DNA of 45,000 nt from Butyribacter intestini (GTDB lineage Bacteria; Bacillota; Clostridia; Lachnospirales; Lachnospiraceae), in NCBI GenBank assembly GCA_001414325.1, contig LLKB01000001.1, positions 398,437-443,436 on the forward strand, read 5' to 3'. A program made the translations under genes and the position numbers. The notes beneath the pieces were generated by a model. The model saw only the letters and a program-made list of their open reading frames with translations, made no database searches and had not been told where the DNA came from. Positions 1 through 45,000 of this stretch are shown here, piece by piece (position 1 is the stretch's first letter; each line of letters begins with the position of its first letter).

Positions 1-111
1 CACAGATAATCAGTGTCCCAAGGAGGAATACATTCTTTGTCCTATCCTAAGAGATGATACCTTATGTTTTATCTGGTGTCTATCAGGAACCGTCAGACAT
101 GATCATTATTA

Positions 112-155
112 CGGATAACATCTGATGAAGGAAGAATCCCTTCTTCTGTTATCTG
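112..155 (+). promoter_or_regulatory. Hairpin in the parA upstream region
   Basis: A 9-bp stem (CGGATAACA with TGTTATCTG, one G-U pair) encloses an inner GAAG/CTTC helix. No T-run follows, so it does not look like a terminator. It lies about 70 nt before the parA start. The rest of bases 1-223 has no ORF of note. Bases 10-80 share scattered blocks (AGTGTCC, TCCTATCCT, GATACCTT, GGTGTC) with the region upstream of the SASP gene at 8941-9015. Function unknown. Confidence 0.4.
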
Positions 156-223
156 ATTTATAGAAATTTATTAACCAAGTAGTCTTGTTTGACTACATCA
201 TTATTATACTAGGGGGGATTAAA

Positions 224-976
224 ATGGCAATCACATTTGTTGTGGCAAATCAAAAAGGTGGAATAGGAAAGACAACAACAGCGACTACGATCGCAGGAAT
301 ACTCGGAAAGAAATATAAGACACTTCTTATAGATGCTGACCCGCAGGGCAACAGCAGTGCTACATATCAGGCAAAGATAAAAGACCAGGCAACACTTTAT
401 GATGTAATGGTCGATTCAGACCGCATACCTTTAGAGGAGGCAGTACAGCATCTTGACAACGGAGATATAGTGGCATCGGACCCATTGCTCATAAAAGCGG
501 AGAAACTGCTTGACGGTGATGTTGAAGGACTTTACAGATTAAAAGATGCTATCGAGGAAGTTGAAAGCTATGATTATATCATAATTGATACGGCTCCGGC
601 TCTCGGCGTTGTATTATACAACAGTCTTATAGCGGCAGACAGAGTTATCATTCCGATTACGGCGGATGCGTATTCATTACAGGGAATAAACCAGCTTTAC
701 AGTACGATAAAAGCCGTACAGAAAAGACAAAATCCGTCATTAAAGATAGAGGGACTTTTGCTTGTAAAATATTCAGGACGCTCAAATCTTGAGAAAAATA
801 TGCTTGAGGAGCTTAAGAAAACGGCAGAGAGCATGGGGACAAAACTATTTGAGACAAAGATAAGAGAGTGCGTGAAAACAAAAGAAGCACAGACAGCAAA
901 CAAGCTTCTTATAGATTACGCTCCAAACTGCACGACCATGCAGGATTATAATGAATTGGTTAAGGAGATAGTCTGA
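224..976 (+). CDS. ParA/Soj-family ATPase
   Basis: This is a ParA/MinD-type P-loop ATPase of 250 residues, the class that positions chromosomes, plasmids or large protein assemblies by ATP-dependent dimerisation on DNA or membrane. The deviant Walker A motif KGGIGKTT is at residues 11-18. DADPQGN (switch I) and a Walker B-like IIIDTAP block follow, as in Soj. I start at ATG 224 behind the strong AGGGGGGATT site; an in-frame ATG at 185 has no ribosome site and would add 13 residues rich in Ile. No ParB partner follows; the next gene is a histidine phosphatase, so this is probably not the main chromosomal parAB locus. It may be an orphan ParA serving a cargo encoded elsewhere. The family is certain, the role is not. 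Confidence 0.93.
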   Translation: MAITFVVANQKGGIGKTTTATTIAGILGKKYKTLLIDADPQGNSSATYQAKIKDQATLYDVMVDSDRIPLEEAVQHLDNGDIVASDPLLIKAEKLLDGDVEGLYRLKDAIEEVESYDYIIIDTAPALGVVLYNSLIAADRVIIPITADAYSLQGINQLYSTIKAVQKRQNPSLKIEGLLLVKYSGRSNLEKNMLEELKKTAESMGTKLFETKIRECVKTKEAQTANKLLIDYAPNCTTMQDYNELVKEIV

Positions 977-995
977 AAATTTTCAATTTTCAGAC
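971..995 (+). repeat. Post-stop hairpin after parA
   Basis: GTCTGAAAAT pairs with ATTTTCAGAC, a perfect 10-bp stem that overlaps the parA stop codon. The same ATAGTCTGAAAA-type start appears just after folE (18791) and, with one mismatch, after the AAA+ ATPase gene (29391). No long T-run follows. It may act in mRNA 3-prime end protection or weak termination, which is inference. Confidence 0.45.
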
Positions 996-1043
996 GCAAG
1001 ATTTGTGCAAAAGAAAACGCAAGAATGGAGATAGTGTAAAATT

Positions 1044-1589
1044 ATGTCAAAACTATACTTTACAAGACACGGACAGACAATATGGAATGTTGAGGGCAAA
1101 GTCTGTGGAGCAACGGATATTGAGCTTACTGAGCTTGGGCACGAGCAGGCAAAAGAACTTGGTGAGCATATAAAAGCAGATAAGGACACAAAAATAGATG
1201 AGATAGTGGCATCACCGCTCGTAAGGGCAAAAAATACAGCCGAACATATCTCTGGGATAACAGGAATTCCTATGCACACGGATATGCGTGTCATTGAGCA
1301 GAATTTTGGAAAATATGAGGGCGGCGGCAGACGCAGCGAAGAATTTACGGCAGCGAAAAATCATTTCGTTGACAACTTTGACGGTGGAGAGTCCATGTTA
1401 AAAGTTGCGGCAAGAGTTTATAATATATTGGATGAGATGAAAAAGGACAAGGATAAGACTTATCTTATCGTAGCTCACAACGGCATAGCAAGAATTGTAA
1501 ATTCTTATTTTTACGATATGACAAATGAGGAGTTTGCATCGTATGGGATAAAGAACTGTGAATTGCTTTGTTATGAATTTAAGGATTGA
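1044..1589 (+). CDS. Histidine phosphatase (phosphoglycerate mutase family)
   Basis: A 181-residue member of the histidine phosphatase superfamily. The phospho-accepting histidine is H9 in the TRHGQT motif, and a second catalytic histidine sits in IVAHNGI near residue 145. Such proteins act on small phosphorylated metabolites or dephosphorylate proteins; members called cobalamin alpha-ribazole phosphatase (CobC) and PhoE-type phosphatases have the same size. The short length, without the insertion of cofactor-dependent glycolytic mutases (about 230-250 residues), argues against true GpmA. The gene lies 67 nt after parA and may share its transcript. Substrate cannot be read from sequence. Confidence 0.9.
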   Translation: MSKLYFTRHGQTIWNVEGKVCGATDIELTELGHEQAKELGEHIKADKDTKIDEIVASPLVRAKNTAEHISGITGIPMHTDMRVIEQNFGKYEGGGRRSEEFTAAKNHFVDNFDGGESMLKVAARVYNILDEMKKDKDKTYLIVAHNGIARIVNSYFYDMTNEEFASYGIKNCELLCYEFKD

Positions 1590-1621
1590 TAATAAGTTTT
1601 AAAATATCAGATAAGAATAAT

Positions 1622-1664
1622 GTATGCTCGAAATTCTTCGTTTTGAGAAGATACTGAGAGCACA
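1622..1664 (+). repeat. 5-prime UTR hairpin, copy 1 (before nfo)
   Basis: An imperfect palindrome with TGCTCG on the left and CTGAGAGCACA on the right around the core AAATTCTTCGTTTTGAGAAG. It ends 23 nt before the nfo start, with the AAGGAGG ribosome site between. Related copies stand at 8899-8940 and 36174-36217, at nearly the same distance from a start codon. Confidence 0.6.
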
Positions 1665-1687
1665 TAATACTCACAAGGAGGAAATCC

Positions 1688-2521
1688 ATGTATTATATAG
1701 GAAATCATTTATCAGCATCAAAAGGCTTTGCAGCAATGGGCAGGGCAGCCGTGAAACTTGGTGGCAACACTTTTGCATTTTTCACGAGAAATCCCCGTGG
1801 CGGAAAAGCAAAAGCAATAGACGAAAAAGATATTGAAAAATTTCTTGCCTTTGCAAAAGAGCATGAATTTGGAAAGATAGTTGCACATGCTCCATATACG
1901 ATGAATCTCTGCTCGGCAAAAGAGGATATACGAAAATTCTCAAAAGAAATGATAGCGGATGACATGAAGCGGATGGAATATATTCCGGGCAATTATTATA
2001 ATTTTCATCCGGGTTCACATACGGGACAGGGCGTGGAGACGGGAATAGAATATATCGCACAGACATTAAATGAGATAATTACACCTGAGCAGTCAACAAC
2101 GATACTTCTTGAGACAATGGCGGGCAAAGGAAGTGAGATAGGAAGAAACTTTGAGGAAATAAGAACGATAATAGACAAAGTGGAACTTGATGATAAACTC
2201 GGTGTATGCTTTGATACCTGCCATGTATGGGATGCAGGCTACGACATAGTAGATAACCTTGACGGAGTATTAGAGGAGTTTGACAAAGTCATAGGTCTTG
2301 ATAGATTAAAGGCGGTTCATTTCAATGACAGTATGAATGTCTGCGGTTCACACAAAGACAGACATCAGAAGATAGGGCAGGGAAATATAGGGGCAGAAGC
2401 CATGAAGCGTGTAGCACTTCACCCTGTATTAAAGGGCAAGCCGTTTATACTTGAGACACCAAATGACGATGAGGGTTATGCGGCAGAGATAGCAATGTTT
2501 AAGGAATGGATGGGTGAGTGA
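1688..2521 (+). CDS. nfo: Endonuclease IV (AP endonuclease)
   Basis: Endonuclease IV cuts DNA 5-prime to abasic sites in base excision repair and uses a three-metal centre in a TIM barrel. The 277-residue length matches the family (about 280). Recognisable metal-ligand blocks appear in order: NFHPGSHTG (residues 102-110), LLETMAGKG (about 142), [11 protein letters not shown] (about 178), VHFNDS (about 214), [11 protein letters not shown] (about 227) and ILETP near the C terminus. The ATG at 1688 is chosen because AAGGAGG stands 6 nt upstream; it is the start that gives the normal YYIGNH N terminus. The stop overlaps the start of the next gene (TGATG), so the two are translationally coupled. 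In spore formers Nfo repairs abasic sites during germination, which is family knowledge. Confidence 0.97.
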
Positions 2522-3177
2522 TGGAAAGAAATGTAGACATGGCTCAAATTTCTGACGGAAAAAAATATACATCAAATGACCTTGCAAAACTTGGATGCGG
2601 AGATTGTGCAGGATGCAGCAAATGCTGTCACGGTATGGGTGAGTCGATAATACTTGATCCCTATGATATATACAGCCTTACCACAAATTTAGAAACAACA
2701 TTTAGTGAACTTATCAAAGATAAACTTAGTCTGTCAGTCGCCGACATGATTATATTACCACATCTTAACTTAAAAGCAGCCGATGAAGGCTGCCTTTTCC
2801 TTGATGAGAATGGCAGATGCAGCATACATTCATTCAGACCGGGGATATGCAGGCTTTTTCCGCTTGGCAGGATTTATGAGGATGAAAGTTTTAGCTATTT
2901 TTTGCAGGTAAACGAATGTGCAAAGCAAAATAGGACAAAAGTAAAGATAAAAAAGTGGCTCTCAATACCAAATCTCAGCCAGTATGAAAGTTATATAAAT
3001 ACATGGCATTATTTCCTTAAGAATATGAAAGCCTTTCTTGAAGAACAGAATAATGATGAGATGGCGAAAAAAATCAATCTTTATATATTGAAAATATTTT
3101 TTGAAGAACCATATAATAATGAAGATTTTTACACACAATTTGAAAATCGTATGCAGAGGATGCAGCAGATTTTTTAA
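2521..3177 (+). CDS. YkgJ-family cysteine cluster protein
   Basis: A 218-residue protein of the YkgJ/CxxCxxCC family, predicted to chelate zinc or an Fe-S centre. The N-terminal part shows CGDCAGCSKCCHG (near residues 26-38), and the second cluster reads CLFLDENGRCSIHSFRPGIC followed by RLFPLGR. These two clusters define the family. The C-terminal 70 residues are charged and poorly conserved. An ATG at 2521 overlaps the nfo stop as TGATG; a GTG at 2518 is also in frame but less likely. The biochemical role of the family is not established, and coupling to nfo and the LD-carboxypeptidase gives no clear hint. Confidence 0.88.
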   Translation: MERNVDMAQISDGKKYTSNDLAKLGCGDCAGCSKCCHGMGESIILDPYDIYSLTTNLETTFSELIKDKLSLSVADMIILPHLNLKAADEGCLFLDENGRCSIHSFRPGICRLFPLGRIYEDESFSYFLQVNECAKQNRTKVKIKKWLSIPNLSQYESYINTWHYFLKNMKAFLEEQNNDEMAKKINLYILKIFFEEPYNNEDFYTQFENRMQRMQQIF

Positions 3178-3191
3178 CAGGGGGATAGAGA

Positions 3192-4241
3192 ATGAAGATA
3201 CCTGAGAGTTTAAAATTGGGCGGTACGATTGGTTTTGCCGCTCCTTCGTTTGGATGCAATATTGAGCCATACAAAACGGCTTTTAATAATGCACTTAAGA
3301 CATTTGAAAAAATGGGTTATAAAACAAAGTTAGGGCAGAATTGTTATGCCGGGGATGGTATTGGTATAAGCAATACACCTTTAAAGTGTGCAAAGGAGAT
3401 AAATTCTTTTTTGTGCGGAGAGTACAATGAGGAGATTTCTGCTCTTTTTTCATGCGGCGGAGGGGAACTTATGTGTGAGATATTGGATGATGTGGATTTT
3501 GATAAGATAAAAAAATCAAAACCTGTGTGGTTCTTAGGTTATTCGGACAACACTAATCTTACATTTCTATTGCCGACTATATGCGATATAACAGCTATCT
3601 ATTCGCCATGTGCACCTGCATATGGAATGGAGCCGTGGCATCCGTCGCTTAAAGATACTTTTGAACTGCTTACCGGAAAGTCAAATATGGCACATGGTTA
3701 CGATAAGTGGGAGAAAGAGTCGTTAAAAAATGAAGAAAATCCACTTGTGCCATACAATGTAACGGAAAAAACTGAGATTAAAAAGTTTGGTGCCGGTAAA
3801 GATGATGCAAAAACAGAAATTTCAGGCAGACTTATCGGTGGCTGTCTTGACTGTCTGTCAAACCTTGCAGGTACAAAGTTTGATAAGGTATCGGATTTTA
3901 ACGAAAAGTATAAAGAGGATGGTATCATATGGTTTATGGAGTCATGCGACTTAAATCCGATGGCAATAAGACGGGCAATATGGCAGCTTGACCATGCAGG
4001 CTGGTTTAAATATGTCAAAGGTTTTCTTATAGGAAGACCGCTGTGTCTTGATGAGGAGATATTGGGTGTGGACAGATACAATGCGGTATATCCACTTCTT
4101 GAAAAATACAATGTACCGATAATAATGGATCTCGACATAGGACATACAGCACCGATGATGCCGATCGTTTCGGGAGCAAAAGCAGAGATAGTTGTAGAAA
4201 AAAACAGCATAAAGATACATTACAAAGAGCTTGAAGTGTAA
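3192..4241 (+). CDS. LD-carboxypeptidase (peptidase S66, MccF-like)
   Basis: An S66-family serine peptidase of 349 residues. LdcA members remove the terminal D-Ala from cytoplasmic murein tetrapeptides during wall recycling; MccF members hydrolyse toxic peptidyl-nucleotides such as microcin C7. The catalytic triad is visible: S118 in GYSDNT, E250 in MESCDLNP and H318 in DIGHTAP. No signal peptide is present, so it acts in the cytoplasm. RBS GGGGGATAG stands before ATG 3192, 14 nt after the preceding gene, which suggests one operon from nfo onward. The length and the ESCDLNP loop fit MccF-like members somewhat better than E. coli LdcA (304 residues), so peptide-antibiotic immunity is possible. 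Confidence 0.92.
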   Translation: MKIPESLKLGGTIGFAAPSFGCNIEPYKTAFNNALKTFEKMGYKTKLGQNCYAGDGIGISNTPLKCAKEINSFLCGEYNEEISALFSCGGGELMCEILDDVDFDKIKKSKPVWFLGYSDNTNLTFLLPTICDITAIYSPCAPAYGMEPWHPSLKDTFELLTGKSNMAHGYDKWEKESLKNEENPLVPYNVTEKTEIKKFGAGKDDAKTEISGRLIGGCLDCLSNLAGTKFDKVSDFNEKYKEDGIIWFMESCDLNPMAIRRAIWQLDHAGWFKYVKGFLIGRPLCLDEEILGVDRYNAVYPLLEKYNVPIIMDLDIGHTAPMMPIVSGAKAEIVVEKNSIKIHYKELEV

Positions 4242-4267
4242 AAACATCTGTTAGACTTAAAATTATG

Positions 4268-4481
4268 TAGGTAATTGCGAAACTAATTATATGTTGTGTT
4301 AATTGCACAGATATAACAAATAATATCGTCGGCACGCTTTCGCTATGTTGTCGTTCGTAGCAGTACACAAATCAGCAAAAAACGCTGATTAAGTGCTGAC
4401 GACGACAAAACTGCCGACTAACTCTATTTTGTTATATCTGCACAATTTAACCGCAGATTATGATAGTTTCGCAAACGCCTA
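4268..4481. mobile_element. MITE family A, long copy 1
   Basis: A 214-bp non-coding element bounded by imperfect 18-bp inverted ends (TAGGTAATTGCGAAACTA and TAGTTTCGCAAACGCCTA). Inside it, between two TTAA/TTTAA sites, lies a second palindromic element starting TTGCACAGATATAAC and ending GTTATATCTGCACAA. The same composite recurs at 20571-20783 with very high identity, while shorter copies at 34078-34143 and 44618-44693 lack the inner part. It abuts the nudC ribosome site. No transposase is in the window, so movement would need one in trans. Confidence 0.85.
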
Positions 4482-4512
4482 TTAAAATTATGCTTTGAAA
4501 GGATTGAAACAA

Positions 4513-5418
4513 ATGATACAGGATATAAAGCCACACATATTTCACAACGAGTTTAAAAATCTGAAACCGGATGCAAACGATAAGGCAATAGTGTTTGATG
4601 GAAAGAATTTTCTTGTAAAAAGGGATGAGGATAACACTTTGCATATGCCTGGATGTAGTGATATTGAGGGGGATTATCAGTATGTATTTTCTGTTGATGA
4701 TACGAGATATTTTCTTTTTAAAGGCTGGGAATATGCTGAAAGAGAGGGAGAGGTTGAACATTATATAAGAAGATATGAAAAACATCTTGAGGGATTTAAG
4801 TTTGAAAATATACAAAATTTAAGACAGCTTACATCAAAAGAGTTATGTTTTGCGGTAATGACTGCATGGCATCTTAATGTCTGGTACAGGGACAACAGAT
4901 ATTGCGGGCGCTGTGGAGCAAAAACACTTCACGACATAAAAGAAAGAATGGTTCGCTGTCCGAAGTGCGGAAATATGATATTTCCCAAAATTGCTCCGGC
5001 AGTTATCGTGGCTCTGACGCATGGCAACAAGATACTTCTTACAAAGTATGCGGCAACAAGAGATTATAAAAAATATGCACTTATTGCCGGATTTGTGGAG
5101 ATAGGAGAAACTGTGGAGGAGACGGTTGAAAGAGAAGTGATGGAGGAAGTAGGTCTTAAAGTGAAAAATCTGCGTTATTATAAGAGTCAGCCGTGGGGAT
5201 ATGACAGTAATGTGCTGATGGGATATTTTGCGGAACTTGATGGAGACGAAAGCATCACAATGGATACGGAAGAACTCTCAAAAGCACAGTGGTTTGCAAG
5301 GGAAGAAATGCCTGCACATAATGACGGCATAAGCCTTACAAGAGAGATGATGGGCGTATTTGAAAATAAAGTAAAGTACGAGGAATTTATGAGGAGTGCA
5401 ACTCCGCTAATTTTTTGA
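4513..5418 (+). CDS. nudC: NADH pyrophosphatase (Nudix, NudC type)
   Basis: NudC hydrolyses NAD(H) to nicotinamide mononucleotide and AMP and, in other bacteria, removes NAD caps from RNA. Of 301 residues, the first 125 form the degenerate N-terminal domain. A zinc ribbon follows with C131, C134, C149 and C152 (CGRC and CPKC). The Nudix box runs from GFVEIGETVEE to REVMEEVGL near residues 195-217. The NudC signature SQPW follows, here continued as GYDSN rather than the usual PFPxS. I start at ATG 4513 behind AAAGGA; the upstream TTG at 4495 would overlap that site. The gene begins 32 nt after a MITE, so the element has replaced or reshaped its promoter region. Confidence 0.95.
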   Translation: MIQDIKPHIFHNEFKNLKPDANDKAIVFDGKNFLVKRDEDNTLHMPGCSDIEGDYQYVFSVDDTRYFLFKGWEYAEREGEVEHYIRRYEKHLEGFKFENIQNLRQLTSKELCFAVMTAWHLNVWYRDNRYCGRCGAKTLHDIKERMVRCPKCGNMIFPKIAPAVIVALTHGNKILLTKYAATRDYKKYALIAGFVEIGETVEETVEREVMEEVGLKVKNLRYYKSQPWGYDSNVLMGYFAELDGDESITMDTEELSKAQWFAREEMPAHNDGISLTREMMGVFENKVKYEEFMRSATPLIF

Positions 5419-5766
5419 CAATATGCAGAGTAAAAAATTGTATTGACAATATTTGTATTTGCGGCAAGTTTTAAAGTAAGCATTTTAGACTTTGCAATAA
5501 AAATTAAAAAATGAAGATTAATATAAAAAACAATCTGAGAATATTTTTTATAAATAAAAGCATACAAAAACGAATATAAAATATAAAAATGGTACATCAT
5601 ATTTTTAAGATGAATAAAAACAGCACAACGAATAATTCATAATAATTATGAAAGTTTCGCAAATATTTATTCTCGCAAAGGCAAAGTTCGGTTGGAACAA
5701 ATAAAAATGTCTACCGGAACACGCCTGTGGGGAATTTGATTTGTTTTAAAATATGGAGGTGCCATT
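5419..5766 (+). promoter_or_regulatory. AT-rich spoVA upstream region with a candidate sigma-G promoter
   Basis: This 348-nt stretch has no ORF. GAATA at 5539-5543, then 17 nt, then CATACAA at 5561-5567 resembles the sigma-G pattern (GHATR, 17-18 nt, CATNHTA), with one mismatch in the -10. The spoVA operon is under sigma-G in known spore formers. Bases 5649-5668 (GAAAGTTTCGCAAATATTTA) match one end of MITE family A without a partner. The GGAGG site before spoVAD lies at the right edge. Confidence 0.4.
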
Positions 5767-6816
5767 TTGGAAAAACAGATTGGAAAACAGAGCGTAAGGT
5801 TTGAAAATCCGCCATATATTGTCTCATCGGCAGCGATAGTAGGTCAGAAAGAAGGGGAAGGACCTTATGCGAAATTTTTTGATGAGATATTGGGTGATGA
5901 CAAAGCAGGATGTGAGAGCTGGGAAGAAGCTGAGGGAAAAATTCAGGAGATGGCTGCAAACAAGGCATTGTCAAAGGCAGGTATGGAAAATAAGGATATA
6001 AGATACATTATAGCCGGAGATCTTCTCGGTCAGCTTATGGCTTCGTCATTTGGACTTATAAAACTGGAGATACCAATGTTTGGTGTGTACGGTGCGTGTT
6101 CTACAATGGGCGAGTCGATTTCCATCGCTTCAATGCTTGTTGACGGCGGATTTGCAGACAACATACTTGCAATAACATCAAGTCATTTTGCAAGTGCGGA
6201 AAAGCAGTTCAGATTTCCACTCGGATATGGAAACCAGAGAAAGAGGGCGGCGACATGGACGGTTACCGGAAGCGGTGCGGTAGTTATTGCTTCAAAGAAA
6301 ATGGCTGAAAAGGTCAATATGTCCGACAAAAATAAAGTTCATATAACAGGCATCACTACTGGAAAGATAGTAGACCTCGGTGTCAAGGATAGTATGAACA
6401 TGGGAGCGTGCATGGCACCGGCGGCGGGAAATGTCATTATCCGCAACCTTATTGATAACGGAAGAAAACCGGAATGGTATGACAAAATAATAACCGGTGA
6501 TCTCGGACTTGTCGGCAAGGATATTCTCTTAGATATAATGAGGAGTAAGGGGTATGATATAGCAGACAGATATATGGACTGTGGAATAGAGATATATTCA
6601 AGAGAGCAGAATATTCAGGCGGGAGGAAGCGGCTGCGGATGCAGTGCGACGATGCTTGCAGGTTATATTTTGAAAATGCTTGAAAGTGGAAAATGGCACA
6701 GGGTTTTGTTTGTACCGACAGGTGCATTGTTGTCACCGGTAAGTTTTAATGAGGGTGATAGTGTGCCGGGAATAGCCCATGCAGTAGTGCTTGAATGCGG
6801 TGAAACGGAGGTATAA
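5767..6816 (+). CDS. spoVAD: Stage V sporulation protein AD
   Basis: SpoVAD is a thiolase-fold protein that binds dipicolinic acid and helps import it into the forespore through the SpoVA complex at the inner spore membrane. The 349-residue protein begins EKQIGKQSVRFENPPYI and carries the typical YGACSTMGES block (near residues 111-120), FRFPLGYGNQR and TWTVTGSGA, and ends with GDSVPGIAHAVVLE. The start is TTG 5767, 7 nt after ATGGAGGTG; no better in-frame ATG exists. It is followed after 2 nt by spoVAE. The usual upstream spoVAC is missing here, which is odd for the operon. Confidence 0.96.
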   Translation: MEKQIGKQSVRFENPPYIVSSAAIVGQKEGEGPYAKFFDEILGDDKAGCESWEEAEGKIQEMAANKALSKAGMENKDIRYIIAGDLLGQLMASSFGLIKLEIPMFGVYGACSTMGESISIASMLVDGGFADNILAITSSHFASAEKQFRFPLGYGNQRKRAATWTVTGSGAVVIASKKMAEKVNMSDKNKVHITGITTGKIVDLGVKDSMNMGACMAPAAGNVIIRNLIDNGRKPEWYDKIITGDLGLVGKDILLDIMRSKGYDIADRYMDCGIEIYSREQNIQAGGSGCGCSATMLAGYILKMLESGKWHRVLFVPTGALLSPVSFNEGDSVPGIAHAVVLECGETEV

Positions 6817-6818
6817 AA

Positions 6819-7172
6819 ATGAACTATATACTTGCATTTGTTGTTGGAGGACTTATCTGTGTGGCAGTTCAGATTCTTATGGACAATACAAAACTTCTGC
6901 CGGGCAGGATAATGGTAATACTTGTATGTCTGGGAGCCGTACTTGGGGCAGTCGGCATTTATGAGCCTTTTTCAAAATGGGCGGGGGCAGGAGCAACAGT
7001 ACCGCTTCTTGGATTTGGCAATACACTTTGGAAAGGCATGAAAGAAGCAATAGACAAAGAGGGCTTTATCGGGCTGTTTAAAGGCGGTTTTACCGCCTGT
7101 TCCGTCGGGGTATCAGCGGCACTTATATTTGGATATGCCGCATCACTTATATTTAAGCCGAAAATGAAGTGA
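6819..7172 (+). CDS. spoVAE: Stage V sporulation protein AE
   Basis: A 117-residue integral membrane protein with about three to four hydrophobic segments (roughly residues 2-18, 27-48, 60-75 and 93-112). It matches SpoVAE, a component of the dipicolinate transport channel of the spore inner membrane. The conserved LLPGRIMVI, LLGFGNTLWKGMKEA and GGFTACSVGVSAA stretches are present. It starts directly after spoVAD with an AACGGAGGTATAAAA ribosome site, so the two are co-translated. A strong hairpin at 7225 ends the unit. Confidence 0.96.
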   Translation: MNYILAFVVGGLICVAVQILMDNTKLLPGRIMVILVCLGAVLGAVGIYEPFSKWAGAGATVPLLGFGNTLWKGMKEAIDKEGFIGLFKGGFTACSVGVSAALIFGYAASLIFKPKMK

Positions 7173-7224
7173 TATGAATTGTTTTAAATAAAAAAAATAA
7201 GAGAACAGGACAGCTTTTAGAAAA

Positions 7225-7271
7225 AAACTCACAATAATTTCTATAATATTTAGAAAATTATTGTGAGTTTT
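7225..7271. terminator. Terminator after spoVAE
   Basis: AAAACTCACAATAATTT pairs with AAATTATTGTGAGTTTT around a short loop. A-tract and T-tract flank the stem, so it can work on both strands. It separates the spoVA unit from the cobD-like gene. Confidence 0.75.
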
Positions 7272-7323
7272 ATGGATTTTAGGGTTAAAAAATAGTATAA
7301 TATACTTAAAATAATAAAGGCTG

Positions 7324-7358
7324 GCTATTTGTTTATGAGTAAAAACAAATAGCTTTTA
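7324..7358 (+). terminator. Hairpin with T-run ahead of the cobD-like gene
   Basis: GCTATTTGTTT pairs perfectly with AAACAAATAGC (11 bp) and is followed by TTTTATG. A TATAAT box at 7296-7301 lies just upstream, so a transcript from it would meet this hairpin before the coding region. It could be an attenuator or just the end of a small RNA; I cannot tell which. Confidence 0.5.
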
Positions 7359-7392
7359 TGGAGCAGCAGATTGCTCAGAAATGAGGACTAAA

Positions 7393-8454
7393 ATGTATTC
7401 AAAAGGACACGGCGGAAATATTTACGATGAAGCGATAAATTATGATTTCTCTGTAAATACTAATCCATTAGGAATGCCGGAAGATGTAAAAGAAAAATTA
7501 AAAGAAAATCTTGGAGATATATGTGAGGTATATCCGGAAGAAACCTGCTATGAACTCAGAAAATCCATTTCACTTAAAGAAAACATAAGTGAACATCAGA
7601 TTATATGTGGAAATGGTGCTTCTGAGCTTATTTATGGACTTGTAAGAGCGATAAGACCCCAAAAAGCACTTGTTGTTGTGCCAAGCTTTTCGGAATATAT
7701 AAGGGCACTCAGGGCAGAAGATACACAGATGGTATATTATCATCTTGCACCTGAGAGGGATTTTATAGTAGCGGAGGATATAATGTCATATCTGACTCCG
7801 GACATTGATATGGTATTTTTGTGTAATCCAAACAATCCTACAGGAAAGCTAATAGATCCTGATCTGATGCTTGATATTATTACATATTGCAGAATGAACC
7901 AGATATATGTAGTGATAGATGAGTGTTTTATGGATTTTGTAAAAGACTGTCAAAAGCATACCAGAAAAGGTCTTATACCGTACAATCCATATGTTGTCAT
8001 ACTTAATGCACTCACAAAATTATTTGCATTTCCAGGTATAAGGATAGGATATGCGATGACAAGTGATGCTGATCTGATACACGCAGTCAATGCACAGCTA
8101 CCTTCATGGAATGTCTCAGCGGTGGCACAGCTTGCGGGTAAGGAGGTTGTTCATCATGAGGAGTATGTCGAGGAGTCGAGAAAATATGTTTTTAGGGAAA
8201 GAGAGTATATGTATGAGGAGATGAAAAAACTCGGACTTAAGGTCTACGAGCCGTCTGCAAACTTTATCTTTTTTAAGTCAGACATTCCTATGTATAAAAA
8301 ACTTCTTGAAAGACATATCCTTATAAGGAACTGTGATAATTTTGACGGTATCATGCACGGGTACTGCCGTGTTGCAATAAAGAAACATAATGAGAATGAA
8401 ATTCTGTTAAAAGAGATGGAAAACATTATAAACAAAAACATGGCTGTCACCTAG
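7393..8454 (+). CDS. CobD-like threonine-phosphate decarboxylase / HisC-type aminotransferase
   Basis: A fold-type I PLP enzyme of 353 residues. The start YSKGHGGN, the block FSVNTNPLG and the motif CNPNNPTGK are those of CobD (L-threonine-O-3-phosphate decarboxylase, which makes the aminopropanol arm of cobalamin) and the related histidinol-phosphate aminotransferases. The PLP lysine is K209 in ALTKLFAFPGIR, and the GHGGN N-terminal motif favours CobD. I use ATG 7393, which places GAGGA 6 nt upstream; ATG 7381 is an alternative adding four residues. No other cobalamin genes lie nearby, so the assignment rests on motifs only. The last codons run into the terminator stem. Confidence 0.85.
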   Translation: MYSKGHGGNIYDEAINYDFSVNTNPLGMPEDVKEKLKENLGDICEVYPEETCYELRKSISLKENISEHQIICGNGASELIYGLVRAIRPQKALVVVPSFSEYIRALRAEDTQMVYYHLAPERDFIVAEDIMSYLTPDIDMVFLCNPNNPTGKLIDPDLMLDIITYCRMNQIYVVIDECFMDFVKDCQKHTRKGLIPYNPYVVILNALTKLFAFPGIRIGYAMTSDADLIHAVNAQLPSWNVSAVAQLAGKEVVHHEEYVEESRKYVFREREYMYEEMKKLGLKVYEPSANFIFFKSDIPMYKKLLERHILIRNCDNFDGIMHGYCRVAIKKHNENEILLKEMENIINKNMAVT

Positions 8455-8478
8455 GAGGATTCCTACTAAGTGACAGCC
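8442..8478. terminator. Hairpin at the end of the cobD-like gene
   Basis: GGCTGTCAC pairs with GTGACAGCC (9 bp), with an inner TAGGA/TCCTA helix. The left arm encodes the last residues of the protein and the stop codon. The T-tract after it is poor. Confidence 0.6.
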
Positions 8479-8648
8479 AGTCTTATTAAAGTGGAATTTT
8501 ACTAATATTTTACTTCATTATATCTTAAAACATCTGATTAAGGTGAAGTAAAAAGTATATTAGTGATTCCGGCACAGGTTTTTGTTTTTTATGAAACATG
8601 ACAGTGCCTCCGGCAGGTATTAGTGTATTGTATTATTGATACACTACA

Positions 8649-8873
8649 TTAGTTGTTCTCTGTTGAGTTTCCTGACATTGCCTGCTCCTGCTTTTTGATC
8701 ATCTGGCGAACCATCTCACCACCTACTGAACCTGCCTGGGCAGAAGTTAAGTTACCGTTATAACCATTTTTTAATGGAACACCAAGTTCGCTTGCAACTT
8801 CCATTTTGAATTTGTCCATACTTTCCTTTGCCTGTGGTACTTCCATTCTTGAACTCTGATTACTGTTTGCCAT
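8649..8873 (-). CDS. Alpha/beta-type small acid-soluble spore protein
   Basis: A 74-residue alpha/beta SASP, which coats spore DNA, protects it from UV and heat and is degraded at germination. The GPR protease site lies in FKMEVASELGV (residues 22-32), and the second conserved block GNLTSAQAGSVGGEMVRQMI (residues 40-59) binds DNA. Ribosome site AAAAAAGGAGG precedes the start. A hairpin repeat lies 25 nt upstream of the ATG. Expression is expected in the forespore under sigma-G; a candidate promoter is at 9036-9064. Confidence 0.97.
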   Translation of the reverse strand: MANSNQSSRMEVPQAKESMDKFKMEVASELGVPLKNGYNGNLTSAQAGSVGGEMVRQMIKKQEQAMSGNSTENN

Positions 8874-8898
8874 ATCTTTTTCCTCCTTTTTTAGGTGA

Positions 8899-8940
8899 TG
8901 TACTCTCGAAATTCTCAGTTCAGAAGATTGCGGGAGTACA
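8899..8940. repeat. 5-prime UTR hairpin, copy 2 (before the SASP gene)
   Basis: TGTACTCTCG pairs with CGGGAGTACA (10 bp, one G-U) around an AAATTCTCAGTTCAGAAGAT core. It is the same family as 1622-1664 and 36174-36217, but here the downstream gene reads on the opposite strand to the repeat. The spacing to the start codon is 25 nt. Confidence 0.65.
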
Positions 8941-9035
8941 TAGTGTCCGAAAGATTTGATTTTCTATCCTCTATTTCACAAACAGAAATTGATACCTTTC
9001 GGGTGTCAGATAAGATTTATTTCTTATCTTGATAG

Positions 9036-9064
9036 TAGTATGTCCGTAGAAAATAAAAATATGT
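9036..9064 (-). promoter_or_regulatory. Candidate sigma-G/F promoter for the SASP gene
   Basis: On the minus strand ACATA, 17 nt, CATACTA. The -10 fits sigma-G (CATNHTA) exactly; the -35 differs at its first base. The implied leader is about 160 nt and contains the stems AGATAAGA/TCTTATCT and GACACC/GGTATC before hairpin copy 2. Confidence 0.4.
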
Positions 9065-9209
9065 TGGTAGATTTTGGTCAAAAGGTTGTTTTTTTCTTAA
9101 AATGTGTTAATATATAAGTATCTAACTATTTTTTGCAGATTTTAAATGCAAATAAAAAGTTGCCGCCCATACGAAACGGTGACAATAAGAAAATGGAGGA
9201 ACGATCATA

Positions 9210-9359
9210 ATGAAACATATTCAGACAATCAATAAGGCAAACTTAAGTGCAACAGCAAAAAAAGGCGGATGTGGTAAATGTCAGGCATCTTGTCAGTCAG
9301 CTTGCAAGACTTCATGCACAGTAGGAAATCAGAAATGTGCAAATGAGGATAACAGATAA
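9210..9359 (+). CDS. SCIFF ranthipeptide precursor (six cysteines in forty-five)
   Basis: A 49-residue peptide that starts MKHIQTINKANL and carries six cysteines at positions 21, 24, 28, 32, 36 and 43 in the almost invariant SCIFF pattern (CGKCQASCQSACKTSC then NQKC). SCIFF peptides are near-universal in Clostridia; the radical SAM partner forms a thioether between a cysteine sulphur and a threonine carbon. The mature product is thought to act in quorum sensing or redox signalling in some clostridia, but its role is not settled. ATGGAGGA lies upstream of ATG 9210. The maturase gene follows 177 nt later. Confidence 0.97.
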   Translation: MKHIQTINKANLSATAKKGGCGKCQASCQSACKTSCTVGNQKCANEDNR

Positions 9360-9482
9360 TTGACCGAGCTTAAGGCGAGGAAAGTTTCTTGATTTTTTAG
9401 TTAAGAAAAGATTTATCTGAATTGGATATTTCCTGACTGAAAGTCGGGAAGATGGATATTTAGAGAGTGATAAAAGATAATG

Positions 9483-9512
9483 ATGGCTGTTACGGGATTT
9501 CGTAGCAGCCAT
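9483..9512 (+). promoter_or_regulatory. Strong hairpin between SCIFF and its maturase
   Basis: ATGGCTG pairs with CAGCCAT and TACG with CGTA, with one mismatch between the helices. It is followed by TCAC, not by a T-run. It probably trims or stabilises the message so that far more precursor than enzyme is made, which is inference. Confidence 0.5.
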
Positions 9513-9536
9513 TCACTTTGAGAAACGGAGTAAATA

Positions 9537-10901
9537 ATGATTCATAAGTTTAAAGCAAAAGATGTAAATATTTTATTAGATGTAAACAGTGGCGGAGTTC
9601 ATGTTATAGATGACATAACATATGATATGCTTGATTATGTTGAGCCGCCTTTTGATGCGGAATGTCCAAAAGATGTGAAAGCAAAGCTTTCAGACAGATA
9701 CTCGGCAGAAGAGATAGAAGAAACTTACAAAGAGATAGTAGAGCTTTACAATGAAAAACTTCTCTTTTCGGATGATGTTTATGGTGATTTTGCAGAGACA
9801 AAAGTTGAATCACCTATCAAGGCAATGTGTCTGCATATAGCACATGACTGTAATCTCCGCTGCAAATACTGCTTTGCATCGACAGGTGATTTTGGAACGG
9901 GAAGAAAACTTATGCCTTTCAGTGTAGGAAAACAGGCGATAGATTTTCTTCTTGAAAAGTCAGTCGGCAGAGAAAATCTTGAACTTGATTTCTTTGGCGG
10001 AGAACCTTTGATGAACTGGGATGTTGTAAAGCAGATCGTAGAGTATGCAAGAAGCAAAGAGGAAGAATATGGCAAGAAATTCCGTTTTACGATTACGACA
10101 AACGGTATGCTTCTTGATGATGAAAAGATTGATTATATCAATAAAGAAATGTCAAATGTAGTTCTTTCTATCGACGGAAGAAAAGAAGTAAATGACAGAA
10201 TGAGAGTAAAGGTTGACGGAACAGGCTGCTATGACCGTATTGTAAAGAATTATAAAAAGCTTGTAGAGAAGCGTGGTGATAAGGAATATTATGTCCGTGG
10301 AACATACACAAACTACAATCTCGATTTTTCAGAGGATGTAATGCATCTTTATAAACAGGGTTTTGACCAGGTTTCGGTTGAGCCTGTTATGGAAGATGAG
10401 AGTGTTGAGTATGCGATTACCGAAAAAGACCTTGACAAGATTTATGCAGAATATGACAAACTTGTTGATAAGATTGCAAATATAAAGAAAAACGGTGGAT
10501 TTATTAATTTCTTCCACTTTATGATAGACCTTGACCAGGGACCTTGTGTAATAAAAAGACTTCGTGGATGCGGCAGTGGAAATGAGTATGTTGCGATTAC
10601 ACCTGATGGAGATATTTACCCTTGCCATCAGTTCGTTGGACATGAAGAATACAAGATGGGAAATCTTGAAGAGGGTACATTTAATACTGATATTAAGAAA
10701 GAGTTTGCAGGATGTCATGTATATTCAAAGCCATCGTGCCGTGACTGCTGGGCAAAATTCTATTGCAGCGGCGGATGTAATGCAAACAATTATATTTATA
10801 ACGGCGATATTCACAAGGCATATGAGCTTTCATGCAAGATAATGAGAAAGCGACTCGAATGTGCCATACTTACTAAGGTTTGTGAACAGTTAGACAGGTA
10901 A
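9537..10901 (+). CDS. scfB: SCIFF maturase (radical SAM/SPASM thioether-forming enzyme)
   Basis: A 454-residue radical SAM enzyme of the SPASM group that installs thioether crosslinks in the SCIFF peptide. The first 80 residues resemble a peptide-recognition (RRE-like) region. The SAM-binding cluster is C105, C109 and C112 in CNLRCKYC; FFGGEPLMNW follows near residue 158. The C-terminal SPASM region (from about residue 335) has cysteines in RLRGCGSGNEY, YPCHQF and CRDCWAKFYCSGGCNANN that hold two auxiliary 4Fe-4S clusters. RBS AACGGAG precedes ATG 9537. The stop codon TAA is formed by the first bases of a MITE (10898-11082), so the native 3-prime end may have been altered. The protein end CEQLDR looks normal for the family, as far as I remember it. 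Confidence 0.96.
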   Translation: MIHKFKAKDVNILLDVNSGGVHVIDDITYDMLDYVEPPFDAECPKDVKAKLSDRYSAEEIEETYKEIVELYNEKLLFSDDVYGDFAETKVESPIKAMCLHIAHDCNLRCKYCFASTGDFGTGRKLMPFSVGKQAIDFLLEKSVGRENLELDFFGGEPLMNWDVVKQIVEYARSKEEEYGKKFRFTITTNGMLLDDEKIDYINKEMSNVVLSIDGRKEVNDRMRVKVDGTGCYDRIVKNYKKLVEKRGDKEYYVRGTYTNYNLDFSEDVMHLYKQGFDQVSVEPVMEDESVEYAITEKDLDKIYAEYDKLVDKIANIKKNGGFINFFHFMIDLDQGPCVIKRLRGCGSGNEYVAITPDGDIYPCHQFVGHEEYKMGNLEEGTFNTDIKKEFAGCHVYSKPSCRDCWAKFYCSGGCNANNYIYNGDIHKAYELSCKIMRKRLECAILTKVCEQLDR

Positions 10902-11082
10902 CAGTTCAGCCCATCATTTATTATATTCGTAAACCTGCCAGCAGGCTGTCAGTCGCTGCTATGCAGCTTGTGTTTACTTCATTTCATAAATGAAAGGCTA
11001 TTCCGCCCCAAAAAACAAGTCAATAATACATTGAGCAAGCTCATGTATTATTGACTTATCTTTTTGGGGGATGGACTGTTAC
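10898..11082. mobile_element. MITE family C, copy 1
   Basis: A 185-bp palindromic element with ends GTAACAGTTCAGCCC and GGGATGGACTGTTAC. Internal arms AAGTCAATAATACA and TGTATTATTGACTT are also complementary. It overlaps the maturase stop codon. Related copies are at 34617-34799 and 24762-24944, with a lone end at 20191-20204. Confidence 0.85.
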
Positions 11083-11110
11083 TTAGAAAGTGCAAAATAA
11101 AATTTTTAGC

Positions 11111-11139
11111 TTTACAAGAAAAAAAAACTGTGTTATAGT
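11111..11139 (+). promoter_or_regulatory. leuA promoter
   Basis: TTTACA (11111-11116), 17 nt, TATAGT (11134-11139). This is a good vegetative promoter placed just before the T-box leader. Confidence 0.75.
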
Positions 11140-11145
11140 ATTAGC

Positions 11146-11464
11146 TGAAATGCAGTGATGGGGAATAGTAACTGTCAAACGGAATACAGAAAGCTGCTGG
11201 TTGATGCGAAGCAGTAGAAGTGACACAGTGAACTCACCTTTGAGCATCCGGTTGAACCGATAGATGCGATTGATATATGATTTATCATATATTTGTATTT
11301 GTCAAAGTAGATTAGGACGGAAACCCACCGTTATAAGGGCAGGGTATTGATTTTTGATGTACCTGGTGAGAGCATGATTTTTCATGAATAAGAGTGGTAC
11401 CGCGTGGATAATTTTTGATATATTCTCGTCTCTATGTATAAGATATATAGAGGCGAGTTTTTTT
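11146..11464 (+). ncRNA. T-box leader (tRNA-Leu sensing)
   Basis: A T-box riboswitch senses uncharged tRNA and lets transcription proceed. The T-box sequence AGAGTGGTACCGCG lies at 11391-11404. The terminator stem CTCGTCTCTAT / ATAGAGGCGAG with seven T's is at 11425-11464. In the stem I specifier region, GAACTCACC offers CTC at 11233-11235 as a leucine specifier codon, followed by the usual purine. This fits leuA downstream. The strong promoter ends 7 nt before the leader. Confidence 0.93.
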
Positions 11465-11477
11465 ATTGCATAGGAAA

Positions 11478-11492
11478 ATGCTCGTAAAGTAG
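11478..11492 (+). CDS. Possible leucine/valine leader peptide MLVK
   Basis: ATG CTC GTA AAG TAG forms a four-codon ORF preceded by TAGGAAA. It contains one leucine codon (CTC, the same as the T-box specifier) and one valine codon. It lies between the T-box terminator and a second terminator hairpin (11505-11530), the layout of a ribosome-controlled attenuator. The ORF is very short and could be chance. Confidence 0.25.
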   Translation: MLVK

Positions 11493-11504
11493 TGTGACAC
11501 CATA

Positions 11505-11530
11505 AGCAAAACGCTGGTTTTGCTCTTTTT
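11505..11530 (+). terminator. Second terminator before leuA
   Basis: AGCAAAAC pairs perfectly with GTTTTGCT around GCTG, followed by CTTTTT. It stands 40 nt after the T-box terminator and 83 nt before leuA. Flanking GTAGT and ACTAC could pair as an outer helix. Confidence 0.7.
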
Positions 11531-11612
11531 AACTACGGTGGAGATTTATAAATGATATAACCGGCACACAAAAAACAATTAAGATTTCAAATAGAGAAAG
11601 TGAGGAAACAAA

Positions 11613-13277
11613 ATGAAAGGTTTTGAAAAGTATCAGAAAAGTTATTTTATGCCACCTGTTGACTGTTATGACTGGGTGAAGAAAGATTCAATCGAGGAGG
11701 CACCTATCTGGTGCAGCGTCGATCTCCGTGATGGAAATCAGGCACTTATCGAGCCTATGAGCCTTGAGCAGAAAGTCGAATTTTTTAAGATGCTTGTAAA
11801 AATCGGATTTAAGGAGATTGAGGTAGGATTTCCGGCAGCATCGGAGACAGAGTATAAATTCCTTAGAACGCTTATCGAGAGAAAACTCATCCCTGATGAT
11901 GTTACTGTTCAGGTACTTACACAGGCGAGAGAGCATATCATAAAAAAGACATTTGAAGCTATTGACGGAGCACCAAATGCAATTGTTCATGTATATAATT
12001 CTACATCTGTCGCACAGAGAGAGCAGGTATTTAAAAAGTCAAAAGAGCAGATAAAGCAGATAGCCGTTGCTGGTGCAAAACTTCTCAAAGAACTTGCAAA
12101 GGATGTAAAAGGAAATATCCGTTTTGAGTACAGTCCTGAGAGTTTCCACGGAACAGAAGTTGAGTATGCGGTTGAGGTTTGCAATGCCGTTCTTGATGTA
12201 TGGCAGCCAAAGGCAGATGCAAAAGCGATAATAAATATACCTACTACGGTAGAAAATGCAATGCCTCATGTATTTGCAAGTCAGGCAGAGTATGTCAGCA
12301 AAAACCTCAAATACAGAGAAAATGTTGTTTTATCACTTCACCCTCACAATGACCGTGGAACAGGTGTTGCTACTGCCGAACTCGGTGTGCTTGCAGGTGC
12401 AGACCGTATCGAAGGTACGCTTTTTGGAAACGGTGAGAGAACAGGAAATATGGATATAGTTACAATGGCTATGAACCTTCATTCACATGGTGTTGATTCA
12501 AAACTTGATTTCAGCAATATGCAGAAAATAAAAGATACATACGAGAGACTTACACAGATGGAAGTATCAATGCGCCAGCCATATGCAGGAGAACTTGTAT
12601 TTACTGCATTTTCAGGTTCACATCAGGATGCTATCTCAAAGGGAATGTCATACCGTGAGGAGAAAAATGAGAAGTATTGGACAGTTCCATATCTTCCAAT
12701 CGACCCTAAAGATGTTGGAAGAACTTACGATTCAGATGTTATCCGTATAAACAGCCAGTCAGGAAAGGGTGGAGTTGCATATGTTCTCAAGCAGAACTTT
12801 GGACTTATGATTCCTGATAAGATGCGTGAGGAAGTCGGCTATCTTATGAAAGGTGTGTCAGACCATGCACACGCAGAGCTTAGTCCTGATGATATGCTCG
12901 AGATATTCCGCAAGAATTATAAAAATATCGACAAGAAATTTGATATACCGGAGTGTCACTTTACACAGGTTGAGGGTGGAATCAAAGCAGAAGTTACGAT
13001 AGAAGAAAACGGTCAGAAACAGATTGTCGAGGCACTTGGAAACGGTCGTTTAAATGCCGTAAGTAAAGCAATCCGTAAACATTATGACATAGTTTACCAT
13101 CTCGCTGAATATGAGGAGCACTCACTTTCAAGAAATTCAAACGCACAGGCAATGTGTTATGTCGGAATAACAGATGAGAACGACAATCTCACATGGGGTG
13201 TTGGAACAGATGAAGATATAATCAAGGCATCAATTCATGCACTTGTAAATGCCGTAAACAAGAAATTCTTTCAGTAA
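11613..13277 (+). CDS. leuA: 2-isopropylmalate synthase
   Basis: LeuA condenses acetyl-CoA with 2-ketoisovalerate, the committed step of leucine synthesis. At 554 residues it belongs to the longer fungal/actinobacterial-type LeuA group rather than the 510-residue enterobacterial type. The catalytic TIM barrel shows DLRDGNQAL (residues 38-46), GFKEIEVGFPA (about 67-77), the metal-binding HPHNDRGTG near residue 245 and the NGERTGNMD block near 277. The C-terminal regulatory domain (about 420-554), which binds leucine in this family, is present. RBS AAGTGAGG precedes ATG 11613. No other leu genes follow; a bidirectional terminator ends the unit. Confidence 0.97.
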   Translation: MKGFEKYQKSYFMPPVDCYDWVKKDSIEEAPIWCSVDLRDGNQALIEPMSLEQKVEFFKMLVKIGFKEIEVGFPAASETEYKFLRTLIERKLIPDDVTVQVLTQAREHIIKKTFEAIDGAPNAIVHVYNSTSVAQREQVFKKSKEQIKQIAVAGAKLLKELAKDVKGNIRFEYSPESFHGTEVEYAVEVCNAVLDVWQPKADAKAIINIPTTVENAMPHVFASQAEYVSKNLKYRENVVLSLHPHNDRGTGVATAELGVLAGADRIEGTLFGNGERTGNMDIVTMAMNLHSHGVDSKLDFSNMQKIKDTYERLTQMEVSMRQPYAGELVFTAFSGSHQDAISKGMSYREEKNEKYWTVPYLPIDPKDVGRTYDSDVIRINSQSGKGGVAYVLKQNFGLMIPDKMREEVGYLMKGVSDHAHAELSPDDMLEIFRKNYKNIDKKFDIPECHFTQVEGGIKAEVTIEENGQKQIVEALGNGRLNAVSKAIRKHYDIVYHLAEYEEHSLSRNSNAQAMCYVGITDENDNLTWGVGTDEDIIKASIHALVNAVNKKFFQ

Positions 13278-13297
13278 GATTTTGCTTTAAAGCTATC

Positions 13298-13350
13298 AAA
13301 GAAAGCCCCCGCTTCTATTGCGTAGAGCAATAGAAGCGGGGGCTTTCTTT
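13298..13350. terminator. Bidirectional terminator between leuA and the CarD-like gene
   Basis: A near-perfect 23-bp stem (AAAGAAAGCCCCCGCTTC with GAAGCGGGGGCTTTCTTT, plus TATTG/CAATA) has A-tract and T-tract ends. It serves both convergent genes. Confidence 0.95.
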
Positions 13351-13357
13351 TTAAAAG

Positions 13358-13858
13358 TTATACATTAAGATATTTAAGAATAAATTCAGGGATATTTTTT
13401 TCGTCTGTATTAAGTACATAAGAAAACTCCTGATATACTCTTTTTTCAGCCTCTTTTAAGATTTTGGAATCGGTAGCAGAAAATTTCTTTCCGGCGGTCT
13501 CGACCTCTTTCTTTCTCATATGAAGCTTTGCTATAAGTGCGACTATATCTTTAGTGTCGCCATTATAAATAATATGCATAAAAGCATCTTTCCTAAGTGT
13601 TGAGTTGTCTATCCATTCTATGCTTTCGACTGACACTGATTTTATAAGCTCTATAATCTCATCCTTAGTCGGCATTTTCTGAAGAACTATCTTGTCACTG
13701 TCAACTGGGACAAAAAGAGTAGATTTAATCTTTGCATACAGTGGATGCATAACATAGTATGTACGCTTTTTAGAGCCGTCAAACCGTTCGCTGCGAACAT
13801 CATCAATCTCACATACTCCCTCAGAAGGATGGAGAACAACATTTCCGGTTTCAAACAT
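13358..13858 (-). CDS. CarD/CdnL-family transcription regulator
   Basis: A 166-residue CarD-family protein. The N-terminal RNA polymerase interacting domain (Tudor-like, residues 1-60) begins MFETGNVVLHPSEGVCEI and includes YYVMHPLY and LFVPVDS. The C-terminal part is helical and charged (residues 70-166), as in CdnL, where it binds promoter DNA and stabilises open complexes. Ribosome site AGAGGT precedes the start. The protein is probably a general initiation factor rather than a leucine regulator; its position next to leuA is convergent. Confidence 0.93.
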   Translation of the reverse strand: MFETGNVVLHPSEGVCEIDDVRSERFDGSKKRTYYVMHPLYAKIKSTLFVPVDSDKIVLQKMPTKDEIIELIKSVSVESIEWIDNSTLRKDAFMHIIYNGDTKDIVALIAKLHMRKKEVETAGKKFSATDSKILKEAEKRVYQEFSYVLNTDEKNIPEFILKYLNV

Positions 13859-13892
13859 AATTTACCTCTATTTCTGTACTGTGAGTGTTAAA

Positions 13893-13960
13893 CCCGCAGG
13901 TGTGTTCGGATGGAACAAATTTATTTGTCCTATCCTCACTTTACCTTCGTGGGAATAAAT
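13893..13960. repeat. Palindromic repeat upstream of the CarD-like gene
   Basis: The core GGATGGAACAAATTTATTTG continues into TCCTATCC, a 13-bp imperfect stem. About 65 nt align with 24804-24866, which is embedded in a family C MITE. Outer arms ACTGTGA (13878) and TCACAGT (13971) also pair. Confidence 0.55.
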
Positions 13961-14088
13961 AGAATTGAAATCACAGTGCAAATTCCAATCCTAAAACAAC
14001 GAAAATATTAAGTTGTTTGTTTAAGTGCTTATACATATATTTTAACAGAAAATGAAATTTTTTGTAAGTGTTAAAAAAAATTAATACC

Positions 14089-14150
14089 CGCTTATGTACC
14101 GCTATGCAGTTCTTTGAGTGGGAGTGTACCAAAGAACTGTATAATATCTT
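14089..14150. repeat. Degenerate remnant of the covarying repeat
   Basis: Bases 14089-14113 match 21437-21461 with one mismatch (CGCTTATGTACCG and ATGCAGTTCT blocks), followed by a GAGTGGGAGTGT stretch that resembles the GNRA-hairpin part of the full element. The 5-prime half is missing. A CAAAGAACTGT arm pairs with ACAGTTCTTTG-like sequence here. Confidence 0.5.
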
Positions 14151-14215
14151 CATTTATGGTGTTTGTGCAACACTTGTAAACATCAAAATAGTGTTATAAA
14201 ATGCAATAATATATG

Positions 14216-14245
14216 TTGACACCCGTTTGAGGACTAACATATAAT
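14216..14245 (+). promoter_or_regulatory. Promoter of the GH94 phosphorylase gene
   Basis: TTGACA, 18 nt, TATAAT: both boxes are consensus. The leader is about 100 nt with AAGGAGG before the ATG. I see no catabolite-repression or LacI-type operator of good quality. Confidence 0.85.
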
Positions 14246-14352
14246 AGAAAAGAAATAGTTGCAAGTCGCATCATAGATGTGAAAGGCAATGGAAAAGTTG
14301 ATTATAAAATTGATACGGAAAATTTATGTTTATTTTAAGGAGGAATTATTAA

Positions 14353-16755
14353 ATGAATTTTGGTTACTTCGATGAAGAAAACAGAGAATATGTCATTACA
14401 AAGCCAAATACACCGGCTCCGTGGTGTAACTATCTTGGTTCGCCGGAATATGGTGCTATCATTTCAAACAATGCAGGAGGATACAGCTTCGTAAAGAGTG
14501 GAGCAAACGGACGTATTCTTCGTTATCACTTTAACAGTGACGATACACCGGGTCGTTATATCTATCTCAGGGATGATGAAAACGGTGATTACTGGTCAGC
14601 TTCATGGCAGCCGGTTGGAAAAGACCTCAATGAGTACAAGAGTGAGGTTCACCACGGAACGGCTTACACAAAGATGTTCGCTGAGTATGCAGGTATCAAG
14701 TCAGAAGCTATGTATTATGTACCTCTTAATAAAGTATATGAAGTATGGTGCGTAAAGGTTACAAACAATTCAGACAAGCCTAGAAAGATTTCAGTATTCG
14801 GATATGCTGAGCTTTCAAATGATGATAACTACAATCAGGATCAGGTAAATCTCCAGTACACATTATGCACGACAAACACAAGTTTCAGAAAAAATAAGAT
14901 TTATCAGCAGATAAACCTTAACTGGTATAAAGGTCCTGACGGAAGCAACGGAAAAGAGAGATTTTTCGGTCTTGCAGGACAGCCTGTTACATCTTACAAC
15001 GGAGATAAAGAAGCGTTTATCGGTCTTTATCATGACTATGGCAATCCAATAGCCGTTGAAAGAGGAAAATGTGACGGAGTATGCAATTACAACGAAAACA
15101 GTTGTGGTGCATTACATACTGCACTTGAGATAGCACCGGGCGAGACAAAGACACTTGCCTTTATTTTAGGAAGACATAAAGAGTCGGTTGCAGATGAGAT
15201 AATAGCTTCATATGAAGATGTATCAGTATGCGACAAAGAAATCGAAGAATTAAAGAAATACTGGCATTCAAAACTTGAAAACTTCAAGGTAAACACACCA
15301 AGTAAGGCATTCAACAGCATGGTAAATACATGGAATGCTTATCAGTGTTTCCTTACATTTACATGGTCAAGAGCAGCATCATTTGTTTATTGTGGAGAGC
15401 GTAACGGATATGGTTATCGTGATACGGTTCAGGATATTCAGGGTGTTATCCATACAGATCCTGATGCGGCTCTTGAAAAGATTAGATTTATGCTTTCAGC
15501 TCAGGTAAACAATGGTGGCGGACTTCCACTTGTCCGTTTCGATCATGATGAGCGTGCAGGACATGAGGGAACTCCTGATGATCCGGATTATGTAAGAGAG
15601 ACAGGACATCCCGCTTATCGTGCAGACGATGCACTCTGGCTTTTCCCTACAGTTTACAAATATGTATCAGAGACGGGAAATCTTGCATTTATGGATGAGG
15701 AGATAACATGGTCAAATGTTGAGGAGAAAGCAAGTGTTTATGAGCACTTAAAGAGAGCTATAGACTTCTCAATGAATCATCTCGGACCTCACGGACTTCC
15801 GGCAGGACTCCATGCAGACTGGAACGACTGCTTAAGACTCGGAAAGAACGGAGAGTCATCATTTGTTGCAATGCAGCTTTACTATGCATTCACCATCATG
15901 CGTAAATTTGCTGAGAAAAAGAATGATACTGAGTATATCGCTTATCTTGACAAGACGCAGAAAGACATTGGAGAAAAAATTAACAAACTCTGGTGGGAGG
16001 ATGACCGTTTTAACCGTGGATTTAAAGAGACAGGAGAGCTTATCGGTTCAAAGAAAGACCCAGAGGCAAGTATGTGGTTAAATCCTCAGACATGGTCAGT
16101 AATCTCAGGACTTGCAACAAGAGAGCAGGCTGACAAGGCTATGGCATCAGTTGACAGAGAACTCAACACAGCTTACGGTGCAAAGATAATGGCTCCTTCA
16201 TATGTAGACCATTACTTTGATGGTGCACTTGCAGGACTTTTCCCACCATCAACAAAAGAAAACGGTGGTATCTTCTCTCAGACACAGGGATGGCTTATAC
16301 TTGCAGAAGCACTTTTAGGAAATGGTAATGAAGCGTTCAAGTATTTTGAGGAAAGCTCACCATCATCACAGAATGATAAGGCAGAAGTCCGTAAACTTGA
16401 GCCATATGTGCACGGACAGTACACAGAAGGTGACGAAAGCCCATTCCACGGTCGTTCACATGTTCACTGGCTTACAGGAACAGCATCAACCTGTATGGTA
16501 GGATGCGTAGAGGGTATCTGCGGAATGCGTCCTGACCTTGACGGACTCCGCGTAGCACCTACAGTACCGTCAGACTGGAAAGAATTCTCATTTGAGAAAA
16601 ACTTCCGCGGAAAGAAAGTTATCATTAAGGTAGAAAATAAGGACGGAGCACAGAGCGGATTTAAAGAGTTCTACATCAACGGCGAGAAACAGGATGACAA
16701 CTACATCCCTGCTGATAAGCTCACAGATGTAACAGAAGTTAAGATGGTAATGTAA
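14353..16755 (+). CDS. GH94 disaccharide phosphorylase (cellobiose/chitobiose type)
   Basis: A glycoside hydrolase family 94 phosphorylase of 800 residues. It splits a beta-linked disaccharide with phosphate to give a sugar 1-phosphate and a free sugar, saving ATP. The N-terminal beta-sandwich begins NFGYFDEENREYVITKPNTP. The alpha/alpha barrel holds NGYGYRDTVQDIQG (about residues 352-365) and the acid-catalyst block ADWNDCLRLG near residue 490, and the C terminus closes with GRSHVHWLTGTAS. The cytoplasmic location follows from the lack of a signal peptide. Classical cellobiose phosphorylases, as I recall them, read GFRDSNQDLLG in the barrel; GYRDTVQDIQG is nearer to chitobiose or cellobionic-acid phosphorylases. 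The gene stands alone behind its own consensus promoter. Confidence 0.93.
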   Translation: MNFGYFDEENREYVITKPNTPAPWCNYLGSPEYGAIISNNAGGYSFVKSGANGRILRYHFNSDDTPGRYIYLRDDENGDYWSASWQPVGKDLNEYKSEVHHGTAYTKMFAEYAGIKSEAMYYVPLNKVYEVWCVKVTNNSDKPRKISVFGYAELSNDDNYNQDQVNLQYTLCTTNTSFRKNKIYQQINLNWYKGPDGSNGKERFFGLAGQPVTSYNGDKEAFIGLYHDYGNPIAVERGKCDGVCNYNENSCGALHTALEIAPGETKTLAFILGRHKESVADEIIASYEDVSVCDKEIEELKKYWHSKLENFKVNTPSKAFNSMVNTWNAYQCFLTFTWSRAASFVYCGERNGYGYRDTVQDIQGVIHTDPDAALEKIRFMLSAQVNNGGGLPLVRFDHDERAGHEGTPDDPDYVRETGHPAYRADDALWLFPTVYKYVSETGNLAFMDEEITWSNVEEKASVYEHLKRAIDFSMNHLGPHGLPAGLHADWNDCLRLGKNGESSFVAMQLYYAFTIMRKFAEKKNDTEYIAYLDKTQKDIGEKINKLWWEDDRFNRGFKETGELIGSKKDPEASMWLNPQTWSVISGLATREQADKAMASVDRELNTAYGAKIMAPSYVDHYFDGALAGLFPPSTKENGGIFSQTQGWLILAEALLGNGNEAFKYFEESSPSSQNDKAEVRKLEPYVHGQYTEGDESPFHGRSHVHWLTGTASTCMVGCVEGICGMRPDLDGLRVAPTVPSDWKEFSFEKNFRGKKVIIKVENKDGAQSGFKEFYINGEKQDDNYIPADKLTDVTEVKMVM

Positions 16756-16764
16756 TCAAAATAA

Positions 16765-16793
16765 TTGACTTAATTTTTCAGATGTGATATAGT
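16765..16793 (+). promoter_or_regulatory. Promoter of the queuosine operon
   Basis: TTGACT (16765-16770), 17 nt, TATAGT (16788-16793). The preQ1 aptamer starts about 15 nt further on, so transcription begins just ahead of it. Confidence 0.85.
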
Positions 16794-16807
16794 AAGTTCT
16801 CGTATAA

Positions 16808-16850
16808 CAGACAGTTCATTAGTACCATCCTGTCTATAAATAAAACTAGG
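16808..16850 (+). ncRNA. preQ1-I riboswitch aptamer
   Basis: AGACAG (16809-16814) pairs with CTGTCT (16830-16835) around a TTC...ACCATC loop, and the A-rich tail ATAAATAAAACTAG follows. This is the preQ1 class I layout, in which the tail docks on the stem as a pseudoknot once the queuosine precursor preQ1 binds. It controls the synthesis genes of its own ligand. The terminator at 16989 has a left arm with the same AGACAG sequence, so the aptamer 3-prime arm CTGTCT could pair with either. Confidence 0.9.
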
Positions 16851-16988
16851 GCTGTATTTAATTAGATATTATTGGACTATTGCTCGCACAAATTTTATAT
16901 GAGCGGGTAGCGAAGTGGATTGCGAATATCCTTGACTTAGAGTGCAAAAGACCGATTTGTAAAAGCGGTCAGAAAATATAGTATCATT

Positions 16989-17019
16989 AAAGACAGACAG
17001 TTTTATGTCTGTCTTTTTT
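16989..17019 (+). terminator. Riboswitch-linked terminator before queD
   Basis: AAAGACAGAC pairs with GTCTGTCTTT, with six T's. It lies about 140 nt after the aptamer. The intervening stretch has a GACCG/CGGTC hairpin (16949-16969). Confidence 0.85.
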
Positions 17020-17055
17020 CATAATAAAAAATATTATTTTGCGAGAGGAGAAAAA

Positions 17056-17475
17056 ATGTATTATCTTACAGTAGAAAACAGTTTTGACTCAGCACATTTT
17101 TTACACGGCTACGATGGCAAATGTTCAAATCTGCACGGACACCGCTGGAGAGTAGTCGTAGATGTTGCCTGTGAGGAACTTATTGCCGAGGGGCAGCAGA
17201 GAGGAATGTGCGTTGATTTTGGTGATTTAAAGAAAGATGTAAAAGAAATTACAGATTTTTATGACCACGCATTTATTGTTGAGGAGGGAACTCTTAAGGA
17301 AAAAACAGTTGAAGCACTTAACGAAGAAAATTTCAGAATGATTTTTGTAAAATTTCGTCCGACAGCCGAAAACTTTTCAAAGTTCTTTTTTGAGGAAGTA
17401 AAAAAGAAAGGTTACAATGTAAGTAAAGTGTGCGTGTATGAGACACCAAATAATTGTGCCGCATATTCGGAATAA
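17056..17475 (+). CDS. queD: 6-carboxy-5,6,7,8-tetrahydropterin synthase
   Basis: QueD converts 7,8-dihydroneopterin triphosphate, the product of FolE, to 6-carboxytetrahydropterin. The 139-residue protein has zinc ligands H14, H27 and H29 (SAHFL and LHGHRW) and the catalytic C23. ATG 17056 sits behind GAGAGGAG; an in-frame ATG at 17005 lies within the terminator hairpin and cannot be the real start. It is the first gene of the preQ1-controlled operon. Confidence 0.97.
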   Translation: MYYLTVENSFDSAHFLHGYDGKCSNLHGHRWRVVVDVACEELIAEGQQRGMCVDFGDLKKDVKEITDFYDHAFIVEEGTLKEKTVEALNEENFRMIFVKFRPTAENFSKFFFEEVKKKGYNVSKVCVYETPNNCAAYSE

Positions 17476-17549
17476 ATTCAAAGGTTTACCGTTCATATCG
17501 CAGATGTGAACAGTAAAAACAGATAAGCATGGAAACAGGAGGACAAGCG

Positions 17550-18212
17550 ATGAGTTTTAAAGTCGTTGAGATTTTTGAGAGTATAAACGGTGAGGGCATG
17601 AGAGCTGGTGAACTCGCAGTATTTGTGCGTATGAAAGGCTGCAATCTCTCATGCAATTATTGTGATACGATGTGGGCAAATAAGCCTGATTGTGAATTTG
17701 CGGAGATGACAGCAGAGCAGATTGTTGACAGAGTAAAAAAATCAGGCATAAAAAATGTGACATTGACAGGCGGCGAGCCGCTTTTACAGAAAGATGCGGA
17801 CAAACTGCTTGAAGCATTTTCAAGTGAAAAGGATATAAGAGTTGAGATTGAGACAAATGGAAGTATTGATTTAAAGCCGTTTCTTAAATTTGAAAATGTA
17901 AGTTTTACAATGGATTATAAACTTCCTGAGAGTGACATGGAAAAATATATGAATACAGATAATTTCAAAATTCTCAGAAAGAAGGATACTTTAAAATTTG
18001 TTGCATCTTCTGTAAATGATTTAAAGAAAGCAAAAGAAATTATTGAGAAATATGAACTGATAGGAAAAGTAAATATAATATTCAGTCCGGTTTTCGGAAA
18101 GATAGAATTGACGGACATAGTTGATTTTCTGAAAGACAATAAACTTAATGATGTGCGTATGCAGCTTCAGATGCATAAGTTTATATGGGACCCGGAAGAG
18201 AGGGGAGTATGA
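17550..18212 (+). CDS. queE: 7-carboxy-7-deazaguanine synthase
   Basis: QueE is a small radical SAM enzyme that contracts the pterin ring to CDG. Its 220 residues begin [14 protein letters not shown], with the cluster cysteines C31, C35 and C38 (CNLSCNYC) and the substrate-binding [10 protein letters not shown] near residue 72. I start at ATG 17550, 7 nt after CAGGAGG; the ATG at 17529 lies ahead of that site. The stop at 18212 is 11 nt before folE. Confidence 0.96.
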
Positions 18213-18223
18213 AAGGAGGAAAC

Positions 18224-18793
18224 ATGATAGACACGGATGCGATTAAGGAGCATATCAGGGGGATTCTTGTGGCTCTCGGTGATGACCCTGACAGAGAGGG
18301 GTTAAAGGAAACGCCTGACAGAGTGGCAAGAATGTATGAGGAAGTCTTTGAGGGCATGAATTATACAAATCATGAGATTGCCAAGATGTTTAATAAAACA
18401 TTTAATGAAGATGCGGGTACGGCAAAGGGCAGTGATGATATGGTTATAGTGAGAGATATAGATATATTCAGTTATTGCGAACATCATCTTGCACTTATGT
18501 ATGATATGAAAGTGACGGTTGCATATCTTCCTAAAGGAAAAGTTATCGGTCTTAGCAAGATTGCAAGGATTGCTGATATGGTCGGAAAGAGATTGCAGCT
18601 TCAGGAGAGAATAGGTTCAGATATAGCTGAGATTTTAAAAGAAATCTTAGATACTGAGGATGTAGCAGTTATAATAGAGGGAACACATAGCTGTATGACT
18701 GCAAGAGGAATAAAGAAAAATCAGGCAACAACAAAGACTTATAATCTTAGCGGCAGATTTAAAGATGATGTGTGTCTTAATATGAGATTATAG
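18224..18793 (+). CDS. folE: GTP cyclohydrolase I
   Basis: FolE opens GTP to 7,8-dihydroneopterin triphosphate and so feeds both folate and queuosine synthesis. The 189-residue protein carries the zinc and active-site blocks [11 protein letters not shown] and [20 protein letters not shown] is 4 nt before ATG 18224; upstream in-frame ATGs at 18185 and 18209 lie before or on it. The position inside a que operon, and the preQ1 riboswitch ahead of it, suggest that this copy serves queuosine rather than folate. Confidence 0.96.
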
Positions 18794-18795
18794 TC

Positions 18796-18824
18796 TGAAA
18801 AAACCATATGCGCAAGTTTTTTCA
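18796..18824 (+). repeat. Post-stop hairpin after folE
   Basis: TGAAAAAAC pairs with GTTTTTTCA (9 bp) 2 nt after the folE stop, beginning with ATAGTCTGAAAA as after parA. The 201-nt gap to queC also holds two copies of AAAAATTATATATGTAA (18929 and 18945) and no ORF. Confidence 0.5.
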
Positions 18825-18994
18825 AATTTGAAAATTGCAAAGGATATACACGCCAGTTTTTCAATTACTTAGTGTATATATAGTGTTATTTTGTAACAAA
18901 ATGCTCAGAAAAGAGAATGTCAGAAAAATTATATATGTAAAAATTATATATGTAAGTTTTTAGATGCAAAATTTATTACAACAGGAGGATTTCA

Positions 18995-19678
18995 ATGAAA
19001 GCATTAGTTTTATTTAGCGGTGGTGTTGATTCAACAACCTGTCTCGGAATGGCAATCGACAAATATGGCAAGGATAATGTTATTGCATTGTCTATATTGT
19101 ATGGACAGAAACATACAAAGGAGATTGAGGCATCAAACAAGATTGTGGAATATTACGGAGTTGAGCATATATCACTCGACCTTGAAAAGATATTTGAGTA
19201 TAGTGACTGCTCACTTTTATCACATTCAGATGTGGACATACCAAAAGAGTCGTATGCAAAACAGCTTGAAAAGACGGACGGAAAGCCGGTGTCAACATAT
19301 GTGCCTTTTAGAAACGGACTATTTTTGTCAACGGCGGCAAGCATCGCATTATCAAAGGATTGCGGAGTTATTTATTATGGTGCTCATGCTGATGATGCAG
19401 CAGGCAACGCATATCCTGACTGCTCAGAAAGTTTTAATAATGCCATAAATGATGCTATTTATATAGGAAGCGGAAACCAGCTTAGAGTTGAAGCTCCCTT
19501 TGTAAAGCTGACAAAAGCGGAAGTTGTAAAGATAGGACTCGAACTTAAAGTGCCATACAAATATACATGGAGCTGCTATGAGGGCGGAGACAAGCCTTGC
19601 GGAGTATGCGGAACCTGTATAGACAGGGCAGAAGCTTTCAGGCTTAACGGAGTGAAAGACCCGGCATTGGAAAATTAA
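18995..19678 (+). CDS. queC: 7-cyano-7-deazaguanine synthase
   Basis: QueC converts CDG to preQ0 with ATP and ammonia. The PP-loop SGGVDSTT is at residues 8-15, and the zinc site is C194, C202, C205 and C208 ([15 protein letters not shown]). The 227-residue length is typical. AGGAGGATTTCA precedes ATG 18995. The 201-nt gap after folE suggests that queC-queF may have a second promoter. Confidence 0.97.
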
Positions 19679-19695
19679 AAAATGGAGGATTGGAA

Positions 19696-20181
19696 ATGAG
19701 TACAAGAGAACAGGAAGAAAGTATTACACTTTTGGGAAATCAGGGAACTAAATATCCGGATGATTATGCTCCGGAGGTTCTAGAGTCGTTTGAAAACAAG
19801 CATCCGGGAAATGATTATTATGTTAAATTTAACTGCTCGGAGTTTACCAGTCTTTGTCCGATTACGGGACAGCCTGATTTCGCAAAGATTAAGATTGCAT
19901 ATATACCTGACAAGAGAATGGTTGAGAGCAAATCGCTTAAGCTTTATCTTTTCAGTTTTAGAAATCACGGGGATTTCCATGAGGATTGTATGAATATCAT
20001 TATGAAAGATTTAATAAAACTTATGCAGCCAAAATATATCGAAGTGATGGGTGAATTTACACCGCGTGGAGGAATTGCGATAGACCCATATTGTAACTAT
20101 GGAATGCCTGGTACAAAATGGGAGAAGCTTGCAGAGGACAGATTGTTTAATCATGATATGAACGCAGGCAGCAGAATTTAA
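19696..20181 (+). CDS. queF: NADPH-dependent 7-cyano-7-deazaguanine reductase
   Basis: QueF reduces the nitrile of preQ0 to preQ1, the ligand sensed by the riboswitch ahead of queD. This is the short, type I (YkvM) form of 161 residues. The catalytic cysteine is C54 in [13 protein letters not shown] with the general acid D61, and the NADPH-binding QueF motif is ESKSLKLY near residue 78. ATG 19696 lies behind GGAGG; the upstream TTG at 19690 is a weaker option. It completes the GTP-to-preQ1 set in one cluster. Confidence 0.97.
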
Positions 20182-20190
20182 TAAATAAAA

Positions 20191-20204
20191 GGCTGAACTG
20201 TTAC
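20191..20204. repeat. Single end of MITE family C
   Basis: GGCTGAACTGTTAC is identical to the right end of the copy at 34617-34799. No left partner is seen nearby, so it is a remnant. It lies 10 nt after the queF stop. Confidence 0.45.
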
Positions 20205-20235
20205 ATCAAGGGAATGTCCGCTTGAAAAAAAGTAC

Positions 20236-20264
20236 TTCACAAACAGCAAAAAGAGTGGTATAAT
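20236..20264 (+). promoter_or_regulatory. tRNA-Pro promoter
   Basis: TTCACA, 17 nt, TATAAT. It ends 42 nt before the mature tRNA. Confidence 0.7.
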
Positions 20265-20306
20265 ATCTATTGTTGTTTGTGAGGTAAGATTGATAAACAG
20301 TTATGA

Positions 20307-20380
20307 CGGTGTGTGGCTCAGCTTGGTAGAGCGTTGCGTTCGGGACGCAAAGGTCGCAGGTTCAAATCCTGTCACACCGA
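20307..20380 (+). tRNA. tRNA-Pro (CGG)
   Basis: A 74-nt cloverleaf: acceptor CGGTGTG/CACACCG with discriminator A, D arm GCTC/GAGC, anticodon stem TTGCG/CGCAA with loop TTCGGGA (anticodon CGG), and T arm GCAGG/CCTGT with TTCAAAT. The 3-prime CCA is not encoded. It is a lone tRNA gene. Confidence 0.97.
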
Positions 20381-20497
20381 CTATTGACCGGGTGAAAGTA
20401 AGTTAAAAGCCGTGGTGAGAAATATTTTCTAAATAAAAGTTAAAATATACTTGTTTTTGGAAAGAGCAGATAAAAATAGATATAGTTTATAATATGT

Positions 20498-20538
20498 CCC
20501 TTATATTTCAAAGTTGAGATATGAGGGTATTTTTATTA
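20498..20538 (+). terminator. Terminator after tRNA-Pro
   Basis: CCCTTATATTTC pairs with GAGATATGAGGG (G-U pairs tolerated), followed by TATTTTTATT. Confidence 0.75.
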
Positions 20539-20570
20539 TTGTTAATTTACAGACTTGTAAATAAAAAGAT

Positions 20571-20783
20571 TAGATAATTGCGAAACTAACTATATGTTGT
20601 GTCAATTGCACAGATATAACAAATAATATCGTCGGCACGCTTTCGCTATGTTGTCGTTCGTAGCAGTACATAAATCAGCAAAAAACGCTGATTAAGTGCT
20701 GACGACGACAAAAATGCCGACTAACACTATTTGTTATATCTGCGCAATTTAATCAAGATTTATGATAGTTTCGCAATTACCTA
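20571..20783. mobile_element. MITE family A, long copy 2
   Basis: A 213-bp element with ends TAGATAATTGCGAAACTA and TAGTTTCGCAATTACCTA. It carries the same inner TTGCACAGATATAAC element as the copy at 4268-4481, so the composite itself has been copied. It abuts the ribosome site of the next gene, as copy 1 does with nudC. Confidence 0.85.
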
Positions 20784-20812
20784 ATAAAAAGATAAAAGAC
20801 AGGAGAGAAAAA

Positions 20813-21307
20813 TTGACTGAAAATGTAAAATTATATCAGGCAGCAGAAAGTGATATAGAAGAAATAACAGGTCTTTATGAGCAGGCAAAAGGCTCAAAGT
20901 TCTGCACATGGGATGAGCATTATCCAAATACGGAGATAGCACGGGGAGACTTAGAAAGAGATGCATTGTTCTGCATGAAAACAGAAACGGGAGAAATAGT
21001 CGGAGCTATATCAATAGACGATGACAAAGAAGTAGAAAATCTAAAATGTTGGAGTAAAACATTAAAACCGTCAGTAGAAATAGCCAGACTTGTAGTAAAA
21101 ACAGAGTGGCAGAATAAAAAGATAGCACCGAAGATGTTAAAAGAACTCCTGAAAATAATAGCGGACAGAGGGATAAAAGGTGCTCATTACCTCGTAGACA
21201 AAAATCACAAAAAAGCACTTGCCGCCTACAAAAGTCTAAACTTTATAAAAGTCGGAGAAAGCACGCTCTATGATGGAAACTGGTGGTGTTATGAGAGAGA
21301 AATATAA
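20813..21307 (+). CDS. GNAT-family N-acetyltransferase
   Basis: A 164-residue GNAT fold protein that would transfer an acetyl group from acetyl-CoA to an unknown amine. EIARLVVKTEWQNKKIAPKM gives strand beta-4 and the acetyl-CoA pyrophosphate loop (Q/R-x-x-G/A form, here QNKKIA), and YKSLNFIKVGE is the usual C-terminal helix and strand. The likely start is TTG 20813 with AGGAGAG upstream. The in-frame ATG at 20762 lies inside the MITE and would add 17 unrelated residues. Substrate unknown. Confidence 0.85.
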   Translation: MTENVKLYQAAESDIEEITGLYEQAKGSKFCTWDEHYPNTEIARGDLERDALFCMKTETGEIVGAISIDDDKEVENLKCWSKTLKPSVEIARLVVKTEWQNKKIAPKMLKELLKIIADRGIKGAHYLVDKNHKKALAAYKSLNFIKVGESTLYDGNWWCYEREI

Positions 21308-21364
21308 ATAACATATTATAAAATACAATATTATTAATAAAAATTGATATATTTACAATAGTCA

Positions 21365-21508
21365 GCCAAGAATATGTTTATAATTCTGATTGAAGGGCGT
21401 TAGAAATGCATCGGTATTTAGCGGTCGTATTGTGACCGCTTATGTACCGTTATGCAGTTCTCCGAGCGAAAGCGTCCCTGAACATAAAATTATAAACATA
21501 TTCTTGGC
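21365..21508. repeat. Structured repeat with covarying stems, copy 1
   Basis: An outer stem of 21 perfect base pairs (21365-21385 with 21488-21508) closes a core. The core has GGGCGTT, a long hairpin (AGAA/TTCT, TGCAT/ATGCA, CGGTA/TACCG, AGCGGTC/GACCGCT) with loop GTATTGT, then TCCGA, a GC-GAAA-GC mini-hairpin and GTCCC. The copy at 29532-29676 keeps the core letters and the loop while its stems differ in sequence but still pair. It follows the GNAT gene, and may also end its transcript. Confidence 0.75.
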
Positions 21509-21532
21509 GTCAGTTGTCAGTATAAAAACCTA

Positions 21533-21561
21533 TTGATAAATTTTTATCATGGTGTTATACT
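21533..21561 (+). promoter_or_regulatory. Promoter of the hydrogenase-maturation unit
   Basis: TTGATA (21533-21538), 17 nt, TATACT (21556-21561). The +1 should fall near 21568, at the start of a 190-nt leader. Confidence 0.75.
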
Positions 21562-21565
21562 GTTC

Positions 21566-21756
21566 AAGGCTCTGAAACGAAAGGTTAGTCCTGACGCAAA
21601 GGCATGAAAAATAAATTATAGATTGTAAAGTAAAAGTGGCATATACATCACTGTTTGGACTTATTGTGGTATTACCGGTATATTTAAGATTGAAAATATT
21701 TATCGAAAATAATTGTCGAATGGTTATATCATGCTGAATTTACTGTGTTTATAAAT
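21566..21756 (+). promoter_or_regulatory. Long untranslated leader, candidate riboswitch
   Basis: Between promoter and terminator lie about 190 nt without an ORF. The first 40 nt contain GAAACGAAAGG and CTGACGCAAAGGC; later GTGGTATTACCGG appears. GACGCAAAG and TTACCG recall parts of the c-di-GMP-I (GEMM) aptamer, but the P2 hairpin of that class cannot be drawn convincingly. The promoter-leader-terminator-gene order is that of a transcriptional riboswitch. The class is unassigned. Confidence 0.35.
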
Positions 21757-21790
21757 AAAAAGTCATGTCTTACCGGGATATGGCTTTTTT
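21757..21790 (+). terminator. Terminator in the leader of the hydG unit
   Basis: AAAAAGTCATGTC pairs with GATATGGCTTTTT (two G-U pairs) around TTACCGG, ending in six T's. It lies 26 nt before the first gene, so it must be relieved for expression. Confidence 0.85.
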
Positions 21791-21815
21791 AAATTTAGAA
21801 AGAGTGGTATTATTT

Positions 21816-22061
21816 ATGGAAACCAGGATAGCGATACTTGGAATAATCGTTGAAAATATGGACAGTGTTTCTGAGGTAAACGAACTTTTACATGAGTACA
21901 ATAAGTATATTATCGGGAGGATGGGAATGCCTTACCGTGAAAAAAATGTGTCGGTGATAAGTATTGTCATGGATGCACCAAACAATGTGATAAGTGCGGT
22001 TTCAGGAAAACTCGGAATGTTAGACGGTGTCAGTGCCAAAGCGGTTTATTCCAAAAAATAA
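21816..22061 (+). CDS. TM1266-type iron-only hydrogenase system regulator
   Basis: An 81-residue protein that starts METRIAILGIIVENMDSVSEVN and ends with GKLGMLDGVSAKAVYSKK. It matches the small ferredoxin-like (ACT/NikR-like) proteins of the TM1266 group, which are found next to [FeFe]-hydrogenase maturation genes. I choose ATG 21816; an in-frame ATG at 21765 lies inside the terminator stem. The ribosome site (AAGAGTGG) is weak. It precedes hydG by 14 nt. Confidence 0.85.
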   Translation: METRIAILGIIVENMDSVSEVNELLHEYNKYIIGRMGMPYREKNVSVISIVMDAPNNVISAVSGKLGMLDGVSAKAVYSKK

Positions 22062-22075
22062 AAGGAGAAAAAAAC

Positions 22076-23494
22076 ATGAGTTACAATCCAAAATCAATGC
22101 ACGCAGAGGAATTTATAGACGATGCGGAAATATTAGAATGTATAGACTATGCAAAGAAAAACAAGAGCAATAGGGAAGTTGTAGATGCGATTCTTGAAAA
22201 GGCAAAACTCGCAAAGGGAATTTCCCACAAAGAGGCTGCAGTCCTTATGGAGTGTGATATACCTGAGTGCAATGAGCAGATGAAACAGATAGCCATTGAT
22301 ATTAAAGAAAAGTTTTATGGCAGAAGAATAGTTATGTTTGCACCGCTTTATCTCTCAAACTATTGTGTAAACGGATGTGTATATTGTCCTTATCATGCTA
22401 AAAATAAGCATATTGCGAGAAAGAAACTTACACAGGAAGAAATAAGAAAAGAAGTTATAGCATTGCAGGATATGGGACATAAGCGTCTTGCACTTGAAGC
22501 AGGAGAAGATCCGGTCAACAATCCTCTGGAATATATCCTTGAAAGTATCAAGACAATTTACAGTATCAAGCATAAGAATGGTGCAATCCGCCGTGTAAAT
22601 GTAAATATTGCGGCCACAACGGTTGAGGATTACGCAAAACTTAAAGAAGCAGGAATAGGAACATATATATTATTCCAGGAAACTTACAATAAAAAGGCTT
22701 ATGAAGAACTTCATCCTACAGGTCCAAAACACAATTACGCATATCATACGGAAGCAATGGATAGAGCAATGGAGGGTGGAATTGATGATGTAGGTCTTGG
22801 AGTATTGTTTGGTCTTGAGACATATCTCTATGAACTTGTCGGAATAATCATGCACGCAGAGCATCTCGAAGCTGTTCATGGTGTAGGACCGCATACAATA
22901 AGCGTCCCAAGAATATGTCCTGCAGATGATATTGATACGGCAGATTTTTCAAATGCTGTTCCTGATGATATATTTGAAAAGATAGTTTCCGTTATAAGAA
23001 TTGCAGTTCCTTATACGGGAATGATAGTATCTACAAGAGAGTCACAGAAAACAAGAGAAAAAGTTTTACACCTCGGTATTTCACAGATAAGCGGTGGTTC
23101 ACGCACAAGCGTAGGCGGATATGTTGAACCTGTCAGAGATGAGACAACATCGCAGTTTGATGTAAGCGATACCCGTTCACTTGACGAGGTAGTAAACTGG
23201 CTTATCGGACTTGGTTATATTCCAAGTTTCTGTACGGCTTGTTATAGGGCAGGAAGAACAGGAGACAGATTTATGTCTCTGTTAAAGAGCGGTCAGATAG
23301 TAAACTGTTGTCAGCCAAATGCACTTATGACACTCAAGGAATATCTTGAAGATTATGCTTCAGAAGATACAAAGAAAAAGGGTGAGGCACTTATTGCCGA
23401 GGAGATACTCAAAGTTCCAAACGAAAATGTAAGAAATAAAGCTATGGAATATCTCAAAGAATTACATGATGGTAAGAGAGATTTCAGATTTTAA
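22076..23494 (+). CDS. hydG: [FeFe]-hydrogenase H-cluster maturase HydG
   Basis: HydG is a radical SAM tyrosine lyase that makes the CO and CN ligands of the hydrogenase H-cluster from tyrosine. The 472-residue protein has the SAM cluster C97, C101 and C104 in NYCVNGCVYC, conserved LEAGEDPVNNP and GVGPHTISVPRI blocks, and the C-terminal auxiliary cluster FCTACYRAGRTG with NCCQPNAL, which distinguishes HydG from ThiH. RBS AAAGGAG precedes ATG 22076. HydE, HydF and the hydrogenase itself are not in the window, so the maturation genes are split. Confidence 0.97.
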   Translation: MSYNPKSMHAEEFIDDAEILECIDYAKKNKSNREVVDAILEKAKLAKGISHKEAAVLMECDIPECNEQMKQIAIDIKEKFYGRRIVMFAPLYLSNYCVNGCVYCPYHAKNKHIARKKLTQEEIRKEVIALQDMGHKRLALEAGEDPVNNPLEYILESIKTIYSIKHKNGAIRRVNVNIAATTVEDYAKLKEAGIGTYILFQETYNKKAYEELHPTGPKHNYAYHTEAMDRAMEGGIDDVGLGVLFGLETYLYELVGIIMHAEHLEAVHGVGPHTISVPRICPADDIDTADFSNAVPDDIFEKIVSVIRIAVPYTGMIVSTRESQKTREKVLHLGISQISGGSRTSVGGYVEPVRDETTSQFDVSDTRSLDEVVNWLIGLGYIPSFCTACYRAGRTGDRFMSLLKSGQIVNCCQPNALMTLKEYLEDYASEDTKKKGEALIAEEILKVPNENVRNKAMEYLKELHDGKRDFRF

Positions 23495-23654
23495 AACTAT
23501 CAGGCATTTTTCTATAATATGATTTGAAAGCAATTAGTGTTATTGGCGGGTTGTGAAGCAAATTGACAATATTCGTCTGGCTTATATCAGAATTTGAGAG
23601 CATATTATTTTGATAAATCAGAAATGCAGATATTCGGGGAAAAACGGATAAATG

Positions 23655-23692
23655 AAAATAAGAGGTGTGGCAGATGCCATACCTCTTATTTT
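23655..23692. terminator. Bidirectional terminator between hydG and the chemoreceptor gene
   Basis: AAAATAAGAGGT pairs with ACCTCTTATTTT, with an inner TGGCA/TGCCA helix. A and T tracts are on both sides, between convergent genes. Confidence 0.9.
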
Positions 23693-23767
23693 ACAAGGAA
23701 ACACATGAAAAATAAAAAACAAAAAAACAAATTATGTCAAACTCCAAAGGAGTTAAAAGCAATATAA

Positions 23768-24553
23768 TTATTCTTCTTCAAATAATGAAGCAAGTTTTTC
23801 TATAGTTGAAGTAATTTCAACAACAGATTTTTCAATGTCACTATATATAGTTGCGGATTGAGAAGAAAGATCTCCCATACTCTTTGCAACTACTGCAAAA
23901 CCAACACCGGCTTCACCGCTTCTCGCAGCTTCAATAGATGCGTTGAGCGAGAGCATCTTTTGCTTATTGGCAATAGAGTTAAGCGAACGTGTATTAGTAT
24001 TAATCTTCTGAATAACATCAGTTGCGTGTTTAATCTCTTCGCTGAGTGTACTCAGTTTACCACCGTTTGTATTCTTGAAATATTCAAGATTTACAACATG
24101 GTTTACAATCTGTTTTAAAAGTTCACAAGAAGAGTGAATCTGTTCTTCAGTTCTGATAGGAACCTTGCGAAGAGCCGTGATATATGAATCAGGATTTATG
24201 CCAAGTTCTACAGCTTTTTTTCTGAATTCTTCTTCATCAGGAGGAGAAGGAAGAACCTGTCCTCCTATAACAGAACCTACTTTCTCATCACCGACCATAA
24301 TATCTATAGAGAAATCCATAAGACCTGAATGGCAGAAATATGTACCATGATTTTCATTGTCGCATTTAATGCAGCGTTTATTGCCAAGTTCAGAGCCTCT
24401 TGTGTATTTCATACAAAAATCGGTGAAATTGCTCCCCTCCGTAATATATTCACCATCATTATCAACCGCAATAGCTGCAAGACCGGTAGCATTTGAAAAG
24501 CTGTCTTGAATGTCCTGCAATTTTTGTAAGTCCATAAAATCTCTTATGTTCAT
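23768..24553 (-). CDS. Soluble PocR-domain chemoreceptor
   Basis: A 261-residue protein with an N-terminal PocR sensory domain (about residues 8-155) and a short methyl-accepting chemotaxis signalling tip (about 170-261). The PocR part has the cysteine set FCMKYTRGSELGNKRCIKC and a following CHSGLMDF, typical of this small-molecule sensor. The tip shows NKQKMLSLNASIEAARSGEA and GFAVVAKSMGDLS, the CheA/CheW contact hairpin. There are no membrane segments, so it senses a cytoplasmic signal. The signalling module is far shorter than in standard receptors (about 80 instead of 250 residues). RBS GGAGGCTTT precedes the start. CheD lies 9 kb away. Confidence 0.88.
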   Translation of the reverse strand: MNIRDFMDLQKLQDIQDSFSNATGLAAIAVDNDGEYITEGSNFTDFCMKYTRGSELGNKRCIKCDNENHGTYFCHSGLMDFSIDIMVGDEKVGSVIGGQVLPSPPDEEEFRKKAVELGINPDSYITALRKVPIRTEEQIHSSCELLKQIVNHVVNLEYFKNTNGGKLSTLSEEIKHATDVIQKINTNTRSLNSIANKQKMLSLNASIEAARSGEAGVGFAVVAKSMGDLSSQSATIYSDIEKSVVEITSTIEKLASLFEEE

Positions 24554-24761
24554 AAAGCCTCCAATCTTTATTTAGCATATTAGTTAAATAAACATATCTA
24601 TAAATTTTTTCATAATAGTATTTATAAACTGTATTTTAAAATCATCCAAAAGAAAATGAACAAAAATAACATTAAAAAACAAAAATATAAATAAATTTAT
24701 ACATATTATATAACAAAATGAATAAAAAATCAATTATAAATATGTCATTTATGAGCAAATA
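24554..24761. other. AT-rich intergenic stretch
   Basis: Very AT-rich DNA upstream of the chemoreceptor gene. I see no ORF, repeat or promoter good enough to name. Confidence 0.5.
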
Positions 24762-24944
24762 GTAACAGTCCGGCATTTCATTTCTGATATGAGGGCAAAG
24801 CCCTCGCGAGCACGCTCAGATGGAACAAATTTATTTGTTCCATCCTCATTTTGCTTTCGCGTAAATAAACAAAAGCTGCATTGCGGCGACTGACAGCTTG
24901 CCGGCAGGTTTATAAATGTAAAAAATGAGAGACTGAACTGTTAT
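24762..24944. mobile_element. MITE family C, copy 3 (rearranged)
   Basis: Ends GTAACAGTC and CTGAACTGTTAT. The interior holds the GCTGTCAGTCG block of the other copies in reverse orientation and a 63-bp palindrome (24804-24866) shared with the CarD upstream region. It seems to be a mosaic of two repeats. Confidence 0.65.
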
Positions 24945-24973
24945 CAAAAAATAGCAGTTTTTATGCTGTAAAC

Positions 24974-25002
24974 TTGCTTAAAACAGGCTTGTATGCTATA
25001 CT
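24974..25002 (+). promoter_or_regulatory. nadBC promoter
   Basis: TTGCTT (24974-24979), 17 nt, TATACT (24997-25002). No clear NiaR (YrxA) operator is visible around it. Confidence 0.65.
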
Positions 25003-25093
25003 CGATACAATGTAAAGAAAATTTTCATTTATATAAGGAAAGGATGGCAGCGTATGCTGTTATAGACATTATAAAAAGATGTCAGGTGATAAA

Positions 25094-26413
25094 ATGGTAA
25101 AAGAGACAGATGTTGTCGTAGTAGGAACGGGAGCAGCAGGATTGTTTTGTGCACTTCATTTTCCGGAGGATACAAATGTGCTGGTTATTACAAAGGATGA
25201 GGCAGATAAGAGCGACTCATTTCTTGCACAGGGCGGTATGTGTATGCTCAGGGATGATGGTGATTTTGACGGATTTTTTGAAGATACTATGAAAGCAGGT
25301 CATTATGAGAATAACAAGGCTTCTGTTGAGGTCATGATACGTTCATCGCAAAAGATTGCAAAGGAACTTATCGGTTATGGTGTTGAATTTGAACATGACG
25401 GTGATAAGCTTGCATTTACAAGAGAGGGTGGACATAGAAGACCGAGGATACTTTACCATAAAGATGTGACGGGAAAAGAGATAACAAGCACTCTTTTAGA
25501 CAATGCATTAAAAAGAAAAAATATTACGATAAAAGAACATATAAAGATGATGGATATTATATGTGATGAAAAGACAAATGAATGTTATGGTCTTATAGTG
25601 AAAAATGCGGATGGTGATATTGATGTTATCAAAGCAAAATATACGGTATTTGCCTGTGGTGGTCTTGGCGGTCTTTACAAACATTCGACGAATTTTAGGC
25701 ATATAACAGGTGACGCACTCGCAATAGCACTTAAACATGGTATTGAGATGGAGCATATAGATTATATACAGATTCATCCGACTACATTATATTCTGAAAA
25801 ACCGGGAAGAAGATTTCTTATATCAGAGTCGGTCAGAGGAGAGGGTGCAATACTTCTTGACAAAAATAAAAAGCGTTTCTGCGATGAGTTAAGACCGAGA
25901 GATATTGTTACGGCTGATATACACAGACAGATGGAAAAGGACGGTACACCATTTGTATGGCTTTCTATGGAGAGGATTCCTGAGGAGACTATTAGAAGTC
26001 ATTTTCCAAATATCATGAAGCAGTGCCTTGAGGAGGGATATGACCCTACAAAAGAATGTATTCCGGTAGTGCCGGCACAGCATTACTTTATGGGTGGTAT
26101 AAAAGTTAATCTTTCAAGCATGACAAGTATGGAAAGGCTTTATGCCGTCGGTGAGACATCGTGCAATGGTGTTCACGGAAAAAACAGACTTGCAAGTAAC
26201 TCACTTCTAGAGTCAATGGTATTTGCAGAGAGAGCAGCAGATGAGATTCAGGAAAAGATGAAAGCAGCAGATGAAAGCAGGTTTGCAAAAAAAGCAGACA
26301 GCAATATTTCAGATATAGATATGAGCCTATATGATGACGACGAAAAGATAACCGCTGAATATAAAGAACTTGTTTTAAACGAGATAGATAAGGAGAAAAG
26401 CAGACATGAATGA
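25094..26413 (+). CDS. nadB: L-aspartate oxidase
   Basis: NadB oxidises L-aspartate to iminoaspartate with FAD in de novo NAD synthesis. The dinucleotide fold begins DVVVVGTGAAGLFCAL (residues 5-20), followed by SFLAQGGMC, FTREGGHRRPRILYHKD and the late active-site blocks QHYFMGGI and GVHGKNRLASNSLLES. At 439 residues it is about 80-100 shorter than most NadB proteins, because the C-terminal helical domain is largely missing. I use ATG 25094 after CAGGTGAT; ATG 25079 adds five residues. The stop overlaps nadC by 8 nt. nadA does not accompany it here. Confidence 0.94.
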   Translation: MVKETDVVVVGTGAAGLFCALHFPEDTNVLVITKDEADKSDSFLAQGGMCMLRDDGDFDGFFEDTMKAGHYENNKASVEVMIRSSQKIAKELIGYGVEFEHDGDKLAFTREGGHRRPRILYHKDVTGKEITSTLLDNALKRKNITIKEHIKMMDIICDEKTNECYGLIVKNADGDIDVIKAKYTVFACGGLGGLYKHSTNFRHITGDALAIALKHGIEMEHIDYIQIHPTTLYSEKPGRRFLISESVRGEGAILLDKNKKRFCDELRPRDIVTADIHRQMEKDGTPFVWLSMERIPEETIRSHFPNIMKQCLEEGYDPTKECIPVVPAQHYFMGGIKVNLSSMTSMERLYAVGETSCNGVHGKNRLASNSLLESMVFAERAADEIQEKMKAADESRFAKKADSNISDIDMSLYDDDEKITAEYKELVLNEIDKEKSRHE

Positions 26414-27260
26414 TCCTATTACATTAAAGTTAAATGCAGATAAATATATTATGATGGCACTTGAGGAAGACATTACGAGTGAAGATATTTCTACAAATTC
26501 GGTAATGCCTGAGTACCAGAAAGGTGAAGTGCAGCTTATATGCAAACAGGACGGTATAATTGCCGGACTTGGAGTATTTAAGAGAGTATTTGAACTTCTT
26601 GACGATACGGTAGAGTTTGAGATGAATGTAAAAGATGGCGATGAAGTTAAAAAAGGTCAGCTTATGGCTGTTGTAACCGGTGACATAAGAGCACTTCTTT
26701 CAGGAGAGAGAACGGCACTCAATTATCTTCAGAGAATGAGTGGTATCGCAACATACACAAACAGCATTGTAAAACTTCTTGCAGGAAGTAAGACAACGCT
26801 TCTCGACACGAGAAAGACAACACCTAATATGAGAATTTTTGAGAAATATGCCGTAAAAGTCGGAGGTGCTACAAACCACAGATACAATCTTTCAGATGCG
26901 GTTATGTTAAAAGATAATCATATCGGGGCAGCAGGCGGCATCACAGAAGCAGTTAAGAGAGCAAGAGCATATGTTTCGTTTGTAAACAAGATTGAAGTTG
27001 AGGTTGAAAATATTGATATGGCAAGAGAAGCTGCCGAGGCGGGAGCAGACATTATCATGCTTGACAATATGACACCTGAGCAGATGAAAGAAGCGATAAA
27101 AGTAATAGACGGCAGAGCACTTACAGAGTGTTCAGGAAATGTCACAAAGGAAAACATAAAGAATATAATCGATGTTGGAGTTGATTATGTATCAAGTGGA
27201 GCACTCACACATTCAGCTCCTATCATGGATATATCACTTAAAAATCTTCATGCGATATAA
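26406..27260 (+). CDS. nadC: Nicotinate-nucleotide pyrophosphorylase (carboxylating)
   Basis: NadC turns quinolinate and PRPP into nicotinate mononucleotide. The 284-residue protein has the N-terminal ALEEDITSEDIS block, GERTALNYLQRMSGIAT near residue 99, LDTRKTTPNMR near 136 and the barrel strands IEVEVENID and IIMLDNM typical of the family. The ATG lies inside nadB (8-nt overlap), so translation is coupled. Confidence 0.97.
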   Translation: MNDPITLKLNADKYIMMALEEDITSEDISTNSVMPEYQKGEVQLICKQDGIIAGLGVFKRVFELLDDTVEFEMNVKDGDEVKKGQLMAVVTGDIRALLSGERTALNYLQRMSGIATYTNSIVKLLAGSKTTLLDTRKTTPNMRIFEKYAVKVGGATNHRYNLSDAVMLKDNHIGAAGGITEAVKRARAYVSFVNKIEVEVENIDMAREAAEAGADIIMLDNMTPEQMKEAIKVIDGRALTECSGNVTKENIKNIIDVGVDYVSSGALTHSAPIMDISLKNLHAI

Positions 27261-27319
27261 TATGCAACAAGCTGGTACACTAATAGTATTATGAGCAAGC
27301 AGCAGAGCAGATTGTAAAT

Positions 27320-27348
27320 ATCATCACTCCATGCTTGATGATTTTATT
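27320..27348 (+). terminator. Terminator after nadC
   Basis: ATCATCA pairs with TGATGAT, then TTTATTG. A second, better stem (AGGGCAG/CTGCCCT, 27433-27459) follows 90 nt later. Confidence 0.6.
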
Positions 27349-27430
27349 GTTCACAAATTTGATGTATGAGAACAAGTTCTTTTGCCTTGTAAATTTGATG
27401 AAATTTTTCAACTAAATATATGAAAAAAGC

Positions 27431-27464
27431 AGGGCAGAATAAAGTTTTCTGCCCTGTTATTATA
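27431..27464 (+). terminator. Second hairpin after nadC
   Basis: CAGGGCAG pairs with CTGCCCTG around AATAAAGTTTT, followed by TTATTATAA. Confidence 0.6.
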
Positions 27465-27740
27465 AGAAAACCATCAAAGATAACACCTGATGATAAAAGC
27501 ATGACCATAAAGAAAGGTAAAAAGAGAAAGATAAGTTATGGACTTCCGCAGGGAAGTACAAGTTCAAAAATAACTTTCAGTTCAAGCAACAAAAAGATAG
27601 CAACTGTGTCATCAGCAGGAGTAGTAAAAGCAAAGAAGAAAGGAAAATGCAAATACCCCTCTAATTTAAAAAAGAAAAAATATCATAACGACATATTTTG
27701 TCGAAGTTCTGTGATACAATATAGTCAAATAAAAAAATAA
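27465..27740 (+). pseudogene. Fragment of an Ig-like (Big_2) surface protein gene
   Basis: The frame encodes one Big_2-type domain: SMTIKKGKKRKI, then KITFSSSNKKIATVSSAGVV and KAKKKGKC, the common bacterial Ig-like fold repeat of clostridial surface proteins. It has no ribosome site, no signal peptide and only one domain, and becomes random, lysine-rich sequence after the domain. The ORF start at 27420 is inside a terminator. It is best seen as the remnant of a larger gene. Bases 27741-27951 continue with no ORF that I can support. Confidence 0.65.
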
Positions 27741-27951
27741 TTACAAGGGTGATAAAAGTTGTATAAGACAGATAAAAATACTCGAATTTTTAAAATTATA
27801 TTATAATCTTATTACGGGAAGAACGGTAAGCAAAAATTCATTTTGTGTTGAGAACGGGATTACCGTAAAAAAGTTGCGGGCAAAATTGGAAGTGGAGTAA
27901 AGTCGATTGCAAGCAGAATTGGAAGATTATTTAGATAGGTATAGTGTGTAT

Positions 27952-27993
27952 AGACAGCGCAAATCAATAAATTGGTTATGCGTTGTCTTTTTT
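27952..27993 (+). terminator. Terminator after the gene remnant
   Basis: AGACAGCGCA pairs with TGCGTTGTCT (one G-U), followed by six T's. It may be the original end of the broken gene. Confidence 0.8.
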
Positions 27994-28015
27994 GTGATTT
28001 ACAACAGCATAAAAA

Positions 28016-28104
28016 TGTGCCAATACACACAAAATAGTAATAGCTATTGATTAAATAAACACTGAATGATATAATATTATTACTAAAAAATGTGTCAATA
28101 CACA
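28016..28104 (+). promoter_or_regulatory. Promoter flanked by two palindromic operators
   Basis: TTGATT (28047-28052), 17 nt, TATAAT (28070-28075) form a promoter. TGTGCCAATACACA (28016-28029) lies upstream and TGTGTCAATACACA (28091-28104) downstream. The second is a perfect TGTGT/ACACA dyad around CAAT. Such a pair on both sides of a promoter is typical of repressor binding, with or without DNA looping. Confidence 0.7.
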
Positions 28105-28123
28105 AAAATAAGGAGCAAAGCTT

Positions 28124-29377
28124 ATGGAGATTAAAAGAGATGCTTACCTTGAACAGTTAAAGATAAGAAAAGATAATGGGATGATAAAGATTGTCACAGG
28201 AATCAGGAGATGCGGAAAATCATTCCTGTTATTTGTATTGTTTAAGAAATATTTATTGGAGAGTGGTGTGGATAATGACCATATTATTGAGATTGCTTTA
28301 GATGGCATTGAAAATGAGGAGTTGAGAGATCCAAAGAAGTGTTACCGGCATATTAAAGATGCAATGAAAGATGAACGGAAGTATTATCTGCTTTTGGACG
28401 AAGTACAGTTTATGTCACGATTTGAGGAGGTGCTGAACAGCCTACTTCGTATCAGTAACATTGATGTGTATGTAACCGGAAGTAATTCTAAGTTTTTATC
28501 AAGTGATATTGTAACTGAATTTAGAGGCAGAGGAGATGAGATAAGAATATATCCGTTGTCCTTCGCAGAGTTCTATGCGGCTTTTGATTGGGATTATGAT
28601 GATGCTTGGGAGGAATATATGATATATGGTGGTTTACCACAGGTGGTACAGTTCTCTGTAGAACGCCAAAAGGCTGAGTATCTAAAAAACATTTTCACAA
28701 ATGTTTATATTAAGGATGTTGTAGAACGAAACAAGATTCAAAATATTGATGAGATTGATACATTAGTAGATATTCTTGCTTCTGCGATAGGAGCTCCTAC
28801 TAATCCAACTAAAATATCAAATACTTTTAAAAGTGAATGTGGTATCAATTACAGCAATAAGACAATATCTAACCATATAGATTATTTTGTGGAGGCATTT
28901 TTGATTTCTAAAGCTGACAGATATGATATTAAAGGCAGAAAATATGTGGGAGCACATCTGAAATACTATTTTACAGATGTTGGACTTAGAAATGCCAGAT
29001 TGAATTTTAGACAACAGGAACCTACTCATATCATGGAAAATATTGTTTATAATGAGCTGCTTATCAGAGGCTATAATGTGGATGTTGGTATTGTAGAGGT
29101 ATATGCAAAAAATTATGAAGGAAAAACAATCCGAAAGCAGTTTGAAGTTGATTTTGTAGTCAATCAGGGTAGTCAGAGGTATTATATTCAGGTGGCTTAT
29201 GACATGACTTCTGAGGAAAAGCAGACGCAGGAATTTAATTCATTTAGAAATATTCCGGATTCGTTTAAAAAGATTGTGATAGTGAATGGAACGAAAAAAC
29301 CTTGGAGAAATGAGGAAGGCTTTGTAATAATGGGAATGAAGTATTTTCTGCTTAATGCGGATAGTTTGGAGTTTTAA
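28124..29377 (+). CDS. AAA+ ATPase with DUF4143 nuclease-fold domain
   Basis: A 417-residue protein of the AAA_14/DUF4143 group. Walker A TGIRRCGKS lies at residues 25-33, Walker B YYLLLDEVQ near 88-96 and sensor YVTGSNS near 119-125. A winged-helix-like section follows (about 228-275, with NYSNKTISNHIDYF). The C-terminal DUF4143 part has a restriction-nuclease-like core FEVDFVV...YYIQVAYDM, which may be inactive. Proteins of this group are common in anaerobes, move between genomes and have no agreed function; links to toxin-antitoxin or defence are only suggested. RBS AAGGAG precedes ATG 28124. The operators just upstream imply tight control, possibly by the protein itself. Confidence 0.92.
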   Translation: MEIKRDAYLEQLKIRKDNGMIKIVTGIRRCGKSFLLFVLFKKYLLESGVDNDHIIEIALDGIENEELRDPKKCYRHIKDAMKDERKYYLLLDEVQFMSRFEEVLNSLLRISNIDVYVTGSNSKFLSSDIVTEFRGRGDEIRIYPLSFAEFYAAFDWDYDDAWEEYMIYGGLPQVVQFSVERQKAEYLKNIFTNVYIKDVVERNKIQNIDEIDTLVDILASAIGAPTNPTKISNTFKSECGINYSNKTISNHIDYFVEAFLISKADRYDIKGRKYVGAHLKYYFTDVGLRNARLNFRQQEPTHIMENIVYNELLIRGYNVDVGIVEVYAKNYEGKTIRKQFEVDFVVNQGSQRYYIQVAYDMTSEEKQTQEFNSFRNIPDSFKKIVIVNGTKKPWRNEEGFVIMGMKYFLLNADSLEF

Positions 29378-29393
29378 TTTGAAAGAGGGGATA

Positions 29394-29418
29394 GTCTAAA
29401 AAATATAATTTTTCAGAC
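29394..29418 (+). repeat. Post-stop hairpin after the ATPase gene
   Basis: GTCTAAAAAAT pairs with ATTTTTCAGAC with one A-C mismatch, 17 nt after the stop. It is related to the hairpins after parA and folE. Confidence 0.45.
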
Positions 29419-29531
29419 ATAAAAAATGTTTACAGAAATGAGGATTAATATAAGAGTAAATAGTTATAGAATGATATAAATATTATATGTATGCAAATGT
29501 AATTATAAAATCGTAAATTACTTCAAAACCA

Positions 29532-29676
29532 GCAAGAAATGATATGGAATTTTTAGCGATGGGCGTTGAACATCTGTCAGTACTTAATGAGCGTATTATG
29601 CTCATTTAGGTACTGCTACTGATGTTCTCCGAGGCGAGAGCCGTCCCAGAGTCTAAAATCTCATATCATTTCTTGC
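29532..29676. repeat. Structured repeat with covarying stems, copy 2
   Basis: The outer stem GCAAGAAATGATATG/CATATCATTTCTTGC (15 bp) plus TTTTAG/CTAAAA closes the same core as at 21365-21508. The core has GGGCGTT, a hairpin (GAACATC/GATGTTC, CAGTAC/GTACTG, AATGAGC/GCTCATT) with loop GTATTAT, TCCGA, a GGC-GAGA-GCC mini-hairpin and GTCCC. It lies between convergent genes. Confidence 0.75.
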
Positions 29677-29701
29677 GTCAAATCAGCCAAGTCAAGCAAT
29701 C

Positions 29702-31231
29702 CTACAGCTTCGCTATCTCCTTATACTGCTCCTTAAGGCATCCGTAAAGATTTTTATAAATCTCATGGAACTTATCATACTTAGCCTTATTCTCAAGATT
29801 TGTCTTACATTCCTTAGCAGGGTCTTTATGTATCATCTTACGGCAGGCATTTTCAACGCTGTCATAGATGCCTGCACCGACACCGGCGAGAATGGCAACA
29901 CCGAGAGCAGGTCCCTCTGTAGCAGTAACAGTATTAACATCGCATCCGAACATATCAGCCATCATCTGACGCTGGACACCGTTTTTAGCTCCGCCACCGC
30001 AAGCCATCATATCATTAACTTCGACACCCATCTCAGAGAGAATATCCTTGCAGTCAGTAAGAGAGTAGCTGATTCCCTCCATTACCGCACGGACAATATC
30101 TGCTTTTGTGTGCATACTTGAAAGTCCGAAAAGAACTCCACGGCAGTCCGGGTCAAGATGTGGTGTACGCTCACCGTTTAAGTAAGGTAGATAGATAAGG
30201 CGGTTTGCACCGATAGGTGTCTTTTCAACATCAGCGTTGATAAGGTCATAGACACCACAGCCTTTTTCTTTAGCTTCATCTTTATATCCGACACCCATAT
30301 TATCAAGATACCATGCAAGTGAATATCCGGCAGCCTGCGTAACTCCCATAACATGCCATGCACCAGGAACGGCACAACAGAATGTATGAACTCTGCCCTT
30401 AGGGTCGATTGAAATCTTGCTGCTGTGAGCAAAAACGACACCGCTTGTTCCGATAGTAGTAAATGCCTTGCCATCTTCTACAACACCTGTACCAACTGCT
30501 GCCGCAGCATTATCCCCGGCACCGCCGACTACAACTGTTGATGTTGAAAGTCCTGTCTTTTCAGCAATTTCAGGTAAAATAGTACCTGTAACCTCAGGTG
30601 ACTCATAAACCTTTGCGAGAAGACTCTTGTCGATATCAAGTTTTTCGAGGACTTCGTCAGACCACTGTCTCTTTGGAACATCGAGAAGCTGCATACCTGA
30701 AGCATCAGATACCTCAGTAGCAAATTCGCCTGTAAGAATATATCTTACATAATCTTTAGGAAGTAAGATATGCTTACACTTTGCATAATTTTCAGGCTCG
30801 TTATTTCTTACCCAGAGGATTTTTGAAGCAGTAAATCCTGTAAGTGCAGGGTTTGCAGTAATCTCGATAAGTCTTTCTGCACCGATTTTTTCTGTAATCT
30901 CCTCACACTCTTTTTCTGTACGCTGGTCACACCAGATGATTGAAGGGCGGATAACCTCTCCGTTTTCATCAAGCATTACAAGTCCGTGCATCTGACCTGA
31001 GATACCAAGTCCCTTTATATCGTCAGCATTTACACCTGACTCTTTAACTACTTTTGCGATAGTTTCAAGGGCAGCGTCGCGCCAGTCCTCAGGTTTCTGC
31101 TCTGCCCATCCGTTGTTTGGAGTATAGAGTGGATAATCTTTTCCGGCAGAAGCGATAACATTTCCATCCTCATCAAAAAGAACAGTCTTAGTTGATGAAG
31201 TTCCTAAATCGATACCAATTAAATAATTCAT
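29702..31231 (-). CDS. xylB: Xylulokinase-like FGGY carbohydrate kinase
   Basis: A 509-residue FGGY kinase; XylB members phosphorylate D-xylulose for the pentose phosphate pathway. YLIGIDLGTSSTKTVLFDE (residues 3-21) is the first ATP-binding strand-turn, GISGQMHGLVMLD and IIWCDQRT line the sugar site, GGAGDNAAAAVGTG and GTSGVVF follow, and CGGGAKN near residue 400 is the adenosine motif. I start at ATG 31231 with GAGGTTATA upstream; the longer frame to 31252 adds seven residues. It lies downstream of the isomerase gene on the same strand, with a terminator-like hairpin between. The partner is not XylA, so the natural substrate may be another ketopentose. Confidence 0.88.
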   Translation of the reverse strand: MNYLIGIDLGTSSTKTVLFDEDGNVIASAGKDYPLYTPNNGWAEQKPEDWRDAALETIAKVVKESGVNADDIKGLGISGQMHGLVMLDENGEVIRPSIIWCDQRTEKECEEITEKIGAERLIEITANPALTGFTASKILWVRNNEPENYAKCKHILLPKDYVRYILTGEFATEVSDASGMQLLDVPKRQWSDEVLEKLDIDKSLLAKVYESPEVTGTILPEIAEKTGLSTSTVVVGGAGDNAAAAVGTGVVEDGKAFTTIGTSGVVFAHSSKISIDPKGRVHTFCCAVPGAWHVMGVTQAAGYSLAWYLDNMGVGYKDEAKEKGCGVYDLINADVEKTPIGANRLIYLPYLNGERTPHLDPDCRGVLFGLSSMHTKADIVRAVMEGISYSLTDCKDILSEMGVEVNDMMACGGGAKNGVQRQMMADMFGCDVNTVTATEGPALGVAILAGVGAGIYDSVENACRKMIHKDPAKECKTNLENKAKYDKFHEIYKNLYGCLKEQYKEIAKL

Positions 31232-31410
31232 TATAACCTCATTTCTGAGCAAAAAGTCACGAAAACAGATTTCGCTATAAGCTCATTTCATAACATAAAT
31301 TAAATCATTAACCTGCTGCTCATATCAGGTACAATAAAAATCAAATTATTTCATCGTACCAAAGTGGAAACAGCAACATTAAGTCAACAGTGACTTGCAG
31401 TCAGAAATTA

Positions 31411-31441
31411 AAACAAAAGGCGATGGCAATATGCCATCGCC
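31411..31441 (-). terminator. Terminator after the isomerase gene (- strand)
   Basis: On the minus strand GGCGATGGC pairs with GCCATCGCC around ATATT, followed by TTTTGTTTT. It should reduce read-through from the isomerase into the kinase gene. Confidence 0.85.
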
Positions 31442-31493
31442 CTCAATTAATTAAAGTCAATTGACTGCAATAAAGTTTAAAGCTTTCAAAAGA

Positions 31494-32984
31494 TTAAGCA
31501 AATGGATTCTCTGTCTTGTAGAGCATTCCCTTTGGCTGGTTGAAGCCGATTTCGTCAACATCTACACCGATGTATTTGAATACTTCGTATAATGTCTTTC
31601 CGTAATGACCGAATGCAACAGCTCCATGATGAGGATAGTTGCCCTCGATAAGTACATGACGGTAGAAACGTCCCATCTCAGGAATAGCAAAGATACCGAT
31701 TGCACCGAATGAACGTGTTGCAACAGGAAGAACTTCACCCTGAGCGATATATCCGCGGAGTTTAGCATCTGCTGTGCTCTGAAGACGGAAGAATGTAATA
31801 TCTCCAGGAATGATGTCTCCTTCGAGAGTTCCGTTTGTTACTTCGATAGGAAGTGAACGAGCCATAATCTTCTGATACTTCATCTCACAGAATGAAAGCT
31901 TGTCTGAAGCTGTGTTTCCACAATGGAATCCCATAAATGTATCTTTCTGTGTGTAATCAAATTTGCCCTTGATATCAGCGTCATAAATATCAGCAGGTAC
32001 AGTATTGTTGATGTCAAGAAGAGTAGTTGCATCTTCACTTGCAACAGTTCCGATGAACTCGCTGAGTGCTCCGTAAATATCAACCTCACATGAAACAGGG
32101 ATGCCTCTCTTAGTGAGACGGCTGTTTACATAACAAGGTACGAATCCAAACTGTGTCTGGAATGCAGGCCAGCATTTTCCGGCGATAGTAACATATTTTC
32201 TGTAACCCTTGTGGTCTTCGATCCAGTCAAGGAGAGTAAGCTCATACTGAGCAAGTTTCTCAAGGATTTCAGGTTTCTTGTTTCCGGCACCAAGTTCTGC
32301 TTCCATATCCTTAACAACATCAGGAATACGCTTATCACCTGCATGGTTGTTGAATGCTTCAAAAAGGTCAAGCTCTGAGTTTTCCTCGATTTCGATGTCA
32401 AGGTTGTAAAGCTGTTTGATAGGAGCATTACAAGCAAGGAAGTTCTGTGGACGAGGACCAAAGCTGATAATCTTTAAGTTGCTTAATGCATAAATAGTAC
32501 GTGCGATAGGTACAAATTCATGAATCATATCTGCACATTCCTCAGCAGTTCCGACAGGATACTCTGGGATATAAGCCTTAACATTACGAAGTTTAAGGTT
32601 GTAGCTTGCATTGAGCATACCACAGTAAGCATCACCACGGTTGTCGATAAGACCTCCGTTAAGTCCGTCTTCCTCAGAAGCAGCAACGAACATCTTAGGT
32701 CCGTCAAAGTGCTTAGCAAGAAGTGTCTCAGAAATTTCAGGACCGAAGTTTCCAAGGTAAACAACAAGTGCGTTACATCCGGCTTTCTTGATGTCCTCAA
32801 GAGCCTGTACCATATGTATTTCGCTTTCTACGATACATACCGGACATTCGTAAATATCCTCAGCATCATATTTGTCTGTGTAAGCCTTTACAAGGTTCTG
32901 TCTTCTTGTTACTGAGAGTGACTCTGGGAAACAGTCTCTGCTGACAGCAACGATACCTATTTTCATTTTTGGTAAATTAGTCAT
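31494..32984 (-). CDS. L-fucose/arabinose isomerase-like protein
   Basis: A 496-residue protein of the L-fucose isomerase-like group (COG2407). KIGIVAVSRDCFPES opens the N-terminal Rossmann-like domain, and VVYLGNFGPE, SFGPRPQNFLACNAPIKQL and MGFHCGNTAS are typical. Candidate Mn ligands lie in these middle and late parts (for example the H of FHCGN). Such enzymes interconvert aldoses and ketoses. Start chosen at MTNLPK (32984); MYFK at 32996 has AAGGA close by and is nearly as good, while the frame upstream to 33116 is intergenic. It pairs with an FGGY kinase gene downstream, which suggests a pentose route (D-arabinose, L-arabinose or xylose-like), but the sugar is unproven. Confidence 0.88.
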   Translation of the reverse strand: MTNLPKMKIGIVAVSRDCFPESLSVTRRQNLVKAYTDKYDAEDIYECPVCIVESEIHMVQALEDIKKAGCNALVVYLGNFGPEISETLLAKHFDGPKMFVAASEEDGLNGGLIDNRGDAYCGMLNASYNLKLRNVKAYIPEYPVGTAEECADMIHEFVPIARTIYALSNLKIISFGPRPQNFLACNAPIKQLYNLDIEIEENSELDLFEAFNNHAGDKRIPDVVKDMEAELGAGNKKPEILEKLAQYELTLLDWIEDHKGYRKYVTIAGKCWPAFQTQFGFVPCYVNSRLTKRGIPVSCEVDIYGALSEFIGTVASEDATTLLDINNTVPADIYDADIKGKFDYTQKDTFMGFHCGNTASDKLSFCEMKYQKIMARSLPIEVTNGTLEGDIIPGDITFFRLQSTADAKLRGYIAQGEVLPVATRSFGAIGIFAIPEMGRFYRHVLIEGNYPHHGAVAFGHYGKTLYEVFKYIGVDVDEIGFNQPKGMLYKTENPFA

Positions 32985-33063
32985 TTTAAAATACATCCTT
33001 TCCTTATATAAAAAATTTACAGTAAAATTGACGTGCATTTTGCTGTATTTGTTTTCAAAATAT

Positions 33064-33092
33064 ATTCTATTACATTTTAGGATATTTTGCAA
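33064..33092 (-). promoter_or_regulatory. Promoter of the isomerase gene
   Basis: On the minus strand TTGCAA, 17 nt, TAGAAT. The leader is about 75 nt. The next 220 nt upstream are AT-rich and hold no gene. Confidence 0.55.
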
Positions 33093-33318
33093 TGAAAAAG
33101 AGTAGTAAAATATCAATAAATTGTTTAAAGTGACAATAAAAATCTATTTTTATAAAAGATTTATTGTGATAATTACAATAAAAATCAGAGAATTAGTACC
33201 ATAAATATTAGATTTTATGTCTGCTCACTTGCTAACAGGACAAAAATAAGGTATAACAAATACAATATAAATATTAGAAAATAGTGAAAAAAGAAATACA
33301 AATAAAATGCAAATTATG

Positions 33319-33542
33319 GTTGATTGCGAAATTTTACTATATGTTGTGTTAATTACAGATGATGCTAGTGTACTGACCTGTTGATATTTTGCCAAATAAC
33401 TTGTATAAATTCCCATCTGCTTCGTTGTCATCAATCGCCGTAGCCCGCTACAGCTCATTCTTCCGTCTTGCAGATTGAAAATTTATCCTGAGTTATTTAG
33501 CTAAAAGTCAGCAGGTCAGTACACTAGTTTCGCAAATATCTA
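33319..33542. mobile_element. MITE family A copy interrupted by family B
   Basis: The left end GATTGCGAAATTTTAC and right end TAGTTTCGCAAATATCTA, with the internal ATATGTTGTGTTAATTACAG, mark a short family A element. It is split at CTAG by a complete family B element (33365-33527). Confidence 0.8.
33365..33527. mobile_element. MITE family B, copy 1
   Basis: A 163-bp element with perfect 16-bp inverted ends CTAGTGTACTGACCTG / CAGGTCAGTACACTAG. A CCGTAGCCCGCTAC block forms a central hairpin, and both flanks repeat a TTTAGCTAAA-like motif. The related copy is at 35956-36119. Confidence 0.85.
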
Positions 33543-33573
33543 TTTTAATAAAAATGAAAATGAAAGGCGTGTT

Positions 33574-34077
33574 ATGGCTCAGAAAATAGTTGAGATTGCG
33601 GATTTAAAAACAGGTGGAAAAAATGATGAGCTGGTTACTTATGCACTTGGTTCATGTGTCGGGATATGTATGTACGATGAAGGGCTGCATATAGGTGGAC
33701 TGCTGCACGCAATGCTCCCCGATGCTTATGCCGGGTCTATGGAACATATGGATGGTCGTCGGGATATGTGCCCTGAAAGATATGTAAATACAGGAATTGA
33801 AAGATTATACAAAACATTATGTGTCCGTGGAGCAGACAGTGGAAATTTAAAAGTAAAAATTATTGGTGGTGCCAATATGTTTAGTTTTGATTTTTCGGAT
33901 AAAAATATGGACATAGGAACCCAGAATGTTATACAATCAAAGAGGATACTTTCAGAAATGGGGATACCGGTTGTTGCACAGATGACCGGGGGAACGGTTG
34001 GCAGAACCATTAAGTTTTATCCGGGAGATGCAAGAGTGGAGATAAGTGCAACAGATGGAACTAAACATATTATTTAG
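33574..34077 (+). CDS. cheD: Chemoreceptor glutamine deamidase CheD
   Basis: CheD deamidates glutamines in chemoreceptors and, with CheC, tunes adaptation. Catalytic residues are visible: T22, C28 in YALGSCVG and H45 in GLLHAMLPDA. The remaining conserved KVKIIGGANMF and TGGTVGRTI blocks are also present, and the 167-residue length is normal. AAAGGCG precedes ATG 33574, right after a MITE. No other che genes are adjacent. The only receptor-like gene in the window is the PocR protein. Confidence 0.96.
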   Translation: MAQKIVEIADLKTGGKNDELVTYALGSCVGICMYDEGLHIGGLLHAMLPDAYAGSMEHMDGRRDMCPERYVNTGIERLYKTLCVRGADSGNLKVKIIGGANMFSFDFSDKNMDIGTQNVIQSKRILSEMGIPVVAQMTGGTVGRTIKFYPGDARVEISATDGTKHII

Positions 34078-34143
34078 CAGGTGTTTGCGAAACTAATTAT
34101 ATGTTGTGTTAATCGCAGGTTATGATAGTTTCGCAAACGCCTA
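34078..34143. mobile_element. MITE family A, short copy
   Basis: A 66-bp element with ends AGGTGTTTGCGAAACTA and TAGTTTCGCAAACGCCTA, without the inner element of the long copies. It directly follows the cheD stop codon. Confidence 0.75.
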
Positions 34144-34173
34144 AAAATTATTTGGATAAGAAAGGAGCATACA

Positions 34174-34470
34174 ATGGTAAAACATATTATTTTGTGGCAG
34201 TTAAAAGAGGATATTGAGGATAAAGAGAGTGTAAAAAAGGGAATTAAAGAAAATCTTGAGTCGCTTGTGGGAAAAGTACCGGGACTTTTAAAGGTTAATG
34301 TTGTAATTGACGGACTTGGCTCGTCAAATGCTGATGTTATGCTCGATTGTGAGCTTGACAGTGAGGAGTCGCTTAAAGGTTATCAGAAGCATCCGGCTCA
34401 TGTTGCCGTGGCAGACACTTATGTAAGACCGTACACGGCGGTAAGGATGTGTATGGATTATGAAATTTAA
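34174..34470 (+). CDS. Dabb-domain (stress-responsive A/B barrel) protein
   Basis: A 98-residue ferredoxin-like Dabb protein. It begins MVKHIILWQLKED and has VPGLLKVNVVIDGL, SNADVMLDCELDSEESLKGY and HPAHVAVADTYVRPYTAVR, the usual core of the domain, ending at the C-terminal strand. Members form dimers and often remain of unknown function. AGAAAGGAGC precedes ATG 34174. Confidence 0.9.
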   Translation: MVKHIILWQLKEDIEDKESVKKGIKENLESLVGKVPGLLKVNVVIDGLGSSNADVMLDCELDSEESLKGYQKHPAHVAVADTYVRPYTAVRMCMDYEI

Positions 34471-34471
34471 C

Positions 34472-34616
34472 AGTAGCAGACAGCAGAGCGTACCACGAAT
34501 ATCTGCCTTGTTGCAAATCTTACAGGCAGTCCGATGATGGGGCTGCCTGTAATCATTAATCATATCATATGTTTTAGACAAGTGGAACGGATATTCACAA
34601 TTTGCACTGCTACTCC
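34472..34616. repeat. Triple-nested palindrome
   Basis: AGTAGCAG/CTGCTACT (8 bp) encloses GAATATC/GATATTC (7 bp), which encloses TTACAGGCAG/CTGCCTGTAA (10 bp). It directly borders a family C MITE on its right. The inner stem has no T-run, so it is not a plain terminator. No second copy is seen in the window. Confidence 0.5.
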
Positions 34617-34799
34617 GTAACAGTTCAGCCTTTCATTTCTTACATTCATAAACCTGCCAGCGAGCTGTCAGTCGCTGCTTTGCAGCTTATGTTTACTCAT
34701 TTCAGAAATGAAAGGCTATTCTACCATAAAAAGGTACTTAACAATATAATGAACAAGCTCATTGTATTGCCAATTATCTTTTTATGGCTGAACTGTTAC
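34617..34799. mobile_element. MITE family C, copy 2
   Basis: A 183-bp element whose 14-bp ends GTAACAGTTCAGCC / GGCTGAACTGTTAC pair perfectly. Inner arms around AATATAATGA/TCATTGTATT also pair. After it, 34800-35009 is AT-rich, with no feature other than the ribosome site of the next gene. Confidence 0.85.
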
Positions 34800-35009
34800 G
34801 CTGTTCCTTGGTAATATTAAAATTACGCAAGGATTAAAGCAGGCAGCAATATAGAAATCTTTATCATTAGATGGAGTATAAATCCTTTAAGACCAACAAA
34901 AAAATGAATTAGTAAATTATCTGCGAACAAAAATGTAAATGTACAACTAAAAACAGCAAATCATAAATACATAACAAAAAGAAAGAGAAATAGTAAGGAT
35001 AACAATGGA

Positions 35010-35657
35010 ATGAACAGTAACAACATAAATGACAATGATAACGGCAAGGATGACCAAAATGTGCTGTGTGACAGCATATATCAGAGAAGAAGCATAAGAA
35101 AGTATAAGAAAGATGAGATTTCAGGCGAGATACTTGAAAAAATCCTTGATGCGGCGAGAGTTGCACCGTCAGGTAAAAACAGACAGCCGTGGAAATTTCT
35201 TGTATATGGCGGTGAAGAAAAGAAAGAAATTTTAAAAAAGATGCGTGCAGGCATAAAGCGTGAGTTAAAAGAACCTTTGTTTAAAGACTCAAAAAGACTG
35301 CTGCCGGATGCGGACAACACGCTTCGCATTATGATGAGTGCACCTATAGTGGTATTTGTATTAAATACAAACGGTGTAAGTCCTATGGAAACGATAGATA
35401 TGGACGGCAGATTTACGGAGATATGTGATAGTCTCTCAATCGGTGCGGCAATAGAAAATATGTTGCTTCGTGCACAGCAGCTTGGTATCGGTTCGCTTTG
35501 GATAGGCAATACCTGTTTCGCCTATAAAGAACTTACGGATTACATAGGCAGGAGTGGACAGCTTATCGGAGCGGTTGCACTTGGATATCCCGATGAAAGT
35601 CCTGATGCAAGACCACGCAAAAAACTTAAGGATATTGTAGAGTATCATATCGGGTAG
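35010..35657 (+). CDS. Nitroreductase-family flavoprotein
   Basis: A 215-residue FMN-dependent nitroreductase-fold protein. FMN contacts are RRSIRKYK (residues 27-34), APSGKNRQPWKFLVY (51-65) and GIGSLWIGNTC (about 160-170). The first 18 residues are Asn/Asp-rich and precede the fold. The ribosome site AAGGATAACAATGG is modest. Substrate unknown; such enzymes reduce nitroaromatics, quinones or act in flavin destruction. Confidence 0.9.
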   Translation: MNSNNINDNDNGKDDQNVLCDSIYQRRSIRKYKKDEISGEILEKILDAARVAPSGKNRQPWKFLVYGGEEKKEILKKMRAGIKRELKEPLFKDSKRLLPDADNTLRIMMSAPIVVFVLNTNGVSPMETIDMDGRFTEICDSLSIGAAIENMLLRAQQLGIGSLWIGNTCFAYKELTDYIGRSGQLIGAVALGYPDESPDARPRKKLKDIVEYHIG

Positions 35658-35810
35658 AAAGGCATATGATTTTGGGATTATCAATATATAATTTGTTGTA
35701 TCATTGATAGAAGTCACTGATACAGTACGCTATATTTAAGATCGGATTAAAAATAAATCGTTGCTGACCGTACCGTAGTTGTAAACAATAACAATAAGTC
35801 GATTTTAATC

Positions 35811-35861
35811 ACTTCCGGGGAAGTCTTGTTTCTTGTAGTAAAAAATGTAAAGTGGTATTAT
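35811..35861 (+). promoter_or_regulatory. Candidate glgP promoter with dyad
   Basis: TTGTAG (35833-35838), 17 nt, TATTAT (35856-35861). An ACTTCC/GGAAGT dyad (35811-35824) lies just upstream. The transcript would run through a MITE (35956-36119) and a hairpin repeat before glgP. The remaining bases from 35658 hold nothing else that I can support. Confidence 0.4.
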
Positions 35862-35955
35862 AAAGATGTAATTGTCAAAAACAGACAGTCATGTAGCAAC
35901 CCGTGGTATCAGTTTTGTTAAATGACATTTTGACAAAAGTTATTGATACATTACA

Positions 35956-36119
35956 CTAGTGTACTGACCTGTTCACATTTAGCTAAATAACTTGCCTGAA
36001 TTTTCATCTGCTGCGTTGTCATCAATTGCCGTAGCCCGCTACGGCTCATTCTTCCGCCTTGTAGAATGAAAAATTCATTCTGCGTCATTTGGCTAAATAG
36101 CAACATGCCATTACACTGG
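35956..36119. mobile_element. MITE family B, copy 2
   Basis: A 164-bp relative of 33365-33527, with the left end CTAGTGTACTGACCTG intact and the right end decayed to CATTACACTGG. The inner CCGTAGCCCGCTACGG hairpin is conserved. Confidence 0.8.
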
Positions 36120-36173
36120 ATAATAAGTGAAAAAGTATGGACAGTATCAGATAATATATGTCCGGCACAATAG

Positions 36174-36217
36174 TGTGCTCTCGAAATGTTTCGTTTTGAG
36201 AAGATACCGAGAGTACA
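36174..36217 (+). repeat. 5-prime UTR hairpin, copy 3 (before glgP)
   Basis: TGTGCTCTCG pairs with CGAGAGTACA (10 bp, one G-U) around an AAATGTTTCGTTTTGAGAAG core. It ends 23 nt before the glgP start, exactly as before nfo. Confidence 0.65.
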
Positions 36218-36240
36218 TCAATAAAGAAAGGTAGGAGAGT

Positions 36241-38487
36241 ATGTACGAAAACGAAATTGAAAATATCGCATCACGCGGTACAAATGAAGAAATTTATTAC
36301 GGTTTATTAGAGCTTACTAAAAATGCAATGCAGCAGAGGGGAAAGATTGAGGGAAAGAAGAAACTCTATTATATCTCAGCAGAGTTTCTTATAGGAAAGC
36401 TTTTATCAAACAATCTTATAAATCTTGGACTTTATGACCAGGTAGAAGATGCTCTTAAAAAGCATGGAAAGAGCATGGCGGAGATTGAGGAGATTGAGCC
36501 TGAACCATCACTTGGAAACGGCGGACTCGGAAGACTTGCCGCCTGCTTCCTCGACTCTATAGCAACGCTTGGTTTAAACGGTGACGGTGTCGGAATAAAT
36601 TACCATCTCGGACTTTTCAAACAGGAGTTTGATAAAAATCTTCAGAAAGAAGTTCCAAACCCATGGATAAAGGACAAAAGCTGGCTTAGAAGAACAGATA
36701 CAAGCTATGAGGTCATTTTTGGCGGACTTAGAGTAAATTCAGTTATGTATGAGATAGATGTGACTGGTTATGATAATAAGTGCAATACATTAAAACTTTT
36801 TGATATTGACAGCGTTGATGAAAATATCGTTCAGGGAGAAAGCATTTATTTCAACAAAGAGGATATAAGAAAAAATCTTACATTGTTCCTCTATCCTGAT
36901 GACAGTGACTATCAGGGACAGCTCCTTAGAATATACCAGCAGTATTTCATGGTAAGCAATGCCGCACAGCTTATTATTGATGAAGCGGCTGCAAAGGGAA
37001 GTAATCTCTATGACCTTGCCGATTATGCGGTTGTCCAGATAAACGATACACATCCTACGATGGTAATCCCTGAACTTATCAGACTTCTTGTCAAGAAAGG
37101 CATTGATATGGACAAGGCAATCGATATAGTAAGCAGTATGTGTGCATACACAAACCACACGATACTTGCGGAAGCACTTGAAAAATGGCCTGTTTGGTTC
37201 CTTGACAAAGTTGTTCCACAGCTTATGCCTATCATTAAGATGCTTGATGTAAAAGTAAAAGAAAAATATAATAACAATCCTGAACTTGCAATTATAGATG
37301 AAAATCAGCAGGTGCACATGGCAAGGATAGATATGCATTATGGATTTAGTGTAAACGGTGTTGCCGCACTTCATACTGAAATCCTTAAAAACAGCGAGTT
37401 AAAACCGTTTTATGATATTTATCCAAACAAATTTAACAATAAGACAAACGGTATAACATTTAGAAGATGGCTTCTTCACAGCAACCATGAACTTACCGGG
37501 CTTATCTCATCAAAGATAGGTGACGGCTTTAAGAAAGATGCAAATGAACTTGAAAAACTTATGCAGTTTAAGGATGATGAAGCCGTACTTAAAGCAATTA
37601 CCGATATAAAAATGACTAAGAAGAAAGAATTTAAAGATTATCTTCTTAAGAAAGAAAATATTGAGATAGATGAAAACTCTATTATAGATGTTCAGGTAAA
37701 GAGACTTCATGAGTATAAGAGACAGCAGATGAATGCACTATATATTATTCATAAATATATGGATATAAAGGCAGGTAACAAACCGGCAAGACCGATTACA
37801 TTTGTATTTGGAGCAAAGGCGGCACCGGCATACACTATCGCTAAAGACATTATTCATCTTATACTCTGTCTGTCAAAAGTTATAGAGAATGATCCTGAGG
37901 TAAGCCCATACCTTAAAGTGGTAATGCTTGAAAATTACAATGTAACATATGCAGAGAAGATAATACCGGCAGCAGATATTTCAGAGCAGATTTCGCTTGC
38001 ATCAAAAGAAGCCAGCGGAACGAGCAACATGAAATTTATGTTAAACGGTGCCGTGACTCTTGGAACAGAGGATGGTGCAAATGTCGAGATACATGAACTT
38101 GTAGGCGATGATAATATCTATATATTTGGTGAAAAGAGTGATACGGTTATTGAGCATTATGCAAAAGCCGATTATTCAGCAGAAAAGATTTATGATGAAG
38201 ATCCGGAGATAGCAAAACTTGTTGACTTTATCATTGATAAAAAGATGTTTGCGGTCGGAAATAAGAAGAGTCTTATCAGACTTTACATGGAGATAGTGAC
38301 AAAAGATTGGTTTATGACACTATTAGACATAAAAGATTATATCCGTGTCAAAGAGCAGGTGTTTAAGGATTATGAGGACAGAGCTGCATGGAGCAGAAAA
38401 ATGATAAAGAATATAGCTATGGCAGGTTTCTTCTCATCTGACAGAACGATAGCACAGTACAATGATGACATATGGCATCTTGACTAG
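36241..38487 (+). CDS. glgP: Glycogen/maltodextrin phosphorylase
   Basis: GlgP releases glucose 1-phosphate from the non-reducing ends of glycogen or maltodextrin. The 748-residue protein has [13 protein letters not shown], the [16 protein letters not shown] and [11 protein letters not shown] blocks near residues 90-125, [11 protein letters not shown] near 484 and the PLP lysine K598 in [10 protein letters not shown]. It is shorter than the 800-840 residues of most family members, mainly through a short N terminus, so the allosteric site is probably absent. AAAGGTAGGAG precedes ATG 36241. It heads a unit with a small membrane protein and pfk. Confidence 0.97.
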
Positions 38488-38500
38488 AACGGTATGTAAA

Positions 38501-38668
38501 ATGAATGTAAAATCTATTGTATCGCCCGAAGTATTGTTTATAATGTTACTTGTAGCAGCGGCGGGATATTTTATAATGAGTAAAATAGTAAATAAGAAAT
38601 ACGGTTATACTAAGAAAAGAGAAAAAGAACTGGAAAATATTGATGAAAAGAAAGGCGGCAGTTTATGA
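38501..38668 (+). CDS. Small single-span membrane protein
   Basis: A 55-residue protein with one hydrophobic helix (PEVLFIMLLVAAAGYFIM, residues 9-26) and a strongly charged tail rich in Lys and Glu. The ATG at 38501 has a poor ribosome site. The stop overlaps the pfk start as ATGA, so it is probably translated and coupled. Function unknown. Confidence 0.6.
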   Translation: MNVKSIVSPEVLFIMLLVAAAGYFIMSKIVNKKYGYTKKREKELENIDEKKGGSL

Positions 38669-39738
38669 AGAAAATTGGATTTTTAACAAGCGGTGGAGAT
38701 TGCCAGAGCTTAAATGCAACTATGCGTGGTGTTGCAAAAACATTGTACCAGACATATTCTGATGTGGAGATTTACGGTATCATTGAGGGTTATAAAGGAC
38801 TTATCTATGGAAATTACAGAAAAATGAAACCGAGTGATTTTTCAGGGATTCTTACCGAGGGAGGAACCATAATCGGAACATCAAGACAGCCGTTTAAGAA
38901 GATGCGTGAGCCTGATGAGAACGGACTTGATAAAGTTGAGGCAATGAAGTCAAACTACAGAAAGTGGGGACTTGACTGTCTTGTAATACTTGGCGGAAAC
39001 GGTACTCATAAGACAGCAAACCTTTTGAGTGAGGAGGGCTTAAATGTAGTCACACTTCCAAAAACTATCGACAATGACATCTGGGGAACAGATATAACAT
39101 TTGGTTTCCAGAGTGCCGTAAACATAGCTACAAATGCGATAGACTGTATTCACACGACAGCCGCATCGCACAGCAGGGTATTTATTGTCGAGGTTATGGG
39201 TCATAAAGTAGGCTGGCTTACACTTCATGCCGGAATTGCAGGAGGGGCAGATATAATTCTTCTTCCTGAGATACCATATGACATAAATTCGGTTGTTGCA
39301 GCACTTGACAAGAGAACAAAAGAGGGAAAGCGTTTTTCAATCCTTGCAGTAGCAGAAGGGGCAATATCAAAAGAAGATGCAGCACTTTCAAAGAAAGAAC
39401 TTAAGGCAAAGAGAAAGGCAAATCCATATCCGTCAATATCTTATCAGATAGGAAAAGAGATTGAGGAGAGAACGGGACAGGAAGTAAGGATTACAGTTCC
39501 CGGACATATGCAGCGTGGTGGCGAGCCTTGCCCATATGACAGAGTTATATCGAGCAGACTAGGTGCGGCAGCAGCAAGACTTATCATCAAAGAAAAATAT
39601 GGTTATATGGTAGGTTTTAAAGATGGCGAGATAGTTCCGGTTCCGCTTGGTGAGGTAGCAGGAAAACTTAAGATGGTCGATCCTGACTCGTCAATAATAA
39701 AAGAAGCAAAAGGTTTAGGAATCTGTTTCGGGGATTAA
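38665..39738 (+). CDS. pfkA: 6-phosphofructokinase
   Basis: Phosphofructokinase makes fructose 1,6-bisphosphate. The 357-residue protein has LTSGGDCQSLNATMRG at the N terminus, LGGNGTHKTA near residue 113, PKTIDNDIWGTD near 131 and PGHMQRGGEPCPYDR near 274. In E. coli numbering, position 104 is Gly (as in ATP enzymes), position 124 is Lys (as in PPi enzymes), and the Mg-binding Asp103 is Asn. Donor use is therefore uncertain. ATGA overlap with the previous gene couples it to the glgP unit. Confidence 0.95.
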   Translation: MKKIGFLTSGGDCQSLNATMRGVAKTLYQTYSDVEIYGIIEGYKGLIYGNYRKMKPSDFSGILTEGGTIIGTSRQPFKKMREPDENGLDKVEAMKSNYRKWGLDCLVILGGNGTHKTANLLSEEGLNVVTLPKTIDNDIWGTDITFGFQSAVNIATNAIDCIHTTAASHSRVFIVEVMGHKVGWLTLHAGIAGGADIILLPEIPYDINSVVAALDKRTKEGKRFSILAVAEGAISKEDAALSKKELKAKRKANPYPSISYQIGKEIEERTGQEVRITVPGHMQRGGEPCPYDRVISSRLGAAAARLIIKEKYGYMVGFKDGEIVPVPLGEVAGKLKMVDPDSSIIKEAKGLGICFGD

Positions 39739-39770
39739 ATGGATTTCAGTTTTGAAAACTAAGAAATAAA

Positions 39771-39791
39771 GGGGCAATCCAAGGTTGCCCC
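39771..39791 (+). terminator. Hairpin between pfk and dnaX
   Basis: GGGGCAA pairs with TTGCCCC, followed by TAAATTT. The weak T-run makes partial read-through into dnaX likely. Confidence 0.55.
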
Positions 39792-39815
39792 TAAATTTAC
39801 CTAAAAAGGAGTATT

Positions 39816-41423
39816 ATGTCTTATACGGCTTTATACAGAAAATTCCGTCCCGGTGAATTTGACGAGGTAAAGGGACAGGATCATATAGTTACAACTTTAA
39901 AAAATGAGATAAGGACTGACCGTATCGGGCATGCTTATCTTTTTTGCGGTACAAGGGGAACCGGTAAGACAACGGTTGCTAAGATACTTGCAAAAGCAGT
40001 CAATTGTGAACATCCGGTAGACGGAAGTCCCTGCGGTGAGTGTGAGATGTGCAAAAAGATAAGCAGCCAGACTTCGATGAATGTTATTGAGATGGATGCG
40101 GCATCAAACAACAGCGTAGATGATATAAGAGAGATAATAGATGAGGTACAGTATTCTCCGGCAGAGGGAAAATATAAGGTATATATTATCGATGAGGTTC
40201 ATATGTTATCAGCGGCGGCATTTAACGCACTGCTTAAAACTCTCGAGGAGCCGCCGGCATATGTTATATTCATATTGGCTACCACTGAGGCACACAAGAT
40301 ACCTATAACGATATTGTCAAGATGCCAGCGTTACGACTTCAAGAGAATATCAATAGACACGATAGCCGACAGATTAAAAGACCTTATGCAGCGTGAGCAG
40401 ATAGAAGTGGAGGAGAAAGCACTTAGATATATTGCAAAAGTCGCAGACGGCTCAATGCGTGATGCACTCAGCCTTTTAGACCAGTGTATAGCTTTTTACC
40501 TCGGTGAAAAACTTACATACGATAAAGCTATAGAAGTGCTTGGTGCAGTCGATACGGCGGTATATAGCCGTATGTTTAACTGCATGGCAGAACTTGATGT
40601 TATGGGTTGTGTAAAACTTCTTGACGAGATAATGATATCGGGCAGGGATTTAAATCAGTTTATAACAGGTCTTATATGGTATTTGAGAAACCTTATGATA
40701 ATATCAGTGTCATCAGCCGGGCGTGAGATGGTCGATGCGTCAACCGAACAGCTTGAACAGATGGAACAGGAAACAAAAAAAGTTGACGAGACAGGTCTTA
40801 TAAGGTATATTCGTATATTATCAGAGTTATCGAATCAGATAAAATATGCAACTCAGAAGCGTGTACTTACCGAGGTTACTTTTGTAAAGCTCTGTGTACC
40901 TCAGATGGAGAAAAACACGCAGGATGACAGTGTTATTGCAAGGCTTGATGCTTTAGAAAAGAAGCTTGAAAATGGCATTGTAGTAAATTCTTCAAGTGCA
41001 GAAAATATGGATACAGTTTATGCTGCAAAAGCCAATAAAGAGACGCCTGAGGAAAATAAGCCTAAGGTGGAACTTCCCAAGATGGTATCGGATGACATGA
41101 AAAAGATAAATGAAAAGTGGGGACAGATAGTCTCAGGATTGTCAGTTACTGCTAAGTCATTTTTGTCACCGGACATATGCAAAAAGACAGTATCACAGGA
41201 TGGGCAGACCCTTATATTGCAATTTACGGATGCGACGGCAGAAGCGTATTTCAATATGGACGAGAAGAAAAATCTTGATGAATTAAAAATTCTCATATCA
41301 AATATCGTAGGAGTTGATGCCGGGATAATGGTAGAACTTGTAAGTCCTGAGCAGAGCAGAAATTCTCTGGATTTATCTGATTTAATCGATAAAATAAACT
41401 TTGATGTGCAGTTTAAAAAATAA
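39816..41423 (+). CDS. dnaX: DNA polymerase III subunit gamma/tau
   Basis: DnaX is the AAA+ motor of the clamp loader. The 535-residue protein begins with LYRKFRPGEFDEVKGQDHIV; Walker A GTRGTGKTT lies at residues 46-54, the zinc module CEHPVDGSPCGECEMC near 64-79, Walker B YIIDEVHML near 127-135 and the SRC motif LSRCQRYDF near 168-176. The C-terminal 170 residues are the tau part. AAAAGGAGT precedes ATG 39816. The order dnaX-ybaB-recR is the standard one of Firmicutes. Confidence 0.98.
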   Translation: MSYTALYRKFRPGEFDEVKGQDHIVTTLKNEIRTDRIGHAYLFCGTRGTGKTTVAKILAKAVNCEHPVDGSPCGECEMCKKISSQTSMNVIEMDAASNNSVDDIREIIDEVQYSPAEGKYKVYIIDEVHMLSAAAFNALLKTLEEPPAYVIFILATTEAHKIPITILSRCQRYDFKRISIDTIADRLKDLMQREQIEVEEKALRYIAKVADGSMRDALSLLDQCIAFYLGEKLTYDKAIEVLGAVDTAVYSRMFNCMAELDVMGCVKLLDEIMISGRDLNQFITGLIWYLRNLMIISVSSAGREMVDASTEQLEQMEQETKKVDETGLIRYIRILSELSNQIKYATQKRVLTEVTFVKLCVPQMEKNTQDDSVIARLDALEKKLENGIVVNSSSAENMDTVYAAKANKETPEENKPKVELPKMVSDDMKKINEKWGQIVSGLSVTAKSFLSPDICKKTVSQDGQTLILQFTDATAEAYFNMDEKKNLDELKILISNIVGVDAGIMVELVSPEQSRNSLDLSDLIDKINFDVQFKK

Positions 41424-41512
41424 AGGACTGGATGAAATTTAATAATGCTTCCGAAATGAAAGTCAGGAAGATAAAAACAGTCAACAAAAAATAATTTATG
41501 GAGGAAGATAGA

Positions 41513-41866
41513 ATGGCAAAGAGAGGTGGATTTCCAGGTGGCGGAATGCCGGGAAATATGAACAATCTTATGAAACAGGCTCAGCGTATGCAGAGACAGA
41601 TGGAAGAAAAGACGAAGGAAATGGAAGAAAAAGAGTGGGAAGCAACAGCCGGCGGTGGAGCTGTAACGGTTAAAATTTCCGGAAAGAAAGAAGTTTTATC
41701 AGTAAAACTCGACCCTGAAGTTGTTGATCCTGACGATATAGAGATGCTTGAAGATCTTATAGTAGCTGCAACAAATGAAGCACTCCGCAAAGTAGAAGAA
41801 GAAAGTTCGGAAATGATGTCAGCACTTACAGGTGGACTTGGCGGAGGCCTCGGAGGTCTGTTCTAA
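41513..41866 (+). CDS. YbaB/EbfC nucleoid-associated protein
   Basis: A 117-residue DNA-binding protein of the YbaB/EbfC family. [20 protein letters not shown] forms the first helix, [21 protein letters not shown] the sheet, and [19 protein letters not shown] the second helix. The ends are glycine-rich ([11 protein letters not shown] and GGLGGGLGG). I start at ATG 41513 with GGAGGAAGA upstream; ATG 41498 is before that site. recR follows after 1 nt. Confidence 0.96.
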
Positions 41867-41867
41867 G

Positions 41868-42464
41868 ATGGATTTTTACAGTTCGCAGATATTAAATCTT
41901 GTTGAGCAGCTCTCACATTTGCCGGGTATAGGAAATAAATCGGCACAAAGACTTGCGTTTCATATACTAAATATGCCGCAGGAGCAGGTCAAGGGGCTTG
42001 CCGATGCAATGACAAACGCAAAGAAAAATGTAAAATATTGCAAGGAATGCTGCACATATACGGATGATGAACTTTGTCCTATATGTGCTAATCCTAAGCG
42101 CAATCATAAGCAGATAATGGTCGTTGAAAACACGAGAGATTTGGCTGCTTATGAAAAAACAGGAAAATATGAGGGAGTGTACCATGTGCTTCACGGAGCA
42201 ATCTCACCAATGGCGGGCATAGGACCGCAGGATATAAGACTCAGTGAACTTATGGTGCGGCTTCAGAAAGATGTGGACGAAGTCATAGTTGCCACCAATA
42301 AAACGCTTGAGGGTGACACGACAGCAACATATATAAGCAAACTTATAAAGCCGCTGGGGGTGAAAGTGAGCCGTATTGCAAGTGGAGTTCCTATAGGGGG
42401 AGATTTAGAGTATATTGACGAGATTACGCTTTATCGAGCTTTAGAGGGGCGTACAGACATGTAA
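41868..42464 (+). CDS. recR: Recombination mediator RecR
   Basis: RecR acts with RecO and RecF to load RecA at gaps. The 198-residue protein has the helix-hairpin-helix LPGIGNKSAQRLAFHIL (residues 18-34), the zinc finger CKECCTYTDDELCPIC (57-72) and the Toprim domain starting IMVVE with HGAISPMAGIGP and NKTLEGDTTATYI. ATG 41868 is one base after ybaB, with GGAGG inside that gene. Its 3-prime end overlaps yyaC on the other strand by 34 nt. Confidence 0.98.
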   Translation: MDFYSSQILNLVEQLSHLPGIGNKSAQRLAFHILNMPQEQVKGLADAMTNAKKNVKYCKECCTYTDDELCPICANPKRNHKQIMVVENTRDLAAYEKTGKYEGVYHVLHGAISPMAGIGPQDIRLSELMVRLQKDVDEVIVATNKTLEGDTTATYISKLIKPLGVKVSRIASGVPIGGDLEYIDEITLYRALEGRTDM

Positions 42465-43000
42465 AGACCGCTGGAGATAAAATCAGCAAGCCTCATGACA
42501 GTGTTAAGGTGTGTTGTCTGCAAAGTTGCAATATTATTGATACCGCTTTCATTAACGATTCCGGTAATATAAATATCACCCACCTGCGGAAGACTCTTTC
42601 CCGTGCCTATGCCGGGAGAAAGCGAGCCTTTACCGAGAGTGACACAACCCACATGAGAGTTTGTACCAAGAGAAGAATCAAGAGCAATGATGTACGGATT
42701 TCGTATAGTTGCTCTTATTTTTTTTATCGTCGTATTGAGATTTTTTGCATGAACGGGATTATTCAAAGTGCCATATATGGAAATATCTGAACTTTTTAAA
42801 AGAGATGAAAGTTTATGACCGACAAGCGGACCAAGACAATCTCCTATGACTCTGTCAGAACCAATACAAAGTATGACAAGATGTTTATTTAAAGAAAAAC
42901 ATTCTTTATAACAGCTTTTTAAAGTGTGTATAAAATGAAAAGAAGCAAGAGAGGTTTCAGGGTTAAAATAAGAGACTTTAGTTTCTTTTAACATATTCAT
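42431..43000 (-). CDS. yyaC: YyaC-family spore protein (GPR-like fold)
   Basis: A 189-residue protein of the sporulation group TIGR02841 (YyaC), related in fold to the germination protease GPR. LVILCIGSDRVIGDCLGPLVG, GTLNNPVHAKNL, IIALDSSLG and GDIYITGIVNESG are its conserved blocks. The start is MNMLKE at 43000; the longer frame to 43093 adds a false hydrophobic lead. On the minus strand GAATA, 17 nt, AATATTA lies just upstream (about 43030-43058), similar to sigma-G promoters. Confidence 0.93.
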   Translation of the reverse strand: MNMLKETKVSYFNPETSLASFHFIHTLKSCYKECFSLNKHLVILCIGSDRVIGDCLGPLVGHKLSSLLKSSDISIYGTLNNPVHAKNLNTTIKKIRATIRNPYIIALDSSLGTNSHVGCVTLGKGSLSPGIGTGKSLPQVGDIYITGIVNESGINNIATLQTTHLNTVMRLADFISSGLYMSVRPSKAR

Positions 43001-43161
43001 TAAAATTATCCAACCTTTCAAAAAAGATATTATATAAATAATATTCCACATAAAAATAAAAATATTCATTAACCAGGTGAGGGATTTTGACAAAATTTTT
43101 CTGTCGGAAATGTTATCGTAATCCTAAAAGAGTACATGGTAAAGGATAGGGGGATGAAATT

Positions 43162-44451
43162 GTGGAAGATATGATACATAAGTATGTGAAAAAACCGGAA
43201 AATATCCGTCAGATAGGGGAAAGCCCGTATTCCGGACCGATTTATATAGAAGATTATGTTATGACTTATATAAGACAGATATTTAAGGAACAGAGTGAGG
43301 AAAAGATAATACTGATGCTCGGAAAAGAGGGGGAGGAACTTGCAAAAGGCAGTACATTTATATATGGTGCAATAGGGGTGGATTTTAATGTTACGGATGC
43401 AGTTACTGACATATCAGAAAAAGACTGGAGTGAAGCATATGAGAAAATATATAAATACTTTCCCGGAGTGACAGTGATGGGCTGGGTGTGTGGTGTTTAT
43501 ATGTGGAACAGCAAAGTTGATGCGACGATAAATATAATTCAAAGAAAATATTTTTCTAAGGAAAGTAATATATTGTTCCTGTTTGACCTGTCAGAATGTG
43601 AAGAAAAAATATTTAAGTGGAAAGATGGAAATCTAAAGGAACAGACGGGATATTATGTTTACTATGAAAAAAATCCGCAGATGCAGGATTTTGTGCTCGG
43701 AGAAAATCAAAATGAAAGTGTAGACAGAGAGTATGATGATGTTGTCACCGAAGTGATACGCGATAGGGTAAATAAAAACGAAAAGAAAGATTCTGTTTCT
43801 AAGACGGCAATAGCTGCACTTACGATGGCGATTGCATTTATGTTTGTCATCGGCGGAAATTATATGATTGAGAGTGTTTCAAAAATAAACAGTCTTGAGG
43901 ACAGTGTGGATGTATTGCAGGGATATGTAAAAACGACATATGGAGATGATGACAATAGTAAAAATGTTTCGGGAGCAGGAATAGTGGCAGAATGGGACAA
44001 AGAAGAAAATGCAGATAAAGCGGAAAATGCAAAGAAAATAAGTATGACAAAGGAAAAAACAGGAAATAGCGTACAGTCATCAGATACCGAAAAAAAGAGA
44101 AAAAGTAATGATAAAAATACAGGTACCGGAAAAAATAATAGTTTAAGTACAGCACGAAGAGACAGGTTAAAAAGAAAGAAAACGGCAGGAAAAGTGAATA
44201 AAATTAAAAAAACAGGAAAGATGTCTAAGGCTGCAAGACAGACGATAAATAACAGAAAAAATATAAAGCGAATAACAGGTTCGCACAGAAACTATGCAGA
44301 ATACAAAGTAAAAGAGGGCGATACATTAAGCACGATAGTATGGAGACAATACCATACATTGAAGAAAATGAATATGGTAAAAAGGGTAAACAGAATACAA
44401 AATAGTGATAATATAAGAGAAGGACAAGTTATAAAACTTCCGGCAAGATAA
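43162..44451 (+). CDS. Membrane LysM protein with an MPN-like cytoplasmic domain
   Basis: A 429-residue protein in three parts. Residues 25-175 resemble an MPN/JAB fold: ILMLGKEGEELAKGSTFIYG, then YFPGVTVMGWVCGVYMW, ILFLFDLSECEEKIFKW and TGYYVYYEKN, in the order of that fold; the JAMM metal motif (HxH and the distal Asp) is absent, so no protease activity is expected. One membrane helix follows (214-236). After it come a charged, Lys/Asn-rich spacer and a C-terminal LysM domain (382-429, YKVKEGDTLSTIVWRQY to GQVIKLPAR) that would bind peptidoglycan. The start is GTG 43162, 8 nt after AGGGGG. The MPN reading is mine, from pattern only; the protein could link a cytoplasmic assembly to the wall. 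Confidence 0.8.
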   Translation: MEDMIHKYVKKPENIRQIGESPYSGPIYIEDYVMTYIRQIFKEQSEEKIILMLGKEGEELAKGSTFIYGAIGVDFNVTDAVTDISEKDWSEAYEKIYKYFPGVTVMGWVCGVYMWNSKVDATINIIQRKYFSKESNILFLFDLSECEEKIFKWKDGNLKEQTGYYVYYEKNPQMQDFVLGENQNESVDREYDDVVTEVIRDRVNKNEKKDSVSKTAIAALTMAIAFMFVIGGNYMIESVSKINSLEDSVDVLQGYVKTTYGDDDNSKNVSGAGIVAEWDKEENADKAENAKKISMTKEKTGNSVQSSDTEKKRKSNDKNTGTGKNNSLSTARRDRLKRKKTAGKVNKIKKTGKMSKAARQTINNRKNIKRITGSHRNYAEYKVKEGDTLSTIVWRQYHTLKKMNMVKRVNRIQNSDNIREGQVIKLPAR

Positions 44452-44617
44452 TTAATAAGCTGCCGTATAAATCTGCAGTGCTAATTAGAGAAAAAGCTGA
44501 TTTTTTAGTTTTATTGAACTGTTACCTGATAAAGATGGAATATTATATAGAATATTGCAATGCCTAAAAAGATAAGTTATACTCTCTATTAGAATGATTA
44601 GCTGCTGTTTATGTTAG
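44452..44617. other. Intergenic stretch after the LysM gene
   Basis: No ORF. TTGAACTGTTAC (44514-44525) matches one end of MITE family C without a partner. Confidence 0.4.
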
Positions 44618-44693
44618 TAGGTGATTGCGAAACTAATTATATGTTATATTTGTATGCTTCAATTACAGATTATTATAGTTTTGCAAATACATA
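44618..44693. mobile_element. MITE family A, short diverged copy
   Basis: Ends TAGGTGATTGCGAAACTA and TAGTTTTGCAAATACATA enclose 40 bp. It has no inner element. Confidence 0.7.
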
Positions 44694-44713
44694 TTATTTA
44701 AAACAGTAACGGA

Positions 44714-44820
44714 AGTGGGAAGAAGGCTGAAAATCAAAAAATTCCCACTATGCACAAAAAGTGCAATAATGGAGAATAGTGTGAAAATCATATATAATAT
44801 TTCACACTATGCACAAAAAA
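44714..44820 (+). promoter_or_regulatory. Tandem hairpin modules before the last gene
   Basis: Module 1 is AGTGGGAA/TTCCCACT, module 2 is ATAGTGTGAAA/TTTCACACTAT (11 bp). Each is followed by the exact 15-bp direct repeat CACTATGCACAAAAA, in part (44746 and 44805), with a later GTGC that can close on GCAC. Confidence 0.55.
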
Positions 44821-44843
44821 CATGTGCAGAAATGAGGATTAAT

Positions 44844-45000
44844 ATGGAAAGTTTAGTAGGGCGTTCTCAAAATGTGGCAGCAATAATAGAGAGAAAAAAG
44901 AAGAATAAAAAAGCATTTTTCATATCGGCTGGAATAATCATACTTGCAGCAGTTTTACTCGGTGCGATATACAATTATTATATTAATATAAAATATAATG
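44844..45000 (+). CDS. Membrane protein, 3-prime end beyond the window
   Basis: The first 52 residues read MESLVGRSQNVAAIIERKKK, then one membrane helix (FFISAGIIILAAVLLGAIY, about residues 27-45), then the window ends. GAGGATTAAT is the ribosome site. An N-in single-anchor protein is likely; the main domain is not visible. Confidence 0.6.
   Translation, partial: MESLVGRSQNVAAIIERKKKNKKAFFISAGIIILAAVLLGAIYNYYINIKYN

Follow-up and report, generated by a model that had tools for sequence, protein, structure and literature searches.

Several described families of bacterial repeats come close to the hairpin module presented here, which was found in four copies within a 45,000-nt stretch of DNA (the window). 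According to the available part of PMC3733652, the CGTC-tagged REP super-family consists of dispersed extragenic palindromes that lie mostly downstream of coding regions, as does the module, and that have no dedicated transposase; their CGTC and CCA tags recur in naked copies of the module, which end in CGTC on one side and ACA or CCA on the other. REPINs with RAYT, as described in the accessible sections of PMC3116915, share with it a conserved length and hairpin-forming capacity, frequent compensatory changes and a high copy number, and the stem-loop repeats bcr1, BOX, RUP and ERIC are likewise intergenic, structured and mobile-looking (for the bcr1 type, see the available part of PMC2267715). 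Finally, part of the copies correspond to IS1182-like MITEs, in units of ~214 bp whose terminal repeats match and which show target duplications of 10-14 bp.

There are differences as well. In the same part of their source, the stems of CGTC REPs measure 8-9 bp and the loops 4-5, whereas the module has a three-armed core inside an outer stem (P1) of ~20 bp; the two have their CGTC and CCA tags at swapped ends, and the module falls outside the CGTC REPs as defined there. The terms 'Firmicutes' and 'Clostridi' are absent from the main text of PMC3733652 in its available form. REPINs, as far as the accessible sections of PMC3116915 describe them, differ in architecture, and the module has no link to a Y1 transposase. 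IS1182-like MITEs account for only part of the copies, and their autonomous elements were seen without the module. The module falls outside every family tested and is previously undescribed. No repeat of the bcr1, BOX, RUP or ERIC type is known to combine loops conserved across a whole bacterial family with a stem of fixed length and free sequence.

Module copies in the window

An earlier note on this DNA had placed a structured element at 21365-21508 and 29532-29676 of the window. Both copies are present there, on the plus strand, and show what it had described: the inner stems, the GNRA hairpin, the GTATTGT and GTATTAT loops, GTCCC and TTCTCCGAG. Its description of a two-copy element proved too narrow, as the window holds four modules, all of them matched by the covariance model R1, and a remnant:

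21365-21508, plus strand: module copy 1, naked subtype; R1 120.8 bits, by construction, as one of the 11 training copies of R1
21365-21385 with 21488-21508, plus strand: P1 of copy 1, 21 of 21 paired
21395-21399 with 21473-21478, plus strand: P2 of copy 1
21412-21417 with 21444-21449, plus strand: P4 of copy 1
21421-21426 with 21434-21439, plus strand: P5 of copy 1
21427-21433, plus strand: apical loop of copy 1
21468-21471, plus strand: GNRA loop of copy 1
29532-29676, plus strand: module copy 2, naked subtype; R1 97.8 bits, also by construction, as a training copy
29532-29553 with 29655-29676, plus strand: P1 of copy 2, arms 91% complementary
4319-4429, minus strand: module copy 3 (core), mid-MITE; R1 63.4 bits
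4268-4481, minus strand: MITE enclosing copy 3, with TAGGTAATTGCGAAACTA and TAGTTTCGCAAACGCCTA as terminal repeats
20622-20732, minus strand: module copy 4 (core), mid-MITE; R1 60.6 bits
20571-20783, minus strand: MITE enclosing copy 4, with TAGATAATTGCGAAACTA and TAGTTTCGCAATTACCTA as terminal repeats
14084-14135 (ends approximate), plus strand: remnant, the 3' half of a naked-subtype module, from repeat comparison and sequence; R1 8.6 bits, E 5.1

Architecture and covariation

The alignment of module copies held 226 rows, of which 176 remained after duplicates and parses scoring below 12 had been dropped. The fixed parts are P1 and P2, the latter short, a long arm formed by P3, P4 and P5, and a side hairpin, P6. 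The long arm carries a CT bulge (152 of 176 copies), a TTA/TTAT internal loop (TTA in 154 and TTAT in 138 of 176) and an apical loop that is mostly GTNYTNT in the 176 parsed copies. P6 consists of 1-2 bp and a GNRA loop, the third loop base being a purine in 161 of 162 GNNA loops, with the other 14 of the 176 copies unparsed at this point. P1 is free in sequence and constant in length: in ~58 clean copies of two sister genomes its base precedes the end of the conserved 5' start by 31-34 nt, with 31-33 nt after, a base-to-core distance that is near constant whatever the sequence or context. In the source genome, naked copies mostly have CA before the stem and GTC after it.

The conserved fold with compensated stems that had been claimed from two copies holds for their relatives. 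Paired cells make up 92.8% of the 96 distinct rows taken from relatives in other genomes, compared with 70.2% after shuffling, and the covariation score is 0.520 compared with 0.141 after shuffling and at most 0.074 with partners slid, although fitting the 96-row alignment to R1 favours all these pairing and covariation values. Covariation this strong is usually read as proof of a functional RNA.

Copy number and distribution

The module exists in many copies. The likeness of copies 1 and 2 is beyond chance: a pattern of the letters common to both had five matches in the source genome and its reversed control none. The pattern added three further copies from the source genome and six from a second member of the genus, 28 genomes of which were searched and 2 matched, and the resulting eleven copies were aligned (alignment A2) and built into R1. 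The model, which the earlier note had proposed to build and search with, returned 44 matches in the source genome and, at 63% completeness, 42 in the sister genome G008 (E<=0.001 for the former), as well as matches in 89 of 299 Lachnospiraceae genomes (E<=0.001) in a survey that used stricter filters and scored at most 12 candidates per genome. In a class-wide draw, 10 of 391 genomes were matched (E<=0.0001), all 10 of them Lachnospiraceae, and 6 more listed Lachnospiraceae genomes had no R1 match. A core pattern hit at least 116 contig stretches, and among the matches listed the titles were mostly Lachnospiraceae or Clostridiales. Within the samples searched, the module is restricted to Lachnospiraceae. 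It is a common structured element, found in ~30% of the sampled genera of a major gut family, and it is absent from Rfam.

Six MAG contigs labelled Candidatus Gastranaerophilales or Bacillus (L067, L086, L088, L095, L129, L166) carry typical copies, and their labels may be wrong. One genome (L042, L043, L044) has tandem direct arrays of modules spaced by 187, 137 and 164 nt. A DNA search from module locus L006 found no single same-site locus.

That the element belongs to no named RNA family, as the earlier note had suspected, agrees with all Rfam searches. In the window, Rfam matched T-box and tRNA only and not the module; in the copy 1 region, Rfam 15 at E<=10 gave just three weak matches of 13-17 bits, all short of the gathering score; and at 20 module loci the module was unmatched among other weak or unrelated matches. 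No ribozyme was matched in any of these three sets. The T-box leader (RF00230) lies at 11146-11436. A literature search, with subscription journals mostly outside its scope, found no account of this element by title or start of abstract. In its available part, PMC8040213 reports thousands of candidate RNAs, its tables lying outside the comparison with the module.

Stem rewriting between sister genomes

Stems have been rewritten in place. Sister genes at module sites in the source genome (G000) and G008 share ~91-92% DNA identity, and copies 1 and 2 both have same-site counterparts in which the outer stem is rewritten yet paired. In the 22 pairs of P1 at the copy 2 site, one Watson-Crick pair has been exchanged for another four times, two pairs have been mended and one T.G is new, while at the copy 1 site P1 is wholly different between the sisters yet paired in both, and P5 is broken in the sister. 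Orthology testing left out 6 of 83 copies and dropped 2 of 10 pairings as paralogous or nested, resulting in 8 same-site pairs. With 42-nt flanks included, these comprise 340 unchanged pairs, 24 double changes from one Watson-Crick pair to another, 16 in which both sides changed and Watson-Crick pairing was lost, and single changes to G.T (18), A.C (15) and other combinations (26). The core sequence is partly lost in one species in 3 of the 8.

Counterparts at the same site are present in the sister, itself 63% complete, for four of the ten best-scoring copies of the source genome, and at one site the orientation is opposite in the two genomes, which reflects either an inversion or a second insertion. 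Template switching can yield both two-sided stem changes and inversions, as stated in the available part of PMC8794818.

A stretch between copy 1 and a TM1266-like gene (21555-21605, GGCTCTGAAACGAAAGGTTAGTCCTGACGCAAAGGC) is near-unchanged in the sister and had no Rfam match. It resembles part of a c-di-GMP riboswitch, a likeness that led no further.

RNA or DNA

RNA stems normally favour G.U. The 2,992 pairs of P3-P5 comprised 2,773 Watson-Crick, 38 G.T, 45 A.C and 136 other pairs, 13 of the 45 A.C cells lying at one P4 position and looking like one subfamily; within P5 there were 8 G.T and 3 A.C. P1 contained 195 G.T and 156 A.C among 5,352 pairs. In a tRNA control, a small sample of 7 tRNAs, 6 G.T and 0 A.C were seen in 84 pairs (Fisher p 0.012). 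The closing pair of P6 had 3 T.G and 0 C.A, and one P2 column pair had 28 U-G cells, though the G in question is part of the P6 motif and the pair after it fails in 31 cells. G.T and A.C being equally rare is as expected for a DNA palindrome, and the missing G.T preference together with two-sided rewriting fits DNA-level arm copying as well as or better than stepwise selection on RNA. The P5, P6 and P2 counts, the single P4 position behind 13 of the A.C cells and the GNRA loop point the other way.

I lean towards reading copies 1 and 2 as members of a dispersed set of small hairpin modules, non-coding and of the general REP/MITE kind, whose stems are rewritten at the DNA level. Arm-to-arm copying is the best fit for stem upkeep: re-copying the palindrome from one arm to the other by template switching would keep the stems Watson-Crick, and copies that no longer fold would be lost. 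Spread may occur partly as cargo of IS1182-like MITEs, with the transposase supplied in trans. Counter to this reading are the naked subtype, for which neither a transposase nor a target duplication was found, the autonomous elements that have no module, and the copies enclosed by unrelated terminal repeats. As a guess, some protein may recognise the folded module, either as a DNA hairpin or in the 3' region of a transcript; the unpaired letters might then be conserved because this protein must recognise the fold for the module to spread or be tolerated. The module serves as a warning, as its covariation is strong and yet the lack of a G.U preference and the fast two-sided rewriting point to palindrome copying in DNA. 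It is also a test bed: the arm-copying mechanism can be measured in sister genomes, where copies, shared or not, number in the tens.

A conventional structured RNA with a host-selected fold, either a plus-strand small RNA or a minus-strand 3' UTR of the gene ending next to the module (for example an mRNA 3'-end stabiliser or protein-binding RNA), is possible but rather unlikely. The very strong covariation, the conserved unpaired letters, the GNRA loop, which is an RNA signature, the four same-site copies retained in the sister and the one in opposite orientation there all argue for it; the absent preference for G.U, the partial core losses and the broken P5 of copy 1 argue against it. The selection on RNA structure asserted in the earlier note is not settled, with the GNRA loop on its side and the G.T and A.C counts and the two-sided rewriting against it. 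The module is not clearly an RNA gene, and its GNRA loop still speaks for RNA.

An extension of the dispersed-hairpin reading is that the module represents a new class of selfish structured nucleic-acid modules, tied to no single transposon and captured by several MITE families, whose fold and unpaired letters would be read by a Lachnospiraceae factor and whose ruler-like P1 would be rewritten arm to arm. Such continual rewriting would produce extreme covariation without G.U intermediates. I regard this extension as tentative and doubtful in its full form.

Position beside genes

The module is sited at stop codons. With neighbouring ORFs called by length only, 116 of 162 copies face the 3' end of the right-hand ORF at a median of 33 nt from its stop codon (p 4e-8), and left-hand ORFs are unbiased (78 and 83). 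In the two sister genomes alone, 51 of 83 copies face a stop codon compared with 12 that do not, with 20 undecided. This siting is a further point for a structured RNA, whereas the GNRA strand mostly runs antisense to the gene next to it and no regularly linked gene was found, both of which count against one. The largest ORF cluster covered just 10 of 80 loci, and a linked-protein reading was rejected on this ground.

An unusual intrinsic terminator of the adjoining gene would account for a very stable outer stem located ~14-60 nt past stop codons, and would have no need of the conserved inner loops. The T tract expected after the stem on the minus strand is missing: at least 6 T per 8-nt stretch occurred in 5 of 89 copies, compared with 9 of 89 on the other side, and the mean equalled that of shuffled sequence. 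With so few copies having a stem followed by a T tract, the terminator was rejected as improbable.

MITEs and transposons

One subtype of the module is MITE cargo. From the 83 copies of the two sister genomes, 2 were dropped for short flanks; among the 81 tested, 20 copies, with 3 and 4 included, lie between terminal repeats of the TTGCGAAAC type, with the module in the middle of the ~214-bp MITE, and in 9 of the 20 there are direct repeats of 10-14 bp that represent target duplications. The duplications of copies 3 and 4 are each 11 bp long and read CATAATTTTAA and ATCTTTTTATT, respectively, on the minus strand. In the other 61 tested copies, direct repeats were no more frequent than in shuffled flanks, and for the naked subtype, including copies 1 and 2, no shared terminal repeats, target duplication or transposase were found.

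In two viral contigs, a transposase with a Pfam DUF772 match and an NCBIfam IS1182 match below cut-off (68 bits, cut-off 270) lies between the terminal repeats that the MITEs have. These autonomous IS1182-like elements (L331, L333) had no R1 match and lack the module. An autonomous IS of the MITE group in the source genome was rejected, as the terminal-repeat pairs inspected there enclosed ordinary genes. Modules of other genomes are bounded by terminal repeats of other, unrelated types or stand in tandem, and the module is thus not the property of one transposon.

A single-strand transposon end (Y1/RAYT, IS200/IS605-type) or a REPIN, one of the options raised in the earlier note, is very improbable even though REPINs likewise keep length and pairing through compensatory changes (available sections of PMC3116915): the module sits mid-element wherever a transposon is recognisable, Y1_Tnp, present in 152 of 299 family genomes, is no commoner in module carriers (40 of 89) than in non-carriers (112 of 210; Fisher p 0.21), and no Y1 transposase was matched at E<=1e-10 in the source genome despite its 44 copies, which brings this reading close to refuted for that genome. 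Phage or plasmid origin was rejected, as the copy 4 MITE had no match in phages, copy 1 none in plasmids and the core pattern none in viral contigs, bar one weak partial R1 match of 18.8 bits in viral contig L332.

Sequences at 34074-34149, 44614-44699 and in parts of 33336-33548 have MITE termini and no module, and are probably internal deletion derivatives. At G000:C5:1141018-1141127, a module-bearing MITE stands in place of the core in a naked module, the P1 arms of which remain on both sides. Another dispersed repeat, unrelated to the module, starts with GTAACAGTTCAGCC and occurs at 10898-11044 and 34617-34762 on the plus strand and at 24816-24943 on the minus strand, the copies being 79-89% alike.
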